A stretch of 64,000 bases of DNA. Source: Noviherbaspirillum suwonense (lineage in GTDB: Bacteria > Pseudomonadota > Gammaproteobacteria > Burkholderiales > Burkholderiaceae_D). The notes below the pieces were generated by a model. The model was not told the DNA's origin and did no database searches. It saw only the letters and a program-made list of their open reading frames with translations. The DNA is taken from contig NZ_FXUL01000009.1 in NCBI RefSeq assembly GCF_900182955.1, positions 124,001 to 188,000 of the forward strand, written 5' to 3'. Positions 1 to 64,000 of the stretch are shown in pieces. A program made the translations under genes and the position numbers. Every line of letters starts with the position of its first letter. Position 1 is the first letter of the stretch.

Positions 1-1
1 C

Positions 2-763
2 CGGGCAGGCGGCGAGCCCATTATCCAGATCGACGGCCTCTCGAAATGGTATGGCCAGTTCCAGGTCCTGCATGACATCGACCTCGCGGTGCAGCAGGGC
101 GAGCGCATCGTCATCTGCGGGCCGTCCGGGTCCGGCAAATCGACGCTGATCCGCTGCATCAACCGGCTGGAGACCGTGCAGAAGGGACGCATCGTCGTCG
201 ATGGCATCGACCTGACGGCCGGCGGGCGCAACACCCAAGAAGTGCGGCGCGAGGTCGGCATGGTGTTCCAGCAGTTCAACCTGTTTCCGCACATGACGGT
301 GCTGGAAAACTGCACGCTGGCGCCGATGCGCTCGCGCGGCATGAGCCGGGAAGAGGCCGAGGAGACGGCGATCAGGTACCTGACCCGGGTGCGCATCCCC
401 GACCAGGCCAGCAAGTACCCGAGCCAGCTTTCCGGCGGCCAGCAGCAGCGGGTCGCGATCGCGCGGGCGCTGTGCATGTCGCCGCGCATCATGCTGTTCG
501 ACGAGCCGACCTCCGCGCTCGACCCTGAAATGGTGAAGGAAGTGCTCGACACCATGGTCGGCCTGGCCGAGGACGGCATGACCATGCTGTGCGTGACGCA
601 CGAGATGGGCTTCGCCCGCAGCGTCGCCGACCGCGTCATTTTCATGGCCGACGGCCGCATCGTCGAACAGGCGCCGCCCGAGCAGTTCTTCAGCAACCCG
701 CAGCAGGAAAAGACCCGCAATTTCCTCGGCCAGATATTGACCTCGCACCATGCGCGGGCATGA
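2..763 (+). CDS. ABC transporter ATP-binding protein, polar amino acid type (5' end outside window)
   Basis: This is the ATPase subunit of an importer of the polar amino acid (GlnQ/HisP) family; it powers uptake through an inner-membrane permease not in this window. The reading frame is open from base 2, so the true start lies upstream. A GTG at 89 is internal, because the first beta-strand residues typical of the family ([12 protein letters not shown]) precede it. Visible motifs are Walker [11 protein letters not shown]-loop [10 protein letters not shown], signature LSGGQQQRV, Walker [13 protein letters not shown] and the switch histidine in CVTHEMGF. The stop overlaps the start of the next gene by 14 bases, so it probably belongs to the sugar-acid operon that follows. 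The substrate cannot be read from an ATPase; a sugar acid is inferred from context only. Confidence 0.93.
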
Positions 764-1568
764 CGTGATGACTTCCACCAATACCATCCTTGTTTCCCTG
801 TCCTCCTTCGGCGCGGCCGAAGTGCGCCGCCACGGCCAGCGCTTCTTCGCCGGGCTTGCCCATGATGCCGGCGCCGATGGCGTCGAGGTGCGCGGCGAAC
901 TGCTGACCGACCCGCAGTCCGAGCTGCCGGCGATCGCCGACGAAGCCGGCAAGCGCTCGCTCTCGCTGGTCTACTCCAGCCCGGACGGCTTGTGGACTGC
1001 CGCAGGCGCGCTCGATGCGGATGCGCTGGACCGCGCCTTGCAGGCAACGGCGCTGCTCGGAACCACCGTGCTGAAGATGTCGGTCGGCGGCTACGGCCGC
1101 GCTTCGTCCCCGACGATCGCGTCGCTGGAGGACAGGCTCGCGGGCCGGGGCATCGCGCTGCTGATCGAGAACGACCAGACCGCCAGCGCGGGCACGCTCG
1201 CCGCGCTGCAGGCATTTTTCGCCGAGGCCGGCGAGCGCGGCCTGGCGCCGGGCATGACCTTCGACATGGGAAACTGGCACTGGGTCGGCGAATGCCCGCT
1301 GCAGGCGGCCCAGGCCTGCGCGCCGCGCGTCGCCTACGTGCATTGCAAGGGTGTGCAGCGGCAGCCGCAGCGCTGGGTCGCCGTGCCGCTGTCCGAGTCG
1401 GCGGCGCCCTGGCGCGCGGTGCTGCGGGCCTTGCCGCCCACGGTGCCGTGGGCGATCGAGTACCCGCTTGCCGGCGACGACCTCGAAGCGGTGACCCGCG
1501 CCGAAATCGCCGCGCTGCGTGCGCTGGCCGCCGGCCAGGCCGCGACCCGGGAGCCTGCGCAGCGATGA
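750..1568 (+). CDS. kguE: sugar phosphate isomerase/epimerase-like TIM barrel (KguE-like)
   Basis: A 272-residue protein of the xylose-isomerase-like TIM-barrel family. Its job in 2-ketogluconate utilisation is not firmly established even in Pseudomonas. The N-terminal strand ([18 protein letters not shown]), the LLIENDQT strand and the TFDMGNWHW segment supply the acidic and metal-binding positions typical of the fold. The ATG at 750 overlaps the upstream ATPase; an in-frame ATG at 768 (residue 7) is an alternative start. The stop shares an ATGA with the kinase gene downstream, which implies translational coupling. The order TIM barrel - PfkB kinase - D-2-hydroxyacid dehydrogenase matches kguE-kguK-kguD of pseudomonads, and this is the main support for the name. 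Another sugar acid pathway using the same three enzyme types is possible. Confidence 0.72.
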
Positions 1569-2530
1569 CGACCATCGACCATGCGCTCGATGTGGTGACC
1601 TTCGGCGAGGCGATGATGCTGCTGGTGGCGCAGCAGCCCGGCCCGCTGGAGCAGGTGCAGGCCTTCAGCAAGCGCACCGCCGGCGCCGAGACCAATGTGG
1701 CGATCGGCCTGTCGCGGCTGGGGCTGCGCGTGGGCTGGGCCAGCCGGCTCGGCGACGACTCGATGGGACGCTACCTGTTGTCCGAGATGCGGCGCGAAGG
1801 CATCGACTGTTCGCACGTGGCCGTCGACGCCGCGCAGCGCACCGGCTTCCAGTTCAAGGGCCGCGTCACCGACGGCAGCGACCCGCCGGTGGAATACCAC
1901 CGCAAGGGCTCGGCCGCCAGCGCCATGGGCGTCGGCGACATCGACGCCGGCTGGATGCTGTCGGCGCGCCACCTGCATGCGACCGGCGTGTTCGCCGCGG
2001 TGTCGGACACGACACGGGAAGCCGCCTGCCGCCAGGTCGCGCTGATGCGCGAGGCCGGCCGGACGATTTCCTTCGACACCAACCTGCGGCCCAGCCTGTG
2101 GCAGTCGGAAGAACGGATGCGGTACTGGGTCAACCACCTCGCGGTGCAGGCCGACTGGGTGCTGCCCGGCCTTGAGGAAGGCAGGCTGCTGACCGGTGAA
2201 GACGCGCCCGAACGCATTGCCCGCTTTTACCTGGAACGCGGCGCGCGGCTGGTGATCGTAAAGCTGGGCGCGGACGGCGCATATTTCGAGGGCAGCCACG
2301 GCGGGGCCGACGTGCGCGGCAGCGTGCCCGCCTTTCCGGTGGCGCAGGTGGTCGACACCGTCGGCGCCGGCGATGGCTTCGCGGTGGGCGTGATCAGCGC
2401 GCTGCTCGAAGGGCGCAGCGTGCCGGACGCGGCCCGGCGCGGCGCCTGGATAGGCGCGCGCGCGGTCCAGGTGCCGGGCGACACCGAGGGCCTGCCGACC
2501 CGGGCCGAACTCGACGCAGCCGGACTTTAA
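1565..2530 (+). CDS. kguK: PfkB-family sugar kinase, probable 2-ketogluconate kinase
   Basis: A 321-residue ribokinase/PfkB-family kinase that would phosphorylate a keto-sugar acid (2-ketogluconate, or 2-keto-3-deoxygluconate) at the 6-OH using ATP. The N-terminus has the substrate-binding start FGEAMMLLV and the GGAET-like stretch AGAETNVAIGLSRLG. The C-terminal PfkB signature DTVGAGDGFAVG lies near residues 263-274 and holds the catalytic aspartate of GAGD. The start is the ATG in the ATGA overlap with the preceding gene. An upstream extension is open in frame but reads as an out-of-frame shadow of kguE. Length fits KguK/KdgK. The choice of 2-ketogluconate over KDG rests on the neighbouring reductase and TIM-barrel genes. 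Confidence 0.8.
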   Translation: MTTIDHALDVVTFGEAMMLLVAQQPGPLEQVQAFSKRTAGAETNVAIGLSRLGLRVGWASRLGDDSMGRYLLSEMRREGIDCSHVAVDAAQRTGFQFKGRVTDGSDPPVEYHRKGSAASAMGVGDIDAGWMLSARHLHATGVFAAVSDTTREAACRQVALMREAGRTISFDTNLRPSLWQSEERMRYWVNHLAVQADWVLPGLEEGRLLTGEDAPERIARFYLERGARLVIVKLGADGAYFEGSHGGADVRGSVPAFPVAQVVDTVGAGDGFAVGVISALLEGRSVPDAARRGAWIGARAVQVPGDTEGLPTRAELDAAGL

Positions 2531-2539
2531 GGAGAACAC

Positions 2540-3526
2540 ATGCCAACGCAACGCAAGCAGGTCCTGGTGTTTCGCGAACTGCCGCCCGCCCAGCTCGACC
2601 GCATCGCCAGGGCGCATGACGTCACCGTGGCCGATCCCAGGCAGCCCGGCCAGCGCGCCGCGTTCGACGCGGCGCTGCCCACCGCGCAGGGCATGATAGG
2701 GGCGAGCTTTCCGATCGACGAGGCGGTGCTGGCGCGCGCGCCGCAGCTGTCGGTGGTTTCCAGCATCTCGGTCGGCGTGGACAATTACGCGCTGGCGGAG
2801 ATGCATCGCCGCGGCATCCTGCTGTGCCACACGCCGGGCGTGCTGACGGAGACGACCGCCGACACCATCTTCGCGCTCGTGATGGCGACCAGCAGGCGGC
2901 TGGTGGAGCTGGCCAACCTGGTGCGGGACGGCGGCTGGACCAGGAACATCGGCGAGGACCTGTTCGGCTCGGACGTGCATGGCAAGACCATCGGCATCGT
3001 CGGCTTCGGGCGCATCGGCCAGGCCGTGGCCCGCCGCGCCGCGCTGGGCTTCGGCATGCCTGTCCTCTACCATGCGCGCCGGCCGGCAGAGGCGCCGGAG
3101 CTGGACGGCCATGCGCGGCAGGCCTCGCTGGAACAGCTGCTGGCGGAATCCGACATCGTGGTGGTCACGCTGCCGCTGTCCGACGCCACCCGCGGCTTGA
3201 TGGGCGCGCGCGAATTCGGCCTGATGAAGCCGGGCGCGATCTTCATCAACGGCGCCCGCGGCGCAATCGTCCAGGAAGCTGCGCTGCTGGACGCGCTGGA
3301 CCGCGGCACGCTGAAGGCGGCCGGCCTCGACGTGTTCGCGACCGAGCCGCTGCCCTTCGACTCGCCGCTGCGTACGCATCCGCGGGTCACCGCGCTGCCG
3401 CATATAGGCTCGGCCACGCACGAGACGCGGCAGGCGATGGCGGCGCTGGCCACCACGAGCCTGCTGCAGGCGCTGGCAGGCGAACGGCCCGCAGCCGTGT
3501 ACGACACCGGCAGCGCTTCGGCCTGA
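2540..3526 (+). CDS. kguD: D-2-hydroxyacid dehydrogenase, probable 2-ketogluconate(-6-P) reductase
   Basis: A 328-residue NAD(P)H-dependent reductase of the D-isomer 2-hydroxyacid dehydrogenase family, in the GhrB/TkrA/KguD branch. It would reduce 2-keto-6-phosphogluconate to 6-phosphogluconate, feeding the Entner-Doudoroff or pentose phosphate route. The Rossmann motif GFGRIG is at residues 155-160 and the catalytic triad is R240, E269 and H288. The branch-typical segment SVGVDNYALAEM is at 77-88. The start ATG follows a clear AAGGAGA ribosome site, 10 bases after the kinase stop. It closes the operon. Glyoxylate/hydroxypyruvate reductase activity is common in this branch and could be a side activity. 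Confidence 0.82.
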   Translation: MPTQRKQVLVFRELPPAQLDRIARAHDVTVADPRQPGQRAAFDAALPTAQGMIGASFPIDEAVLARAPQLSVVSSISVGVDNYALAEMHRRGILLCHTPGVLTETTADTIFALVMATSRRLVELANLVRDGGWTRNIGEDLFGSDVHGKTIGIVGFGRIGQAVARRAALGFGMPVLYHARRPAEAPELDGHARQASLEQLLAESDIVVVTLPLSDATRGLMGAREFGLMKPGAIFINGARGAIVQEAALLDALDRGTLKAAGLDVFATEPLPFDSPLRTHPRVTALPHIGSATHETRQAMAALATTSLLQALAGERPAAVYDTGSASA

Positions 3527-3641
3527 CCCCCGTGTCCGCGCCGCCGGCCATCCACCGGGGCCGGCGCTGCCTTCCGGTCATTCCGGCATAGCGCAGCGCA
3601 CCGCTCCCGTCGCACCAGCCGCATCGACGTGAATTGCCTTT

Positions 3642-3656
3642 GTTCGCTTTGCGAAC
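3642..3656. promoter_or_regulatory. IclR-type operator 1, GTTCG-N5-CGAAC
   Basis: A palindrome with arms GTTCG (3642-3646) and CGAAC (3652-3656). The core also reads as GTTCGC-TTT-GCGAAC. Its centre (3649) is 24 bases before the -35 hexamer at 3673. The same spaced palindrome at the same distance occurs before tphA2 (5286-5314), so both are probably sites for the IclR regulator encoded at 9137-9913. Confidence 0.7.
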
Positions 3657-3672
3657 TTCCGATTTCGTTTGG

Positions 3673-3701
3673 TTGACGCAGTTCTCCCGCCTCACTAAGG
3701 T
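3673..3701 (+). promoter_or_regulatory. sigma70-type promoter of the AAHS transporter gene
   Basis: The -35 hexamer TTGACG (3673-3678), a 17-base spacer and a -10-like TAAGGT (3696-3701) precede the transporter start at 3797. Placement just downstream of the IclR palindrome suits an activator binding above the -35. The -10 match is modest, so the exact start point is uncertain. Confidence 0.5.
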
Positions 3702-3796
3702 CTCCTACCTTGATTCAACCCGATTCAGGCCGAACGCCCGCTCACTGACAAGAGGCTACACGAGAGGCGGCGGCTTCGAGGATAAGGAGACTGCCT

Positions 3797-5176
3797 GTGA
3801 ATAAAGACCCGCTACGCGTGTCCGATGTGATCGAGTCGCGCAAGGTAAGCGCGTTCCAGTATATGGTCGTCGCGCTGTGCGGCCTGGTGCTCTTCATCGA
3901 CGGCTTCGACACGCAAGCCATCAGCTACATCATCCCGCTGCTTGCCAGGGACTGGCATATCGCGCCCAAGCTGCTGGGTCCGATCTTTTCGTCGACGCTG
4001 GTCGGACTGATGGTCGGCTATCTGTTCGTGTCGCCGCTGTCCGACAAATACGGCCACAAGCGGGTGATGATCGTCGCGACCTTCCTGTTCGGCGTATTCA
4101 CGATCGCCACGGTGCTGGCCACCAACATCACCGAGCTGATGATCCTGCGCTTCATCACCGGCGTGGGCCTGGGCGCGGCCGCGCCGAGCGCGGTGGGCCT
4201 GACCGGCGAATACAGTCCGCCGCGGCTGCGCGCGACCTTCGTGCTGGCGATCTACTGCGGCTTCTCGCTGGGCTTCGTGGTGGCCGGCTTCGTCGCCGGC
4301 GAACTGCTGCCGCGCTACGGCTGGACCTCGCTGCTGTGGGTCGGCGGCATCGCGCCCATCCTGCTCAGCGTCGCGCTGCTGGCGATGCTTCCCGAGTCCA
4401 TCGCCTACCTGGCGCGCAGCAAGCATCGCAAGGACGAACTGGTCGCCATCGTCCGCCGGCTCGCGCCCTCGCTGCAGGTCGACCGCGGCACGGTGTTTGC
4501 GGAAGCGCGCGGCGACGCGAAGCGGGCCGCCATCTCCGAACTCTTCAGGCATGGCCGCACCGGCGGCACGCTGCTGCTGTGGCTGGTGTTCTTCATCAAC
4601 CTGGCCGTGTTCTACTTCATGCAGAGCTGGCTGCCGACCATCCTGACCGGGCTCAAGTATCCGATGGAGACCGTGGTCTGGCTGACCGCGCTGCCGACCA
4701 CCGGCGGCATCGTGGCGGCCTTCGTCGTCGGCCCGGCGATGGACCGCATCGGCCCCTACCTGTCCATCGGCATCCTCTACGTGTTCGGCGGCCTGTGCAT
4801 GGCCTTCACCGCCGCGATGTTCACGGCCTCGCTGCCGGTGCTGATGGTCGCGGTCTTCCTGGCCGGGTTCTGCGTCAGCGGCGGCCAGAAAAGCATCATC
4901 GCGCTGGCCGCCGTCTTCTATCCGACCGAGATACGCTCGACCGGCGTCGGCTGGGCGCTGGGCATAGGCCGGCTGGGCGGCATCGCCGGCCCGTCGGTCG
5001 TCGGGCTGCTGATCAGCGCGCACTGGACGCCGACCGACATCTTCTACGGCGGCGGCGCGATGATCCTGTTCGGCGGCTGCTGCATTTTCCTGATGGGACG
5101 GCTGTACCGTCGCGGCGGCAAGCCCGACGTCGCGCGCGCCACGATGCCCGCCGTGGCCGGACCGCAGCTCAAGTAA
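3797..5176 (+). CDS. MFS transporter, aromatic acid:H+ symporter (AAHS) family; likely terephthalate uptake
   Basis: A 459-residue inner-membrane transporter with about 12 hydrophobic segments. Family marks are FIDGFDTQAIS in helix 1, the loop 2-3 motif SPLSDKYGHKRVM, RFITGVGLGAAAPSA in helix 4 and PESIAYLARS before the central loop. AAHS members (PcaK, BenK, MhpT) import aromatic acids with protons. The start is a GTG at 3797, set by AAGGAG at 3784-3789. It lies directly before tphA2 and shares with it a promoter architecture and a matched IclR operator. It therefore probably imports terephthalate in place of the TphC/tripartite system known from Comamonas. The substrate is inferred from context only. 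Confidence 0.88.
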   Translation: MNKDPLRVSDVIESRKVSAFQYMVVALCGLVLFIDGFDTQAISYIIPLLARDWHIAPKLLGPIFSSTLVGLMVGYLFVSPLSDKYGHKRVMIVATFLFGVFTIATVLATNITELMILRFITGVGLGAAAPSAVGLTGEYSPPRLRATFVLAIYCGFSLGFVVAGFVAGELLPRYGWTSLLWVGGIAPILLSVALLAMLPESIAYLARSKHRKDELVAIVRRLAPSLQVDRGTVFAEARGDAKRAAISELFRHGRTGGTLLLWLVFFINLAVFYFMQSWLPTILTGLKYPMETVVWLTALPTTGGIVAAFVVGPAMDRIGPYLSIGILYVFGGLCMAFTAAMFTASLPVLMVAVFLAGFCVSGGQKSIIALAAVFYPTEIRSTGVGWALGIGRLGGIAGPSVVGLLISAHWTPTDIFYGGGAMILFGGCCIFLMGRLYRRGGKPDVARATMPAVAGPQLK

Positions 5177-5285
5177 TCGAACCGATAGAAGCATCCCGCG
5201 CAGGTCCGGGGCGCCAGCGATGAATGCCGCCGCATCCATGCCCGGCGCGATGCCGCCGCGCGCGCGGGGCATGCAAGGCGGACAT

Positions 5286-5314
5286 CGGATTTGTTCGCGT
5301 TCCGAACAAATCCG
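5286..5314. promoter_or_regulatory. IclR-type operator 2 upstream of tphA2
   Basis: A perfect inverted repeat with 12-base arms, CGGATTTGTTCG (5286-5297) and CGAACAAATCCG (5303-5314), separated by five bases. It contains the same GTTCG-N5-CGAAC core as the site at 3642-3656, and its centre (5300) is again 24 bases before a -35 hexamer. It is the stronger of the two sites. Confidence 0.8.
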
Positions 5315-5323
5315 GCACTTTCG

Positions 5324-5353
5324 TTGACCCGCTTCCGCCGCGACTCCTAGACT
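5324..5353 (+). promoter_or_regulatory. promoter of the tphA2A3BA1 operon
   Basis: TTGACC (5324-5329) and TAGACT (5348-5353), separated by 18 bases, lie 38 bases before the tphA2 ATG. The leader carries AAGGAG at 5379-5384. The palindrome above it gives the architecture expected of an inducer-dependent IclR-activated promoter. Confidence 0.6.
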
Positions 5354-5390
5354 TCCCCCGCATCAGCTTGCCTACCAAGGAGCCATATCA

Positions 5391-6647
5391 ATGAGCAGCA
5401 GCATATTGCACGACATGCGGGCGCAGCCCTTGCCCGACTGGTCCGAGGACACGACCCGGGTGCCGTACTGGGTCTACCAGGACGACACGGTGCGCCGCGC
5501 CGAACAGCAGAAAGTCTTTGCCGGACCGACCTGGAACTACCTGTGCCTGGAAGCCGAGATCCCGGCGCAAGGCGACTTCCGCACCACCTTCGTCGGCGAA
5601 ATGCCGGTGATCGTGGTCCGCGGCCCCGACGAGGAAATCTATGCGTTCGAGAACCGCTGCGCGCATCGCGGCGCGCTGATCGCGCTGGAAGACGGCGGCA
5701 ACGCGGAGGACTTCACCTGCGTCTATCACGCATGGCGCTACGACCTCGAAGGCAACCTCAAGGGCGTGGCCTTCCAGAACGGCGTGAATGGCAAGGGCGG
5801 CATGCCGGCATCGTTCTGCATGGAGGAGCACGGCCCGCGCAAGCTGCGCATCGCAACCCTGAGCGGCCTGGTGTTCGGCAGCCTCGACGACGACGTGCCC
5901 TCGATCGAGGACTATCTCGGCGAGGAGATCGTCAGCCGCATCGAGCGGGTGCTGTGCAAGCCGGTCAAGGTGATCGGGCGCTTCCGCCAGCAGCTGCCCA
6001 ACAACTGGAAGCTCTACGTGGAGAACGTCAAGGACACCTACCATGCGAGCCTGCTGCACGTGTTCTTCACGACCTTCCGCCTGAACCGGCTGTCGCAGAA
6101 GGGCGGCGTGATCGTCAGCGAGAGCGGCGCGCACCATGTCAGCTATTCCGCGATCGACCCGGCTGAAGCCAGGAGCGCCGACTACAGCGCCGAGAAGTTG
6201 CGCGCCGACAAGGACGGCTACACGCTGGCCGACCCCAGCATGCTCGACGGCGTCGACGAGTTCGGCGACGGCGTCACGCTGCAGATCCTGTCGGTGTTCC
6301 CCGGCTTCGTGCTGCAGCAGATACAGAACTCGCTGGCCGTGCGCCAGGTGCTGCCCAAGGGTCAGGAAAGCACCGAGCTGAACTGGACCTACCTCGGCTT
6401 CCAGGACGATACGCCCGAACTCGAGACCATGCGGCTGAAGCAGGCCAACCTGGTCGGCCCGGCCGGCTTCGTGTCGATGGAAGACGGCGCGGTCGGCGGC
6501 TTCGTGCAGCGCGGCGTGGCCTGCGCGCCCGACGAGCGCGGCATCATCCGGATGGGCGGCGAGGGCATCGAGAGCTCGACCTACCGGGCCACCGAAACCT
6601 CGGTGCGCGGCTTCTGGCATGCGTACCGTTCCTACATGGGGATCTGA
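5391..6647 (+). CDS. tphA2: terephthalate 1,2-dioxygenase, large oxygenase subunit
   Basis: A 418-residue Rieske non-heme iron oxygenase alpha subunit. With TphA3 and TphA1 it would dihydroxylate terephthalate to 1,2-dihydroxy-3,5-cyclohexadiene-1,4-dicarboxylate. Rieske ligands are C90, H92, C110 and H113; the mononuclear iron site is D215-x2-H218-x4-H223, in a segment ([20 protein letters not shown]) very like remembered Comamonas TphA2. Further resemblance is in [15 protein letters not shown] and the C-terminal [11 protein letters not shown]. The gene order A2-A3-B-A1 plus an IclR gene is that of the Comamonas tph operon, which makes the substrate call much firmer than family membership alone. 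AAGGAG supports the ATG. Three bases separate it from tphA3. A related diacid substrate cannot be excluded. Confidence 0.9.
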
Positions 6648-6649
6648 TC

Positions 6650-7126
6650 ATGGCCGTCGACATCAATTACGAGAACCTGAATGCGCTCAATGCCGGCTAT
6701 GCCGGCTGCATCGACGACGACAGGCTGGAGCAGTGGCCGTCCTTCTTTACCGAGCAATGCCTGTACAAGATCACCACGGCCGACAACTACCGCGGCGGCA
6801 TGGCGGCCGGCCTGGTCTACGCGGACAGCCGGCGCATGCTTGCCGACCGCGTCACCGCGCTGCGGGAAGCGAATGTCTTCGAGCGCCAGCGCTACCGGCA
6901 CCTGATCGGCATGCCGCAGATTACCGGCCGCGACGAGCGGGGCCTGTCGGCCGAAACGCCGTTCATCGTCGCCCGCATCATGCGCGGCGGACGCACCGAC
7001 CTGTTCGCCAGCGGCAAGTACGTCGACCGCGTGACCGTGGATGCCGACGGCGCGCTGAAGCTGGCCGAGCGCATCGTGGTGTGCGACAGCGACAGCTTCG
7101 ACACGCTGGTGGCAATTCCCTTTTAA
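6650..7126 (+). CDS. tphA3: terephthalate 1,2-dioxygenase, small subunit
   Basis: A 158-residue ring-hydroxylating dioxygenase beta subunit of the NTF2-like cone fold. It has no cofactor motif; it forms the structural half of the oxygenase with TphA2. Typical features are the acidic start (YENLNALNAGYAGCID), WPSFFTEQCLYKITT and a C-terminal RIVVCDSDSFDTLVAIPF, where the beta-sheet closes. Length matches TphA3 (about 154 residues). It begins three bases after tphA2 stops and ends ten bases before tphB, so co-translation with the large subunit is expected. Confidence 0.88.
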   Translation: MAVDINYENLNALNAGYAGCIDDDRLEQWPSFFTEQCLYKITTADNYRGGMAAGLVYADSRRMLADRVTALREANVFERQRYRHLIGMPQITGRDERGLSAETPFIVARIMRGGRTDLFASGKYVDRVTVDADGALKLAERIVVCDSDSFDTLVAIPF

Positions 7127-7136
7127 CGGAGCGGCC

Positions 7137-8114
7137 ATGCAAAGCAGAATCGCCATCGCCATCGGCGACCCCAACGGCATCGGTCCGGAAATCGCCGTCA
7201 AGGCAGCGGCCCTCGCGGCCGGCGGCAGCCTGCAGGCGGTGCTGGTCGGCGACGAACACGTGATCCGGCATTACGCGCAGCGGCATGCGGCGGGCATCGC
7301 GCTGCAGCCCTTCGATCCGGCGCGACCGGCCGCGCTCAGCTATGCGGCGGTCGACGCGCTGGCGCCGCAGGATTTCGCGCCGGGCACGGTGTCGGCGGCC
7401 GCCGGCCGCGCCACCGTCGCCTATGCGGCGGAAGCGGTGCGCCTGGCCATGGCGGGCGCGGTGCATGCTGTGGTCGGCTGCCCGCATTCCGAAACCGCGA
7501 TCAACAGCGCCGGCATTCCGTTCTCGGGCTACCCGCAGCTGGTGGCCGAACTGACCGGCACGCCGCCCGGGAAGGTGTTCCTGATGCTGGTCGCCGCCGG
7601 GCTGCGCATCGTCCATGCGACGCTGCATGAAAGCGTGCGCACCGCGCTGGCGCGGATCGATGCGGACCTGGTGGTCGAAGCCGGGCTGGCCGCGGCGCAG
7701 GCGGGCCGGGCGCTGGGGCTGGGCGAGGTCACGCTGGGCGTGTTCGGCATCAACCCGCATGCCGGCGAGGACGGCCTGTTCGGCGACGAGGACGAGCGCA
7801 TCGGCAAGCCGGCGGTGCGGCGCCTGCGCGAGATGGGCATCGCGGCCGACGGCCCGCTCGGCGCCGACCTGCTTTTGGGCCAGCGTCGCCATGACATCTA
7901 TCTTGCGATGTTCCACGACCAGGGGCACATCCCGATCAAGCTGCTGTCGCCGCTGCGCGCAAGCGCGCTGACGGTGGGCACGCCGGTGCTGTTCTCCAGC
8001 GTCGGCCATGGCAGCGCGTTCGATATCGCCGGGCAGGGCGTGGCCGACCCGGTGTCCGTTACTGAAACGCTGGCGCTGCTGCAGCGCGCGGCCCTAACCC
8101 GGAACCCAGCATGA
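7137..8114 (+). CDS. tphB: 1,2-dihydroxy-3,5-cyclohexadiene-1,4-dicarboxylate dehydrogenase (PdxA family)
   Basis: A 325-residue PdxA-family NAD-dependent dehydrogenase. In the tph pathway it oxidises and decarboxylates the cis-dihydrodiol of terephthalate to protocatechuate. The family start GDPNGIGPEI is at residues 10-19. The three metal-ligand histidines by comparison with PdxA are H164, H208 (GINPHAG) and H260 (FHDQGH). It lies between tphA3 and tphA1 exactly as in Comamonas. Standing alone it could have been read as a 4-hydroxythreonine-4-phosphate dehydrogenase; the operon context argues against that. ACGGAG precedes the ATG. The stop overlaps the tphA1 start in ATGA. Confidence 0.88.
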   Translation: MQSRIAIAIGDPNGIGPEIAVKAAALAAGGSLQAVLVGDEHVIRHYAQRHAAGIALQPFDPARPAALSYAAVDALAPQDFAPGTVSAAAGRATVAYAAEAVRLAMAGAVHAVVGCPHSETAINSAGIPFSGYPQLVAELTGTPPGKVFLMLVAAGLRIVHATLHESVRTALARIDADLVVEAGLAAAQAGRALGLGEVTLGVFGINPHAGEDGLFGDEDERIGKPAVRRLREMGIAADGPLGADLLLGQRRHDIYLAMFHDQGHIPIKLLSPLRASALTVGTPVLFSSVGHGSAFDIAGQGVADPVSVTETLALLQRAALTRNPA

Positions 8115-9124
8115 ACTACCAGATCCGCGTGGCGCAGTCCGACATCGAATTCGAATGCGCCGAAGGCATGACCGTGCTCGACGCCGCCCGCAGGAGCGGC
8201 TACGAGCTTCCCTATTCGTGCCGCACCGGCATCTGCGGCAGCTGCAAGGGCCGCCTGGTCAGCGGCAGCATCGACATGGCGGCCGCCAGCGAAGCGCTGA
8301 GCGAGGAGGAGCGGGCGGCCGGCTACACGCTGTTCTGCCAGGCCCGGCCGACGTCGGACGTGGAAATCGGCGCGCGGTCCATTACGAAGCTCGACCCGAA
8401 CGCGCACCAGACCGTCGACGCCAAGGTTTACAAGCTGAGCCGCGGCGCGGACGACGTGACGCTGCTGCAGCTGCGCTTCCCGGCCGGCAAGCGCGTCCGC
8501 TTCAAGGCCGGGCAGTACCTGCAGGTGCTGCTGCCGGACGGCTCCCGCCGCAGCTATTCGATGGCCAATCCGCCGCAGCAGAACGATGGCGTGCTGCTGC
8601 ATATCCGGCACCTGGCCGGCGGTCGCTTTTCCGCTTACCTGGAATCGACCGCGGCCGTCGGCGACATCGTCAGGCTGCAGATGCCCTTCGGCGACTTCTA
8701 CCTGCGCGACGACGCCGGCAAGCCGCTGGTGTTTGTCGCCAGCGGGACCGGATTCGCGCCGATCAAGTCCATCCTGGAAGACATGTTCAAGCGCGGCGCG
8801 CCGCAGCGGCCGGTGTCCCTGTACTGGGGCGCCCGCCGCAGGGCCGACCTGTACCAGCGCGAGCTGCCGGAGAAATGGGCGAAGCAGTATCCGGGCTTTC
8901 GCTTCATCCCGGTGCTGTCCGACGAGGACGATGGCGAAAGCCGGACCGGCTTCGTTCATCACGCGGTCATGGCGGACTTCCCGTCGCTCGCCGGCCACGA
9001 GGTCTACGCCTGCGGCGTGCCGGCGATGATCACCGCCGCGCGCAGCGACTTCACCGGCCGGTGCGGCCTGCCGTCCGATGCGTTCTTCTGCGACGCCTTC
9101 GTGACCGAGGCGGCGCAGGACTAG
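8111..9124 (+). CDS. tphA1: terephthalate 1,2-dioxygenase, reductase component
   Basis: A 337-residue electron-transfer reductase that passes NAD(P)H electrons through FAD and a 2Fe-2S centre to TphA2. The N-terminal plant-type ferredoxin domain has cluster ligands C37, C42, C45 and C76. An FAD-binding barrel follows, with RRSYSMANPP, then an NAD-binding domain with VFVASGTGFAPIKSI and a C-terminal YACGVPAMI. Length equals that of TphA1 (336 residues). It is translationally coupled to tphB. No protocatechuate ring-cleavage genes follow in this window, so the product must be processed by genes elsewhere. Confidence 0.9.
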   Translation: MNYQIRVAQSDIEFECAEGMTVLDAARRSGYELPYSCRTGICGSCKGRLVSGSIDMAAASEALSEEERAAGYTLFCQARPTSDVEIGARSITKLDPNAHQTVDAKVYKLSRGADDVTLLQLRFPAGKRVRFKAGQYLQVLLPDGSRRSYSMANPPQQNDGVLLHIRHLAGGRFSAYLESTAAVGDIVRLQMPFGDFYLRDDAGKPLVFVASGTGFAPIKSILEDMFKRGAPQRPVSLYWGARRRADLYQRELPEKWAKQYPGFRFIPVLSDEDDGESRTGFVHHAVMADFPSLAGHEVYACGVPAMITAARSDFTGRCGLPSDAFFCDAFVTEAAQD

Positions 9125-9136
9125 GATAAACGCGCG

Positions 9137-9913
9137 TCACAGCATCGCGGCCAGCATGCGGCGCGCGCTCTGCAGCTGCGGCAGCAGCGTTTCCAGCATC
9201 GCCTCCAGCGTGTAGCGGCGCACCGACGCGACGATGCTCAGCGCGGCGATCGTGCGGCCCTGCCGGTCCATCAGCGGTATGGCGATCGAGCGCACGCCGA
9301 GCTCCAGCTCCTCGTCGGACACCGCATAGCCCAGCCTGCGCGCGTCCTCCAGCAGGCCCAGCAGCGCCGGCATGTCGGTGCGCGTGTTCGGCGTCAACGG
9401 CAGCCGCCTGCTGCGCAGCAGCGCTTCCTCGGCACTTGCCGGCGGCAGCGCGGCCAGCAGTATCCTCCCGGTCGCCGCGCAGTAGGCAGGCAGCCGCGAG
9501 CCCAGGCCGAGTCCGTTGGCAAGGCTGCGCCGGGTCGCCGCGCGCGCGACGAACACCACGTCGGTGCCGTCCAGCACTGCCACCGAGCTCGACTCGCGGG
9601 TGCGCTCGCTGATGGCCTCCAGCGCCGGCTGCACGATCTTCGCGGTCGGCGTCGATGTGACATAGGCATAGCCCAGCCGCAGCACCCGGGGCGCGAGCCT
9701 GAACAGCTTGCCATCCGACTCGACATAGCCGAGCCGCTGCAGCGTGAGCAGCGAGCGCCGCGCAGACGCCCGGCTGTGCCCGGTGATTTCGGCGGCTTCG
9801 CTCAGCGTCAGCGGCCGGTTGACGATGCCGAAGGCCTCGATGATGGACAGGCCCTTTTCCAGGCCGGCGACGTACTCCTTGTCGTCGCTCGAACGGGTGT
9901 CTTCGGCGTTCAT
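9137..9913 (-). CDS. tphR: IclR-family regulator of the terephthalate locus (TphR-like)
   Basis: A 258-residue IclR-family protein of the PcaR/PcaU/PobR branch. It has an N-terminal winged helix-turn-helix (GLSIIEAFG, LTLSEAAEITGHSRASARRSL) and a C-terminal effector-binding GAF-like domain ending in LLPQLQSARRM. The start at 9913 is chosen because GGAGG lies 9 bases upstream; an upstream ATG at 9922 abuts that GGAGG and a still longer frame to 9988 lacks a site. It converges on tphA1 with a 12-base gap. TphR of Comamonas is an IclR-type activator responding to terephthalate. The two palindromes at 3642 and 5286 are its likely targets. No such palindrome is seen in front of its own gene. Confidence 0.87.
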   Translation of the reverse strand: MNAEDTRSSDDKEYVAGLEKGLSIIEAFGIVNRPLTLSEAAEITGHSRASARRSLLTLQRLGYVESDGKLFRLAPRVLRLGYAYVTSTPTAKIVQPALEAISERTRESSSVAVLDGTDVVFVARAATRRSLANGLGLGSRLPAYCAATGRILLAALPPASAEEALLRSRRLPLTPNTRTDMPALLGLLEDARRLGYAVSDEELELGVRSIAIPLMDRQGRTIAALSIVASVRRYTLEAMLETLLPQLQSARRMLAAML

Positions 9914-10194
9914 CGCTGCCATCCTCCGGCGCCGTGCGGGCAGGGCCGCAAGGGCCGCGTCATCGCCGTCATCGGCAAGCCGGCGCATCGCGGCCAGGGC
10001 CGCCGGGGCAGGCCGCCCGCGGGAACGCGTGTTGTTTCATGATGCCTCATTCGCCAGTTCATACTGCTTCAATGATAAGGGGCAACCGCCGTTTTCCGCC
10101 GGCAAGGATCGCCGAATCTTGCGATACTTCCCTGTACCGCGCTTTCCCGACCGTTCGCCCGCGGAAGCGCCAACCTGCATGGGGAGGCATCGCG

Positions 10195-10392
10195 ATGAAA
10201 ATCCTGTCTGTCGTTATCATGAGCACCGTTCTCTCGGCCTGTTCCAGCATGGCCGTCTTCGACACCGGGCCGGAAGCGCGCGCGGCGCGCAACCGGTGCG
10301 AGTCGATGCGAAGCTACCGTCCTTATTATCCGAACGAGTGCGGCGAACTTTCCGGTTTCATTCCCTACGGCCCTGGCTATATGACGCAGTGA
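10195..10392 (+). CDS. small lipoprotein, function unknown
   Basis: A 65-residue protein with a lipoprotein signal: MKILSVVIMSTVL followed by the lipobox LSAC, lipidated cysteine about residue 16. The mature part of about 50 residues is rich in Arg, Tyr and Pro and has two further cysteines that could form a disulfide. A strong GGGGAGG lies 8-14 bases before the ATG, which supports translation. It stands between the IclR gene and the oxidase cluster, transcribed alone on the plus strand. I do not recognise the family. Confidence 0.7.
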   Translation: MKILSVVIMSTVLSACSSMAVFDTGPEARAARNRCESMRSYRPYYPNECGELSGFIPYGPGYMTQ

Positions 10393-10432
10393 ATGCCGGC
10401 CGGCGCCGTGTCGCCCTGCGAATGCTGCAGAA

Positions 10433-10786
10433 TCAGTTGCACGTTCGCAGGAACAGCACCGGCAGGCTGGCCCACAAGATGGCGATGAGCGCCAGCAGCG
10501 CGCTGCCTGCATAGGCCATCTCGACCAGGCGGGCCTGGCTGCCGCGCCGTTTCAGCGTGCGTGCCGAACGCAGCAGCAGCACGCCGGCGGCAACGATGGC
10601 GGCCGCCGACTCCAGCAGCAGCACGGCGGTTTGCGCCGGGACGCCGGCCAGCATGACATCCGACATGCCGGCAATGCAGCTTGCCGCCACGAACACATAC
10701 AGGAAGACGAAGTGCGCGCCCCACAGCAGCAGCGGCGCCGTCGCCAGCAGCATCTTCCGGAACAGGGAATCGTGGTTGTCCTGCAT
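10433..10786 (-). CDS. small membrane protein of the oxidase cluster
   Basis: A 117-residue protein with about three hydrophobic segments (KMLLATAPLLLWGAHFVFLY, PAQTAVLLLESAAAIVAAGV, AGSALLALIAILWASLPVLF). It starts two bases after the stop of the fused oxidase subunit I+III and is the last gene of that operon, so it is probably an accessory or assembly subunit. I do not recognise a named family; similar small membrane ORFs end many caa3-type oxidase operons. Confidence 0.65.
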   Translation of the reverse strand: MQDNHDSLFRKMLLATAPLLLWGAHFVFLYVFVAASCIAGMSDVMLAGVPAQTAVLLLESAAAIVAAGVLLLRSARTLKRRGSQARLVEMAYAGSALLALIAILWASLPVLFLRTCN

Positions 10787-10788
10787 GG

Positions 10789-13308
10789 TCAGTCCATCAG
10801 CAATGGCATCACGTTCACCGCCAGCGCGAAGGCCAGGCCCTGCAGCGTCGTGTAATGCCAGATCAGCGCGCTGTTGTCCATGGTGGCCCGGCTTGCCGGC
10901 GTCAGGTAGCCGCTCCAGGAGCGGGCGACCAGGTAGGCAGCGACGATCAGCAGCAGCACCGCATGCAGGCCCTGGTAGCCGAGCATTGCGCCGATCGTCG
11001 CGCTCCATGCCTGCGCCGACGGGTCCAGGCCGGCCAGCACCTGCCCGGCCATGTCGCAGGCGAAGCTGGCGGCCATGCATGCGGCGGCGGCGATCACCGC
11101 CAGGCGAAGCGCCCGCTGCCCGCCTTCGACGGACAGCCGACGCCGCGCCCAGACCATCAGGGCCGAGCCCGCCAGCAGCAGCCCGCAGGACAGCAGCGGC
11201 CACACCGGCGTTGGCAGGGCCGCGTTCGGCGGCGGGCAGCTGACCGGAAGGCGCATCGAGATATGGATATAGGCGAACAGGAAGGAAGCGAACACCGTGC
11301 CGTCGACCACCAGCATGATCACCGTCGCCCACCACGACTGCGAGACCGGGCCAGACGCGCCGACCGGCAGCACGACGTCGTCGGACACCCGGGCGGCGGC
11401 CAGCGGCGGCGGCCGGTCGGATTGCCACAGCCAGATGATCACCGAGGCGATGGCGGTAATGCCGCAGGCCCAGGCCAGCAGGTGCAGCTTGACCGTCAGC
11501 AGCAGGAAGAAGCCGGCGGTGCCGGCGGCCGCCACCAGCGGCCACCAGCTGTCGCCCGGCACGATCATCAGGTAGAGCGGCCGCCCCGCCACCGGGCTGG
11601 TCGCGATGGTTTCGCGCAGGCCGGTAGCCGTGCCCGGGAGCCAGTGCCGGCCGGCCTCGACTTCCTCCATCATTTCCGGCCGGTCCCACAGCGGATAGTC
11701 GGACCCGATGTCCGGGATGCTGCGGGTCGCGTAGTCCTCCGAATGCAGCCATTCCAGCGTCGACGCGTTCCATGGATTGCCTGGCCGCCTGGCCGCCTTC
11801 TTCAGGGTGCGCGCCGCATCCACGCAGAACAGCAGCACGCCGGCGGCAAAGATGAAGGCGCCGACCGTGGACGCCATGTTCAGGCCGGTCCAGCCGAGAT
11901 CCGGCGCATAGGTGTAGACCCGGCGCGGCATGCCGAGCAGGCCGGTCAGGTGCATCGGGAAGAAGGCCACGTTGAAGCCGACGAACATCAGCCCGAACAC
12001 CCAGCGCGCCAGCCGCTCGGACAGCGCGTGGCCATTGATCAGCGGGATCCAGTAATACATGGCCGCGAACACCGGGAAGACCATGCCGCCGATCAGCACG
12101 TAGTGCAGGTGGGCGACGATGAAATAGGTGTCATGCGCCTGCCAGTCGAACGGCACGAGCGCGACCATGACGCCGGTCAGGCCGCCGAGGACGAAAATGA
12201 ACATGAAGCCGAGCAGGAACAGGGTGGGGCCGTTGATGCGCACCGTGCCCTTCCAGAGCGTCGCAATCCATGCGAATACCTGGATCGCGGTCGGCACCGC
12301 CACCGCCATGCTGGCTGCGGAGACGAAGGCCATCGACAGCAGGCCCAGGCCGGCGGTGAACATGTGATGCGCCCACAGCGCGAAGCTGAAGAAGCCGACG
12401 GCGACCAGCGCGATCACCACCATGCGCTGGCCCACCAGCCGCTGCCCGGCGATGGTGGGTATCATCGTGGAGACCATGCCGGCCGCCGGCAGGAAGATGA
12501 TGTAGACCTCCGGGTGGCCGAAGAACCAGAACAGGTGCTGCCACAGCACCGGGTCGCCGCCGCGCTCGGCGATGAAGAAGGGCCAGTCGAATGCGCGTTC
12601 CAGCTCCAGCAGCGCGGTGCCGGCGATGATGGCCGGGAAGGCGAACACGATCATCACGCCGACCACCAGCATCGACCATGCATAGACCGGCATGCGGGCC
12701 AGCGTCATGCCCGGCGCGCGCGTGAACAGGATGCCGACGATCAGCTCGATCGCGCCGGCAATCGCCGAGATCTCGATGAAGCCGATGCCCAGCAGCCAGA
12801 AGTCGGCATTCATGCCGGGCGAATAGGCGGTGGACGTCAGCGGCGGGTACATGAACCAGCCGCCGTCCGGCGCCAGCCCGACGAACAGCGTGCAGAAGAA
12901 TGCCAGGCCGCCGATCGCGTACGCCCAGTATGCATAGGCCGAGAGCCGCGGGAAGGGCAGGTCGCGCGCGCCCAGCATGCCGGGCAGCAGGTAGACCGCG
13001 ATCGCTTCGACCACCGGGATCGCGAACAGGAACATCATCACCGTGCCATGCATGGTGAAGACCTGGTTATAGGTGCCTGCGCCGAGGAGGGTGTTGTCCG
13101 GCACGGCCAGCTGCACGCGCATCAAAAGGCCAAGCACGCCGGCCAGCAGGAAGAACAGCAGCGCGGTGCCGATGTAGAGCAGGCCGATATTGGTATTGTT
13201 GACCGTGCTGAAAAAGCGCCAGCCGGCAGGCGTCTTCCAGGTGCGTTCGAGCCGGCCCAGCTCGTCGGGCGGCCGCGGCAGCGAAGAGGGTAATGGGATG
13301 GACGTCAT
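10789..13308 (-). CDS. cytochrome c oxidase, fused subunits I and III
   Basis: An 839-residue heme-copper oxidase in which subunit I (about residues 1-600) is fused to a subunit III-like domain (about 640-830). Subunit I marks are the low-spin heme histidine in FTMHGTVMMF, the active-site WFFGHPEVY with the His-Tyr pair, the CuB histidines in ALWAHHMF, and AHDTYFIVAHLHYVL with the heme a3 and a ligands. The subunit III part has about five helices, including WWATVIMLVVDGTVFASFL and YQGLHAVLLLIVAAYL. The fusion is known for some caa3 and ba-type enzymes of bacteria and is a natural genomic variant. The ATG overlaps the subunit II stop (ATGA). It acts in the inner membrane as a proton-pumping terminal oxidase. 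Confidence 0.93.
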   Translation of the reverse strand: MTSIPLPSSLPRPPDELGRLERTWKTPAGWRFFSTVNNTNIGLLYIGTALLFFLLAGVLGLLMRVQLAVPDNTLLGAGTYNQVFTMHGTVMMFLFAIPVVEAIAVYLLPGMLGARDLPFPRLSAYAYWAYAIGGLAFFCTLFVGLAPDGGWFMYPPLTSTAYSPGMNADFWLLGIGFIEISAIAGAIELIVGILFTRAPGMTLARMPVYAWSMLVVGVMIVFAFPAIIAGTALLELERAFDWPFFIAERGGDPVLWQHLFWFFGHPEVYIIFLPAAGMVSTMIPTIAGQRLVGQRMVVIALVAVGFFSFALWAHHMFTAGLGLLSMAFVSAASMAVAVPTAIQVFAWIATLWKGTVRINGPTLFLLGFMFIFVLGGLTGVMVALVPFDWQAHDTYFIVAHLHYVLIGGMVFPVFAAMYYWIPLINGHALSERLARWVFGLMFVGFNVAFFPMHLTGLLGMPRRVYTYAPDLGWTGLNMASTVGAFIFAAGVLLFCVDAARTLKKAARRPGNPWNASTLEWLHSEDYATRSIPDIGSDYPLWDRPEMMEEVEAGRHWLPGTATGLRETIATSPVAGRPLYLMIVPGDSWWPLVAAAGTAGFFLLLTVKLHLLAWACGITAIASVIIWLWQSDRPPPLAAARVSDDVVLPVGASGPVSQSWWATVIMLVVDGTVFASFLFAYIHISMRLPVSCPPPNAALPTPVWPLLSCGLLLAGSALMVWARRRLSVEGGQRALRLAVIAAAACMAASFACDMAGQVLAGLDPSAQAWSATIGAMLGYQGLHAVLLLIVAAYLVARSWSGYLTPASRATMDNSALIWHYTTLQGLAFALAVNVMPLLMD

Positions 13309-14363
13309 TTCAGGTGTTCCAGGTAGGCGGCCAGCGCCGACAGCGTGGCGCCGTCCAGGCGCTCGAACGACGGCATGCGCGCGCCGGGCTTGACGGCCTG
13401 CACGCCGGCGATCCATCCGGCCATGGCGCCGCTGTGATTGGGCAGCACGCCGGCGGCCAGGTAAAGCCGGCTGCCGACATGGGTCAGGTCGGGACCGAGC
13501 GTGGCGTCGCCGGCGTCGTCGGACGGGCTGGTCACGCCGCGTATCGCGTGGCAGGCATTGCACCGCTGCGCGAAAAAGGCCGCGCGGCCGCGTTCGAGCA
13601 GCGCGTTGCCGGCGGAGGCTGATGCTGCATCCGGTGCGACGGGTGCATTCGGTGCGACGGGCGCGATGGGCGCAGCCGGTGCGGCCTGCCGCGCCAGCCA
13701 GGCGTCGAAGTCCTGCTGGCTCTCGGCGACCACGTGCATGGCCATCTTCGCATGCTGCTGGCCGCAGTACTCGGCGCACTGGCCGCGATAGACGCCCGGC
13801 CGGTCGGCCTGCAGCGTGAGGCCGTTGATGCGGCCCGGTATCGTGTCCATCTTGCCGCCCAGCGCCGGCACCCAGAAGCTGTGGATCACGTCGGCGCTGC
13901 CCAGGCCCAGGTAGACGCGGCGGCCGACCGGGATATGCAGCTCGTTGGCCAGCAGGATGTCGCGCCCGCTGGCCGGGTCGCGGTAGCGCACTTCCCACCA
14001 CCACATCCTGGCGGTCACTGATATATGCAGCGCATCCTGCGAACCCTGCGGGCTGAGCTGCGCGCTGCGCCAGGTCGAGTACAGCAGCAGCGCCGACAGC
14101 ACCGCCACCGGCAGCGCGATGCCGCCGCCGGCGATCCACCAGCGCGCATCGACCGGCCGGCCGCGCCGCAGGCTCAGCGCCAGCAGCGCCATGACGCCGA
14201 CGAAGAGCGCCAGGCTGCCGGCGCAAAGCATCCACAGCATGCCGGTGATCAGCGCGGCATCCGGCCCGGCCGGGTGCAGCACCGACTGCAGCGAGGGCAG
14301 CTGCGCGCAGCCGCCAAGCAGCATGGCGGCAGGCAGGGCCGGCAGGAGCGCGCGGGCCGTCAT
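13305..14363 (-). CDS. cytochrome c oxidase subunit II with C-terminal cytochrome c domain
   Basis: A 352-residue subunit II of a caa3-type oxidase. It begins with a lipoprotein-like signal (MLLGGC), followed by two membrane segments (ALITGMLWMLCAGSLALFVG and WIAGGGIALPVAVLSALLLY). The periplasmic CuA domain carries the ligands in CAEYCGQQHAKM and the preceding DVIHSFWVPALGG. After an Ala-Pro-rich linker with repeated APVAPNAP units comes a cytochrome c domain with heme site CNACH and a distal Met in GARMPSFERL. The ATG is coupled to the upstream cytochrome gene by ATGA. The domain lets soluble or small lipoprotein cytochromes hand electrons straight to CuA. Confidence 0.92.
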   Translation of the reverse strand: MTARALLPALPAAMLLGGCAQLPSLQSVLHPAGPDAALITGMLWMLCAGSLALFVGVMALLALSLRRGRPVDARWWIAGGGIALPVAVLSALLLYSTWRSAQLSPQGSQDALHISVTARMWWWEVRYRDPASGRDILLANELHIPVGRRVYLGLGSADVIHSFWVPALGGKMDTIPGRINGLTLQADRPGVYRGQCAEYCGQQHAKMAMHVVAESQQDFDAWLARQAAPAAPIAPVAPNAPVAPDAASASAGNALLERGRAAFFAQRCNACHAIRGVTSPSDDAGDATLGPDLTHVGSRLYLAAGVLPNHSGAMAGWIAGVQAVKPGARMPSFERLDGATLSALAAYLEHLK

Positions 14364-14731
14364 TGCGGCGTATACAGCGCCGCCGCCATGTGGCGGGCGT
14401 CGGCTTCGGAAACGCCCATGACCGGCATCCGCGTGCCGGGCACCAGGGCCGGCGGATTGACGATCCATGCGACCAGCGATTCGGGCAGGTTGGGGATCTG
14501 GCCGGCGATATAGCTGCGCCGCCAGAAGTCCGCCAGCGGCGGGCCGGCGGTGCCGCGCGCCGCCACGTCGGGTATCGCATGGCAGGCGCCGCACTGGTAC
14601 TGGTTCATCAGCGCCTTGCCGCGGACGGGGTCGCCGCCGTCGACCCGCAGCGCCTGCGGCTCGTCGCGCGAGCATCCGGCCAGCAGGCAGAGCGCCATGC
14701 AAAGCGCCAGGGGACGGATGCAGCGCGTCAC
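14360..14731 (-). CDS. monoheme cytochrome c lipoprotein
   Basis: A 123-residue class I cytochrome c with a lipoprotein signal (lipobox LLAGC), heme site CGACH and axial Met in GTRMPVMGVSE. The start chosen is a GTG at 14731, giving a short positive n-region; the frame stays open to 14875 and no good ribosome site marks the true start. It heads the minus-strand oxidase operon and is coupled to subunit II. It is closely similar in layout to the lipoprotein cytochrome at 15601-15969 (shared IP-V, N-P, MPV-GV-EADAR, M-A pattern), so the two are probably paralogues that flank the divergent promoter region. Confidence 0.82.
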   Translation of the reverse strand: MTRCIRPLALCMALCLLAGCSRDEPQALRVDGGDPVRGKALMNQYQCGACHAIPDVAARGTAGPPLADFWRRSYIAGQIPNLPESLVAWIVNPPALVPGTRMPVMGVSEADARHMAAALYTPQ

Positions 14732-15052
14732 GCGCAGCCCGGTCCGCGGTCCCCCGGCACGGCGCCGGTGGGAATGGCTGCGGATAAAGAATAACGGTGT
14801 GTGCTGTGCATGGCGATGACTTGCAAGTAAGGAATCGGGCGGAATCCAGGCAAAATCCAGGCGGAAGCCAGGCAAAATTCAGGGCGGCGGGGCAGGCGCG
14901 CAGGGCCGATTTTGCCGAAGTTCAGCCGGATGCAACCACGTTCCCGACAAGGAATCGGAAAAAGCACGCAAATAAGCGGCTTGGGCTTGACCGCATGGGG
15001 CGACAGCGGGCCGCTCTTGTGCAACATTGGCCGACCTCGACTTTTAAGCGCA
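14732..15052. other. divergent intergenic region between two cytochrome c operons
   Basis: About 320 bases without a convincing gene. It contains the 11-base phased repeats described separately (14831-14884). Downstream of these are a less GC-rich patch around 14940-14985 and the leader of the plus-strand cytochrome gene. No strong promoter hexamers stand out. An open frame on the minus strand extends the cytochrome gene into this region but lacks a signal-peptide start. Confidence 0.5.
14831..14884. repeat. imperfect 11-base direct repeats in the oxidase divergent promoter region
   Basis: Four to five head-to-tail units of the form RRAATCCAGGC: GGAATCGGGC, GGAATCCAGGC, AAAATCCAGGC, GGAAGCCAGGC and AAAATTCAGGGC. 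An 11-base period is close to one DNA turn, which would place repeated sites on one face of the helix. Regulatory function is inferred, not shown. Confidence 0.5.
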
Positions 15053-15604
15053 ATGCTTGACGCCCGCATGAGACCCGACAACAAGCGCCTGGTGCTGACG
15101 ACCGTCGCCGCAACCCTGGCCGCCTCCGCCGCGCTGGCCGCCGCGGCCGGCGCGCTCTTCCTGTTTTCCGGCTGGTACAGCATCGGCGCGACGGTGCAGC
15201 ACTGGCAGCCCGTGTACACGGTGCTGGAACGGGGCATGCACTACTCGGTGCGCCATCATGCCGCCGACATCCGGCCGCCCGATCTGGCCGACACCCGGAT
15301 GCTGCAGCGCGGCGCGGCGCTGTACCGCGACCATTGCCTGCAATGCCATGGCGGGCCGGGCGCGCCGCAGGCCGGCATCGGCAAGAGCATGCAGCCGATC
15401 CCGGGGCCGCTGGTCGATGCGGGCCGGCGCTGGAAGCCGCAGGAGCTGTACTGGATCACCCGCCACGGCATCAAGATGAGCGGCATGCCGGCATGGGAAT
15501 TCCGCATGCCGGAGGACGACCTGTGGGCGGTCGTTGCCTTCCTCGGCAAGCTGCCGGCGCTGTCGTCGAAGGAATTCGCGCTGGCGATGGAGGAAGGGAA
15601 ATGA
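15053..15604 (+). CDS. membrane-anchored cytochrome c
   Basis: A protein of about 183 residues with an N-terminal membrane anchor (VLTTVAATLAASAALAAAAG, ALFLFSG) and a periplasmic cytochrome c domain. The heme site is CLQCH and the likely axial Met is in KMSGMPAWEF. ATGs at 15053 and 15068 are both possible and neither has a good ribosome site. It is divergent from the oxidase operon and coupled (ATGA) to another cytochrome, so it probably feeds electrons to the caa3-type oxidase. The APQAGIGKSMQPIPGPL stretch and the DDLWAVVAFL ending are typical of small cytochromes found in such clusters. Confidence 0.82.
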   Translation: MLDARMRPDNKRLVLTTVAATLAASAALAAAAGALFLFSGWYSIGATVQHWQPVYTVLERGMHYSVRHHAADIRPPDLADTRMLQRGAALYRDHCLQCHGGPGAPQAGIGKSMQPIPGPLVDAGRRWKPQELYWITRHGIKMSGMPAWEFRMPEDDLWAVVAFLGKLPALSSKEFALAMEEGK

Positions 15605-15969
15605 CGGGCCGCACGGCAATAGCCGCATGCCTGCTGGCGGCTGCATGCCTGACCGGCTGCGACGGCGGCGGCAAGCCGGCGGCGGTGGACGGCGACCCGC
15701 AGCGCGGACGGCTGGCGCTGACCCAGTATGCATGCCGCGCCTGCCACGAGATACCGGGCGTCACCGGATCGGACGTCCAGGTCGGGCCGTCGCTCGCGGG
15801 ACTCGCGAAGAAGCGCATCATCGCCCGCAGCCTGCCCAACACGCCGGCCAACCTCGCGCACTGGATACGCGACCCGCGCGCGGTGGACCCGGCGACCGCG
15901 ATGCCGGTGCTGGGCGTGACCGAAGCCGACGCCAGGGACATGGTGGCCTACCTGATGACGCTGGACTGA
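15601..15969 (+). CDS. monoheme cytochrome c lipoprotein
   Basis: A 122-residue lipoprotein cytochrome: signal and lipobox LTGC, heme site CRACH, axial Met in ATAMPVLGVTE. Its start overlaps the stop of the preceding cytochrome gene. It resembles the minus-strand cytochrome at 14360-14731 across the whole heme domain, which suggests duplication within the cluster. It probably shuttles electrons in the periplasm to subunit II. Confidence 0.85.
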   Translation: MTGRTAIAACLLAAACLTGCDGGGKPAAVDGDPQRGRLALTQYACRACHEIPGVTGSDVQVGPSLAGLAKKRIIARSLPNTPANLAHWIRDPRAVDPATAMPVLGVTEADARDMVAYLMTLD

Positions 15970-16013
15970 GCGGGCGCCATCGGCGGCTCAGGGCATGGCG
16001 GCAGCGAGCACGG

Positions 16014-16847
16014 TCACAGCATTTCGAGCGGCATCTTGCGCGACGGCGGGCTGAACGCGCGGTCCAGAACGGCCAGGTCCTCGTCGTCCAGCCGCAGGTC
16101 CAGCGCCAGGCGGTTGTCCCGCACATGCGCGGCGCTGCCTGCTTTCGGGATCGCGATCAGGCGCTCGTGCCGCAGCACCCATGCCAGCGCGACCTGCGCC
16201 GGGGTCGCCTTGTGCCTTGCGGCGACGTGCGCCAGGCCGCCGTCGTCCAGCAGCCGGTTCTGCTCCAGCGGCGAATAGGCCATCAGCGGCAAGCCTTTGC
16301 GCGCGCACCAGGGCAGCAGGTCGTATTCGATGCCGCGCCTCGTCAGGTTGTACAGCACCTGGTTGGTCGCCGCCGCCGCGCCGCCAGGCGCCTTGTGCAG
16401 CTGCTCCATGTCGGCGACGTCGAAATTGCTCACGCCCCAGTGCCGGATCTTGCCGTCGCGGACGAGCGCCTCGAAGGCCGCCACGGTTTCGGCCAGCGGC
16501 ACCTGGCCGCGCCAGTGCAGCAGGTAGAGGTCGATGCGGTCGGTGCCGAGCCGGCGCAGGCTGCGTTCGCAGGCGGCGATCGTGCCGCTGCGGCTGGCAT
16601 TGTGCGGATAGACCTTGGTGACCACGAAGCATTCGTCGCGCCGGCCGGCGAGCGCTTCGCCGACCAGTTCCTCGGCGGCGCCGTCGCCATACATTTCTGC
16701 GGTGTCGATCAGCGTCATCCCGAGGTCCAGGCCGGCCCGCAGCGCCTCGATCTCGGCTTGCCGCCGGGCCGGCGCTTCGCCCATGCCCCAGGTGCCCTGG
16801 CCGAGGACCGGCACGGTTTCGCCGGACGGAAGTGTGGTGGTGCGCAT
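16014..16847 (-). CDS. aldo/keto reductase
   Basis: A 277-residue NADPH-dependent TIM-barrel oxidoreductase. The catalytic Asp and Tyr are in [12 protein letters not shown], the Lys in VVTKVYP and the His in LLHWRG; the cofactor site is [14 protein letters not shown] near the C-terminus. The ATG at 16847 has AGGAG about 6 bases upstream on the minus strand. It belongs to the bacterial branch of small aldo/keto reductases (related to 2,5-diketo-gluconate reductases and YeaE/Gcy-type enzymes), whose substrates are various aldehydes. It is a single gene between two unrelated units, and the physiological substrate cannot be deduced. Confidence 0.88.
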
Positions 16848-16951
16848 CGCTGCTCCTGTCTTCATCGATCGTAATCGTCCGAGTATAGCGGCAGGCCGGG
16901 AAGCGCGAAGGATGCCGCCCGATGCGGCGATGGCGCGGCGGCGCGCCGTGC

Positions 16952-17563
16952 TCAGTCGCAGACCGCCACGGCGCCGACGTAGCCGGCCGGCAGCGCGAGT
17001 TCGCTGACCCGGCACTGTTCCAGCGCCCGCTCCAGTTCCGGCGTCCATTCCTGCAGGCGCAGGCCCAGGCACTTCAGCGCCGCCTCGTGCCGGGTCCATG
17101 CCCGCGCGAACGCCGCCTGTCCATCGCCGCCGCGAAGGGCCGCGAGGCTCGCCGCGGCGACCGGTCCCAGGTAGTCCTGCGCGATCGCCTGCCGGTCCGG
17201 CATCGCCGCGTCGGCGGCGCGCATCAGGTCCACGCCCACCCTGCCGCCGACGCATACGGCCGCCAGCGACAGGCCGGCCTCGTGGCTGATGGACAGGTGA
17301 ATCGGCTGGCCGTCAGGGGACAGATGGTCGACGCGCGGCGCCTCGCCGGGTTCGGCATGCAGGTTCAGCGCTTCGGCCGGACAGCCGGCCAGCGTCGCCA
17401 GGAAGGCGCGCAGCGCCGCGCGCACCAGAGCGCGCGCCTGGTCGCGCAGCGTGGTAACGGGCGTCGCCACCATCAGCACCGCCGGCGCGCCGTGCGGGAC
17501 GGGCAGGACGGGCAGCAGCCGCCCGGCGCGGTCGGCCCAAACGGGCGTCACCAGTCCCGCCAT
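16952..17563 (-). CDS. 4'-phosphopantetheinyl transferase (Sfp-type)
   Basis: A 203-residue enzyme that would transfer phosphopantetheine from coenzyme A to the serine of a carrier domain. It has the two Sfp-family signatures: [12 protein letters not shown] (Mg-binding acidic residue) and [16 protein letters not shown] (the WxxKEA-like motif, with His where Lys is usual). [10 protein letters not shown] in the middle is also typical. The ATG is eight bases after the NRPS stop, so the pair is one transcription unit and the NRPS carrier domain (S584) is the obvious target. No strong ribosome site is seen; coupling to the NRPS stop is likely. The His for Lys change in the third motif is worth noting. 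Confidence 0.85.
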
Positions 17564-17571
17564 GCCGGCTG

Positions 17572-20500
17572 TCAGCCGCGCGCGGGCGCGGCCGGGCTGC
17601 CCTGCCAGCCGGTGTCGGCCGGGATCGCCTCGCCCTTCATCACCAGGGTCAGCGCCGCCAGGCGCGCGCGGTCGTGGACCTGCGCGCCGTACAGCACGGC
17701 GCTGCGGGCGCCCATGCAGACGCCTTCGCCTATCGTGACATGGTCGATCTTCATCACGCGGTCTTCGAACAGGTGGGTCTGCGGGCAAGCCAGCGCATTG
17801 ATCTCGCTATGGTCGCCGATGCTCACGCAGTCGAATTCGGTGATGTCGGTGGTGTCCATGTAGACGCCGCGGCCTATCCTGCAGCCGAGCATGCGCAGCG
17901 CGACCGGGAGCCACGGGGTGCCGCGCAGGTGGCGCAGGAAGCTCGGCACCGTGATGCCTTCATACATGCTCGTCACCGCCTCGGACAGCCAGACGAAAGG
18001 CGTCCACATCGGCACCGTGCAGGGCTTGTACGCGCCCATGAACAGCCACTTCAGCGCGACCACGAAAAGCAGCGTGCCCAGCCCGTACATCAGGCCGGCG
18101 AACGCGAGGCCCGACGCCACTTCGCCCCAGCGCCCGGCTTCGGCGGCCGGCATCAGGCCAAGCACCACCACGTAGCCGACCGCGGTCATGATCGCGTGCG
18201 GCGCGGCGATGCGGAAAGCCTCGACCGCGCCGCGGCAGATGCGCCGCAGCCGCGACGGCTTGAAGGTCAGCCGCTCCGGGAAGCCGGTGGTGCCCTCGCG
18301 CGCCGGCAGGTTGATCGCCGGCGAGCCCAGCCAGCAGTCGCCCGACTGCATCTGCGCATTCGGCGGGGTATAGCTGTGGACGCCGATCAGCGAGTTCTCG
18401 GGGAGCACGGTGCCGTCGGGGACATAGGCGCCGTTGCCGACGAAGCTGCGGCGCGAGATCACGGTCGGCTGCATGGTCATCCAGCCGCCGTCGATATGCT
18501 CGTCGCCCAGCATCACCGCGTCGGCGATGAAGGTCTCGTCGCCCAGCGTCAGCATGTCGGGCACCACGCCCAGCGCCGACGAGATCTCGGCATCGCGGCC
18601 GACCTTGGCGCCCAGCAGGCGATACCAGAGCGACGAGTAGACGGTCGCATAGACGCCGTGCAGCACGTTCAGGCTGGCTTCCTGGATCTGGTTCACCAGC
18701 CACTTGCGGCAATACATGTTGCTGTGCACCGGCCACGAGCCCGGCTTCAGGCGCGGCAGGATGGTCCAGCGTATGCCGACCGACAGCAGCACCGTGCAGA
18801 TGATCAGCACCGCCGACGCCGGCAGCGCGAGCAGGAAGTGGCGCGCCAGCTGCACCGGCACGTTGTCCGACTGCAGCCAGGTGAAGCGGCCCGGCTCGCC
18901 GAGCCAGTCCATCAGCATGAAGGCGGGGAACACCGGCAGGAAGAACAGCAGCGCCACCAGCAGCGCGCCGCAGGCGAAGAACGCCGTTTCGCCGGCCAGC
19001 CGGCTGCTGGACACGCGGGGCCGCGCCATCCGCGCCGACGGGTCGAACGCGCCGGTGTCGCGGGCCGGCGAGCCGCCCCAGTTGCGCCCGGCCGGCACCT
19101 TCATGCCGGAGAGCAGCGCGGACAGGCCGTCGAGATGCGCGTCGGCGCCGACGTCGGTATCGCCTTCCAGCACCGAATAGGAACCGACGAAAGCGCCGTC
19201 GGCCAGCGTGATGCGGCCCAGGCGCAGCTCGCCGCCTTCCACCTTCGCATTTTCGAGGTTGACCGCGTTGCCTATGCTGGCGCCGCTGCCGATTTCCAGC
19301 AGCGCCGGCGCGCGCAGCGTGATCGAGCCGATCAGCGTGTCATGCCCGACCTTCGCGCCGAGGGCGCGCAGCCAGTGGACATACAGCGACGAGCCGGTCA
19401 GCAGGTAGGTCGGCGCCAGGTCGCCCAGCCGGTCGCCCAGCCACCAGCGGAAATAGGTCAGGCCCCAGAGCGGATAGCGGCCCGGCTTCAGGTCGCCGGC
19501 CACCAGGCGCACGCCGGCCGCGGAGACGACGAAGGCCAGCAGCGTCATCAGCAGGAAGACGCCGCCCGACGCCCCCACCGCCAGCGCGATCGAGTCGCCC
19601 GGGTCGCCGGTGAAGAAGTGATAGGTGAAGAACGGCGCGAGCCATTGCGCCATGCGCAGCGTCATCAGCGCCGGCGTGACGATGGCCTGGGCCGCGCCGC
19701 AGGTCCAGCGGCGGCGCGCGGAAATGGGCGGCGTCAATGGCCTGGCCGCCGGCTGGCTCTCCGCCTGACCAATGGCGATCGCCTCGGCGATCGCGGCGAT
19801 CTTCCGGTGCTGGTAGATGTCGCGCACCGTCACATGCGCATAGCCGGGCCGGGCGCGCAGCGCCGAGGCCAGCCGCGCGGCGAACAGCGAATGGCCGCCG
19901 AGGTCGGAAAAGAAATCGGCGTCGCGCTGCAGCGGCTGGCCGGGGAACAGGGTCTTCAGCACGTCGAACAGCACCGTCTCGGCAGCCGTCTGCGGCAGGT
20001 CGCCGCCGCCGTCGGCCACGACGGAAAGGGGGCGGGCGCGCAGCGCGTTGCGGTCGATCTTCCCGGAGATCAGGCGCGGCATCTCGTCCAGCGCCTCGTA
20101 TTTGCCCGGCACCATGTACGGCGGCAGGCTGGCCGCGAGCGCGGCGCGCAATGCGCGCGTATCTGCCGCGGCGCCGCCTTCGGACACGATGAAGGCGACC
20201 AGCTGCTCGATGCCGTCATCCTTGCGCAGCAGCACGGCGACCGTGCCGATGCCGGGCTGGCGTGCGATGGCCGCCTCGATCTCGCCGATCTCCACGCGGA
20301 AGCCCCGGATCTTGACCTGGTCGTCGGTGCGGCCGAGGCATTGCACCTTGCCCTGTTCATCGATGCGGGCCAGGTCGCCGGTGCGGTACAGCCGTCCATG
20401 CGCGCCGCTGGAGGCGAACGGGTTGGCGATGAACTTCTCGGCGGTCAGTTCGGGCCGGCCGAGATAGCCGCGGGCCACGCCCGGGCCGGTGATGCAGAGC

Positions 20501-21639
20501 TCGCCGGTGTCGCCGGTCGCCGCGAGGCGCAGGCTGCCGTCGGTGCTGGTGTCGAGGACCAGCAGGCCATAGTTGGGCAGCGGCGCACCGATGGTGACCG
20601 GCTCGCCGGCGCGCAGCGTGGTCATGCTGGCGGACACGGTGGCTTCGGTCGGACCATAGCTGTTGAACACGGTCCGGCCGTCGCGCGCCCAGCGCGCGAC
20701 CAGCGACTCGGGGCACATCTCGCCGCCGAGGTTGATGATGCGCAGCCCCGGCACGTCCTGCTCGAACAGCGCGAGCAGGGTCGGCACCGCGTGCAGCACG
20801 GTCACGCCATGTTCGTCCAGCGCGCGCGGCAGCGCCTCGGGGTCGACGGCGACCTGGCGCGGCGCGATCCACAGCGTGGCGCCGACCAGGTAGCTGATCC
20901 AGATTTCCTCGAACGACATGTCGAAGGCGACGGAGAAACCCTGGTAGACCCGGTCGCTCTCGCGCACGCCGAGCACGCTGTTCTCGCTGCGCAGGAAGTG
21001 GCAGATCGCGCCCTGGGAAATCTCGATGCCCTTGGGCTTGCCGGTGGAGCCGGAGGTGTAGATCACGTAGGCCGGGTCGGTCGGCAGCACCTGGCCGCGG
21101 CGGCGCAGCGGCGCGTCGGCGGGCTGCAGCAGGTCTTCCGTCAGCCACAGCGCGCATGGCAGTCCGTCCAGCTGCGGCGCGGAGGCGCTGCAGCTGATCA
21201 GGCCGGGCGACTGCGCGTCCTCGAGGCAGACCTGGATGCGGGCCGGCGGCGTCTCGACATCGAACGGCAGCCAGGCCGCGCCGGTCTTGGCGATCGCCGC
21301 CTGCAGGATCAGCAGGTCGGCGCCGCGCGGCAGCCACAGCCCGATGATCTGGCCGGCGCCGACGCCGGCGGCGATCAGGCGCGACGCGGCCAGGTCGGCC
21401 GCGCTGTCCAGCTCGGCATAGGTCAGCGTGCGGGCGCCGTCGATCAGCGCCGGCTTGCCGGGCAAGCGGGCCGCGGTGGCTTCCAGCAGGTCGGCCAGGC
21501 ATTCATCGCGGATCAGGTCGGGGCGGTCCGGTCCCATGAGGCTGGACGGCTGCAGTTGCGCCTGCAGGTCGTCCGTTGAAAATGCAATGGGGGCTAATTC
21601 GATATTGGCAAAGAGATCCAGGGGCATGACCGAGTCCAT
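17572..21639 (-). CDS. Pls/PosA-like NRPS: adenylation - carrier - membrane acyltransferase
   Basis: A 1355-residue one-module synthetase. The adenylation domain (about 45-530) has A3 YTSGSTGKPKG (194-204), the FDMSFEE pocket start (239-245), YGPTEATVSA (328-337) and K527. A carrier domain follows with S584 in GGHSLFA. The rest (about 650-1355) alternates about six membrane helices with left-handed beta-helix acyltransferase-like repeats. This layout and length match epsilon-poly-L-lysine synthetase Pls and the NRPS terminal-domain family. By alignment to GrsA the pocket reads D240 M241 E244 H283 I302 L304 S327 V335 S336 K527. It shares six of ten positions with a remembered bacitracin lysine code (DAESIGSVAK), and the acidic E244 suits a cationic side chain. 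The substrate is inference. Confidence 0.88.
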   Translation of the reverse strand: MDSVMPLDLFANIELAPIAFSTDDLQAQLQPSSLMGPDRPDLIRDECLADLLEATAARLPGKPALIDGARTLTYAELDSAADLAASRLIAAGVGAGQIIGLWLPRGADLLILQAAIAKTGAAWLPFDVETPPARIQVCLEDAQSPGLISCSASAPQLDGLPCALWLTEDLLQPADAPLRRRGQVLPTDPAYVIYTSGSTGKPKGIEISQGAICHFLRSENSVLGVRESDRVYQGFSVAFDMSFEEIWISYLVGATLWIAPRQVAVDPEALPRALDEHGVTVLHAVPTLLALFEQDVPGLRIINLGGEMCPESLVARWARDGRTVFNSYGPTEATVSASMTTLRAGEPVTIGAPLPNYGLLVLDTSTDGSLRLAATGDTGELCITGPGVARGYLGRPELTAEKFIANPFASSGAHGRLYRTGDLARIDEQGKVQCLGRTDDQVKIRGFRVEIGEIEAAIARQPGIGTVAVLLRKDDGIEQLVAFIVSEGGAAADTRALRAALAASLPPYMVPGKYEALDEMPRLISGKIDRNALRARPLSVVADGGGDLPQTAAETVLFDVLKTLFPGQPLQRDADFFSDLGGHSLFAARLASALRARPGYAHVTVRDIYQHRKIAAIAEAIAIGQAESQPAARPLTPPISARRRWTCGAAQAIVTPALMTLRMAQWLAPFFTYHFFTGDPGDSIALAVGASGGVFLLMTLLAFVVSAAGVRLVAGDLKPGRYPLWGLTYFRWWLGDRLGDLAPTYLLTGSSLYVHWLRALGAKVGHDTLIGSITLRAPALLEIGSGASIGNAVNLENAKVEGGELRLGRITLADGAFVGSYSVLEGDTDVGADAHLDGLSALLSGMKVPAGRNWGGSPARDTGAFDPSARMARPRVSSSRLAGETAFFACGALLVALLFFLPVFPAFMLMDWLGEPGRFTWLQSDNVPVQLARHFLLALPASAVLIICTVLLSVGIRWTILPRLKPGSWPVHSNMYCRKWLVNQIQEASLNVLHGVYATVYSSLWYRLLGAKVGRDAEISSALGVVPDMLTLGDETFIADAVMLGDEHIDGGWMTMQPTVISRRSFVGNGAYVPDGTVLPENSLIGVHSYTPPNAQMQSGDCWLGSPAINLPAREGTTGFPERLTFKPSRLRRICRGAVEAFRIAAPHAIMTAVGYVVVLGLMPAAEAGRWGEVASGLAFAGLMYGLGTLLFVVALKWLFMGAYKPCTVPMWTPFVWLSEAVTSMYEGITVPSFLRHLRGTPWLPVALRMLGCRIGRGVYMDTTDITEFDCVSIGDHSEINALACPQTHLFEDRVMKIDHVTIGEGVCMGARSAVLYGAQVHDRARLAALTLVMKGEAIPADTGWQGSPAAPARG

Positions 21640-21776
21640 GAAGAAACTGTTCTATTAGCGAGCAGCACAGACTTCGGTTGACCTGGAAAAAAAAGAATAT
21701 TGTGCTTTATGGTAATAAAGGAAACAGAACGAAGAGGATTCGGCGCCGCCGGCGGGACCAGGCGCCGGCAGCGGCG

Positions 21777-22175
21777 TCAGCCGGCAACCGCGGAGACTTC
21801 CACTTCGACCAGGTAGCGGGCGTCGGCCAGGCGCGCGACGCCCAGCAGCGTCGACGCCGGCGGCGCCGCGCTGAAGAAGCGGTACAGCGGTTCGCGGCCT
21901 TCGGCCATGAAGCGGTCCATGTCGGTCGTGTAGACGTGCAGCCGGACGATATGCGCCGCGCTTGCGCCGACCGCGTCGAGCGCAAGCTGCAGGTTGTGCA
22001 TCACCTGCTCGACCTGGCGGGCCATGTCGTTTTCGCCGACCAGGTTGCGCTCCCGGTCGAGCGGCACCATGCCGGCGATATGCCATTGCGTGCCGGGCGC
22101 CGAGACCACGATCTGGCTGTAGACGTCGCCCGCGGCGCGGTAGAGATTGTCGGGATTGAGGCGCTGATGCGGCAT
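21777..22175 (-). CDS. RidA family protein
   Basis: A 132-residue RidA/YjgF/YER057c-family protein. Members deaminate reactive enamine or imine intermediates of amino acid metabolism or act as dihydropyrimidine-type amidohydrolases. Visible features are the trimer-core strand HIAGMVPLDRERNLVG, VHVYTTDMDRF and the C-terminal VEVEVSA. The usual C-terminal arginine motif (R-x-x-V) appears as LVEVEVSAV, so the archetypal substrate Arg is doubtful. The start ATG has GGAG nine bases upstream. It lies between the NRPS gene and a divergent esterase; a link to either is unproven. Confidence 0.82.
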   Translation of the reverse strand: MPHQRLNPDNLYRAAGDVYSQIVVSAPGTQWHIAGMVPLDRERNLVGENDMARQVEQVMHNLQLALDAVGASAAHIVRLHVYTTDMDRFMAEGREPLYRFFSAAPPASTLLGVARLADARYLVEVEVSAVAG

Positions 22176-22285
22176 GGATGCTCCAGGGGCGAAGGTGGAT
22201 GGATGGCAAGCAGGTTTTCGGCAAGGCTGATAGCCTTCGTGGCGGAAACGGATTTTCCCGAAAACGCGACTGGCAAGGACTTTAC

Positions 22286-23104
22286 ATGAACGAACTCTAC
22301 CGCGGCATGGACCAGGCGACGCTGGACGCCGCCTACAACAACGGCCAGGCGGTCGCCGACAGCGCGGCCATCCTCGCCGATTTCCAGCAGCGCAGCGATG
22401 CGTTGCGCGCAACCTGTCCGGACCACCTGGACCTGCCGTACGGCCCGGGGCCGCGCAACCGGATCGACTATTTCCCGACGAGCGCGCCCGGCCCGGTGCT
22501 CGTCTTCATCCACGGCGGCTACTGGCAGATGCAGGCCAAGGAGCGTTTCAGCTTCCTTGCCGCCGGCCCGCTGGCCCATGGCATCCATGTCGCAATGATG
22601 GGCTACACGCTGGCGCCGGATGCGACGCTGGCCCAGATCGTCGGCGAGATCAGGACCGCGATCGGCGCGATCAGGCAGCACGCGCCGGCGCTGGGCGGCG
22701 ACGCGAGCCGGCTGGTGGTGTCGGGCTGGTCGGCCGGCGGGCACCTGACCGCGATGAGCATGGCCGAGCCGGGCGTGATCGGGGGCCTGTCCATCAGCGG
22801 CGTGTTCGACCTTGAGCCGATCCGGCTTTCCTACATCAACCGCAAGCTGGGACTGAACGCGGAGGACGCGGCGATGCTGAGCCCGATGCGCCTTCCGTCA
22901 AGTCCGCTGCCGCTGGTGCTGGCCTATGGCACGGACGAACTGCCTGAACTGCGGCGGCAGTCGGAAGACTACTTTGCGTTGCGCGCCGGCCTGCCCGGGA
23001 AACTGCTGCCGCTGGCGGGAAAGGACCATTTCACGATACTGGAGGAACTGGCCGACCCGGCCGGCGCGCTGACCGCGCAGGTCCGGGCGCTCAGCGGCGG
23101 CTGA
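22286..23104 (+). CDS. alpha/beta hydrolase, arylformamidase-like
   Basis: A 272-residue hydrolase of the hormone-sensitive-lipase/kynurenine formamidase type. The oxyanion-hole motif HGGYW follows the strand PVLVFI, the nucleophile elbow is GWSAGG, the acid is in YGTDELPE and the histidine in GKDHFTILEE. AAGGAC precedes the ATG. It is divergent from the RidA gene and ends six bases before the RES toxin gene on the other strand. N-formylkynurenine formamidases share the HGGYW start, but no tryptophan catabolism genes are nearby, so a general esterase is equally likely. Confidence 0.83.
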   Translation: MNELYRGMDQATLDAAYNNGQAVADSAAILADFQQRSDALRATCPDHLDLPYGPGPRNRIDYFPTSAPGPVLVFIHGGYWQMQAKERFSFLAAGPLAHGIHVAMMGYTLAPDATLAQIVGEIRTAIGAIRQHAPALGGDASRLVVSGWSAGGHLTAMSMAEPGVIGGLSISGVFDLEPIRLSYINRKLGLNAEDAAMLSPMRLPSSPLPLVLAYGTDELPELRRQSEDYFALRAGLPGKLLPLAGKDHFTILEELADPAGALTAQVRALSGG

Positions 23105-23110
23105 CCGGCG

Positions 23111-23572
23111 TCAGGCCTTGAACATCCGCGCGTCGAAGGCGAAGTCGCGGACGATTTCCAGCCGGATGTCCCGGTACGCCGGGTGGCGCGGATTCAGCAC
23201 CGCATTGCGGGATTCGGGAATGATGGCCGAGGGCACGAACAGGATCAGCCCGCTCGCCGATTCGATCCACCGGCGGCCGAACTCCTGCGTGCTGGCCGGG
23301 GCCGGCAGGTCGGCCCAGTCGGGCGGCAGCTCCGCCATCGACGGCCGGTAGACCAGCGACGCATCGTCGGGTGCATCGATGGATACCAGCACCAGCGGCG
23401 GATGCGACGACCCGGCGAGATGGACGAACTTTTCCAGCGCGCAGATCTCGATGGTCGCGCCGGCATACATCACCGGCCAGGCGATCGGATTCCAGCGGCC
23501 GCCGTACAGGCGGGCGCCTTCGCACAGCGTGTCGAGCGCCCACTTCCGGGTCGTGATGCGCCACAGCCTCAA
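23111..23572 (-). CDS. RES-domain toxin of a RES-Xre toxin-antitoxin pair
   Basis: A 153-residue RES-domain protein. Characterised members (MbcT, ParT) use NAD+ as substrate, by phosphorolysis or ADP-ribosyl transfer, and arrest growth. The family pattern is clear: LWRITT at the start, ARLYGGRWNP (Arg/Tyr), ALEKFVHLAG (Glu) and SESRNAVLNP near the end. The start is a TTG that shares bases with the antitoxin stop (TTGA), giving tight coupling. The gene converges on the esterase gene. Confidence 0.85.
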   Translation of the reverse strand: MRLWRITTRKWALDTLCEGARLYGGRWNPIAWPVMYAGATIEICALEKFVHLAGSSHPPLVLVSIDAPDDASLVYRPSMAELPPDWADLPAPASTQEFGRRWIESASGLILFVPSAIIPESRNAVLNPRHPAYRDIRLEIVRDFAFDARMFKA

Positions 23573-24138
23573 GCCACGCCGCCCGTGGCGATCGCGTTGA
23601 GCACCTGCCGCACCGACACCGCGCCCGGCTCGGTGTCCATCAGGTCCAGAGGCGCGGTGTTGTCGAACGCGCGATTCGGCTGGCGCATCCATTCGACCGC
23701 GGCGGCTTCGTCCTCGAACACGTCGATCGCCATGCGCGTCACCGTTCCCATCCGGTACAGCCGCTCGGTGGCGGCTGCATCGATCCGCGCCGCGCTCTTC
23801 TCGAGCCGGCTCGCGGTCGACGCCGGGACCTGGGCAATGGCCTGGATGCGCGCATCGGTGACGCCGAAAAAGCGGCTGGCGGCTTTCAGTATGGCGGCCG
23901 GATAGCCTTCCCGTATCGACTGGACCGCGGCAAACCCGCCCAGCGGCGCGCCGGATACGATCTGGCCGAACGCCCCCGGGTCGTTCCGCTTCGCCGTCGC
24001 CGGGGAAGGCCGCGTTCCCGTTGCAGCCTTCTTTCGTGCGCTCCCGGCCCCGGCCTTGCCGAGTGCCGCGTCGGCCGCGTGCACCCGCTTGTCGGCGGGC
24101 ATCCCAGCCGTACTCTCTTTCCTTGCAGGCACGCTCAT
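23569..24138 (-). CDS. Xre/MbcA-type antitoxin (DUF2384)
   Basis: A 189-residue antitoxin with a long Lys/Ala-rich N-terminal region. A helical Xre-like domain (about 75-130) follows, then the MbcA/ParS C-terminal domain ending in NRAFDNTAPLDLMDT and VRQVLNAIATGG, which covers the toxin active site in known complexes. Two ATGs are adjacent (24141 and 24138); the second has GGAGG at six bases and is preferred. The unusually basic, low-complexity first 60 residues differ from compact MbcA antitoxins. Autoregulation through the palindrome at 24148-24177 is likely. Confidence 0.85.
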   Translation of the reverse strand: MSVPARKESTAGMPADKRVHAADAALGKAGAGSARKKAATGTRPSPATAKRNDPGAFGQIVSGAPLGGFAAVQSIREGYPAAILKAASRFFGVTDARIQAIAQVPASTASRLEKSAARIDAAATERLYRMGTVTRMAIDVFEDEAAAVEWMRQPNRAFDNTAPLDLMDTEPGAVSVRQVLNAIATGGVA

Positions 24139-24147
24139 CATTCACCT

Positions 24148-24177
24148 CCATTTGAAGACATAGAATACACCAAATGG
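24148..24177. promoter_or_regulatory. candidate autoregulatory operator of the RES-Xre unit
   Basis: Perfect 7-base arms CCATTTG (24148-24154) and CAAATGG (24171-24177), with centres 23 bases apart, about two helical turns. The left arm touches the GGAGG of the antitoxin gene and the AT-rich spacer holds the likely -10 (TATTCT on the minus strand). This position suits repression by the antitoxin. Confidence 0.5.
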
Positions 24178-24398
24178 TTGTTCCTGTGATTTCCGCTGTG
24201 GCGGCGGCGCCGGCGCGCCCGGAAGGCCGCCGCTCCGACGGTGAGGGGCATCCATCTTCCGGGGCGCGGCTTGCCAGGAAACAGTCCTGCAACCCTGGCC
24301 ATTTAAATTTATTTCTTGACCGGAACTTTCTTATTGTCGAGTATTCAAACACGATTTTTCCGCGCCGAGAGCCTGCCGGGAAAGCCGCGGCGAACACG

Positions 24399-25517
24399 AT
24401 GTCGAATCCACCCTTCCAAGATCCCTCCCGCACCTCGCGCAGCCAGACCGGCAGAAGCGAACTGCGCCGGCCGACCCAGGCCCTGGCGCTCGCTGCGACG
24501 CTTCTCTGCATTTATCCCGTTTTCAGCGTCGCGCAGGACCGGCTGGTCATGGGCGGCGACGCCGGCGATCTGCCGTCGCTGCCGGGCGAGGCGCGCGGCG
24601 AGGAAGCCGATGCGGTCAATGTCGATACCGGCAGCATCGGCCTGACCGACCGATCCTTCGACAACGTGATGGGCGTGCGCCTGGACGGCTATCAGGAACT
24701 GGCGCCCGCGGTCGTGCTTGAAAAAGGCTGGCTGGTTTCGCGCAAGCTGGGCATCGGCGGCGTCTATACGGTCCAGAGCGGCTCGTCCGAGCTGGTGCTC
24801 AACGGCGTCTACGCGCCCCGGCGCGATGTGCGCATCCAGATTTCGGCGTCGCAGATGCGGATGAACGGCGTGATGGCCTCCCTTGGCGGCGTCGATGAGA
24901 CACTGGTGCAGACCAGCCTGCTGACCAGCATCCGGAAGCAGTGGTCGAAAAGCCGGGTGCGCCCGGAAGCCGGTTTCACCGTGTTCACCGCCAGGGCAGG
25001 CGGCCCGGGCCAGCGGGACGTGACCGCCACCGGCATCGAGATGGGCACGCTCGCCGGCTACATGCTCAAGCTCGCCGCGATGCCGATGGTGCGCACGCGC
25101 TTCGAAGTGAGCTACCAGGCGGAGAGCACGATCTACGACAATGCGTTCGCAGCGCAGTGGCGCGACCGGCAGGCGTCGGCCAGCGTGAATTATTCGCAGG
25201 GCTTCGACGACTGCAGCATGCTGCACGGCCGCTTCACGACCGGTCCCGGCCTGAGCCGGGCCGACCTGCGCTACGAGAAAGGCGCATTCAGCGTCGGCTT
25301 CCTGCAGACCCGCAGCGAAGACTATGCCGACCGGATGGTCCAGTTCACCTATTCCCTCGCGCTCGACGGCCGCAGCCGGTCCGCCGCGACCTGCGATACC
25401 GACCCGGCGTCGCCGGCCCCGTTCCGCGCCATCGTCGACGCCGCGACAGCCCGGCCCTCCTACCTGCCCACCGAACCATTGACCCGCGCCGTCAGCGCGT
25501 CCGATGCGCCGAGCTGA
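24399..25517 (+). CDS. exported protein, probable outer-membrane or surface protein
   Basis: A 372-residue protein with a signal peptide-like segment (ALALAATLLCIYPVFSVAQD, preceded by an Arg-rich stretch). The mature part is full of alternating hydrophobic/polar strands (VRIQISASQMRMNGV, RTRFEVSYQAESTIYDN, QASASVNYSQGF), as in beta-barrels. It has a few cysteines and no catalytic motif that I recognise. The frame is open upstream to 24174 but the first credible start is the ATG at 24399; no strong ribosome site is present. It is transcribed away from the RES-Xre unit. Function unknown. Confidence 0.6.
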   Translation: MSNPPFQDPSRTSRSQTGRSELRRPTQALALAATLLCIYPVFSVAQDRLVMGGDAGDLPSLPGEARGEEADAVNVDTGSIGLTDRSFDNVMGVRLDGYQELAPAVVLEKGWLVSRKLGIGGVYTVQSGSSELVLNGVYAPRRDVRIQISASQMRMNGVMASLGGVDETLVQTSLLTSIRKQWSKSRVRPEAGFTVFTARAGGPGQRDVTATGIEMGTLAGYMLKLAAMPMVRTRFEVSYQAESTIYDNAFAAQWRDRQASASVNYSQGFDDCSMLHGRFTTGPGLSRADLRYEKGAFSVGFLQTRSEDYADRMVQFTYSLALDGRSRSAATCDTDPASPAPFRAIVDAATARPSYLPTEPLTRAVSASDAPS

Positions 25518-25729
25518 TGGCGGCCCTTGCGCCTGTGTTCAGGCTGGCGACCTGAACGTCCCAGTCAGAACAACTCCGGTTCGCAAGGCGCCACGTATTG
25601 CACCAATCGCCGCGAACAGGCGCCGGTAGCTATTGGACCAGTGTTGTAATGCGCTGCGCTTATCACACCCTACGAATCTCGAGTCCGAACCATTGACCTT
25701 GTTTGACGTGCAATGACTTGGGGGCGGTA

Positions 25730-26965
25730 TCAACCCTCTTCCGCGGCAAGCTGCGGCGCACGCACCGGCGCTGCATGGCCGGCGGGCTTGCCGGCCGATG
25801 CGATGCCGTCGCGCTTGTCCAGCCATCCGGCCAGCGTGGTCAGGCCGAGCGCGCCGAGCACGACCAGCGCGCCTATCCACGGCGTCGCCATCAGGCCGAG
25901 ATGGGCGACGATCAGGCCGCCGGCCCATGCGCCGGCGGCAATGCCGATATTGAATGCCGCGATGTTCAGTCCCGATGCGACGTCGATCGCCTGCGGCGCG
26001 TCACGTTCGGCGCGCTGCACGACATAGACCTGCAGGCCCGGCACATTGCCGAAGGCGACGGCGCCCCAGGCCAGCACGGTCAGCACGGCAAGCCACGGAT
26101 TGGATGCGGTGAAGGTCAGCACGAAGAGCACGACTGCGAGCAGGCCGAACACGATCTGCAGCGCCCTGACCGGCCCCTGGCGGTCGGCCAGCTTGCCGCC
26201 CCAGATGTTGCCGGCCGCGACGGACACGCCGTAGACCAGCATCACGAGGCTGACGCTGGACGCCTTGAAACCCGAGACCTGCTGGAGTATCGGCGCGAGG
26301 TAGGTGAAGGCGATGAAGGTGCCGCCGTAGCCCAGCGTCGTCATTGCATAGACCAGCAGCAGGCGCGGCTTTTTCAGCACCGCCAGCTGGGTCAGCAGCG
26401 AGGACGGCTTGCTGCCGGCGATATTGTTCGGCACCAGCATCCAGCTGCCGATGAAGGCGACCACGCCCAGCAGGGACACCGCCAGGAACGTGGCCTGCCA
26501 GCCCAGCGTCTGGCCGATGAAGGTGCCCAGCGGCACGCCGGTCACCAGCGCGACGGTCAGGCCGGTAAACATCAGCGCAATCGCGCTCGCCGCCTTTTCC
26601 TTCGGCACCAGGCTGGTGGCGATGGTGGAACCTATCGAGAAGAATACGCCATGCGCGAGGCCGGTCAGGACCCGCGCCGCCATCAGCGCCTCGTATCCGG
26701 GCGCCATCCATGCGAGCAGGTTGCCGGCGGTGAACAGGGCCATCAGGCCCAGCAGCAGGTGCTTGCGCGGAAGCCGGCCGGTCAGCGCGGTGAGCACCGG
26801 CGCGCCGACCGCCACGCCCAGCGCATAGAGGCTGACCAGGAGGCCGGCGGAAGGAACCGAGACGCCGAGGCTGGCGGCGATGGTGGGAATCAGGCCGACG
26901 ATCACGAATTCGGTCGTCCCGATGGCGAACGCGCTGAGTGTCAGCGCCCATAAAGCGAGCGGCAT
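25730..26965 (-). CDS. MFS efflux transporter, AraJ/DHA1 type
   Basis: A 411-residue inner-membrane protein of the drug:H+ antiporter-1 family, with about 12 helices. The start reads LALWALTLSAFAIGTTEFVI, which with PTIAASLGVSVPSAGLLVSL is typical of AraJ/YdhP sugar-or-drug efflux proteins. GLAHGVFFSIGSTIA is the helix 5 signature area. The ATG at 26965 has AAGGAG nine bases upstream. It is divergent from a LysR-family gene that is probably its regulator. Substrate unknown. Confidence 0.87.
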   Translation of the reverse strand: MPLALWALTLSAFAIGTTEFVIVGLIPTIAASLGVSVPSAGLLVSLYALGVAVGAPVLTALTGRLPRKHLLLGLMALFTAGNLLAWMAPGYEALMAARVLTGLAHGVFFSIGSTIATSLVPKEKAASAIALMFTGLTVALVTGVPLGTFIGQTLGWQATFLAVSLLGVVAFIGSWMLVPNNIAGSKPSSLLTQLAVLKKPRLLLVYAMTTLGYGGTFIAFTYLAPILQQVSGFKASSVSLVMLVYGVSVAAGNIWGGKLADRQGPVRALQIVFGLLAVVLFVLTFTASNPWLAVLTVLAWGAVAFGNVPGLQVYVVQRAERDAPQAIDVASGLNIAAFNIGIAAGAWAGGLIVAHLGLMATPWIGALVVLGALGLTTLAGWLDKRDGIASAGKPAGHAAPVRAPQLAAEEG

Positions 26966-27115
26966 GTTGTGCTCCTTGATCATTGAAATAGCCGGGATGG
27001 CTTGACTAACGGGGTGGCTGTGCCGCATGCACAGCAGACTGGCATGCATTCTGACGCGCGGCGCGATGAAGAAAAACCAGGCTGGCTACAATAGACTTTT
27101 GACGCGGAGTCACGA

Positions 27116-28015
27116 ATGCTGGATGTGGATGCACTGGTTACCTTCGTCGCGGTCAGCGACACCGGCTCGTTCTCGGCGGCGGCGAAGCGGCTCGGGCAGA
27201 CGCCTTCGGGCGTGAGCCGGGCGATCTCGCGGCTGGAGGCGCAGCTCGGCATGAGCGTGATCAAGCGCACCACGCGGCGGCTAGACCTGACCGCGGAAGG
27301 CATATGGCTACTGGCGCGGGCCAGGCAGGTGCTGGCCGACCTGGACGACATGGAGGAACAGCTGTCCCGGCGGCACCTGGCGCCGTCCGGGCTGGTGCGG
27401 CTCAATGCCGCCACGCCGGTGCTGGACCACCTGGTCGCGCCATTGATGGCCGATTTCATGGATGCCTATCCATTGATCCGGCTGGAGCTCGACAGCGGGG
27501 AAACCGTGATCGACCTGATCGAGGAGCGCGCGGACCTCGCCATCCGCATCGGCACGCTGGCCGACTCGACCCTGAACGCGCGGCGCCTCGGCGCGAGCCG
27601 CCTGCGGCTGCTGGCGTCGCCCGGCTACCTGTCGCGCCACGGTACGCCGGACACCGTCGCCAGCCTCGACCGGCACCGGCTGCTGGGATTCACGTCGCCG
27701 GCGTCGCTGAATATCTGGCCGCTGCCGCAGGACAGCGGCGAAGGGCTGGCGGTGCAGCCGGCGATTGCCGCATCGAGCGGGGAGACCGTGCGCCACCTGG
27801 CGCTGGCCGGCGCGGGCATCGCCTGCCTGGCCGACTACCTGACGCGCCGTGACGTCGCGAGCGGCCAGCTCGTGCCGGTGCTGGAAAACCTGGCGCTGCC
27901 GTGGACGCAGCAGGTCTGGGCAGTGTTCTACCGCCAGGAAGCGCTGGCGCCGCGGGTCGCCGCACTGCTCGATTTCCTGGCCGAGCGGCTTGCCGGCGAC
28001 ATGGCCGACGGTTAG
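27116..28015 (+). CDS. LysR-family transcriptional regulator
   Basis: A 299-residue regulator with an N-terminal winged helix (LVTFVAVSDTGSFSAAAKRL, RAISRLEAQLGMSVIKRTTR) and a periplasmic-binding-like effector domain. It belongs to the AaeR/DsdC-like branch that often regulates a divergently transcribed exporter. The ATG is 150 bases from the MFS start; that interval must hold both promoters. The C-terminus converges on the Bug-protein gene. Confidence 0.9.
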   Translation: MLDVDALVTFVAVSDTGSFSAAAKRLGQTPSGVSRAISRLEAQLGMSVIKRTTRRLDLTAEGIWLLARARQVLADLDDMEEQLSRRHLAPSGLVRLNAATPVLDHLVAPLMADFMDAYPLIRLELDSGETVIDLIEERADLAIRIGTLADSTLNARRLGASRLRLLASPGYLSRHGTPDTVASLDRHRLLGFTSPASLNIWPLPQDSGEGLAVQPAIAASSGETVRHLALAGAGIACLADYLTRRDVASGQLVPVLENLALPWTQQVWAVFYRQEALAPRVAALLDFLAERLAGDMADG

Positions 28016-28063
28016 TGGCCGTAATCACAGCCGTTGCCGCAGCCCTGCCGGAACGAGTTCGGC

Positions 28064-29062
28064 TCAGTCGACCTTGACGCCGGCACTCTTCACCAGCGCA
28101 CCCATCTTCTGGAATTCGTCGGCGAAGAACGCGCCGAAGTCGGCGGCGGACCCGCCCCGCACCACGGCTCCCTGCGCGGCGAGCGTGCTGCGCAATTCCT
28201 TTTCCGTCAGGCTGGCATTCATCGCCTCGTTCAGCTTGTCGACGATCTGCCTGCTGGTCCCGGCAGGCGCGAGGACGCCGAACCAGGTGCCGGCCTCGAA
28301 GTTCGGCATGCCCGACTCGACCATCGTCGGCACGTCCGGAAACAGCGGCGACCTCGACTGCGACGTGATCGCAATCGCCCGCAGCTTCCCGGCCTGGACC
28401 AGCGGCGCGGCGGTGCTGAACACGTCGAACATCAGGTCGATCTCGCCAGCCATCAGCGCCGTCAACGCCGGGCTGCTTCCCTTGTAGGGGACATGGGTCA
28501 TGTTGACCCGGTTCTGCATCTTGAACGACTCGCCGGCCAGGTGCGCTGCGCTGCCGTTGCCGAAGGATCCGTAATTCAGCTTGCCCTGCCTGGCCGCCGC
28601 TTCCCGCGTCAGCTCGGCCACCGTGTTCACCTTCATCGACGGATTGACCACCAGCAGCAGGGGCTGGGTCGCCACCAGCATGATGGGCTCGAAGCCCTTG
28701 ACAGGCTCGTAGCTGAGCTTCGGATAGGTATGGGGCGTGACGGTCAGCGGCCCGGCGGCGCTGAACAGCAGCGTGTAGCCGTCCGCCGGCGACCTGGCCA
28801 CGACTTCATGCCCGATCGCGCCGCCGGCGCCGGCGCGGTTCTCGACATAGACCGGCTGGCCGAAGCGCGTGCCCAGCGACTTCGCGATCAGGCGGGCGGT
28901 GATGTCCGTGGAGCCGCCCGGCGCGTAGGGCACGACCAGCCTGATCGGCTTGTCCGGATAGCCTTCCGCCGCCGCGCTGCCGGAGAAGGAAAACGCACCC
29001 GCCATCGACGCCAGCGCCAGCGCTGCGGCCTTGCCGGCAAACGGTACTCTGTGATGCGTCAT
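28064..29062 (-). CDS. Bug-family (TctC) tripartite tricarboxylate transporter binding protein
   Basis: A 332-residue periplasmic binding protein of the Bug family, much expanded in Burkholderiales. The signal peptide (ALALASMAGAFSFSGSAAAE) is followed by the family start YPDKPIRLVVPYAPGGSTD and the carboxylate-binding loop around NRAGAGGAIG. Other marks are MTHVPYKGSSPALTALMAGE and PDVPTMVESGMP. The ATG at 29062 has GGAG upstream. It is the last gene of the minus-strand operon with a Rieske oxygenase and a hydroxypyruvate-isomerase-like gene, so it may bind the aromatic acid that the oxygenase attacks. No TctA/TctB membrane genes are present. Confidence 0.9.
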   Translation of the reverse strand: MTHHRVPFAGKAAALALASMAGAFSFSGSAAAEGYPDKPIRLVVPYAPGGSTDITARLIAKSLGTRFGQPVYVENRAGAGGAIGHEVVARSPADGYTLLFSAAGPLTVTPHTYPKLSYEPVKGFEPIMLVATQPLLLVVNPSMKVNTVAELTREAAARQGKLNYGSFGNGSAAHLAGESFKMQNRVNMTHVPYKGSSPALTALMAGEIDLMFDVFSTAAPLVQAGKLRAIAITSQSRSPLFPDVPTMVESGMPNFEAGTWFGVLAPAGTSRQIVDKLNEAMNASLTEKELRSTLAAQGAVVRGGSAADFGAFFADEFQKMGALVKSAGVKVD

Positions 29063-29133
29063 GATTGTCTGTCTCCGTTGTTTTTGCATGATGGGCGCCC
29101 TGGCCATGCGGTCAGCCTCCGTCCCGGTGTGTT

Positions 29134-30462
29134 TCAGCGCCTGACGCCGTCGCCGTTGCTGCCCGCGACCCGCCCCGCCGGATGCCCGAAACGCTCCAGC
29201 ATCACCTGCTCGAACGATACGCCCTCGGAAGCGATCCAGCTTCCCGAGCGCAGGGTATAGCTGTCATGCCGGAACGGCGCCTCCGGTTCGATGCCCGCCA
29301 TCAGCGCCTTCGCGCCATCGAGCACCTTGCGCCGGAAGCGGACCACCGCGGCATCGGATGCGCACAGATGCTCGACCGTGCGATCGACGATGCGGCCCTG
29401 GCTGTCCTGGATCATCGCGTCCTGCTCCGCCACGCCGCGCACGCCGGTGAAGTTGATGTGCTTCTGCATCTGGCGATCGATCAGGTATTCATTCGAGCGA
29501 TTGCGGATCGGGATGTAATTCTCGTCGACCTCGGCGATGACGCCATGGCCGTTCTTGAACTTCGCCATCTCGTCGTCGGTCAACGGCCGGTCCGGGTTCC
29601 AGGCATAGGTGTAGATCCAGCAGTTGCCGTCGTCGATCGGCACCCAGGTATAGCCGAAATGGGTCTCGCCGGGGAAGGTCGACGGCGTCGTGCTGTGCGA
29701 CGGCAGTGCGAACTGCGCGGTGCGCCAGTAACGGGACATGCCGTCCGCGCGGCGCGCGCCGCCGACCACGAAGCCGACCTCGTGCTCGAGGATGGAAAAC
29801 AGCGGCAGCGGGTCTTCCCGTATCCAGCGCAGCCGCTTCTCGTCGGCCGGCGCATCGTCATTGGCATTGGACGGCACCCCGGGTGCGGGCATGTGCAGGA
29901 AGGAGAAATGCGAGGTGTCGAGCGCGCCTTCGACCGACTGCGCCCAGTTGCATTCCTGGAGCTTCTTCGTCACGTAGCGGTGCGACTCCGGCAGCTGGCC
30001 GAATTCCAGCTGCGGCACTTCCGGCATCGGACGGCCCCCGGGCTCGCGCGGCCCCATGTAGGCCCAGACGACGCCGCCGTATTCCCGCGTCGGATAGGAC
30101 TTCAGCCGGATCGTCTTGTGATACTGCGAGCCGGGCGGCACATTGGGCAGTTCGACCGGCTTGCCTTCGATATCGAATTTCCAGCCATGGAACACGCACC
30201 GGATCGCGCAGTCCTCGTTCCGGCCGAAATACAGGCTGGCGCCGCGGTGCGGGCATTTCGAATCGACCAGGCCGACCTCGCCCCTGGTATTGCGGTAAGC
30301 CACCAGGGCTTCGCCCAGCACGGTCACGCGCTTCGGCGCGCCGTCGTTTTCCGGCAGCTCCCTCGACAGCAGCACCGGCTGCCAGAAGCGGCGGAAGAAC
30401 TGGCCCATCGGCGTGTCCGGGCCGGACCGGGTCAGCATCTCGTTATCGGCAGCGCTTAACAT
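29134..30462 (-). CDS. Rieske aromatic oxygenase, phthalate 4,5-dioxygenase-like
   Basis: A 442-residue single-component-type oxygenase alpha subunit. Rieske ligands are C70, H72, C89 and H92; the mononuclear iron site is D182, H185 and H190 in GALDTSHFSFLH, bridged by the preceding acidic residue. The start MLSAADNEMLTRSGPDTPMG is characteristic of the phthalate 4,5-dioxygenase/OphA2 branch. GGAGG lies six bases before the ATG. No reductase gene follows, so it must borrow one. This branch attacks many aromatic acids and ethers, including demethylations, so the substrate is open. Confidence 0.88.
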   Translation of the reverse strand: MLSAADNEMLTRSGPDTPMGQFFRRFWQPVLLSRELPENDGAPKRVTVLGEALVAYRNTRGEVGLVDSKCPHRGASLYFGRNEDCAIRCVFHGWKFDIEGKPVELPNVPPGSQYHKTIRLKSYPTREYGGVVWAYMGPREPGGRPMPEVPQLEFGQLPESHRYVTKKLQECNWAQSVEGALDTSHFSFLHMPAPGVPSNANDDAPADEKRLRWIREDPLPLFSILEHEVGFVVGGARRADGMSRYWRTAQFALPSHSTTPSTFPGETHFGYTWVPIDDGNCWIYTYAWNPDRPLTDDEMAKFKNGHGVIAEVDENYIPIRNRSNEYLIDRQMQKHINFTGVRGVAEQDAMIQDSQGRIVDRTVEHLCASDAAVVRFRRKVLDGAKALMAGIEPEAPFRHDSYTLRSGSWIASEGVSFEQVMLERFGHPAGRVAGSNGDGVRR

Positions 30463-30475
30463 TGGAACTCCTCCC

Positions 30476-31300
30476 TCATTGCGAATGATGCGGCAGCTCG
30501 AAGCCGGAACGCGGGCGCGGCGCGCCGATGCCGTACGGCTTGCCCCAGCCCAGCGTGTCGAAGGTCGGGCCGGACGGCGTGTATTCGCAGCCTATCCAGC
30601 GGTCCCAGCCCAGCTTTTCGAGTTCCGAAAACAGGTAGGGAAAATGGATCTCGCCGGTGCCGGGCTCGTGCCGTCCGGGGACATTCCCGACCTGGATATG
30701 CCCGACATATGGATAGACCTGGTGCAGCCGCTGCGCGATCGCGCCTTCTTCCATCTGCACGTGGAAGGTGTCGAAGCACAGTTTCACGTTATCCCGGTTC
30801 AGGGCCCTGATCACCTCGACGCCTTCGTCGAGGCGGTGGTAGAGGAAGTCCGGGAAGCGCGCCGCGCAGCACGGCTCCAGGATCAGCGTGATGCCGTCCT
30901 CGGCCGCGGCGTCGGCCGCCCAGGCGATGTTTTCCCGGAATAGTTCCATGCACCTGACCGGGTCGAGGTCGGGACCGATATTGCCCGGCATGACATGGAT
31001 CATCGGCTTGCCGACCCGCGCCGAATAGTCGAGGGCGATCCGGATGCTGGCCCGGAACGCTTCCCGCCTTCCCGGCAGCGCGCCGATGCCGCGCTCGCCC
31101 GCGTCCCAGTCGAACGGCGAAAGGATCTGGACCAGTTCCAGGCCGTTGTCGTCGAGCACGCGGGCCATTTCCGCCGCTGGCTGCGCATAGGGGAAAGCGA
31201 CTTCCACGCCGCCAAAGCCCGCGCTTGCGGCAGCGGCGTACCGTTCCTGCATCGGCAATTCGGTAAAAAGCCAGCGCAGGTTCGGATCGAATTTAAGCAT
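30476..31300 (-). CDS. hydroxypyruvate isomerase-like TIM barrel
   Basis: A 274-residue protein of the Hyi/xylose-isomerase-like family. Marks are LRWLFTELPMQERYAAAASA at the start, ILEPCCAARFPDFL (acid/metal), KLCFDTFHVQ, HIQVGNVPGRHEPGTGE and GCEYTPSG at the end. GGAG precedes the ATG. It heads the operon with the Rieske oxygenase and Bug protein, and its divergent neighbour is a LysR regulator. Hyi normally interconverts hydroxypyruvate and tartronate semialdehyde; its place beside an oxygenase suggests a different, uncharacterised isomerisation. Confidence 0.83.
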   Translation of the reverse strand: MLKFDPNLRWLFTELPMQERYAAAASAGFGGVEVAFPYAQPAAEMARVLDDNGLELVQILSPFDWDAGERGIGALPGRREAFRASIRIALDYSARVGKPMIHVMPGNIGPDLDPVRCMELFRENIAWAADAAAEDGITLILEPCCAARFPDFLYHRLDEGVEVIRALNRDNVKLCFDTFHVQMEEGAIAQRLHQVYPYVGHIQVGNVPGRHEPGTGEIHFPYLFSELEKLGWDRWIGCEYTPSGPTFDTLGWGKPYGIGAPRPRSGFELPHHSQ

Positions 31301-31363
31301 TGGGTCTCCGTGATTGAAATGGACGCCGCAAGCGCGGAAGTGGCTGCGGGGCAAGCATGAAAA

Positions 31364-31399
31364 CTAGTGTAAAGTCGGCGCAGTCTTTAAACAAACTAG
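31364..31399. promoter_or_regulatory. candidate LysR binding region
   Basis: An interrupted palindrome in the divergent interval between the isomerase-like and LysR genes: outer CTAGT and ACTAG at the ends and inner TAAAG (31370-31374) with CTTTA (31385-31389). The stretch contains a T-N11-A box. This fits a LysR site but is based on shape alone. Confidence 0.4.
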
Positions 31400-31428
31400 A
31401 TATTTTTAGCCATTAGCGAGTTATTCTC

Positions 31429-32424
31429 ATGAATGGAAGTGCCGATGCGACATCGAATATCACGCTGCGCCAGCTGCGCGCGTTCATCATGGTCGCCGAC
31501 GCCGGTGGCTTTGCAGCGGCATCCCACCGGCTTCACCTGACGCCGTCGGCGCTGAGCCTGCTGATCAAGGAAATGGAAAAGCTGCTGAAGGTGCGGCTGT
31601 TCGACAGGACGACCCGCAACACGGTGCTGTCGCAATCCGGCATCGAGTTCTATCCGCTTGCGAAGAAAGTGCTGGACGACCTCGGGCGCGCGGTCGAAAG
31701 CACGCGCGACCTGGAGCAGAAGAAGCGCGGCACGGTGCGCGTTGCCTGCACGCCGCTGTATGCGTCGACCCTGCTGCCGGAACTGATACTGCGTTATCGC
31801 GAGCAGTATCCGGCGATCGACGTGCACATACTCGACTCGCTGAACCAGCCGGCGGTGGCGCGGGTGGCAAGCGGCGAGGCGGACATCGGCATCGTGCCGC
31901 AGCGGCCGTCGCCGCCGGAGGTGGTGCAGGAAAGCCTGCTGAAGGACCGGATGACCTTCATCTGCCGGCCCGACCATCCGCTCGCGGCGCGCAAGCGGGT
32001 CAAATGGGAAGAGGTGCTGCGCGAGCCTGTGGTGTCGCTGACGCAGGATTTCACGACCAGGCTGCAGGCGGACCTGTTCAAGCATTCCAGCGCGCTGGTC
32101 CTCAGCCCGGCGCATAGCGTGTCCTTCATCACGACCGCGCTCGGCATGGTGCAGTGGGGCCATGGCGTGACCGCGCAGCCCGAATCGGTGATTCCGCTGC
32201 TTGCGCCGTTCGGCCTCGTGGCCCGGCCGCTGCACAACCCGGTGGTGTTCCGGCACCTGTCGCTGTTCTACAAGCGCGGCTATGAACTGTCGCCGGCGGC
32301 GAAGAGCTTCCGCGAATTCCTCCACCAGCATGCAGCCGGTTTCGCGCCGCCCGAGGGCGTCAAGGCGGCCGGCCTGGTCCGGTCGGGCGAACCCGCCGGC
32401 GCAAGCCGCCCGGCTCTGGGATAA
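31429..32424 (+). CDS. LysR-family transcriptional regulator
   Basis: A 331-residue LysR-family protein. The helix-turn-helix is in TLRQLRAFIMVADAGGFAAA and SHRLHLTPSALSLLIKEME, followed by an effector-binding domain (TVRVACTPLYASTLLPELIL). It is divergent from the oxygenase/isomerase/Bug operon and therefore its probable activator. A C-terminal tail rich in Pro/Gly/Arg after residue 305 is longer than usual. The ATG lacks a clear ribosome site; the AT-rich leader may allow translation without one. Confidence 0.9.
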   Translation: MNGSADATSNITLRQLRAFIMVADAGGFAAASHRLHLTPSALSLLIKEMEKLLKVRLFDRTTRNTVLSQSGIEFYPLAKKVLDDLGRAVESTRDLEQKKRGTVRVACTPLYASTLLPELILRYREQYPAIDVHILDSLNQPAVARVASGEADIGIVPQRPSPPEVVQESLLKDRMTFICRPDHPLAARKRVKWEEVLREPVVSLTQDFTTRLQADLFKHSSALVLSPAHSVSFITTALGMVQWGHGVTAQPESVIPLLAPFGLVARPLHNPVVFRHLSLFYKRGYELSPAAKSFREFLHQHAAGFAPPEGVKAAGLVRSGEPAGASRPALG

Positions 32425-32485
32425 TTGCGTACGCCTGCCGGACCCCCGGACCGGCAAGCCGGCGCAGCCTATAGAGAACAAAAAA

Positions 32486-33415
32486 TTGAATAAGAACGGA
32501 ATCCTTCTTCATGTCGCCGGTTTGTGGACGCTTTCCACGCTGGATGCGTCGGCCAAGTGGCTGGTGCTGGCGGGCATGCCGGTATTGATGGTGACGCTGG
32601 TGCGCTACCTGATGCACGTGGCCCTGATGACGGCGGTTGTCCTGCCGTCGCAGGGCAGGGCGCTGTTCCGGACGCGGTCGCTGTCGCGCCAGCTGGTTCG
32701 CGGCATGCTGATGGTGCTGTCGACCGTGCTGTTCTTTTCCGTGCTCAAGCGGCTGCCGCTGGCCGAGGCCACTTCCCTGAATTTCATGGCGCCGCTGTTC
32801 CTGATGGCCATGGCGCCCTGGCTACTCAACGAGCCGCATCGGCTGCATCGCTGGCTGGGCGTGCTGATGGGTTTCGCCGGCGTGCTGATCGTCGTGCGCC
32901 CCGGCGCGCAGCTCGACCTGATCGGCGTCGGGCTGGGCCTGCTGACGGCGATCACCTTTGCGTTTTTCCAGATTTCCACGCGCCGGGTCGCGCACGACAA
33001 TCCGCTCACCACGAATTACTACGGCGGCATTTTCGGCTCGGTCGCGCTGATCCTGGCATTGCCCTGGTTCTGGAAGATGCCGGAGCTGTCGGCCACCCAG
33101 TGGGTGCTGCTGATTTCCACCGGCTTTACCGGTTTCGCCGGCCACCTGTTGCAGATCATGGCGTACAGCCGAACCCAGGCGACGCTGCTCGCGCCCTTCA
33201 ATTACCTGCAGATCGTGGCGGCGGCGACGCTGGGCTGGCTGGCGTTCGGCCAGCTGCCGGACCTGACGACGGCGACCGGCATCGCGCTGATCTGCGCCGG
33301 CGGCCTGGCCGTGGTGCTGTGGGAGCGGCGCCTCTACCGCCTTCCGCGCGCGGGTGAGGGAGCGGCCAAAGACACAGCGAACGACGTGGGCGGCATGCTG
33401 TACCGAAAGAAATAA
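32486..33415 (+). CDS. DMT-family (EamA) transporter
   Basis: A protein of 309 residues with about ten hydrophobic segments forming two EamA repeats. Marks are LDASAKWLVLAGMP in helix 1, LPLAEATSLNFMAPLFLM and the second-repeat ATLLAPFNYLQIVAAATLGW. DMT members export metabolites such as amino acids, or import nucleobases and others. The start proposed is a TTG at 32486 (MNKNGILLHVAG); an ATG at 32578 would remove helix 1, so the TTG is preferred. It follows the LysR gene by 61 bases and could share its control. Confidence 0.8.
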   Translation: MNKNGILLHVAGLWTLSTLDASAKWLVLAGMPVLMVTLVRYLMHVALMTAVVLPSQGRALFRTRSLSRQLVRGMLMVLSTVLFFSVLKRLPLAEATSLNFMAPLFLMAMAPWLLNEPHRLHRWLGVLMGFAGVLIVVRPGAQLDLIGVGLGLLTAITFAFFQISTRRVAHDNPLTTNYYGGIFGSVALILALPWFWKMPELSATQWVLLISTGFTGFAGHLLQIMAYSRTQATLLAPFNYLQIVAAATLGWLAFGQLPDLTTATGIALICAGGLAVVLWERRLYRLPRAGEGAAKDTANDVGGMLYRKK

Positions 33416-33517
33416 GGCCAAACTCTTGTCCGTAATCCAACACGGCGGGCAGCAGCCGGACGGCGATACAGCGCCCGGCTAGAATCGTTTCTTCTTCTTT
33501 AACTGATCGGAAATACG

Positions 33518-33886
33518 ATGGCTGTCGAACTCCCTGCAAAACTTTACACCGCGGTCGGCACATTCCAGTGCGGTCAGGACCTGCGCATCGATGTGGCGGT
33601 GCCGAATTTCCCGACCGAACAGGAAGCGGAAGATTACGCCCAGGCATTCGGGGTCAAGCTCGCGGACGGCTTGCTGTTCCGGAATGACGGCAAGGCCGGC
33701 GGCCTGTTCGACGAGGACCCGCGCGAAGTGCTGGATTCCCAGGTCGCCATCAGCCGCAGGAGCCAGGACGGCGGCGCGGAGTCGTACAGGCCGGAGTCGA
33801 TCACCATTGCGCAACTGGCGGCGGCGCCCGGTTTCGACGGCGCCTTTCAGCCGGTCGCCTGGCGGGTCGAGGAAGACCGCATCTAG
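33518..33886 (+). CDS. hypothetical protein
   Basis: A 122-residue soluble protein without signal peptide or membrane segment. It is acidic overall, with one cysteine, and alternates predicted strands and helices (LYTAVGTFQCGQDLRIDVAV, TEQEAEDYAQAFGVKLADG). I do not recognise the family. It lies 88 bases before the formyltransferase-ACT gene on the same strand. A weak CGGAAA lies before the ATG. Confidence 0.6.
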   Translation: MAVELPAKLYTAVGTFQCGQDLRIDVAVPNFPTEQEAEDYAQAFGVKLADGLLFRNDGKAGGLFDEDPREVLDSQVAISRRSQDGGAESYRPESITIAQLAAAPGFDGAFQPVAWRVEEDRI

Positions 33887-33974
33887 CAAGCCCCCGGGTC
33901 GCGCCCGGCGGCATGGAAGCGCAGGCTCACGCCGGTCCGGACGTAGCGCCCGGGATCACAAAGGAAGCGAATCG

Positions 33975-35123
33975 ATGAAATGCGTACTGGTAGGATCCCG
34001 GTTTTTTGGCGCCACCGTCCTCGAGGCGCTGCGCAGGGAAGAGGGCGTCGAGATCGCCGGCGTGGTCGCGCCGGCCGAGGATGACCGGCTGGCCATTGCC
34101 GGGCGCAATGCCGGCCTGGCGGTGCATGTGCTGGACAATCCCAAACTGGTGCCCGGCGACGCGATTCCCGACGGCGTGGACCTGATCATCGCCGCCCACA
34201 CCCATGCGCGCGTCAGCGACGATGCGCTGGCCCGCGCCCGCCTCGGCGGCGTCGGCTATCACCCGTCGCTGCTGCCGCGGCACCGCGGCATCGCCGCCGT
34301 CGAGTGGACCATCCTGGAAGGCGACCCGATCGCCGGCGGCTCCGTCTATCACCTGTCCCATGGATGGGATGCCGGCGCCATCGCCGCGCAGGACTGGTGC
34401 TTCGTGGAGAAGGGCGAGACCGCGCGCGAATTATGGGAGCGTGCGCTGGCGCCGATGGGTTTGTCGCTGCTCACGCGGGTGGTCCAGGCCGCCCGCATCG
34501 ACGGCGCGCTGCCGGCCGAGCCGCAGGACCAGCGCTTTGCGACCAAGGCGCCGATGCTGCGCAAATCCGTGGTGCTGACCGAGGACCAGTCGACCACGAC
34601 CACGGCGCTGATCGTCACGCTGGTCGGTCCCGACCGGCACGGCATCGTCAGCCAGCTCTCGGAAAGGGCGCAGCGCTTCGGCGCCAACTGGGCGGCGAGC
34701 CGCCTGACCCGGCTGGCCGGCGAGTTCGCCGGCACGGTGCATCTCGACGTGCCGAAGGAACGCGCGGACGCGCTGGAGGCGGCGCTGCGGGAATTGTCGT
34801 CCAGCGGCTTGCAGGTCGTCGTCGCCAGGAGCGCCAGCGCCAGCGTGCCGGCCTCGCTGCGCGCGGTCGAGCTGGAACTGGTCGGCGACGACCGGATCGG
34901 GATCGTCAGCTCGCTGACGAAAATCCTCGCCGAGCGCGGCGTCAGCATCGAAAACCTGCACACCGAGATCGTGCGCAGCGGCGTCACCGGCAGGCAGACC
35001 TTCAAGATCGGCGCGCACCTGTTGCTGCCGGCAAGCCTGTCCCCCGATGCGCTGCGGCAGGAACTCGGCGTGCTGGCGCATGACATGACGCTGGACATCG
35101 CGCTGGGCGAGCGGCAGGGTTGA
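33975..35123 (+). CDS. formyltransferase-like domain fused to tandem ACT domains
   Basis: A 382-residue protein with an N-terminal formyltransferase fold (about 1-205) and two ACT domains (about 222-295 and 305-380) of the GcvR type (VTLVGPDRHGIVSQLSERAQ; ELVGDDRIGIVSSLTKIL). The catalytic His-Asp pair is present: H96 in YHPSLLPRHRG and D132 in GWDAGAI. The Asn of the usual N-x-H is replaced by Gly (VGYH), as also seen in 10-formyltetrahydrofolate dehydrogenase hydrolase domains. AAGGAAG precedes the ATG. PurU has ACT first and formyltransferase second; the order here is reversed. A 10-formyltetrahydrofolate hydrolase controlled by an amino acid is a reasonable inference. Confidence 0.8.
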   Translation: MKCVLVGSRFFGATVLEALRREEGVEIAGVVAPAEDDRLAIAGRNAGLAVHVLDNPKLVPGDAIPDGVDLIIAAHTHARVSDDALARARLGGVGYHPSLLPRHRGIAAVEWTILEGDPIAGGSVYHLSHGWDAGAIAAQDWCFVEKGETARELWERALAPMGLSLLTRVVQAARIDGALPAEPQDQRFATKAPMLRKSVVLTEDQSTTTTALIVTLVGPDRHGIVSQLSERAQRFGANWAASRLTRLAGEFAGTVHLDVPKERADALEAALRELSSSGLQVVVARSASASVPASLRAVELELVGDDRIGIVSSLTKILAERGVSIENLHTEIVRSGVTGRQTFKIGAHLLLPASLSPDALRQELGVLAHDMTLDIALGERQG

Positions 35124-35231
35124 CCGCGCAGGGCGCCGTGACCACAGGGTCGGCGCGCCGGCCTGCACGCGCGCCCGGCTTGGCGGTTAGTCGCGCAATA
35201 CCCGCGGCGGCATCCCTGAACCCGCAAAGCC

Positions 35232-37127
35232 TTAACGGACTGCCGGCGACAGCGCGGCTTCCGCCGCCGGTGTAACAGCCGGCTGGCCGGCAAGCAGCGC
35301 GTCGAAGCCGGCGCGGTCCAGGCTTTCCTGCTGCAGCAGCGCTTGCGCCACCCGTTCCAGCAGGGCGCGCCGGCTGGTCAGCGTCACCCGCACCCGCTGG
35401 TGCGCTTCGGCCAGCAGCCTCGCCACCTCGATGTCGATCGCCTCGGCGCTGCGTTCGCTGCATGCATGGCGCTCGGGCTGCGCATTCGGGCCGAGCAGCG
35501 GCGAGCGCACTTCCTCGAAGGTCACCAGGCCCAGCCGCTCGCTCATGCCGTATTGCGCCACCATGTGCCGGGCCATGTCGCTGGCCTGCTGCAGGTCGTT
35601 CTGGGCGCCGGTCGACACGTCGCCGAACACCAGCTCCTCCGCCACCCGGCCGCCGAGGAACACGTCGAGCCGGTCCAGCAGCTCGCTCTTCCTGAGCAGG
35701 TAGCGGTCTTCGGTCGGCTGCTGCCGGGTGTAGCCCAGCGCCGCCACGCCGCGCGGGATGATGGAGATCTTCGCCACCCGGTCGGCATTGGGACGCATCT
35801 CGGCCACCAGCGCATGGCCGGCCTCGTGATAGGCGACGGTCTCCTTCTCGCGCGGGTTCATCACCCGGTTCTTGCGTTCCAGTCCGCCGACAATGCGCTC
35901 GATGGCGTCGTCGAAGTCGTCCATCTCGACCTGGTCACGGCCGCGGCGCACCGCCAGCAGCGCCGCCTCGTTGACCAGGTTCGCCAGGTCCGCGCCGGCA
36001 AACCCCGGCGTGCGTCCTGCAATGGCCGCCAGCTTCACGCCCGGCGCCAGCCTGACCTTGCGCACGTGGACCTGGAGTATCTGTTCCCTGCCTTTCAGGT
36101 CGGGCCGGTCGATCGCAATATGGCGGTCGAAACGCCCCGGCCGCAGCAGCGCCGGGTCGAGTATTTCCGGGCGATTGGTCGCGGCCAGCAGGATCACGCC
36201 CCGGCTGGAATTGAAGCCGTCCATTTCCACCAGCAGCTGGTTCAGCGTCTGGCCGTGCTCTTCGCCGCCGGCCAGGTCCATCCCGCGCGCACGGCCGATG
36301 GCGTCGAGCTCGTCGATGAAGATGATGCAGGGCGCCTTCGCTTCGGCCTGCGCAAACAGGTCGCGCACGCGGGCCGCGCCGACACCGACGAACATCTCGA
36401 CGAACTCGGAACCGCTGATGGAAAAAAAGGGCACGCCCGCCTCGCCGGCGACGGCCTTGGCCAGCAGGGTCTTGCCGGTGCCGGGCGCGCCGACGATCAG
36501 CACGCCCTTGGGAATGCGCCCGCCCAGCCGCTGGTAGCGCTCCGGCTGCTTCAGGAAGGCCACCAGTTCCATCAGCTCTTCCTTGGCTTCGTCTATGCCC
36601 GCGACATCGTCGAAGGTCACGCCGGTCTGCTTTTCCGCATAGACCCGGGCGCGGCTCTTGCCGATATCGAGCGCCCAGCGCCCGATGCCGCCGGACTTGC
36701 CCATCGAGCGCCAGATCCAGAAGAAGAACAGCAGCGGCAGCAGCCACGAAAACGCCGCGCCCACCCAGGCGCTTCCCACCTGCGCGGAGAAGCGCACGTC
36801 GGCCTTTTCAAGTTCGGGCACCAGGTCGGGGTCGTCGATGCGCACGGTCTCGAAGCGGCGCAGGCCCGCTTCCGCACGGCCCAGCCGCGCGACCTGCTCC
36901 TTCGGCAGCAGCGTATCCAGGCCGTCTTCATGCAGCGTCCCGGTGACCACGGCCGGCCCGACGCGCACCTCGTCGACCTTGCCCGCATGCAGCACGCGCT
37001 TGAAGTCGCTATAGGCCAGCGTCGTGTCGCCCCGCGCGATGAACAGGTTGACCAGCAGGAGCAACAGCAGCGGCAGCAGCAGCCAGTGCCATGCCGTCAA
37101 CTTGGGCGTGTCGGACTTCTGTTCCAT
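35232..37127 (-). CDS. ftsH: ATP-dependent zinc metalloprotease FtsH (accessory copy)
   Basis: A 631-residue membrane AAA+ protease. Two N-terminal membrane helices flank a small periplasmic domain with the [15 protein letters not shown] start. The AAA module has Walker A GAPGTGKT, Walker [12 protein letters not shown] and the second region of homology [19 protein letters not shown]. The zinc site is HEAGH, with the third ligand in DVSTGAQND. The C-terminal part is shorter and more divergent than in the housekeeping enzyme. The gene stands alone, not beside rlmE/folP, and so is probably a second copy. No strong ribosome site precedes the ATG at 37127. Confidence 0.92.
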
Positions 37128-37346
37128 GGCATCCGGGCGCGGGGCAATCGCTTGGAGGAAGTCCACCGATGATAAGAGCCGGCGCCGCATGCGCCATGAC
37201 CCAGGTCAAGCGGGACCGGACGGAAGCGGCATGGATGGGCAGGGTCGCCAGGAACGCGCCTGGATAGGCGGTGCGCTGCGCAGCCGTCGCCGGCAGGCGC
37301 CGTGACAGCCGCTGTGCAGGATGCTGGAGGATTGCGCGAGAATGTC

Positions 37347-37790
37347 CTAGCCGGTCAGGCCGACGATCTGGCGCGCCCGCAGCAGCAGCGCATCCGCCTC
37401 GGCGCCCGGCGCATTGCATTGTATATAGTGGCCCATCTCGGCGATGACCTGGTGCAGCGCGGCGATTTCTTCCTCGGTGATCCGTTTCTCCACGATGTCG
37501 ATCAGCGCCAGCACCGACACGGGGTCGACCAGGGAAGCGTAGACGCTGGCGTCGCCCGGCATCAATGCATCGAGTTCAAGCGCATCGACGCATGCATGTT
37601 TCATCACCGCCAGCGCATTCATCTGCGTCGCCGGCGCCGAGCGCATTAATTCGGCATTGCGCTGGTCCGTTAACAGCGCCGGCGGGAATGTCGCATTGCC
37701 CCACGCCGCGGCGAAGTCGTCCGGCGACGGCGGCACCGCATTCGGGTCCTCGCCATCGCAAACGAAACTGGTGATCTCGGTGCGCATCAT
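37347..37790 (-). CDS. hypothetical protein downstream of a LexA box
   Basis: A 147-residue soluble, acidic, mostly helical protein. The first 40 residues are Asp/Pro/Ala-rich, followed by helices such as NALAVMKHACVDALELDALM and VLALIDIVEKRITEEEIAAL. No membrane segment, no known motif; I do not recognise the family. AGGA lies four bases before the first of two adjacent ATGs (37790 and 37787). The first ATG shares its A with the stop of a 40-codon ORF directly upstream (TAATG), so the two appear coupled. The unit follows a near-perfect SOS box, so it is probably induced by DNA damage. Confidence 0.65.
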   Translation of the reverse strand: MMRTEITSFVCDGEDPNAVPPSPDDFAAAWGNATFPPALLTDQRNAELMRSAPATQMNALAVMKHACVDALELDALMPGDASVYASLVDPVSVLALIDIVEKRITEEEIAALHQVIAEMGHYIQCNAPGAEADALLLRARQIVGLTG

Positions 37791-37912
37791 TAATTCCTGT
37801 CGTCGGGCGCCGTATTGCCGGTATGGACAGGCGCCTGCGCTGCCTTGCCGCTTTCAACCGGCGCTTCATCGCGATGAAGACGATCCCATAAACGACCCGG
37901 CGCTTGAACCAT
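37790..37912 (-). CDS. small ORF (40 aa) between LexA box and hypothetical gene
   Basis: An ATG at 37912 opens a 40-codon frame beginning MVQAPGRLWDRLHRDE and ending in TAA that overlaps the next ATG. It lies only 10 bases from the LexA box, so the transcript leader would be short. It is charged and has no signal or helix motif. It may encode a small SOS protein or serve as a leader peptide that couples translation of the 147-residue protein. No ribosome site is evident, so it may not be translated. Confidence 0.4.
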   Translation of the reverse strand: MVQAPGRLWDRLHRDEAPVESGKAAQAPVHTGNTAPDDRN

Positions 37913-37922
37913 GATGACAGAG

Positions 37923-37942
37923 TACTGTATAAAAAAACAGTA
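37923..37942. promoter_or_regulatory. LexA (SOS) box
   Basis: TACTGT (37923-37928), eight bases of A/T, then ACAGTA (37937-37942): the full CTGT-N8-ACAG consensus with the flanking TA and TA conserved. A TATACT that could be a -10 on the minus strand overlaps it (37939-37944). Only the minus-strand unit starting at 37912 lies close enough to be controlled. Confidence 0.85.
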
Positions 37943-38251
37943 TACTCGCACAACATTGTCCGTTCATCCAATAGCGCAGCGGCACGATCATCCTGCTGCT
38001 GCGCCATGCCAGGCGCGAAAAGAACGGTAGTGGCGATAGTTTCGCAATAATCTATCGTCTATGTCGCCGGCAGCGGGCTGGTGCGGGCCGGGCAATCGAA
38101 TGGAGTATTTTGCTTGAGCGGCATAGGCCGGCAAGGCATGGGCTGCCGTTCGGCCCATGCCTTGCCGGCAGCGGCCCGGCCTGCGGGCGCGTTCGATGCA
38201 GGACTGTAAACAGCCGCACGCCGGCTGGAAATTGCGTCGGCGTGGAATCGC
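37943..38251. other. intergenic region between LexA-controlled unit and hybrid kinase gene
   Basis: About 310 bases with no convincing gene on either strand. The first 100 bases hold the presumed -35 region of the LexA-controlled promoter. The remainder is GC-rich, with a short inverted stretch around AAGGCATGGG and CCCATGCCTTG (38130-38165) that could act as an inefficient terminator; no T-run follows. Confidence 0.4.
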
Positions 38252-40042
38252 TCAGTGAAGCAGGTTCCTCGACAGGCTGGCGATCAGCCTCAGCAGGTCG
38301 TCGACCCGCGCAGGCTTGAGCAGGTGGGCGTCGAAGCCCGCTTCACGCGCCTGCGCGACGTCCGTCTCCTGCCCGTAACCGGTCAGCGCAATGACGTAAG
38401 CGCCCCTGGTCCGCTGGTCCGCCCGCAGCCGCCTGGCGACCTCGTAGCCGTCGAGTCCCGGCAGGCCGATGTCGAGCACGACGACCTCCGGCTGCAGCGC
38501 GCCGATCAGCTCCAGGCCTTCCGGACCGTCGAATGCGGACGATACGTCGTGGCCGGCGATCTGCAGCAGCATCGCAAGGGTCTGGTTGGCGTCATGGTTG
38601 TCGTCGATCACGACGACGCGCCGGCTGGCGACCGATTTATTGACGGACAGCGCAGCCGCGGATGACTGGTCGGACGGCATCCGTTCGACCAGTCGCAGCC
38701 GCACGCTGAACGTGGAGCCGGTCCCGACGCCGTCGCTATGCGCGAGCACGGCGCCGCCATGCATTTCGGTGATCCGCTTGACAAGCGTCAGGCCGATTCC
38801 CAGCCCGCCGTCCGAGCGCGCCAGCGAACGCGGCAGTTGCGTGAACAGGTCGAAGATCGATCCCAGCATTTCGGCTGGAATGCCGGCGCCGGTGTCGCGC
38901 ACGGTCACCGTGGCGAAGTCGCCGTCGACCTCGGCGCCGATGCTGACCTTGCCGCCGTCCGGCGTGTACTTTGCCGCGTTGTGCAGCAGGTTGCCGAAGA
39001 CCTGCGCCAGCCTGGAAGCGTCGCCGCTGATCTTGACATGGCGGCTGGGCAGCGAGACGGACAGCGAATGCCCGCGCTGATCGATCAGCGGACGCGACAA
39101 TTCCAGCGCCTGTTCCAGCACATCCGACAGCGAGACCACCTTCCTGTCCAGGCTGATCTGGCCCTGCGTGATGCGCCCGACATCCAGGAGGTCGGCGACC
39201 AGGCGCGTCATGTGGCCGACCTGGCGGTCCAGGATGGCAGTCGGCGCACTCAGCGGCGAATTGGCCGGCGTAAGGCTGCGTATGATTTCGGTCGCATTGC
39301 GAATCGGCGCGAGCGGGTTGCGCAATTCATGGCCCAGCATCGCGAGGAATTCGTCGCGCGCCTTGAGCGCGTTGTTCAGTTCGACGGTCCGCGCATCGAC
39401 GCGCGATTCCAGTTCGATGTTCAACTGGTGTAGGTTCTCCTTGGCGATCTTCAGCGAAGAACTTTCAAGCAGCTCCCAGTTGCCCTGGCGGCGCGCAATG
39501 GCGAACTGGTGATGGCAGCACACGTCGATCACGTCTTCGGCCGAGCACTTGTCCATGCAATAAGTGCACAGCGCAACGAGGTTGTAGCGCCGGAAGGCGT
39601 GATTGACCTTGTTCTCGTAGTCCATGAAGTCATTCCAGCCGGAGCGCTCCACCCAGAACGTGTCGCCCGTCAGGCGCAGGCCGGACAGGCCCCTGTTCTT
39701 CGATGCGGCTTCCTTGTCGACCCAGCCCTGCAGCACATCGTCGGCCGAAAATACCTGGCCCGGCGTGTACCAGTCTGAAATAGGAAGGATCTGCATCTGG
39801 CCCGACGACAGGTATTGCTTGAATTCGGGCATGGCGCTGATCATCAGGTCTTCCGCCATGTCCGCTTCGAGGCGCTCGGAAGTCACCCAGAGACAGGATT
39901 CGTTGGCCCTCAATCCGGCTTCGAAATAAGGCACCAGGGTTTCGGCCAGGTCCTCTTTGGTCCGGTAGAACTGGCAGAAGTGCGTGCCCCATGCAATATC
40001 GCCGACAGCGTCTATGCCGGAGTCGCGGGTTTGGTAGGTCAT
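38252..40042 (-). CDS. MEDS-domain hybrid sensor histidine kinase
   Basis: A 596-residue soluble hybrid kinase. The N-terminal MEDS/DcmR-like sensory domain (about 15-185) starts with GTHFCQFYRTKEDLAET and has a Cys-rich patch (CTYCMDKCS, VCCHH) that could bind metal or heme. A coiled linker follows, then a dimerisation domain with phosphoacceptor H238 (MLGHELRNPLAP), an ATPase domain (NLLHNAAKYT, DTGAGIP, GLGIGL) and a C-terminal receiver with D524. AAAGGA precedes the ATG at 40042. No separate response regulator is nearby. The signal is unknown; MEDS domains in DcmR relatives respond to small organic compounds. Confidence 0.88.
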   Translation of the reverse strand: MTYQTRDSGIDAVGDIAWGTHFCQFYRTKEDLAETLVPYFEAGLRANESCLWVTSERLEADMAEDLMISAMPEFKQYLSSGQMQILPISDWYTPGQVFSADDVLQGWVDKEAASKNRGLSGLRLTGDTFWVERSGWNDFMDYENKVNHAFRRYNLVALCTYCMDKCSAEDVIDVCCHHQFAIARRQGNWELLESSSLKIAKENLHQLNIELESRVDARTVELNNALKARDEFLAMLGHELRNPLAPIRNATEIIRSLTPANSPLSAPTAILDRQVGHMTRLVADLLDVGRITQGQISLDRKVVSLSDVLEQALELSRPLIDQRGHSLSVSLPSRHVKISGDASRLAQVFGNLLHNAAKYTPDGGKVSIGAEVDGDFATVTVRDTGAGIPAEMLGSIFDLFTQLPRSLARSDGGLGIGLTLVKRITEMHGGAVLAHSDGVGTGSTFSVRLRLVERMPSDQSSAAALSVNKSVASRRVVVIDDNHDANQTLAMLLQIAGHDVSSAFDGPEGLELIGALQPEVVVLDIGLPGLDGYEVARRLRADQRTRGAYVIALTGYGQETDVAQAREAGFDAHLLKPARVDDLLRLIASLSRNLLH

Positions 40043-40249
40043 TGCAAGTCCTTTCGCGCTGCCGCGCGCATGCGCGCCGTGCACGGAGTGGGAAGCCGGA
40101 CTATGCTGATTTCGCACGCCTGTCCTCAGAGTTGGCAGTGTACTATCTTTCTTAATTGCACTGTGAATACTTGTTAAATGTAAATTCGGCCCGCCTGCTG
40201 AAAAGCGGGTTAAGCCGGACCGATTTGCAGCGCTCATCCCGAGGCCGGC

Positions 40250-40519
40250 GTGCCGCGCCTCCTGATGGGCAAGCCCCGCTGTCTGCTGCTCGACGAGCCG
40301 TCCCTCGGGCTTGCGCCGAAGATGGTCGCCGAACTGTTTCGCATCCTCAGGCAGATCTGCGACCAGGGCACCGGCGTGCTGCTGGTGGAGCAGAACGTGC
40401 GCCAGGCGCTGTCCGTCTGCGATCACGCTTATATTCTGGAGCAGGGGCAAATCGTCAGCGAAGGCGCAGGACAGGACCTGCTCCGGGGCAAGCGCATCAG
40501 AAAGTCGTATCTCGGGCTA
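40250..40519 (+). pseudogene. livF: 5'-truncated livF remnant (branched-chain amino acid ABC ATPase)
   Basis: The frame reads RLLMGKPRCLLLDEPSLGLA and continues through LLVEQNVRQALSVCDHAYIL to YLGL, the last third of a LivF-type ATPase. Walker A, Q-loop and the signature motif are missing and nothing upstream resembles them. The usual stop after YLG is also lost and the frame runs on into the aldehyde dehydrogenase region. It is a decayed remnant, suggesting deletion of a liv transporter upstream of the aldehyde dehydrogenase. Confidence 0.82.
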
Positions 40520-40607
40520 TGGAAAACGCATCCCGGCAGGCTGCGCGGCATCATGGCGCGGCGGGCGGGACCTTACGCATCACTCAACAGGATAAGGAAA
40601 ATCGAAC

Positions 40608-42059
40608 ATGAGCACTATCTCCATGCTGATCAATGGCAACCGCGTCCAGGCGCGCAATGGCGCGCAGTTCGAACGGCGCAATCCACTCGACGGCAGCGTC
40701 GCCACCACGGCGCCGGCGGCCAGCGTCGAGGACGCGACGGCCGCGGTCGATGCGGCGGCCAGGGCATTTCCGGCGTGGGCCGCCATCGGGCCGGGCGAAC
40801 GGCGCGCGATGCTGATGAAGGCCGCCCAGGCGCTCGAAGCCAAGGGCGACGCATTCGCGGCCGCGGTCGCCGCGGAAACCGGCGGCTCGGCGATGTGGTC
40901 CGGCTTCAACGTGCACCTGGCAGCCGGCATGCTGCTGGAAGCCGCGTCGATGACGACGCAGATCAGCGGCGAAATCATCCCGTCGGACGTGCCGGGCAGC
41001 CTGGCGATGGGCGTGCGCCAGCCTGCCGGCGTGGTGCTGGGCATGGCGCCCTGGAACGCCCCCGTCATCCTGGGCGTACGTGCGATCGCCATGCCGCTCG
41101 CCTGCGGCAACACGGTGGTGATGAAAGGCTCCGAGCTGTGCCCGGCCACCCACGGGCTCATCATCGAAGCGATGCAGGAAGCCGGCCTGCCTCCCGGCGT
41201 GGTCAATTTCGTCACCAATGCGCCGCAGGATGCCGCCGCGGTGGTCGAGGCGATGATTGCCCACCCGGCGGTTCGCCGCGTCAACTTCACCGGCTCCACC
41301 CGCGTCGGCAAGATCATTGCCGCCTACTGCGCCAAGTACCTGAAGCCGGCGGTGCTGGAGCTGGGCGGCAAGGCGCCGTTCATCGTGCTGGACGACGCCG
41401 ACCTCGACGCCGCCGTCGATGCCGCCGCATTCGGCAGCTTCGCCAACTCGGGGCAGATATGCATGTCCACCGAACGCATCATCGTCGACCGCAAGGTCGC
41501 CGACGCATTCACATCGCGCCTGGCGGCAAAGGCGGTCCAGCTGCCATTGGGCGATCCGCGCAAGGGACCGGTGGTGCTGGGCTCGGTGGTCGACATGAGC
41601 ACCGTCCACCGCTGCAATGCGCTGATCGACGACGCATTGTCGAAAGGCGCGACGCTGCTCTGCGGCGGACGCGCCGATTCGACGTTGATGCCGGCCACCC
41701 TGCTGGACCACGTCACGCGCGACATGAAGATCTATCACGAGGAATCGTTCGGACCCGTCAAGGGCATCGTGCGCGTCGATGGCGTCGACGAAGCGGTGGC
41801 CTGCGCCAACGACAATGAATTCGGATTGTCGTCGGCAGTGTTCGGCGGCGACATCGCCCGCGCGATGAACGTGGCCGGCCGCATCGAATCCGGCATCTGC
41901 CATATCAACGGGCCGACGGTCCATGACGAGGCGCAAATGCCGTTCGGCGGCGTCAAGGGCAGCGGCATGGGCCGCTTCGGCGGCAAGGCCGGCATCGCCG
42001 AGTTCACCGACCTGCGGTGGATGACGGTGCAGACATCGCCGCGGCACTATCCGTTCTGA
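40608..42059 (+). CDS. aldehyde dehydrogenase, salicylaldehyde/vanillin dehydrogenase-like
   Basis: A 483-residue NAD(P)-dependent aldehyde dehydrogenase. The catalytic cysteine is in SGQICMSTER, the general base in LELGGKAPF and the catalytic Asn in APWNAPV; the cofactor loop is FTGSTRVGK. The last residues (GGKAGIAEFTDLRWMTVQ) and the lipophilic substrate channel resemble salicylaldehyde, benzaldehyde or vanillin dehydrogenases. AAGGA lies ten bases before the ATG. A clear hairpin terminator follows. An aromatic aldehyde is the likely substrate, but no matching pathway gene is adjacent. Confidence 0.88.
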   Translation: MSTISMLINGNRVQARNGAQFERRNPLDGSVATTAPAASVEDATAAVDAAARAFPAWAAIGPGERRAMLMKAAQALEAKGDAFAAAVAAETGGSAMWSGFNVHLAAGMLLEAASMTTQISGEIIPSDVPGSLAMGVRQPAGVVLGMAPWNAPVILGVRAIAMPLACGNTVVMKGSELCPATHGLIIEAMQEAGLPPGVVNFVTNAPQDAAAVVEAMIAHPAVRRVNFTGSTRVGKIIAAYCAKYLKPAVLELGGKAPFIVLDDADLDAAVDAAAFGSFANSGQICMSTERIIVDRKVADAFTSRLAAKAVQLPLGDPRKGPVVLGSVVDMSTVHRCNALIDDALSKGATLLCGGRADSTLMPATLLDHVTRDMKIYHEESFGPVKGIVRVDGVDEAVACANDNEFGLSSAVFGGDIARAMNVAGRIESGICHINGPTVHDEAQMPFGGVKGSGMGRFGGKAGIAEFTDLRWMTVQTSPRHYPF

Positions 42060-42081
42060 CGCGATAGGAGCGATGCGAATA

Positions 42082-42116
42082 CGGCAGCCGGCGCTCGTGC
42101 GCCGGCCGCCGCTTTT
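42082..42116 (+). terminator. intrinsic terminator of the aldehyde dehydrogenase gene
   Basis: Stem CGGC-A-GCCGGCGC, loop TCGT, then GCGCCGGC-C-GCCG: twelve pairs with one internal mismatch, directly followed by CTTTT. It lies 23 bases after the stop. Confidence 0.72.
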
Positions 42117-42308
42117 GCAAGTTCGTTGCGTTCTGGGCGCGATCTTGCGCGCCAGCGGCGGCAGGTTCCGTTTCAACCATGCCCGCACGGAAAAAGGAAA
42201 GCGGGCGGTACGAATGATGTCGCAACCCGGCGGTCACGCGGCCATTCGCCAAAAACCCCCTCCGGCAGCAGGCGATACAGCGCCCAGCGGAGCGGGTGCT
42301 GGACTTCA

Positions 42309-42341
42309 TACTATAAAAAGATATAATGTATTGAGATAGTA
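42309..42341. promoter_or_regulatory. AT-rich promoter with palindrome before yeeE
   Basis: Arms TACTAT (42309-42314) and ATAGTA (42336-42341) enclose a perfect -10 TATAAT (42322-42327) and the decamer ATAATGTATT (42323-42332), which matches the ATTATGTAAT of the tsdBA promoter at eight of ten bases. Probable operator for the BigR-like sensor at 57575. Confidence 0.5.
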
Positions 42342-42436
42342 CGACCATGTCGGGAAGCGCCGGCGGCAAGGCAATGGCTGCGGCCGATGCCGCTTGTTGC
42401 ACGGGCGATATTGCAGGACTGAAAAGGAGCAAGGAC

Positions 42437-42868
42437 ATGAACATAGACTGGGCACATTTCACGCCGTGGGCGTCGCTCGCCGGCGGCATGCTGATCGGCC
42501 TTTCCGCAGCGCTGTTTATCCTCTTCAACGGGCGGATCGCCGGCATCAGCGGCATCCTGGGCGGACTGCTTCATCCGGTAAGGAATGATCGCCTGTGGCG
42601 GCTTGCGTTTCTGGGCGGACTGATCGCCGCGCCGTTGGCGTTCGGCATGCTGGCGCCGCTGCCGGCCGTCGAGGTCGAGGCCGGCAACCTGACGCTCATC
42701 GTCGCCGGCCTGCTGGTCGGCATCGGCACCCGGTACGGGTCCGGCTGCACCAGCGGCCACGGCGTATGCGGCATTTCGCGGCTGTCGCCGCGCTCGCTGG
42801 TCGCGACCGCAGCCTTCATGGCGGCCGGCTTTGCGACCGTGTTTATCGTTCGTCACTGGCTGGCCTGA
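42437..42868 (+). CDS. YeeE/YedE family half-transporter (first)
   Basis: A 143-residue membrane protein with about four helices and the conserved YeeE/YedE core [15 protein letters not shown], whose cysteines handle sulfur in the characterised thiosulfate importer YeeE. Single-domain pairs like this one and the next gene together equal one full-length YeeE. AAGGAGC lies before the ATG at 42437. In many proteobacteria such pairs sit with ETHE1-like dioxygenases and a BigR/SqrR regulator, as here. Likely role: movement of thiosulfate, sulfide or a sulfane sulfur carrier. Confidence 0.88.
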
Positions 42869-42878
42869 GGAGAGAATC

Positions 42879-43316
42879 ATGCAGATATTCATGGCACTGG
42901 TCGCAGGCCTGATCTTCGGTCTCGGCCTTATCCTGTCCGGCATGACCAATCCGGCGAAGGTGATCGGCTTCCTCGACCTGGCAGGCAACTGGGATCCGTC
43001 TCTGGCCCTGGTCATGGCGGGCGCCATCGCCGTCAGCGCCGTGCCGTTCCGCCTTGCAAAGGGCAGGGCCACGGCGCTGCTCGGCGGTCCGATACGGCTG
43101 CCGACCGCGACCGACATCGACCGTCGGCTGGTGCTGGGCAGCCTGGCATTCGGCGCGGGATGGGGGCTGGCTGGCTATTGCCCGGGGCCGGCCCTGGCGT
43201 CGCTGCTGTCGGGCGGGGCCAAGCCGCTGCTGTTCGTCCTTGCGATGCTTGCGGGAATGGCGCTGTTCGAGCTGCTTCAGTGGCAGGCTCTTTCGGGCCG
43301 GCATAAGGCCGCCTGA
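42879..43316 (+). CDS. YeeE/YedE family half-transporter (second)
   Basis: A 145-residue membrane protein with the partner motifs [18 protein letters not shown] and [13 protein letters not shown], where the cysteine matches the second sulfur-handling position of YeeE. GAGGAGA lies before the ATG, ten bases after the first half gene. Together with the preceding gene it should make one sulfur-compound channel in the inner membrane. Confidence 0.88.
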
Positions 43317-43343
43317 TATGCGTGGGAACCGCGCGGCGCAGAC

Positions 43344-44141
43344 ATGCTGACCAACCTGCTCTTAGGCTCGGCGATAGGCGTCATCCTTGCGCTGACGGGC
43401 GCCGGCGGCGGAATCCTCGCGGTTCCCGCGCTGATGTTCGGCGCCCATCAGAGCGTGGCCCAAGCCGGGCCGGTGGGCCTGCTCGCCGTGGGCATGGCGG
43501 CTGCGCTCGGCGCGCTGCTTGGACTGCGCACCGGCACCGTGCGCTACCGCGCCGCAATGCTGATCTCGTCAGCCGGCATGCTGCTGTCGCCGGCCGGACT
43601 CTGGCTGGCCCGCCGCATCGACAACCAATGGCTGACGGCGCTGTTTGCGGTGGTCCTGCTCTATGTCGCTTACCGGACCTGGCGCCAGGCCAGTCATCCC
43701 GGAACGGGCGCGGACGACGTCCGGGCCGATCTGGCCTGCATCCGCGATGCTTCCAGCGGTCGATTCGTCTGGACCAGCCGCTGCGCCCGCGCGATGGCGC
43801 TTTCCGGCGGGATTGCCGGCTTGATGTCCGGCTTGCTGGGCGTCGGCGGCGGCTTCGTGATGGTGCCGGCATTGAAGCGCTATACCGACCTGGACATCAA
43901 ATCCGTCGTGGCGACGTCGCTGGCCGTGATCGCGCTGGTATCGGCGACCGGCGTGGTATCGAGCGCCGTTGCCGGCATCCTGGACTGGCCGGTTGCCATA
44001 CCGTTTTCGGCGGGCGCGCTGGCCGGCATGCTGGCAGGCCGGATCGTGGCTGCACGCATCGCGGGTCCGCAGATGCAGAAGGGTTTCGCACTGGTTTCGT
44101 CGGTCGTGGCGATCGGCCTGATCGTCAAGGTCTGGCTTTGA
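43344..44141 (+). CDS. TauE/SafE family permease
   Basis: A 265-residue protein with about eight helices in two repeats. Each repeat has the family motif: LALTGAGGGILAVPALMF at the start and GLMSGLLGVGGGFVMVPAL in the middle. TauE/SafE members export sulfite, sulfoacetate or related anions. It follows the YeeE pair by 27 bases and probably shares its promoter. No clear ribosome site. Sulfite export after persulfide oxidation by the neighbouring ETHE1 enzyme is a plausible role. Confidence 0.86.
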   Translation: MLTNLLLGSAIGVILALTGAGGGILAVPALMFGAHQSVAQAGPVGLLAVGMAAALGALLGLRTGTVRYRAAMLISSAGMLLSPAGLWLARRIDNQWLTALFAVVLLYVAYRTWRQASHPGTGADDVRADLACIRDASSGRFVWTSRCARAMALSGGIAGLMSGLLGVGGGFVMVPALKRYTDLDIKSVVATSLAVIALVSATGVVSSAVAGILDWPVAIPFSAGALAGMLAGRIVAARIAGPQMQKGFALVSSVVAIGLIVKVWL

Positions 44142-44261
44142 CGCTTCAACGCTGACCGGAACCGGACTTCCGGGACCGACGACGGCTTCGCCGAGCAAGG
44201 GAACGCGGCCAAGCGGTCTCGCCGGTACGGGCGGGAAACTGGCGAAAGGCGCAGCGCCGCC

Positions 44262-44885
44262 TTATTTTCTGCCGACCATGCCTATCAATGCGCACATCCC
44301 CCTGTGCCGCGCTCCTTCGTCCAGTTCGGCCTCATACACCTGCATGTCGACAAGCTCGAGCGCCGAAAACGCGGAGGTCAGCATTTCCTCGGTGTACAAG
44401 TGGTCGAGCTGTCCGGGCCCGCCAGTGTTGTAGTCCAGCTGCTTGGGTGTATATCCCTGCAGCACAAGCAGGCCGCCGGGCTTGAGCGCCGCCACCATGT
44501 TCGCGAAGAGCCGCCGGCGCATCTCGGGGTCGGCGAACTGGACAAAAATCGCGACGACGTAATCGTAGGCCGCCGGCTGCCAGTCCCAGCCGTCGCAGCT
44601 GTCGACGTGGTAATTCACCGCGACCGACGCCTGCTGCGCCAGCTGGCGGGCCTTGGCGACGCCTACCGGAGAAATATCGAAGGCATCCACGTTCAGCCCT
44701 TGCTGCGCCAGCCAGACACTGTTGCGGCCTTCGCCATCGGCCACGGCGAGGGCTGACTTTCCAGGTTCGAACAAGGCGCGCCTGTCGGCGAGGTAGGCAT
44801 TCGGCTGGGTGCCGAATGCGAAACCTGGCGCGCTGTAGCGCTCGTTCCATGTCTCGGCGGATTGAAAGAAGGGGGCGTTGGTCAC
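44262..44885 (-). CDS. SAM-dependent methyltransferase (TehB-like)
   Basis: A class I methyltransferase of 207 residues. WNERYSAPGFAFGTQPNAYL at the start is typical of the tellurite-resistance/TehB and thiol methyltransferase group. Motif I reads ALAVADGEGRNSVWL, where the first glycine of the usual GxGxG is Ala-Asp, motif II is VDAFDISPVG, and LKPGGLLVLQGY comes later. The start chosen is a GTG at 44885 with GGAG seven bases upstream; an ATG at 44930 extends it. It lies 89 bases after the ETHE1 gene on the same strand. Methylation of a thiol or chalcogenide substrate is inferred. Confidence 0.82.
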   Translation of the reverse strand: MTNAPFFQSAETWNERYSAPGFAFGTQPNAYLADRRALFEPGKSALAVADGEGRNSVWLAQQGLNVDAFDISPVGVAKARQLAQQASVAVNYHVDSCDGWDWQPAAYDYVVAIFVQFADPEMRRRLFANMVAALKPGGLLVLQGYTPKQLDYNTGGPGQLDHLYTEEMLTSAFSALELVDMQVYEAELDEGARHRGMCALIGMVGRK

Positions 44886-44974
44886 AGTTTCTCCGGGAGG
44901 ATAGGTGGTTGACGGCTGTCCAATCGTCATGCGGGCAGGATTTCCGGCCGGGACAAGCTGGCCATTATGCCTGC

Positions 44975-45724
44975 CTAGCCCTGCGGGCTCTGCGTCATCT
45001 GGCGGCAATACTTCTCCAGGTTTTCCGGGAGGTCGGACGGGCAGACGCCGCACTGGCGGTTACCCGGCACCGCGTAATCGATGAATTTCGGATAGGGCAG
45101 GTTGAGGTTCGCCATGATGTCGCGGAATGATTCCAGCGAGCGGTCGCCGCCAAGGCGCGGATTGCGCTTCCTTTCCTGCGCGATGGACGAGACATGCCGG
45201 TCCTGGTAGTCGTGCGCCGGATACACCAGATAATCGTCCGGCAGGCTGAACAGCTTTTCCCGCACGCTGCGATAGAGCGTGTCGGCATCGCCGTTCTGGA
45301 AGTCGGTGCGACCGCAGCCCTCGATCAGCAATGCGTCCCCGGTGAAGATGCGATCGTCCAGCAGATAGGCGAAGTGGCCATCGGTATGGCCGGGCGTGTG
45401 CAGCCCATTCAGCGTAAGCCCGCCAACGGTCAGCGGCCTGCCTTCCTCGATGCCGACATCGACGCACGGCAGGCGATCGATAGCAGGCGCTGCAATCCTG
45501 CAGCCGGTTTTATGCTTCAGTTCCAGCGCGCCGGTAATGTGGTCAGCATGGATATGGGTGTCCAGCGCATAGGCAAGCGTCAGTCCAAGCGCGTGCAATG
45601 TGTCGAGGTCGCGCTCCATCGACGCGATGACCGGATCGATCAGCACCGCCGCCCCGGTCTGCTCGCAGCCGAGCAGGTAGGTATAGGTGCTTGATAGCGG
45701 TTCGAACAGCTGGCGGAATATCAT
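44975..45724 (-). CDS. persulfide dioxygenase, ETHE1/Blh type
   Basis: A 249-residue metallo-beta-lactamase-fold enzyme that oxidises glutathione persulfide to sulfite and glutathione. THIHADH holds H57, H59, D61 and H62; with H113 (TPGHTDGH), D130 (FTGDALL) and H171 the mononuclear iron ligands of ETHE1 (H57, H113, D130) are all there. The substrate-side GRTDFQNGD is also typical. AAGGAG precedes the ATG at 45724. Its promoter (45800-45827) carries two overlapping copies of ATTACATAAT. A BigR-type regulator at 57575 completes the usual pair. Confidence 0.92.
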   Translation of the reverse strand: MIFRQLFEPLSSTYTYLLGCEQTGAAVLIDPVIASMERDLDTLHALGLTLAYALDTHIHADHITGALELKHKTGCRIAAPAIDRLPCVDVGIEEGRPLTVGGLTLNGLHTPGHTDGHFAYLLDDRIFTGDALLIEGCGRTDFQNGDADTLYRSVREKLFSLPDDYLVYPAHDYQDRHVSSIAQERKRNPRLGGDRSLESFRDIMANLNLPYPKFIDYAVPGNRQCGVCPSDLPENLEKYCRQMTQSPQG

Positions 45725-46108
45725 GGACTTCTCCTTCCTTGTTGATTGGACTGTGCCGGAAGCTGCGTCGGTCCAGTCTAGCGGCTGAACCAATTCGTGC
45801 TATTACATAATTACATAATATTTTTAAGTATTATGAAGCAAACGCCGGCTGCTGTCCCGATTGAAGATGAACCGGTGCGGAAGGGCGCATCGCGGAAGCC
45901 GGCAGGCAGCCGCCGTCATCCGCTTGGAAAAACGAACACCGCTCGCGGTTCCATAAAAATTCGCGGCCCGGCGGGGCGGGATCGCGCAACGCTTAATGCT
46001 GTGTTAATGCTGGCCCCGTACGATGCGCTTCATGATTAGCATGCAAAATGACAGGCGGCGGCACGCCCCGGAACCAGGGATGATCAGCAACGGGGCGACG
46101 GGGGACGC
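45725..46108. other. divergent intergenic region between ETHE1 and TlpA-like genes
   Basis: About 380 bases. The AT-rich part (45791-45840) is a promoter/operator zone. An ORF from 45833 (MKQTPAAVPIEDE, 68 codons) follows but has no ribosome site and a basic, low-complexity composition, so I do not call it a gene. The rest holds the leader of the TlpA-like gene. Confidence 0.5.
45800..45835. promoter_or_regulatory. ETHE1 promoter with doubled ATTACATAAT operator
   Basis: On the minus strand a -35 TTAAAA (45822-45827) and -10 TAATAG (45800-45805) are 16 bases apart. Between and over them lie two overlapping decamers ATTACATAAT (45802-45811 and 45810-45819). A further palindrome CATAATA-N8-TATTATG spans 45814-45835. 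The same decamer, inverted, sits between the -35 and -10 of tsdBA. Confidence 0.65.
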
Positions 46109-46921
46109 ATGGCAGGAATAACGATCGGCCCCTTCGTGCTGCCATACGGTCTGCTGGCGCTGCTCGGCGCGCTGGCCGCGGCGCTGCTTGCCGGCAAGTG
46201 GGCTGCGCGTTCGTCGCGGATAGACGCCGAGCCGCAGATCTGGATCGTGGTCCTTGGCAGCCTGGCCGCAGCGCGCATCGCATTCGTCGTTCTGTATCAC
46301 GAACAATATGTCGATGACCCGCTGGGCATGCTCGATGTTCGCGACGGCGGATTCCTGGCTCCCGCGGGGCTGCTGGCTGTCGCATTGGCGACCGCATGGC
46401 TAGCCCGGCGAAATCGAAACGCGCGCACGCCCCTGCTGTATGCGGCGGGCGCCGGCGTCGCCGTCTGGCTGGCGGCTGCGCTGGTTCCGCTGGCAATGCC
46501 TGCGCAGCGCCTGCAGATGCCGCAGATCACGCTGTCTGACCTGGCGGGACAAGCCATCGAGATCAAGCGCTTTGCGGGCAGACCCGTGGTCGTCAACTTA
46601 TGGGCCAGCTGGTGCCCGCCATGCCGGCGCGAAATGCCGGTGCTCGGTGCGGCGCAGACGCGCCATCCCGGCGTGACGTTCATCTTCGTGAACCAGGGGG
46701 AGACGCCGGAAACGGTGCGCAGCTATCTTGCCGGAGAGTCGTTCAGCCTCGACAACGTGTTGCTCGACCCGGACCGTCAGCTGGGCGCGATGCTCGGGTC
46801 CGGCGCCTTGCCGACCACGCTGTTCTTCGACGCGCAGGGCGTCCTGGTCGAGCAGCGCATGGGTGAGCTATCGGCGGCCACGCTGACGCAGCGGCTGGAA
46901 GCCTTGCGGCAAGCGCGCTGA
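46109..46921 (+). CDS. membrane-anchored TlpA-like thioredoxin with N-terminal helices
   Basis: A 270-residue protein. About four N-terminal helices (ITIGPFVLPYGLLALLGALA, AAARIAFVVLYHEQYVDD, GGFLAPAGLLAVALATAWLA) resemble part of a prolipoprotein diacylglyceryl transferase. The periplasmic TlpA/ResA-type domain that follows carries the redox pair WCPPC (in WASWCPPCRREMPVLG), FVNQGE and the cis-Pro in ALPTTLFF. It likely reduces or shuffles periplasmic disulfides using electrons from DsbD. A homologue of the same layout lies at 49837-50676. GGGG lies before the ATG. Confidence 0.85.
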   Translation: MAGITIGPFVLPYGLLALLGALAAALLAGKWAARSSRIDAEPQIWIVVLGSLAAARIAFVVLYHEQYVDDPLGMLDVRDGGFLAPAGLLAVALATAWLARRNRNARTPLLYAAGAGVAVWLAAALVPLAMPAQRLQMPQITLSDLAGQAIEIKRFAGRPVVVNLWASWCPPCRREMPVLGAAQTRHPGVTFIFVNQGETPETVRSYLAGESFSLDNVLLDPDRQLGAMLGSGALPTTLFFDAQGVLVEQRMGELSAATLTQRLEALRQAR

Positions 46922-47149
46922 GCCACGCGGCGCGGCGCAATGGAACAACGGCAGGCGGAACTTGCACTCCCGCGCTGAGGCGCCGGGCTGTCACAGGCTG
47001 CAAGGCCCGGGATGGTGCCCCGGCGGCCCTGCAAATCCTGCGTCCGCGACATCCAGCATGTCGGACAGGCAGCAAGAAGCGCCGGCTACAGGTACGCACC
47101 CGGCGATGCGTGCCGCTTGCGCCGCCTTTTAAATCATGAGGAAACCAAG

Positions 47150-48916
47150 TTGACGAACCTACTCCGGCATACAGGCGCCCGTGCCGCACGACTTGCCATC
47201 GCCATGCTCACGCTGCTGGCGCTGCTGTCAGCCGCGCCGGCGCATGCCGCTGAAGACTATCTGCCCCCCGGGCAGGCCTTCCGTTTCACGGCGCGGATGG
47301 CGGATGCGAATACTGTCGAAGTCACCTTCGACATTGCAAAAGGCTATTACCTGTACCGGAAACAATTCGGCTTCAGGGCCGAGGGCGCGCAGGCCGGCAA
47401 GCCCGCGATTCCGGCTGGCCGGGTGAAGTTCGATGACACGTTCCAGAAAGACGTGGAAACCTACCGCGACACGGTCACCATCCGGGTGCCGGTCCAGGCC
47501 GCTGGGCCGTTCACGCTGAATGCGACCTACCAGGGTTGCGCCGATGCCGGCCTGTGCTATGCGCCGATGACATCTGCGGCCCGGCTTGACCCTGCCGCCG
47601 TCGGTGGGCGCACCCTGGCGACCACCGACGGCGACATGGGCCGGATCGAGGCATCGCTTTCCAGCGGCAGGCTGACGGTGGTCGTCCCGCTATTCATGCT
47701 GCTCGGACTCGGGCTTGCCTTCACCCCCTGCGTCTTGCCGATGATGCCCATCCTGTCCTCCATCATCGTGGGCGACCGGCGCAGCGGCTCGCGCGGGCGC
47801 GGCCTGCTGCTGTCGGGGTTCTATTCACTGGGAATGGCCCTTGTCTATACCTTGCTCGGCGTGGCCGCAGGGCTTGCCGGGGAAGGCCTGGCCGCTGCGC
47901 TGCAAAATCCCTGGGTGCTCGGCGCCTTCGGCCTGCTGATGGTCATCCTGTCGCTGTCCATGTTCGGGGTTTACCAGATCCAGATGCCGGCGGCCATCCA
48001 GGCCAGGCTGGTCCGGGCGTCCGGTCGCCAGGCCGGCGGCAAGCTTGCCGGCGTATTCATCATGGGCGCGCTGTCGGCGCTCATCGTCGGGCCCTGCGTC
48101 GCCGCGCCGCTGGCAGGCACGCTCGTGTACATCAGCCAGACGCGCGACGTGGTGACCGGCGGCAGCGCCCTGTTTGCAATGGCGGCAGGCATGAGCCTGC
48201 CGCTGCTGGCGCTAGGGGCCTCGGCAGGCGCATTGCTGCCGCGGGCGGGCGCCTGGATGGAAGCGGTAAAGCGCTTCTTCGGGGTGCTGATGCTGGCAAC
48301 CGCCCTATGGATGGTGTCGCCGGTGATTCCAGGCCTGGCGCAGATGCTGGCCTGGGCCGTGCTTTCCATCGCCTACGCAGTCCACCTGCTGCGGCGGCGC
48401 AGCGGTTGGGCGGCGAGTGCGGCAGCGACTGCATTTGCGGGACTGGGATTGCTGCAACTGGCGGGTGCGGCGATGGGTTCGCGCGATCCGCTGGCGCCAT
48501 TGGCGCATGCGACCGGCGAAGGCGTGCATGCGACCTCGTTCGCAAGGGTCAGGTCGCTGCAGGAACTGGAAGCGATCCTGGCAGCGAAGCCGGGCAAGGT
48601 CGTGATGCTCGACTTCTATGCCGACTGGTGCGTCTCCTGCAAGGAAATGGAAAAGCGGACTTTTTCCGACCCGCGCATCCAGGCGCAGTTTGCCGACATG
48701 CTGCTGCTGCAGGCGGACGTGACAGCCAACGATGGGCACGACCGTGCATTGCTCAGGCGCTTTGGGCTGTTCGGCCCACCCGGCATTATTTTCTTCGATC
48801 CGGCAGGCAGTGAAATCGCCGGCCGGCGTGTCATCGGCTACCAGGGTCCGGAAAAATTCCTGTCGGCGCTCGACGCGGTGAAGCCGCTCCCCGCGAATTT
48901 ATCGCCAACAAACTAA
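47150..48916 (+). CDS. dsbD: thiol:disulfide interchange protein DsbD
   Basis: A 588-residue inner-membrane electron conduit from cytoplasmic thioredoxin to periplasmic thiol proteins. Signal peptide (ML TLLALLSAAPAHA), an N-terminal immunoglobulin-like domain with the cysteine pair in CADAGLCY, eight central helices with the redox cysteines in FTPCVLPMMP and VGPCVAAPLAG, and a C-terminal thioredoxin domain with WCVSC. The start is a TTG at 47150, set by TGAGGAAA; no in-frame ATG precedes the signal peptide in a suitable place. It probably serves DsbG and the two TlpA-like proteins next to it, and cytochrome c maturation. Confidence 0.93.
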   Translation: MTNLLRHTGARAARLAIAMLTLLALLSAAPAHAAEDYLPPGQAFRFTARMADANTVEVTFDIAKGYYLYRKQFGFRAEGAQAGKPAIPAGRVKFDDTFQKDVETYRDTVTIRVPVQAAGPFTLNATYQGCADAGLCYAPMTSAARLDPAAVGGRTLATTDGDMGRIEASLSSGRLTVVVPLFMLLGLGLAFTPCVLPMMPILSSIIVGDRRSGSRGRGLLLSGFYSLGMALVYTLLGVAAGLAGEGLAAALQNPWVLGAFGLLMVILSLSMFGVYQIQMPAAIQARLVRASGRQAGGKLAGVFIMGALSALIVGPCVAAPLAGTLVYISQTRDVVTGGSALFAMAAGMSLPLLALGASAGALLPRAGAWMEAVKRFFGVLMLATALWMVSPVIPGLAQMLAWAVLSIAYAVHLLRRRSGWAASAAATAFAGLGLLQLAGAAMGSRDPLAPLAHATGEGVHATSFARVRSLQELEAILAAKPGKVVMLDFYADWCVSCKEMEKRTFSDPRIQAQFADMLLLQADVTANDGHDRALLRRFGLFGPPGIIFFDPAGSEIAGRRVIGYQGPEKFLSALDAVKPLPANLSPTN

Positions 48917-48930
48917 AACTCAATTTTCCA

Positions 48931-49788
48931 ATGAAAGATGTCATGTCCAGTTTTTTGCGTTCATGTAAGGCCTCCGCGATCCTGTTCGGCCCGCTCCTTG
49001 GCGGCGCGGCACTGCTCGGCGTCCCTGGCCCTGTGGCTTCGGCCGACAGTTTTCCCAGGCCGATTCAGCAGGCTGTCGACGCCGGCGTCAAGGTGGAGAA
49101 AAGCTTTTCCGCGGCCTCCGGGCTCACCGGCTGGGTGCTGTCGCAGGGAGGCCAGCATTCCGTCGTCTTTACCACGGCGGACAAGAAGACCTTGATCGCC
49201 GGCACGCTGATAGGCGAGAACGGCGAAAACCTGTCCTCCCGGTATGAAGAGGACCATGTTCCCAAGCCGGACTTCGGCAGCCTGCTGCACGAACTGGATA
49301 AATCGTCCTACGTCGTCGAAGGCGCGATCCAGGACCCGAAAAAGACCATCTACGTTTTCGTCGACGCCAACTGCCCGTTCTGCCATCTCACCTGGAAAGC
49401 CCTGCAGCCCTACGAGAAGGCGGGCCTGCAGGTACGATGGATTCTTGTGGCGACATTGGGACCGACCAGCATGCCCAAGGCGATTGAAGTCCTGGCGGCC
49501 GAGGACAAGACCGTCGCCTTCAGGAAAATGGAGGAAAACAGCGGCAAGGCCTGGACGCCGCCGGCAAAGGCCAGCGAGGCCGCCAGCCCCGGGGCGGCTG
49601 TACAAATCCGGAACAATACCGAGCTGATGGCGCGTTTCGGCATTGCGGGGACCCCGGGCGTCATCTGGAAGGACGCCCGCGGCAAGGTCAATGTGAAAGG
49701 CGGCATGCCGCGGCTGTCGGAACTGCCGGGCATCACCGGTTTGCCGGAACAGAAAGTAGACGACCCGGCACTGGCCAAGTTTCGCTAG
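48931..49788 (+). CDS. dsbG: thiol:disulfide interchange protein DsbG
   Basis: A 285-residue periplasmic DsbC/DsbG-family protein. Signal peptide up to about residue 38, a dimerisation domain (about 40-115) and a thioredoxin domain with C148-P-F-C151 and cis-Pro in GIAGTPGVIW. The CPFC sequence and the TSMPKAIEVLAAEDK insertion fit DsbG better than DsbC (CGYC). DsbG keeps single cysteines in the sulfenic state reduced, which suits a locus handling persulfide. It follows dsbD by 14 bases. ATGs at 48931 and 48943 are both possible. Confidence 0.88.
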   Translation: MKDVMSSFLRSCKASAILFGPLLGGAALLGVPGPVASADSFPRPIQQAVDAGVKVEKSFSAASGLTGWVLSQGGQHSVVFTTADKKTLIAGTLIGENGENLSSRYEEDHVPKPDFGSLLHELDKSSYVVEGAIQDPKKTIYVFVDANCPFCHLTWKALQPYEKAGLQVRWILVATLGPTSMPKAIEVLAAEDKTVAFRKMEENSGKAWTPPAKASEAASPGAAVQIRNNTELMARFGIAGTPGVIWKDARGKVNVKGGMPRLSELPGITGLPEQKVDDPALAKFR

Positions 49789-49836
49789 TGCACGGGCTTC
49801 GGGGCGGTGTCGACCGGCAGACAGCGCTGTTGACTG

Positions 49837-50676
49837 TCAATAAGCACTCGTTTGCCGGGATGTGATGCCAGCCGCTTTCAGGCTGGCGATGTTTTGTTCC
49901 AGGGTGGAAGCGGTCAATTCGCCGACATGCTTGCCGTGCAGGATGCCCCGGTCCGAAAAGAACAGGGTGACCGGCAGCGCCTGGGTGCCGGCGTGAACCG
50001 GGAATTGCCCTGCGACGTCGAGCAGCACGTTTCGGATCTGCGGCGCGCGGGCATCGAGGTACTCGCGAACCAAGCGGCCGGATTCCCCCTGGTTGACGAA
50101 CAGAAAAGTGATGTCGCCATGGCGTTGCTGGGCGTTTCCCAGCACGGGCATCTCTCGCCGGCACGGCGGGCACCATGTGGCCCAGAGATTGACGACGATG
50201 GGCCTTCCTAGAAAATCCTCGACCTTCACCGGCTTGTCATCCAGCGCCATCAGGGTGAATGTCGGGAATTGCAGCTGGTCTGTGCGGAGCAGCCAGAATA
50301 CATTCAGGCCGCCGCCCCAGATCAGCAATGGGCCGGCGACCGCCAGCACCAGTGGCTGCCTCAGTGCGCGATTGCGCCAGGCATACCATGCCGTCGCTGC
50401 GGCAGCCGCCACGAATCCCGCGAAGACGATGAACCCGCCATCGGTCAGGCGGCCTGCGGTCCAGGGTTCCAATCCGTAGCGCTCCGCATCCAGGTAGACG
50501 TGGAAGGCCCTTGCGGCAATTACGCCGATCAGGATTATTCGCATCAGCAACAGTGCGCCTCGACGCCGGTCCGGGGCCGCTGTCGCCGTGACCAGCAGCA
50601 GGCCGGCGACGGTGGCGACCAGGAACAGGACCAGATCGATGGAGACGGCAGCGAAGCCTAGATTGACCGATCCCAT
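49837..50676 (-). CDS. membrane-anchored TlpA-like thioredoxin (second copy)
   Basis: A 279-residue paralogue of the protein at 46109. N-terminal helices (VSIDLVLFLVATVAGLLLVT, LLLMRIILIGVIAARAFHVY with YLDAERYGLEPW) are followed by a TlpA domain with WCPPC in WATWCPPCRREMPVLGNAQ, FVNQGESG and ALPVTLFF. AAGGAAA lies before the ATG at 50676. It converges on dsbG, with 48 bases between. Two such anchored reductases flanking dsbD-dsbG suggest separate clients or redox partners. Confidence 0.85.
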   Translation of the reverse strand: MGSVNLGFAAVSIDLVLFLVATVAGLLLVTATAAPDRRRGALLLMRIILIGVIAARAFHVYLDAERYGLEPWTAGRLTDGGFIVFAGFVAAAAATAWYAWRNRALRQPLVLAVAGPLLIWGGGLNVFWLLRTDQLQFPTFTLMALDDKPVKVEDFLGRPIVVNLWATWCPPCRREMPVLGNAQQRHGDITFLFVNQGESGRLVREYLDARAPQIRNVLLDVAGQFPVHAGTQALPVTLFFSDRGILHGKHVGELTASTLEQNIASLKAAGITSRQTSAY

Positions 50677-51217
50677 GCGGGGATTTCCTTTTTCAGAGCA
50701 TGACATCGTCATTGATGCACGCGAATGTTGTGCGCTCCATGTTATCGGCTGGGGATTATCAGGGGATTAAAGAAGAATGCGGCAGTCCTCGCTGCTTTCC
50801 GATTGATTCGCATGGAGTCCGGCAGCGCGGCAGTGCGCTGCGGCATTTGATCTGCCGCAGCTTTTTCCGGCGGCCGCATGCTAGCTTACGGGCTTGGCCA
50901 TCCGGCTTTCCAGTCAATCAACAGGCGATGCGCGGGAATGCAGCGATGAAGCTTTTCACCGCCGCGGGCATCGCGGCTATCTTCAATGCACCTAGGACTT
51001 GGCCAGGCTGCGCGGCCGACACGGGCGGATGGCAACCGATGCCGCCGCAGGCAGGGCTCGGGCGCCAGGCTCTTGCCAGGCAATCGGGCAGTGGCGAGGA
51101 CGGCCGCCGCAACAAGGGCGAGCCGGCGCCAGACTTGCAGGAACCGGGATGCCGCCGTGCAGCCTCAATGCCGGACATCCGGCCGGATGCCGGTGCGGTT
51201 CGCGATCCGGAAGCCGC
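50677..51217. other. intergenic region upstream of the flavocytochrome gene
   Basis: About 540 bases. The first 100 bases hold the TlpA-like gene leader. A low-confidence ORF at 50946-51230 is listed separately. The middle contains a GC-rich dyad around CGGCAGTGCGCTGCGGC. No strong promoter hexamers are visible. Confidence 0.4.
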
Positions 51218-51230
51218 ATGTCATCGATGA
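50946..51230 (+). CDS. possible small exported protein, low confidence
   Basis: A 94-residue ORF starting MKLFTAAGIAAIF, which looks like the beginning of a signal peptide, with one cysteine soon after. The remainder is Pro/Gly/Arg-rich without motifs. It overlaps the start of the flavoprotein gene by 13 bases. Weak GGGA precedes the ATG. It may be spurious. Confidence 0.25.
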   Translation: MKLFTAAGIAAIFNAPRTWPGCAADTGGWQPMPPQAGLGRQALARQSGSGEDGRRNKGEPAPDLQEPGCRRAASMPDIRPDAGAVRDPEAACHR

Positions 51231-52498
51231 CTTTTCTCCCGTCCCGGCAGTCAATGCAGCGATGGTCCATTCCGGCGCTGACCGCGCTGTTCGGGCTGCT
51301 GCCCGCGTGGTGGGCGTTTCCCCAAGGCGTCGGATTCTGGCGAAGCTGGGCCATTTTTTCAGGCTGGCTCGCAAGCGGCCTGCTGCTGGCAAGCCTGCTG
51401 CTGATGATACGCGAGCCGCGCCTGGCCGGACTACTGGGCGGCTTGCAGCGCATGTACCTCTGGCATCACCATGCCGGCGTTCTTGCCTACCTCCTGCTGC
51501 TGACTCATCCGCTGGCGCTTGCCGCCGACGGCTGGCAGCACTCGCCGCACAGGGCGTGGCTGGCGATCTCTCCGTGGCAGGGTGGCGCGACCATCGCAAC
51601 AGGCTGGCTCGCGCTGCTGCTGATGATGGCAGGACTGGCGCTGGCTTTTGCGCACCGTATCCCCTACGAGCTCTGGCGTCGACTGCATCACCTGTTGAGC
51701 GCTTCGACATTGGCGGGCGCAGCGCACCTGCTGCTGCTCGGGCTTCCGCAGCCGCTGCTGTGGTTGCCGGCGCTGGCCATCGGCTTTCTCCTGTGGCGAT
51801 TCCTGCGCGCGGACCGGGGACTGGGGGCGCGGCCGTATGTCGTGGACAGGGTCGCGCGGCTGTCCGGCACCGTCATGGAAGTGACCCTGCGGCCGCTGGG
51901 GGAAGCGCTGCATCCGAATGGCGGGCAGTTCCTGCTGGCCGCATTTGGCGAGGGCATCCATTATCACGGGTGCCGGGAATATCATCCCTTCACCGTCGAG
52001 AGGACGGCGGCGAACGGCGCCATCGTCCTCGCGATCAAGTCCCTCGGGGATTGCACCGGAGCCCTGCAGGACCTCGAGCCCGGCGTTGCGGTGCGCTTGC
52101 AGGGACCATTCGGCAACTTCCTCGACCGGGAGCCGCAGGGGCCAGGCTTGTGGATCGCCGGCGGGATAGGCATCACGCCCTTCCTCTCCGTGCTGCAGCG
52201 ACGTACGCTGCGCTACCCGGTGCGGCTGTTCTACCTTTATCGCTCGGGCGCTGACGCGCCTTACCTGGCCGAACTGGAAGCGCTGGCTGGCAACTGCCCG
52301 CTGCTGCATATCGAATGCATCGAGACCGGCGCGGACAATCCGGACCTGGAAGCCCTGCTGCCGGCGCCAGCCGATCTGCGCGGCGTCGAATGCCATATCT
52401 GCGGCCCGGCGCCGATGGCGATGTCGGCTGCGGTGCACCTGCGTCGACGTGGGGTAGCGCCGGAAAGAATACACTTTGAACAGTTCGATTTCCGATGA
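51218..52498 (+). CDS. ferric-reductase-like membrane flavocytochrome
   Basis: A 426-residue protein with about six helices at the N-terminus carrying paired histidines (LWHHHAGVLAYLLLLTHPLAL, HRIPYELWRRLHHLLSASTL, AGAAHLLLL) that would bind two b-type hemes. An FAD-binding barrel follows (EYHPFTVERT) and an NAD-binding domain (LWIAGGIGITPFLSVL, CHICGPAPMAM). This is the ferric reductase/NADPH oxidase-like layout. GGAAG sits four bases before the ATG at 51218. It is coupled to the cytochrome b5 gene (ATGATG). It probably moves electrons from NAD(P)H across the membrane; its acceptor here may be cytochrome b5. Confidence 0.87.
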   Translation: MSSMTFLPSRQSMQRWSIPALTALFGLLPAWWAFPQGVGFWRSWAIFSGWLASGLLLASLLLMIREPRLAGLLGGLQRMYLWHHHAGVLAYLLLLTHPLALAADGWQHSPHRAWLAISPWQGGATIATGWLALLLMMAGLALAFAHRIPYELWRRLHHLLSASTLAGAAHLLLLGLPQPLLWLPALAIGFLLWRFLRADRGLGARPYVVDRVARLSGTVMEVTLRPLGEALHPNGGQFLLAAFGEGIHYHGCREYHPFTVERTAANGAIVLAIKSLGDCTGALQDLEPGVAVRLQGPFGNFLDREPQGPGLWIAGGIGITPFLSVLQRRTLRYPVRLFYLYRSGADAPYLAELEALAGNCPLLHIECIETGADNPDLEALLPAPADLRGVECHICGPAPMAMSAAVHLRRRGVAPERIHFEQFDFR

Positions 52499-52866
52499 TG
52501 CGAAAACTCTTCTTCTATGGCACCGCCCTTTTCTGGATCGGCGTGCTGGCGGCATGGACCGCCGGCAGCCGCGCGCCGGACAATTCCGCCAGGCCGGCTG
52601 CTGGAGCCGACCGGCCCATCGGCCTGGCCGAGATCGCCCGGCATGCGACTGCCGGGGATTGCTGGATGGCGATAGACGGCATTGTCTACGACATCACGGC
52701 CTATCTTCCCGACCATCCATCGAATCCCAGGATCATCCTGCCCTGGTGCGGGAAAGAAGCAAGCGAGGCGTACCGCACGAAAACCCGCGGACGGCCGCAT
52801 TCGGCCGAGGCCGACGGGCTGCTACGCACCTATCGCATCGGCGTGCTGGGCAATGCATCTCGCTGA
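52495..52866 (+). CDS. membrane-anchored cytochrome b5-like protein
   Basis: A 123-residue protein with one N-terminal helix (FFYGTALFWIGVLAAW) and a cytochrome b5-type heme domain. The core is GDCWMAIDGIVYDITAYLPDHP, with the first heme His in the DHP; the second is probably the His in GRPHSAEA. The second loop, with PWCGKEASEAYRTK, contains an extra cysteine. It overlaps the stop of the flavocytochrome gene, so the two are probably one electron chain. Confidence 0.83.
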   Translation: MMRKLFFYGTALFWIGVLAAWTAGSRAPDNSARPAAGADRPIGLAEIARHATAGDCWMAIDGIVYDITAYLPDHPSNPRIILPWCGKEASEAYRTKTRGRPHSAEADGLLRTYRIGVLGNASR

Positions 52867-53275
52867 ACCCGCACGTTGCACCCTGGCGTTATTGCTGCGT
52901 TAACAATGCGCCGCTAGCATCGAGGTATCGATGTGCCCGGACGGAAATAAGGGCGCGTGGCGGCAACGCAATGAACCAGACGTCGTGTGCTTCCATCATC
53001 GAGCGGGCTTCGGCGCGATGGCGGGGGCTTGAGCCGCGATGGTCTGCAGGTGCGGAGTTTTAAATACTTTAACTATATTATGTAATTTGGTATAGTGATT
53101 TGCAGGCGTATGCTTCACCGACAGGTGACGATGCCGCGCATTCTGGGTCGGCCCGCGACCTGCCGGATCCCATCCGGCCGCTGTCGGCGCTCAGCATTGG
53201 CAGGCAAGGAAACGCAATGATTCAGCAAGGACACCGGCGAAGGCCGAACTTCTGCCGCAGAAAGAAGGGCTATCC
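52867..53275. other. intergenic region before tsdBA
   Basis: About 410 bases without a convincing gene. The AT-rich island at 53060-53100 is the tsdBA promoter. A 180-base leader follows, unusually long, with no obvious folded motif that I could support. Confidence 0.5.
53068..53096 (+). promoter_or_regulatory. tsdBA promoter with ATTATGTAAT operator
   Basis: -35 TTTAAC (53068-53073), 17 bases, -10 TATAGT (53091-53096). Between them lies ATTATGTAAT (53077-53086), the exact reverse complement of the decamer doubled in the ETHE1 promoter. ACTATA (53072-53077) and TATAGT (53091-53096) form an outer palindrome. Confidence 0.65.
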
Positions 53276-53950
53276 ATGAGACGGTATTCCACACGCATCG
53301 CCGCCGTGGCCATGCTGGGTTGCGGGCTGCATGCCGCGCTGCCCGCATCGGCGCAGGACAAGAATCTAGGCGCAGCCATTGCGGCCAAGGGCGGCAGCGG
53401 CGGCGCGGCTGCCTGCGTCAGCTGCCACGGCGCGAAAGGCGAGGGCATGGCGGCGGCGGGCTTCCCCCGGCTGGCCGGCCTGCATCCGGATTACCTGCTG
53501 GCCCAGCTGGATAACTTTGCGAGCGGCCTGCGCCAGAATCCGGTGATGGCGCCGATTGCCAGGCAACTGACGGCTGCCGAGCGCCAGGCGGTCGCCGGCT
53601 ATTTCGGCGGGCTGCCGCCGCCAACGCCTGTCGCCAGCGGCGACCCGAATGTACTGAAGGCCAGCGATCGTGGCGCATGGCTGGCCGATCGCGGACACTG
53701 GGACGATAACCTGCCTGCCTGCGTGCAGTGTCATGGCCCCGGCGGGGCGGGCACAGGCAGCGCCTTTCCACCGCTGGCGGGCCAGTCCAGCGCCTATCTT
53801 GCTTCCCAGCTCCACGCATTCAAGTCCGGCGCCCGGCCTGGCGGACCGATGAGTTTGATGAGCGTCGTGGCGAAGCGGATGACCGATGCCGATATTGCCG
53901 CCGTGGCCGATCACTTCGGCGCGGCGCCGGCCGACAAGGGGAAAAAATGA
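53276..53950 (+). CDS. tsdB: diheme cytochrome c, TsdB (thiosulfate dehydrogenase partner)
   Basis: A 224-residue periplasmic cytochrome c4-like protein. The signal peptide ends near ASAQD. The first heme site is CVSCH, with axial Met in NPVMAPIARQL; the second is CVQCH, with Met in KRMTDADIAA or GGPMSLMS. In Pseudomonas stutzeri TsdB is the electron acceptor of TsdA and is encoded just before it, as here. AAGAAGG lies before the ATG. The stop overlaps tsdA (ATGA). Confidence 0.85.
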   Translation: MRRYSTRIAAVAMLGCGLHAALPASAQDKNLGAAIAAKGGSGGAAACVSCHGAKGEGMAAAGFPRLAGLHPDYLLAQLDNFASGLRQNPVMAPIARQLTAAERQAVAGYFGGLPPPTPVASGDPNVLKASDRGAWLADRGHWDDNLPACVQCHGPGGAGTGSAFPPLAGQSSAYLASQLHAFKSGARPGGPMSLMSVVAKRMTDADIAAVADHFGAAPADKGKK

Positions 53951-54900
53951 AGATCGCTTCCGCTCGCTTGCTGGGAACACTGCTGCTGACCTTCGCATCG
54001 GTGTCTGCCCATTGCGCTGCGCCGGCCGCCGGCCCGGGCGTCGCGCCGACGTCGGTGCCGGCTGCAGCGGAAAAGGCCGCCGCGCCAAAGCCGCCCGAGA
54101 CGAAAAAGCCGGTGGCCTTCCAGCCACCGGCAGCGGACAGCATCCCGGACGACGACTTCGGCAAGATGGTCCGGAAAGGCGAGCAAATTTTCGTCAACAC
54201 CCGCGAGAATGCAGGCCGGTTCGTGGGCAACAGCCTGAACTGCGTCAACTGCCATCTCGACGCGGGCCGCAAGGCCAATGCCAGCCCGCTGTGGGGCGCC
54301 TACATCTCGTATCCGGCCTACCGCAGCAAGAACGAGCATGTGAATACGTTCGCCGAGCGCCTGCAAGGATGCTTCCGCTTCAGCATGAATGGCAAGGCGC
54401 CGCCGCTGGGCGATCCCACGCTCGTCGCGCTGGAAAGCTATGCCTACTGGATGTCGACCGGGGCGCCGGTCCGCGGCAAGGTCGAAGGCCGCGGCTATCC
54501 CGAGCTGGCCAAGCCCGCATTGGCGCCGGACTACGCGCGCGGCCAGAAAGTCTATGCACAAAGCTGCGCCCTTTGCCACGGCGCCGACGGCCAGGGACAG
54601 GCGAGCGGCGGCAAGACCGTCTTCCCGCCGCTATGGGGTTCGCAGTCCTTCAATTGGGGCGCCGGCATGCATGACATCAAAAATGCGGCCAGCTTCATCA
54701 AGGCCAACATGCCGCTGGGCCTGGGCGGCTCCCTGAGCGACCAGGATGCGTGGGATGTCGCTGCCTACATGAATAGCCAGGACCGTCCGCAAGACCCGCG
54801 CTTCAAGGGAAACGTGCAGGAGACGCGCAAGAAATATCACGATTCGCCGACATCGATGTATGGACTCAAGGTGAACGAACGCGTGCTGGGCGGCAAATAG
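53947..54900 (+). CDS. tsdA: thiosulfate dehydrogenase TsdA (diheme)
   Basis: A 317-residue periplasmic enzyme that joins two thiosulfates into tetrathionate, releasing two electrons. Signal peptide to about residue 23, then an Ala/Pro/Lys-rich linker. Heme 1 is C99-x2-C102-H103 in NSLNCVNCHLDAGR, with C142 (QGCFRFSMNG) as the unusual axial Cys known in TsdA; heme 2 is C207-x2-C210-H211, with M255 (KANMPLG). The C-terminal HDSPTSMYGL stretch is also typical. It is coupled to tsdB and ends in a good terminator. The promoter operator suggests control by persulfide. Confidence 0.9.
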   Translation: MKIASARLLGTLLLTFASVSAHCAAPAAGPGVAPTSVPAAAEKAAAPKPPETKKPVAFQPPAADSIPDDDFGKMVRKGEQIFVNTRENAGRFVGNSLNCVNCHLDAGRKANASPLWGAYISYPAYRSKNEHVNTFAERLQGCFRFSMNGKAPPLGDPTLVALESYAYWMSTGAPVRGKVEGRGYPELAKPALAPDYARGQKVYAQSCALCHGADGQGQASGGKTVFPPLWGSQSFNWGAGMHDIKNAASFIKANMPLGLGGSLSDQDAWDVAAYMNSQDRPQDPRFKGNVQETRKKYHDSPTSMYGLKVNERVLGGK

Positions 54901-54939
54901 GAACGCGCCGCCCGCGTCGCAAGGCCCGGTGCATCGGCG

Positions 54940-56343
54940 TCAATCTCTCCGCCCCGTCGGCGATGGCGATGGGGATGGCCCGCTGTCGAAGGACACGCGG
55001 GCTTCTTTTTTGTCGTCGCAAGCAGGTGCAGCGCCGGCGAGCGGAAATGCGACGCGCGCGAGCAGGCCGCCTGCGGCGCGCGGAAGCAATGCGAAGGAGC
55101 CGCCGTTGCGCTCGACAATGGCCGACACGATGGACAAGCCAAGGCCGCTGCCCTGTCCGCGGCCTTTACGCCAGAAACGCTGCACGGACCTGACCCGCTC
55201 CTCTTCGCTCATGCCTGTCCCCAGGTCCTCGATACTGAAGCAGGCCATGCCGCCGCACTCCGCCACCGTCAGCATCACGTCAGTGCCGGTTGGCGAATAC
55301 CGGCATGCATTGTCGAGGAGATTGCGCACGGCGGTGATTGCCAGCACGGGAGGCAATGCAAGCGCATGCGTCGCGCCGGCATCCCTGACGAGGATGCGGC
55401 GGCGGAACGTCGGAGTCATTTCCTGCAGAGCCATCTGCGCAATGGCGCCCGCATCCGCAGCCTCTTCGCCTTCGAACGAATGCGCGCCGTCGACCCGCGC
55501 CAGCATCAGCAGCTGGTCCAGCGTGTTCTGCAGCCGCAGCACGCCGTGCTCGGCATGTTCGAGCGCCTGCCCGGTCTCGCCGCCGCCGCCGGCCAGCCTG
55601 GCAACCTGGATATGGGTCTTCACCGCCGTCAGCGGCGTGCGCAGTTCATGCGCGGCGTTGCCGGTGAACGTGCGTTCCCGCTCGATGCCCAGCTGTATGC
55701 GGTCCAGCAGCGAATTGATGGTGGCGACCAGCGGCTTGAGCTCGCCGGGCACACGGGTATCGGGCAGGGGCTGCAGGGCGTCCGGATGGCGCTGGGCGAG
55801 GGCATTCCTGATCGAAACCAGCGGCGCAAGCCCGTGGCTCACGCCCAGCCACAGCGCAAGCAGGCTGCCCGCGCCCGCGATCAGGAAGGGCACCGCGGTG
55901 GCGAGCACGACGCCATGCAGCAGCGCCAGCCGCCGGTCCAGCCGGTCGGCTGTCGTGATGCGCACGCCATGCCGTTCCAGCGTGAAGCTGCGCCACTGCA
56001 CGCCATCGATGGTGCGGGTGCCGTAGCCCGTTCCCGTCGAACCCAGGCTGGCCGGGCTGTTGTGCGTGCGCGCGAGCACGTCGCCGCGCAGCAGCCGCAC
56101 TTCACAGGCGACGCCATCGCCGGCCAGGCCGTCAACCGTGGCCGGCGGCGTCGACGCCAATGGTCCGGATGGCGGCTGCTGCAGCATCAGGTTTGCCACC
56201 ATCGTCGCCGATGCCGCCAGTCTCTCATCGAGCGCGCTGCGAAACTCCTTCCTGAGGTCGACCAGCATCCACACAGAGGCCGCTGCCCACAGCAGGGCGA
56301 GCGAGAAGCCGATGATCAGCAGCAAGCGGCAGCGCAGGGTCAT
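54940..56343 (-). CDS. sensor histidine kinase (QseC/PmrB type)
   Basis: A 467-residue inner-membrane kinase. Two helices (LLLIIGFSLALLWAAASVWM and GVVLATAVPFLIAGAGSLLA) enclose a periplasmic domain of about 120 residues; a HAMP region, H-box AAHELRTPLTA, N-box NLLDNACRYSP and G-boxes EDLGTGM and GSGLGLSI follow. The last 30 residues (DDKKEARVSFDSG and a Ser-Pro run) lie over the tsdA terminator. The start overlaps the regulator stop by ATGA. It responds to an unknown periplasmic signal, perhaps a sulfur compound. Confidence 0.9.
   Translation of the reverse strand: MTLRCRLLLIIGFSLALLWAAASVWMLVDLRKEFRSALDERLAASATMVANLMLQQPPSGPLASTPPATVDGLAGDGVACEVRLLRGDVLARTHNSPASLGSTGTGYGTRTIDGVQWRSFTLERHGVRITTADRLDRRLALLHGVVLATAVPFLIAGAGSLLALWLGVSHGLAPLVSIRNALAQRHPDALQPLPDTRVPGELKPLVATINSLLDRIQLGIERERTFTGNAAHELRTPLTAVKTHIQVARLAGGGGETGQALEHAEHGVLRLQNTLDQLLMLARVDGAHSFEGEEAADAGAIAQMALQEMTPTFRRRILVRDAGATHALALPPVLAITAVRNLLDNACRYSPTGTDVMLTVAECGGMACFSIEDLGTGMSEEERVRSVQRFWRKGRGQGSGLGLSIVSAIVERNGGSFALLPRAAGGLLARVAFPLAGAAPACDDKKEARVSFDSGPSPSPSPTGRRD
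54978..55012 (+). terminator. intrinsic terminator of tsdBA
   Basis: Stem GCCCGC/GCGGGC extended by TGTC/GACA with loop GAAG and one bulged C, followed by TTCTTTTTT. It lies 78 bases after the tsdA stop and inside the 3' end of the opposing kinase gene. Confidence 0.85.
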
Positions 56344-57005
56344 TTGCCGGCCCTGCCCAGGCGATAGCCGACGCCGCGCACGGTCTCGACGATGTGCGGG
56401 CCGAGCTTGCGCCGCAGGTGGTGTATATGCACATTGATTGCATTGCTCTCCACGATCTCGTCGAAGCCGTAGAGGCTGTCCTTGACCTGCTCCGCGCTCA
56501 GGACCCGGTTGGGACGATGCAGCAGGGCCTGCAGCAACGCCAGTTCGCGCCGCGACAGGTCGACCCGGCTGCCATCCAGCAGCACCTGCCGGCTGGCCGG
56601 ATCGAAGGACAGGTCGCCATGCGTGATCATGTCGACCGTGCGCCCTGCGGATCGCCGATGCAGCGCATGCAGACGCGCGATCAGTTCTTCCAGGTCAAAC
56701 GGTTTTTGCAGGTAGTCGTCCGCGCCCGCGCGCAGCCCTGCCACCTTGTCCTGCAGCGTGTCGCGCGCCGTCAGCAACAGGATGGGAAGCATGGCGCCGG
56801 CGCCGCGCACGCGCGCAAGCAGCGCCATGCCGTCCTCGTCAGGCAGGCCGAGATCAAGGATCGCCAGGTCAAAGTGCGCGGTGTGCAAGGCGGTATGCGC
56901 TGATTGCGCCGTCTCGACATGGTCTACCGTAAAACCATGGAGCCGAAGGCCGGCAATCACGCCGCTTGCCACGAGCGCGTCATCTTCAACGAGGAGTACA
57001 TGCAT
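56340..57005 (-). CDS. response regulator, OmpR/PhoB type
   Basis: A 221-residue regulator: receiver domain with acidic pocket in LLVEDDAL, phosphoacceptor D51 (AILDLGLPDEDG), Thr/Ser switch in LLLTARDT and Lys in LQKPFDLEE; then a winged-helix domain (ESNAINVHIHHLRRKLG, VRGVGYRLG). It matches QseB/PmrA/TctD-type regulators and pairs with the kinase gene downstream. Its promoter lies in the AT-rich divergent region with the BigR-like gene. Confidence 0.92.
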   Translation of the reverse strand: MHVLLVEDDALVASGVIAGLRLHGFTVDHVETAQSAHTALHTAHFDLAILDLGLPDEDGMALLARVRGAGAMLPILLLTARDTLQDKVAGLRAGADDYLQKPFDLEELIARLHALHRRSAGRTVDMITHGDLSFDPASRQVLLDGSRVDLSRRELALLQALLHRPNRVLSAEQVKDSLYGFDEIVESNAINVHIHHLRRKLGPHIVETVRGVGYRLGRAGK

Positions 57006-57205
57006 GGGCCGGGTACCTGGGAAAAGTGGAAGAATGCGCGCCGGCAGTGCGACGGGCAATGCAGAGGGAGGAATGAATAGCGGGTGCTTTCACTGCCGTG
57101 CGATAGCAATCGCCGTCCAGAAAGGGCAGTCGGGGAAGTGTGATGCGGCTTCCAATGGTGTTCGTTGGCAAGGTCGCTGCGATCCGCACCCCGACCTGGT
57201 AACGC

Positions 57206-57232
57206 TTTTTATATATGATAGGATTATATAAT
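57206..57232. promoter_or_regulatory. AT-rich palindrome with ATTATATAAT
   Basis: Arms TTATATA and TATATAA are separated by nine bases (TGATAGGAT), and the right side contains ATTATATAAT (57223-57232), one base from the tsdBA decamer. It lies upstream of the response regulator (minus) and the BigR-like gene (plus), either of which it could control. Confidence 0.5.
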
Positions 57233-57400
57233 AAAATATTCTTAATTATGTCCCTGGTCCGGTGCAGGCGCTGTCTGCAGGTCAGATCCGATGTTTTCTC
57301 GGCATTCTCGCCGCGGTGGACCTGCTGGTTCATCTGACCGTCTTGTTGCCGTCGATCGGCCGATCATGTGCATCCGCGATCAACAGAACGTTGACCAGCA

Positions 57401-57440
57401 CACTTCCTCACTTCCTCACTTCCTCACTTCCTCACTTCCT
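57401..57440. repeat. tandem repeat (CACTTCCT)x5
   Basis: Five perfect, contiguous 8-base units. Copies of such short repeats change by slippage, and eight is not a multiple of three. It lies 135 bases before the BigR-like start, so copy number could alter promoter spacing or a short leader frame. Confidence 0.85.
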
Positions 57441-57574
57441 TGCAGTCTCTGCAGGCCCGATGGCGTTATGGCAGCCGCGCGGCGATGCTGCACATCAAAA
57501 TAAAAAAACATATAATATCGACGCATAAAAGACCGAACCGGACCGTCCATCTTCACCACCACGAAAAAACGCAC

Positions 57575-57928
57575 GTGAACCAGGAAAACCTCTCCGTCGA
57601 CCTCGCCGAACTGCAGAACGCCGCCGCCAGCGCGAGCAGCCTGCTGAAGGTGCTTGCCAACCAGGACCGGCTGCTGCTGCTGTGCCAGATGACGCAAGGC
57701 GAATATTGCGTCAGCGATCTCGAGCAGCTGACCGGCGTGCGGCAGCCCACGCTGTCGCAGCAGCTGACCGTGCTGCGTGACGAATCCATGGTCACGACCA
57801 GGCGGGAGGGCAAGCAGATTTTCTACAGCATCGCGAGCAAGGAAGCGCTGGCGGTGCTCCAGGTGCTGTACGAGCAATTCTGCAAGCCGGGGAAACGCAA
57901 GGCAAAGAAAGTAAACGGAACTGTTTGA
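57575..57928 (+). CDS. bigR: ArsR-family persulfide sensor, BigR/SqrR-like
   Basis: A 117-residue winged-helix repressor. Cysteines C37 (LLLLCQMTQGEYC) and C103 (YEQFC) are 66 residues apart, exactly the spacing of the persulfide-sensing pair of BigR (42/108) and SqrR (41/107). There is an extra C45. Recognition helix TGVRQPTLSQQLTVL and wing RREGKQIFYSI are typical. The start is a GTG at 57575; the frame is open upstream to 57440, but that part covers the AT-rich leader and is not family-like. It probably represses the ETHE1, tsdBA and yeeE promoters until persulfide forms a tetrasulfide bridge. Confidence 0.86.
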   Translation: MNQENLSVDLAELQNAAASASSLLKVLANQDRLLLLCQMTQGEYCVSDLEQLTGVRQPTLSQQLTVLRDESMVTTRREGKQIFYSIASKEALAVLQVLYEQFCKPGKRKAKKVNGTV

Positions 57929-58693
57929 ACGCGGTGCGGGCGCGTGATGTTTTTGGCAAACCTGACTGAGCGAGTTCAGGTAACGCTTTTGTTGGCGATT
58001 TTCTTATCATCATTACGCAGAGGGTGATTTACAGGCCAACGTCGGCGACGCCGATGCCGCATTCTGCAGCGGTGTCGACGTTAACGCATGCATTCCAGGT
58101 TCGCACATGCACTACAAGGCGAGTTGCAGCGATACGTGTCCCAAGCACAACCGGGTATTCGAAAGCGTTATTCCAATCGTTAGCCCTTGTGTACAGCGCC
58201 ATCAGATGACGGCCAAATACGCTTGGTTTCTAACACCATAGTTTCATTCGTCTTTCCGACGCAACTATGGCCAGCCCGTTATCTCTTATTTGCTCCACCA
58301 AAACTCACAATGACATCAGGGGTTATTTTCGCCAGGGACCTGGCCTGTACCCCCGTTACCGGCTGGACAGCGCGTTCGAGCGCTTCTGCCGGATCAGGTG
58401 CAGGCACGATAGGCTGACTGCCTTCCACGGCAACCGTTCATTCTTTAAGCGAGTGCCTGCTGCATTTAAATAATTGACGGTTGCTGCCTCGGCTGTGCGG
58501 GCCGCCATACGCCATTAGCGTACCGAGTTGCCTGCTCCGGCTAACCGGTTCTGGCGTGTGTCTGGTGAACAGCGTCTGCACCGCAATCCCACTGCAATGA
58601 GTCATGTAATCGGCAAGTCACATGTGCTGCGTAGGCTGAGGGCCTTGAATTAAGCCGCTATCCCAATCGCACCTTCGCCCTAGAAAAACACCC
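57929..58693. other. long intergenic region, possibly decayed genes
   Basis: About 765 bases of lower GC with short overlapping frames only. On the minus strand from about 58437 to 58279 a stop-free stretch of some 50 codons reads like the end of a real protein (PAPDPAEALERAV, then ITPDVIVSFGGANKR) and may be a remnant. A short T-rich stretch follows the BigR-like stop. I see no RNA gene or strong promoter. Confidence 0.4.
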
Positions 58694-60589
58694 ATGAACC
58701 GCACCCGCTACCTCACCGCCCTGAGCGTGCTTGTCACGCTTGCAGCCTGCTCCGGTTCTGACGATGCCTCCAGCAACCCGGGCGCTGCTGCGACGCCAGC
58801 CGCTACCGCGGCACCGTTTGTCGTCAAAGTCATCGGCTTGAATGACTTCCATGGCAACCTTGAATCCTCCGGCACCTTCGGTCAGACTGCTGCGTCCGCC
58901 GACAAGCCGGCGGTGGGCGGCGCGGACTACCTTGCCGGGCATATCGCCAGGTTAAAGACGCAGAATCCTCTCAACGTCGTGGTCGGCGCCGGCGACATGA
59001 TCAGCGCCAGTCCGCTGATTTCTGCCTCCTTCAATGACGAGCCGACGATCGAGGCGCTGAACCGCGCGGGCCTGGAATTTACCTCGGTAGGCAACCATGA
59101 GTTCGACAAGGGAGCGGCCGAGTTGCTGCGCATGCAAACCGGGGGATGCCGCTTCATTAACGGCGCGCAGGATCCGAACAGCTGCAAGGGCGCTGCGGTC
59201 GGCACGCCCGTGCCCTTCGAAGGCGCGAAATTCAAGTACCTTTCTGCTAACGTCATTTCTACGGCAACCGGGAGGCCGCTATTGCCAGCCTATGGCACCA
59301 AGACCTTCAACGGCGTGAATGTGGCATTCGTGGGCATGACGCTGAAGGCAACCCCAACGATTGTCACGCCGACCGGCGTGGCCGGCCTTGAATTCAAGGA
59401 CGTAGCGCAGACGGTCAACAGCCTCGTTCCCGAATTGCGTGCGCAGGGCATCGAGTCGATCGTCGTGCTGGTACACGAGGGCGGTTTCCAGACCGGCAGC
59501 CTGGGCGATATCAATGGCTGCGAAGGCAACCTCGCAGCCTCCGCGATTGCGAATATTGTGAAGCAGCTGGATGACGCCGTCGATCTGGTCGCCAGCGCCC
59601 ATACCCACGCGGCATACAACTGCAAGCTGCCCAATGCGAAGGGCCGCCTGATTGCGGTGACCAGCGCCAACTCGTACGGCAAGCTGCTTACCGACATCGA
59701 TGTCACCATCGATCCGGCCACCAGGGACATCACGACGGTCAGCGCGACGAACCGGCTCGTGGCCCGTAACGACCCGTCAGTCACGCCGGAGCCTGGCATC
59801 GTCAAGATCGTGGCTGCGTACAAGGGCCTGGTAGACCCGGTCGCCAACGCGGTCATCGGATCGATCAAGGCAGCCCTGCCGAGTTCCCGCACCGATGGCG
59901 CATGCAATATGCCGGCTGGCAACCTGATCGCCGATTCGGCACTGTACGCAACCAGGCCGGGTAATTTCGGCGGGGCGGTTATTGCGTTCATGAACGGTGG
60001 CGGCGTGCGCAGCCCCGGGTTCACGTTCCCATCGAGCGCGGGTGGCGAAGGGGATGGGAACGTGACTTATGGCGAAGCTTTCACGGTACAGCCATTCGGC
60101 AACAGCCTGGTAACGATGACACTCACCGCGCAAAATATCAAGGATGTACTGGAAGAGCAATTTGCGGGCTGCAGGGGGCAAAGCGCCACGGCAACCAGGT
60201 TCATGTTGCCATCGGCCGGTTTAAAATACTTCTGGGATGGGGCGAAGGGTTGCAATGCGCGCATCAGTAATGTGACGCTGACACAGGCAGGGTCGACCGA
60301 AGTCATCGTGGATGCGGCCGGCGTGGTGACAAACCCGTCCAGGACCTACCGCGTTACCGTCAACAATTTCATCGCGGATGGCGGCGACGGCTATTCGACC
60401 TTCAAGTCAGGCACCGACCGGCTTGGCGGCGCCCAGGACATCGATGCATCGGTATCGTTCCTTGCACAATACAAGGCTCCTAGGGGAGCGTACGATCCAA
60501 CCGTCATCGCCGAGGACAGGGGCACGCCACGGCTCAACCGGATTGGATCCAGCAAAATTTGCCCGACCGGGAGCGACGTCAATCCCTAA
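58694..60589 (+). CDS. 5'-nucleotidase/UshA-like metallophosphoesterase lipoprotein
   Basis: A 631-residue exported protein. The lipoprotein signal (LVTLAAC) is followed by a Ser/Ala/Thr linker. The N-terminal metallophosphoesterase domain has GLNDFHGN, GAGDMISAS, GNHEFDKG, VLVHEGG and SAHTHAAY, the full set of dimetal ligands. The C-terminal 5'-nucleotidase domain (about 400-600) has NLIADSAL, FMNGGGVRS and NNFIADGGDGYSTF for nucleotide binding. It would hydrolyse nucleotides or UDP-sugars in the periplasm for phosphate and purine recovery. The ATG lacks a strong ribosome site. It is monocistronic. Confidence 0.9.
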   Translation: MNRTRYLTALSVLVTLAACSGSDDASSNPGAAATPAATAAPFVVKVIGLNDFHGNLESSGTFGQTAASADKPAVGGADYLAGHIARLKTQNPLNVVVGAGDMISASPLISASFNDEPTIEALNRAGLEFTSVGNHEFDKGAAELLRMQTGGCRFINGAQDPNSCKGAAVGTPVPFEGAKFKYLSANVISTATGRPLLPAYGTKTFNGVNVAFVGMTLKATPTIVTPTGVAGLEFKDVAQTVNSLVPELRAQGIESIVVLVHEGGFQTGSLGDINGCEGNLAASAIANIVKQLDDAVDLVASAHTHAAYNCKLPNAKGRLIAVTSANSYGKLLTDIDVTIDPATRDITTVSATNRLVARNDPSVTPEPGIVKIVAAYKGLVDPVANAVIGSIKAALPSSRTDGACNMPAGNLIADSALYATRPGNFGGAVIAFMNGGGVRSPGFTFPSSAGGEGDGNVTYGEAFTVQPFGNSLVTMTLTAQNIKDVLEEQFAGCRGQSATATRFMLPSAGLKYFWDGAKGCNARISNVTLTQAGSTEVIVDAAGVVTNPSRTYRVTVNNFIADGGDGYSTFKSGTDRLGGAQDIDASVSFLAQYKAPRGAYDPTVIAEDRGTPRLNRIGSSKICPTGSDVNP

Positions 60590-60671
60590 CCGCGGCCTAT
60601 CAAAAAATCGCCCGTCTGCCGGTACCCAGGGGAGACGCGCGACCTCTTGCCGCGTCACCTCCATTCGCTTG

Positions 60672-61826
60672 ATGCCACGATTCTTTACGCTTTGTTCATT
60701 GTCCCTGCTTTTAGCCGCGCTAGGTGTTCACGGCGCGGTGCCTGCCCAATCGCCCGCTGATCCCTCGCATGCTACCGGCGTCCAGACAAGAGATCTGGCT
60801 CCCGGCATCCTGGCCAGGCGCACGGTGTTGATGAAGCAGGCCATGGCAGGCTTGGCCGCGGGGAACACCAGTGCCGCCGTGACGGCATTCGAAACGGCGG
60901 TTTCGATGGCGCACGCTCCCGATGCCGAGCTTGGGCTCGTGCGCAGCTACCTGCAGGCCGGGAATTACAGGCAGGCGCTTGCCTATAGCGCCCATACCGC
61001 CGGCGCGCACAGGGAAGAACCCGAAGGCATTGTGCTTTATGTGTGGCTGCTGCACCTGGGAGGCCAGGAAGCGGCAGCAAAGCGCATCCTGCATGAAGCA
61101 CAGTCACGGTTGCCAGGCAACGCCGCGTTGGAGCGGGTACAGCGAAAACTGGATGACAGCGCCGGTCCTTCATCAGGAACGTCGGCCGTTGCAGGCGCGT
61201 TCGCGCCATATAGTCTTCCGCCTCTGACGGAGGCGGCTGCAGCGCTTTCCGGTAGTGGCGTCCTGATCGATGGCGGGCGTCGGGTGCTGGCACCCTTGGC
61301 CGCGGTGGCGCATGCCCGCAAGATCTGGGTACGCAACGGGCTGGGACATTTGCGAAAAGCTGCCATCGAAACCCGGTTCGACAAATACGGGATCGCATTA
61401 CTGAAACTCGACCAGTCCCTGCCGCTGACCGAAGGATTCATGGCTGCCGGCAAAGATCCCTTTCCAGGCAGCGTTATGTATGCCGTGGCGTATGCAACGG
61501 TGCGCGGTGCGGTAGCCGACTGGCCTGTAATGCGTCACGGCTTTCTGGGAACCCCAGAGGGCAATGGAACAGATTGGGAATTAGGCATTACGATGCCCGC
61601 CGGACCACACGGCGGCCCCGTATTCGATGCTTCCGGTGCACTTGCGGGCATCTCGATGTCGACGCCGATTGGCAAACCGACCTTTGTGCCCATAAGCCGT
61701 ATCAAACAGCTGACCGGCGATCGTCTCGGTTCGGTTGCGCCTGCAGAAAAAGGACCACGGATGGCAATGGAGCAGGTCTACGAGAAAGCAATGGGGGCCG
61801 CAGTTCAGGTATTGATGGCACGCTGA
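60672..61826 (+). CDS. TPR-like plus degenerate trypsin-like domain, exported
   Basis: A 384-residue protein: signal peptide (FFTLCSLSLLLAALGVHGAV), a helical repeat region (about 45-160; AMAGLAAGNTSAAVTAFETA and similar pairs, TPR-like), and a chymotrypsin-fold domain (about 185-355). GSGVLIDGGRRVLAPLAAVAHA and FDKYGIALLKLD resemble the His and Asp regions. The nucleophile loop reads G311-PHGGP, with His where the usual GNSGGP has the serine, so it is probably catalytically dead. No strong ribosome site. It may be a periplasmic scaffold or peptide sensor. Confidence 0.65.
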   Translation: MPRFFTLCSLSLLLAALGVHGAVPAQSPADPSHATGVQTRDLAPGILARRTVLMKQAMAGLAAGNTSAAVTAFETAVSMAHAPDAELGLVRSYLQAGNYRQALAYSAHTAGAHREEPEGIVLYVWLLHLGGQEAAAKRILHEAQSRLPGNAALERVQRKLDDSAGPSSGTSAVAGAFAPYSLPPLTEAAAALSGSGVLIDGGRRVLAPLAAVAHARKIWVRNGLGHLRKAAIETRFDKYGIALLKLDQSLPLTEGFMAAGKDPFPGSVMYAVAYATVRGAVADWPVMRHGFLGTPEGNGTDWELGITMPAGPHGGPVFDASGALAGISMSTPIGKPTFVPISRIKQLTGDRLGSVAPAEKGPRMAMEQVYEKAMGAAVQVLMAR

Positions 61827-61923
61827 AGTAAGCCAGGCCAATTTGCACTGCCCTCATGCCATGAAAAAACGCCCCCATCGTCCGCACCCCATAAGAGTGC
61901 GAAAAACCGAAATATTTCCTATA

Positions 61924-61983
61924 GGTAATTAGTGTGTCATATTTATTGGCTACGATGTTTCAATCCAATAAAAGAGTATTCCA
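61924..61983 (+). promoter_or_regulatory. promoter/leader shared with the chemotaxis receptor gene (copy 1)
   Basis: Contains GGTAATTAGTGTGTCATATT (61924-61943) and TCCAATAAAAG (61964-61974) before ATGAAAAC at 61984. The -10-like CATATT ends 41 bases before the start codon, and TTTCCT lies 17 bases above it. The same elements with the same spacing precede the gene at 63093. There is no GGAG-type ribosome site. Confidence 0.65.
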
Positions 61984-62892
61984 ATGAAAACTGATCGCTT
62001 TTCCTGTTCGCGCGAGCAAGAGGATTACCAGAAAAATCCGCGCAAGCCGACGCAATTCAAGGCGATCTGGATTTCCGACGTTCATCTGGGCACGCCCGAA
62101 AGTCACGCTGAGCGCTTACTTGAACTGCTCCAGTTGACCGAGTCGGAAACGCTTTATCTGGTGGGCGATATTGTTGACCGACTGGAACTGAAGCGGCACC
62201 GGTACTGGGAACAATCCGACGCCAAAGTCGTGGAAGCCATTGTGGAAAAAGCCAGTCAGGGCACCAGGGTGGTATTCGTCCCATGCACGCGGGGCGCGCC
62301 TTTCCGAAAATTCGTTGGGCAGTATTTGAAAGGCATTCCAATCCAGGACGAACTCGTTCATGTCACGGCTCAAGGCAAACGCATGCTGGTGTTGCACGGC
62401 GACCGGTTCGATCGTGCAGCAAATAACGCATTGTGGCTACGTTACTGCGGCACTCATCTTGCCCCGACAGTGCAGAGGTTGCTGCAGGCTGTAGATAACT
62501 GGCGCGAACGCATCGGGTTGACGGACCGGTCATTGCCGGGGTGGCAGGACATCGAGCCTGTCGATGCGGTCTACTTACGGTCCTTTGCGCAAGCGCTAAC
62601 GAGCGAAGCCAAGCAAAAGGGGCTGGACGGTGTGATTTGCAGCCATGTCCATAAGCCGGAGATTCGCGAAATCAGCGGCATTTTGTATTGCAATGACGGT
62701 GACTGGGCCGCGCACCAGTCGGCCATGGTCGAAGACCTGTCCGGCGCATTGAGACTAGTCACCTGGCAAGACATCATCCTGCAATCCGACCGTGCCGCAC
62801 TCTGCGAGGATCTGGCAGCGTCAGAAAGCCAGGCGTTATTGATAGGCAATGCAAGGCGCATCCCGACAGGATTGTCCGCCCAGCCCGTTTAA
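61984..62892 (+). CDS. LpxH-like metallophosphoesterase lacking the GNHD motif
   Basis: A 302-residue calcineurin-like phosphoesterase similar to UDP-2,3-diacylglucosamine hydrolase relatives. Metal ligands D32 and H34 (ISDVHLG), D62 (VGDIVDRL), H138 (VLHGDRFD) and CSHVHKP are present. The block that should read PGNHD is P100-CTRGAP, so the bridging Asn and the catalytic His are gone. The rest of the fold is well conserved, so this looks like targeted loss rather than decay. The ATG has no good ribosome site. Its upstream region is almost the same as that of the chemotaxis gene downstream. Confidence 0.8.
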   Translation: MKTDRFSCSREQEDYQKNPRKPTQFKAIWISDVHLGTPESHAERLLELLQLTESETLYLVGDIVDRLELKRHRYWEQSDAKVVEAIVEKASQGTRVVFVPCTRGAPFRKFVGQYLKGIPIQDELVHVTAQGKRMLVLHGDRFDRAANNALWLRYCGTHLAPTVQRLLQAVDNWRERIGLTDRSLPGWQDIEPVDAVYLRSFAQALTSEAKQKGLDGVICSHVHKPEIREISGILYCNDGDWAAHQSAMVEDLSGALRLVTWQDIILQSDRAALCEDLAASESQALLIGNARRIPTGLSAQPV

Positions 62893-63032
62893 TCGGCGAT
62901 GGCTGACTCATGCAATGGCCAAATTCCATTGATTCAGGATGGCCTGTTCACCCAGGTCGGTATTGGTTATTTTTACCGCCCCGGAAGGCTTCCATCGTAT
63001 TCCGTGCGTTGACAGCGCTAAAGTTTCTTGTG

Positions 63033-63092
63033 GGTAATCATTGCGTCATATTCGACGTACAAAATGCTTGTTTCCAATAAAGCATAGTCATG
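63033..63092 (+). promoter_or_regulatory. promoter/leader shared with the phosphoesterase gene (copy 2)
   Basis: Contains GGTAATCATTGCGTCATATT (63033-63052) and TCCAATAAAG (63073-63082) before ATGAAAAC at 63093. CATATT ends 41 bases before the start, as in copy 1, and TTTCTT lies 17 bases above it. This favours 63093 over the ATG at 63090 as the start. Confidence 0.65.
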
Positions 63093-64000
63093 ATGAAAAC
63101 TTTCAGCCTGTCCGTAGGCGCCCGACTTCTCGCTGCATTTGCAATCATTCTGGCGATTATGATCGCGATGACGACGATCGCCGTCTCGCGCCTGCATTCC
63201 GCGCATCAAACGGCACGCGACCTGGTTGAAAACAAGCTGGCGAGGCAGCAGCTCGCTTCGGAGTGGTTAGGCGCGGCAGCCTTGAACGGCGCGCGAGCGG
63301 TGTCCATCGCCAAAAGCGACAGTCTTGAAGTTGCCGACTATTTTGAAGCCCAGCTGACCCAGGGCGACGCACGCGTCGTCGACATCGGCGGGCGCATGCG
63401 GGCGCTGAAGATGGACCGCGATGAACTAGATCTGGTGCAAGGCATCGACAAGCAGCGTGGGGCTTATCAGAAAGTTCGCGCCGAGGTCTTCAAGTTGAAG
63501 AACAGCGGCAGGATACCCGAAGCGGACCAGCTTTTTTCCACACAAATGGAGTTCCAGTTCGCGCAGTACCAATCAGCTATACAGAAGCTGCTGGATCATC
63601 AGACCCGCGCTGCGACGGCGATCTCGGTCGCATCGGTCGACGCGTACGCATCCAGCATCATTCTGCTGCTCAGCCTTGGCGCGCTATCGATCGTGCTCAG
63701 TCTGTTTCTTGTCTGGCGCCTCAGGCGCGGCATTGTGTTGCCGCTGCAGTTGGCAGTGGGCCAGGCAGCGCGTATCGCCCAGGGGAAGCTGAGCCGGGAG
63801 ATCCCGCCGGAAGGCGGGACAGACGAGATTGGCGGGCTGCTGCATGGGCTGCATGCGATGGAGGCCGGCCTGGCCCAGATCGTTGGCCAGGTGAGGGCAG
63901 GAACGCAGACCATTGCCGCCACTTCCACGGAGATCGCTGAAGGCAATCTCGCCGTGTCCGCACGTACGCAGGAGCAAGCCGCCTCGCTGGCGGAAACGGC
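63093..64000 (+). CDS. methyl-accepting chemotaxis protein (3' end outside window)
   Basis: The N-terminal 302 residues of a chemoreceptor. Helix 1 (LLAAFAIILAIMIAMTTIAV), a helical four-bundle ligand-binding domain of about 150 residues (like Tar/Tsr or the 4HB_MCP family; DLVENKLARQQLASEWL, AVSIAKSDSLEVADYF), helix 2 (SIILLLSLGALSIVLSLFLV), a HAMP domain and the first methylation helix (TEIAEGNLAVSARTQEQAAS) are visible. The signalling tip lies beyond the window. The start at 63093 is chosen because its leader matches that of the phosphoesterase gene. Ligand unknown. Confidence 0.9.
   Translation, partial: MKTFSLSVGARLLAAFAIILAIMIAMTTIAVSRLHSAHQTARDLVENKLARQQLASEWLGAAALNGARAVSIAKSDSLEVADYFEAQLTQGDARVVDIGGRMRALKMDRDELDLVQGIDKQRGAYQKVRAEVFKLKNSGRIPEADQLFSTQMEFQFAQYQSAIQKLLDHQTRAATAISVASVDAYASSIILLLSLGALSIVLSLFLVWRLRRGIVLPLQLAVGQAARIAQGKLSREIPPEGGTDEIGGLLHGLHAMEAGLAQIVGQVRAGTQTIAATSTEIAEGNLAVSARTQEQAASLAET

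Follow-up and report, generated by a model that had tools for sequence, protein, structure and literature searches.

The window, a 64,000-nt stretch of the Noviherbaspirillum suwonense genome, contains two adjacent genes that very probably form a unit for producing a cationic homopolymer with isopeptide bonds, delta-poly-L-ornithine being the most likely product. The first is an intact gene for a synthetase of the PosA type and the second encodes a phosphopantetheinyl transferase (PPTase), a frequently conserved partner. The occurrence of the pair was confirmed and is far beyond chance. PosA was published in 2023 and the synthetase is an added member of this known enzyme family; the frequent synthetase–PPTase pairing is worth recording. 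What we add is the PPTase adjacency in relatives, the presumably AcpS-like nature of the genome's other PF01648 match, and the position, in the third repeat, of the one near-invariant His that the C-terminal domain has.

The synthetase is encoded by a single open reading frame of 1355 codons (Table 1). Pfam profiles located AMP-binding at residues 52–393, AMP-binding_C at 453–527 and PP-binding at 566–621. The carrier motif, LGGHSL, places its serine at position 584, which is Ser in all 98 rows of the synthetase alignment. The region spanning residues 650–1350 matched TIGR02353, the NCBIfam model 'Pls/PosA family non-ribosomal peptide synthetase', with 807.8 bits against a cut-off of 423.1, the match extending over positions 2–695 of the 695-position profile. 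With a score nearly twice the cut-off, the synthetase is a member of the Pls/PosA family. One adenylation (A) domain and one carrier precede the C-terminal domain, and Pfam detected neither condensation nor thioesterase domains in the protein. A profile search for the condensation domain PF00668 found none in the whole genome, and this result, with the TIGR02353 match, led us to reject an ordinary NRPS module. A preliminary description of this DNA had proposed a Pls/PosA-like layout of 1355 residues with the carrier at S584, as the reading frame, Pfam and TIGR02353 bear out. It had named a C-terminal region of ordinary condensation or thioesterase type as counter-evidence; what was found instead is the TIGR02353 match.

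Table 1. Coordinates in the window of the synthetase–PPTase pair and its parts
Feature	Position	Strand	Basis
PPTase, 203 aa, likely activator of the synthetase	16952..17563	(-)	PF01648; adjacency in relatives
Predicted PosA-like delta-poly-L-ornithine synthetase gene (A-T-membrane polymerisation domain)	17572..21639	(-)	ORF of 1355 aa; TIGR02353
C-terminal polymerisation domain, residues 650-1350, three (helix pair + beta-helix) repeats	17590..19692	(-)	TIGR02353; model; fold search
Q1287-T1288-H1289, candidate catalytic site, third repeat	17773..17781	(-)	Q and H in 98/98 rows; catalysis inferred
Carrier (thiolation) domain, residues 566-621	19777..19944	(-)	PF00550; Ser584 in LGGHSL
Adenylation domain, about residues 47-535	20035..21501	(-)	Pfam AMP-binding and AMP-binding_C; PDB 8g95, E 2e-151
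Substrate-pocket stretch D240 M241 E244 H283 N303 G305 S327 V335 S336	20632..20922	(-)	Alignment to PosA (8g95), published residue numbers

In a sequence search of the PDB, the best match was the A-core of PosA from Acinetobacter baumannii (8g95, E 2e-151). Entries 8g95–8g98 ranked at the top and epsilon-poly-L-lysine synthase 7wew gave E 6.3e-71. The A-core is identical to that of PosA at 237 of 401 residues. According to the alignment to the solved PosA, the pocket reads D M E H N G S V S, which is the PosA set of nine bar one Thr-to-Ser exchange (Thr304 in PosA, Ser327 here). As a control on the mapping, PosA D217, M218, E221, H260, N280, T304, V312 and S313 landed on the correct letters. 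In the published work, PosA is predicted to have the pocket D M E H N G T V S K; the residues in contact with its substrate are D217, M218, E221, T304 and S313 (PMC10522769). All five ornithine-touching residues are kept, as D240, M241, E244, S327 and S336; at S327, Ser in place of Thr retains the hydroxyl. The preliminary description had read the pocket as D M E H I L S V S K. Its E244 stands, the correct residues for positions 5 and 6 are N303 and G305 in place of I and L, and its proposal of a cationic substrate is supported by the PosA-like pocket, which points to a cationic diamino acid. Its comparison with the poly-lysine synthetase layout holds for family and layout: Streptomyces Pls shares the A-T-membrane polymerisation arrangement (PMC9205021) and the TIGR02353 family name. 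The alignment that it proposed, to Pls and A domains of known substrate, placed the protein with PosA by pocket, identity and clade. On these three counts the closest characterised enzyme is PosA, which shares the domain order and eight of nine pocket positions, and not an actinomycete poly-lysine synthetase.

PosA prefers L-ornithine over lysine by >160-fold in apparent kcat/KM, and its product in vitro is free delta-poly-L-ornithine of 7–12 residues (PMC10522769). The N. suwonense product is likely to be delta-poly-L-ornithine as well. Position 2 of the pocket, which sets substrate length, bears on whether the same chemistry might use a basic amino acid other than ornithine, such as lysine or diaminobutyrate. 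It is Met (M241) as in PosA, as opposed to Ala in Pls and Phe in diaminopropionate and diaminobutyrate enzymes (PMC10522769), and it is Ala in four Streptomyces-type homologues (two Streptomyces, Kitasatospora and Rhodococcus opacus; pocket DAESIGTVV). Although PosA binds and weakly activates lysine, and the pocket differs slightly at S327, wild-type PosA gave no lysine polymer and its lysine activity rose nearly tenfold upon M218A substitution (PMC10522769). A different monomer is thus quite unlikely, and ornithine remains our preferred assignment.

A scan of genome contigs yielded 554 stretches encoding a synthetase relative, of which the best 80, the closest ones, were kept. These derive mostly from Burkholderiales and other Betaproteobacteria, the closest being that of Noviherbaspirillum soli (81%; 81.4% identity in the A domain and 83.6% in the C-terminal domain). 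The pocket is DMEHNGTVS in 78 of these best 80 and DMEHNGSVS in the other two (L011 and L012), the only ones to share Ser at 327. Either version occurs in 85 rows of the 98-row alignment. The Sphingomonas homologue has DMEHNGTVT, and those of Azospirillum and Rhizobium have DLEDIG-. Three homologues from another class of the same phylum (L091, L092 and L094) carry DFEALGTVT; under the published rule, a Phe in the second place is a sign of a shorter diamino-acid substrate (PMC10522769).

Phylogenetic analysis of 98 sequences, with an arbitrary root on Pseudonocardia and with L098 and L063 left out, grouped the synthetase with L011 and L012 (support 1.0). This group falls within an 81-tip clade (support 1.0) of genome-contig and sampled-family sequences, and an 85-tip clade (support 1.0) also includes the A. 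baumannii homologue. That homologue (L107), from a strain other than the source of the characterised PosA, shares 60.7% identity in the A domain (297/489) and 51.6% in the C-terminal domain (363/704). Two Streptomyces-type homologues share 38–39% and 31–32%, respectively (179/465 and 222/688 for one of them). Of the genomes sampled, 26 of 398 from the phylum and 53 of 145 from the taxonomic family scored above the TIGR02353 cut-off; sub-cut-off matches in both samples were short beta-helix stretches and were excluded from the counts. Judging by these frequencies, many Gram-negative bacteria carry the enzyme family, and clusters from Proteobacteria have likewise been reported (PMC10522769). The earlier statement that such systems are little known in Gram-negative bacteria is out of date, given the characterisation of PosA in 2023 (PMC10522769) and the frequency in sampled Pseudomonadota. 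If our assignment is correct, many environmental Betaproteobacteria probably produce delta-poly-ornithine, which would then be no oddity of one Acinetobacter, and these relatives would be convenient hosts for finding the polymer's role. In one sampled genome (G519:C23:688583-690684), the synthetase match is split into two overlapping pieces in different open frames; either the gene is broken or the assembly is faulty there.

The PPTase gene starts with an ATG at 17563–17561, eight bases past the synthetase TGA at 17574–17572, and its product scored 35.3 bits against PF01648 (cut-off 25), in agreement with the spacing and function first proposed. Among the best 80 of the 554 relatives, 60 have a PPTase homologue immediately downstream, encoded on the strand of the synthetase. 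As for the other 20, L066 ends close to the edge of its contig, L053 has a 35% match immediately upstream instead and 18 lack an adjacent PPTase. Distances between the two genes (n = 59), which are biased short as they were taken from the first possible start codon, comprised 25 overlaps; 55 did not exceed 20 bases and the maximum was 93. In the sampled family, 37 of the 53 synthetase-bearing genomes, which may share species with the 80 relatives, have the PPTase downstream. Moreover, 36 of the 39 PPTase matches of at least 44 bits in this sample adjoin a synthetase, which suggests that these PPTases are a lineage associated with that enzyme. G458 accounts for two of the remaining three matches and G404 for the other; both are draft genomes lacking a synthetase above the TIGR02353 cut-off. 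The nine weakest match rows were omitted from this count; by eye, none lies beside a synthetase.

The linked PPTases share D112, W156 and E160 in 60 of 60 aligned rows and K164 in 59. The N. suwonense protein has the residues of GxD...WxxxEAxxK, the Sfp-type pattern. Sfp has a further acidic metal ligand, E109, located two positions beyond that Asp. The equivalent residue is Met114, two residues past Asp112; Met occupies this position in 41 of the 60 rows, and the six commonest letters, none of them acidic, account for 59. The linked PPTase is divergent at this position, and also in that a sequence search of PDB structures returned no relative of it at E 0.01. The genome has one other PF01648 place, whose encoded protein resembles AcpS. 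PP-binding matches number seven in the genome, the synthetase included, so the PPTase may serve other clients.

On 11 plasmid-record loci (L107–L117), a profile of the linked PPTases gave one match, directly downstream of the synthetase in Rhizobium L110 (E 4.8e-13), and none in A. baumannii, Azospirillum or seven actinomycete loci. Sphingomonas parapaucimobilis L109 resembles the N. suwonense locus in that its synthetase is followed by an overlapping annotated PPTase gene. It differs in that this PPTase falls outside the profile and the synthetase is only 42.7% (A domain) and 38.2% (C-terminal domain) identical. In A. baumannii, posA is a single-gene operon (PMC10522769), whereas here the PPTase follows the synthetase; neither tblastn nor the profile found a PPTase in L107. 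PosA was active when produced in E. coli BL21(DE3), and the Results and Discussion of that report do not mention PPTase co-expression, nor does 'phosphopantetheinyl' appear in its main text (PMC10522769). Together, the 18 of 80 relatives without a neighbouring PPTase, its absence from L107 and the activity of PosA in E. coli BL21(DE3) indicate that the partner is inessential to the family. In N. suwonense, we predict that the PPTase is most likely the switch-on partner of the synthetase, suggesting a route to fully active synthetase. The pairing was not found in print in a literature search that had subscription journals mostly outside it, and the text retrieved on NAPAA together with phosphopantetheinyl transferase concerned other enzymes.

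The C-terminal domain was modelled with AlphaFold (residues 640–1355, 38 sequences; mean pLDDT 79.3, pTM 0.85). In the model, the long helices form three pairs and beta-strand repeats come after each pair; confidence is lowest in the third repeat. The model bears out the alternation of membrane helices and beta-helix repeats in the preliminary description; the six helices of the model compare with five hydrophobic segments in a hydropathy scan. The best Foldseek matches in the PDB were hexapeptide-repeat acetyltransferases, at low query coverage (TMq ≤0.17), the named matches including maltose O-acetyltransferase, CysE and the N-acyltransferase AntD. A sequence search of solved structures with this region gave weak beta-helix matches only. 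The three-repeat layout is not new because a threefold beta-helix arrangement has been modelled for PosA (PMC10522769).

Residues R731, D1040, E1220, G1240, T1241, E1268, Q1287 and H1289 are unvarying across the 98 aligned rows, although such invariance proves a limited amount, reflecting shared ancestry in an alignment heavy in close relatives. Among 38 near-invariant C-terminal positions in 23 diverse rows, H1289, in the third repeat, is the only His. This asymmetry, as read from the alignment, is an addition over the published PosA model. Hexapeptide acyltransferases commonly use a His base, which makes a single transfer site at H1289 a reasonable hypothesis. Such a site would also fit the non-covalently bound growing chain published for Pls (PMC9205021). 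The invariant Q-x-H site offers a directly testable answer to how bonds form without a condensation domain.

Hexapeptide-repeat acyltransferases use varied acceptors. The resemblance of the C-terminal domain to these enzymes could therefore mean that ornithine or a short chain is attached to a lipid, a cell-wall part or a small molecule, with no free homopolymer, and a Pls/PosA-like gene does occur within a hybrid lipid cluster (PMC13291983). Given the free 7–12-mers formed by PosA in vitro (PMC10522769) and the lack of a widely conserved acceptor-pathway gene beside the pair (within 6 kb, among the clusters listed), we consider this unlikely and favour the free polymer.

In the mechanism that we propose for free delta-poly-L-ornithine, the PPTase would attach phosphopantetheine to Ser584, and the A domain would adenylate L-ornithine and load it onto the carrier. 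By analogy with the PosA crystal structures, D240 would grip the alpha-amine and E244, S327 and S336 the side-chain amine. The membrane domain would then join the ornithyl group to the delta-amine of free ornithine or of a non-covalently held chain, transfer possibly occurring at one third-repeat site around Q1287, H1289, E1268 and E1220. The polymer might conceivably be released outside the cell and act against fungi or at the cell surface. A broader and distinctly tentative reading is that the pair is a self-contained polycation cassette, with a carrier-dedicated divergent PPTase lineage across Betaproteobacteria and as far as a Rhizobium plasmid, and with a single third-repeat Q-x-H site in an acyltransferase-like membrane domain rather than three tandem condensation domains.

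Of the first 30 clusters of ORFs lying within 6 kb around 81 synthetases, that of the PPTase was the largest (52/81). It was followed by an antisense frame (22/81) that is apparently a coding-strand shadow, LysR regulators (15/81) and clusters of at most 12 sequences each. A conserved transporter or degrading-enzyme neighbour was rejected on this basis, only the PPTase being widespread, and the early remark that no tailoring or export gene stands beside the synthetase holds for widely conserved genes among these clusters. A RidA/YjgF-family gene (PF01042; 21777–22175, minus strand) ends 137 bases upstream of the synthetase on the same strand; it was rejected as part of the unit, having no match in the loci of the best 80 of 554 relatives, and probably lies outside it.

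A scan of 21600–21800 found no sigma-70-like promoter, a weak test with 0.1 expected by chance. This would be in keeping with an intact pair that is silent in this strain, which we consider very unlikely in view of the full-length frame, the presence of the carrier Ser, the pocket and the invariant C-terminal residues, and the identity to the N. soli homologue cited above.

Elsewhere in the window, the frame at 23111–24511 (minus strand) ends in a RES domain (PF08808, E 1.5e-24) preceded by ∼310 residues without a family; RES domains are known to act as toxins in toxin–antitoxin pairs. A 1263-codon frame at 10789–14580 (minus strand) contains a COX1-type oxidase subunit at residues 465–910, and a cytochrome c gene lies nearby on the opposite strand (14912–15604, plus strand). 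Among the plasmid records, one from Streptomyces (L114, 6396–7799) and one from Kitasatospora (L115, 6435–7766) have a gene for an M1 metallopeptidase immediately after that for the Pls/PosA-family synthetase; the peptidase is a candidate enzyme for polymer degradation or self-protection. In Sphingomonas L109 (2572–7687), the synthetase and its overlapping PPTase gene are accompanied by an overlapping GNAT acetyltransferase gene, possibly for tailoring or protection.
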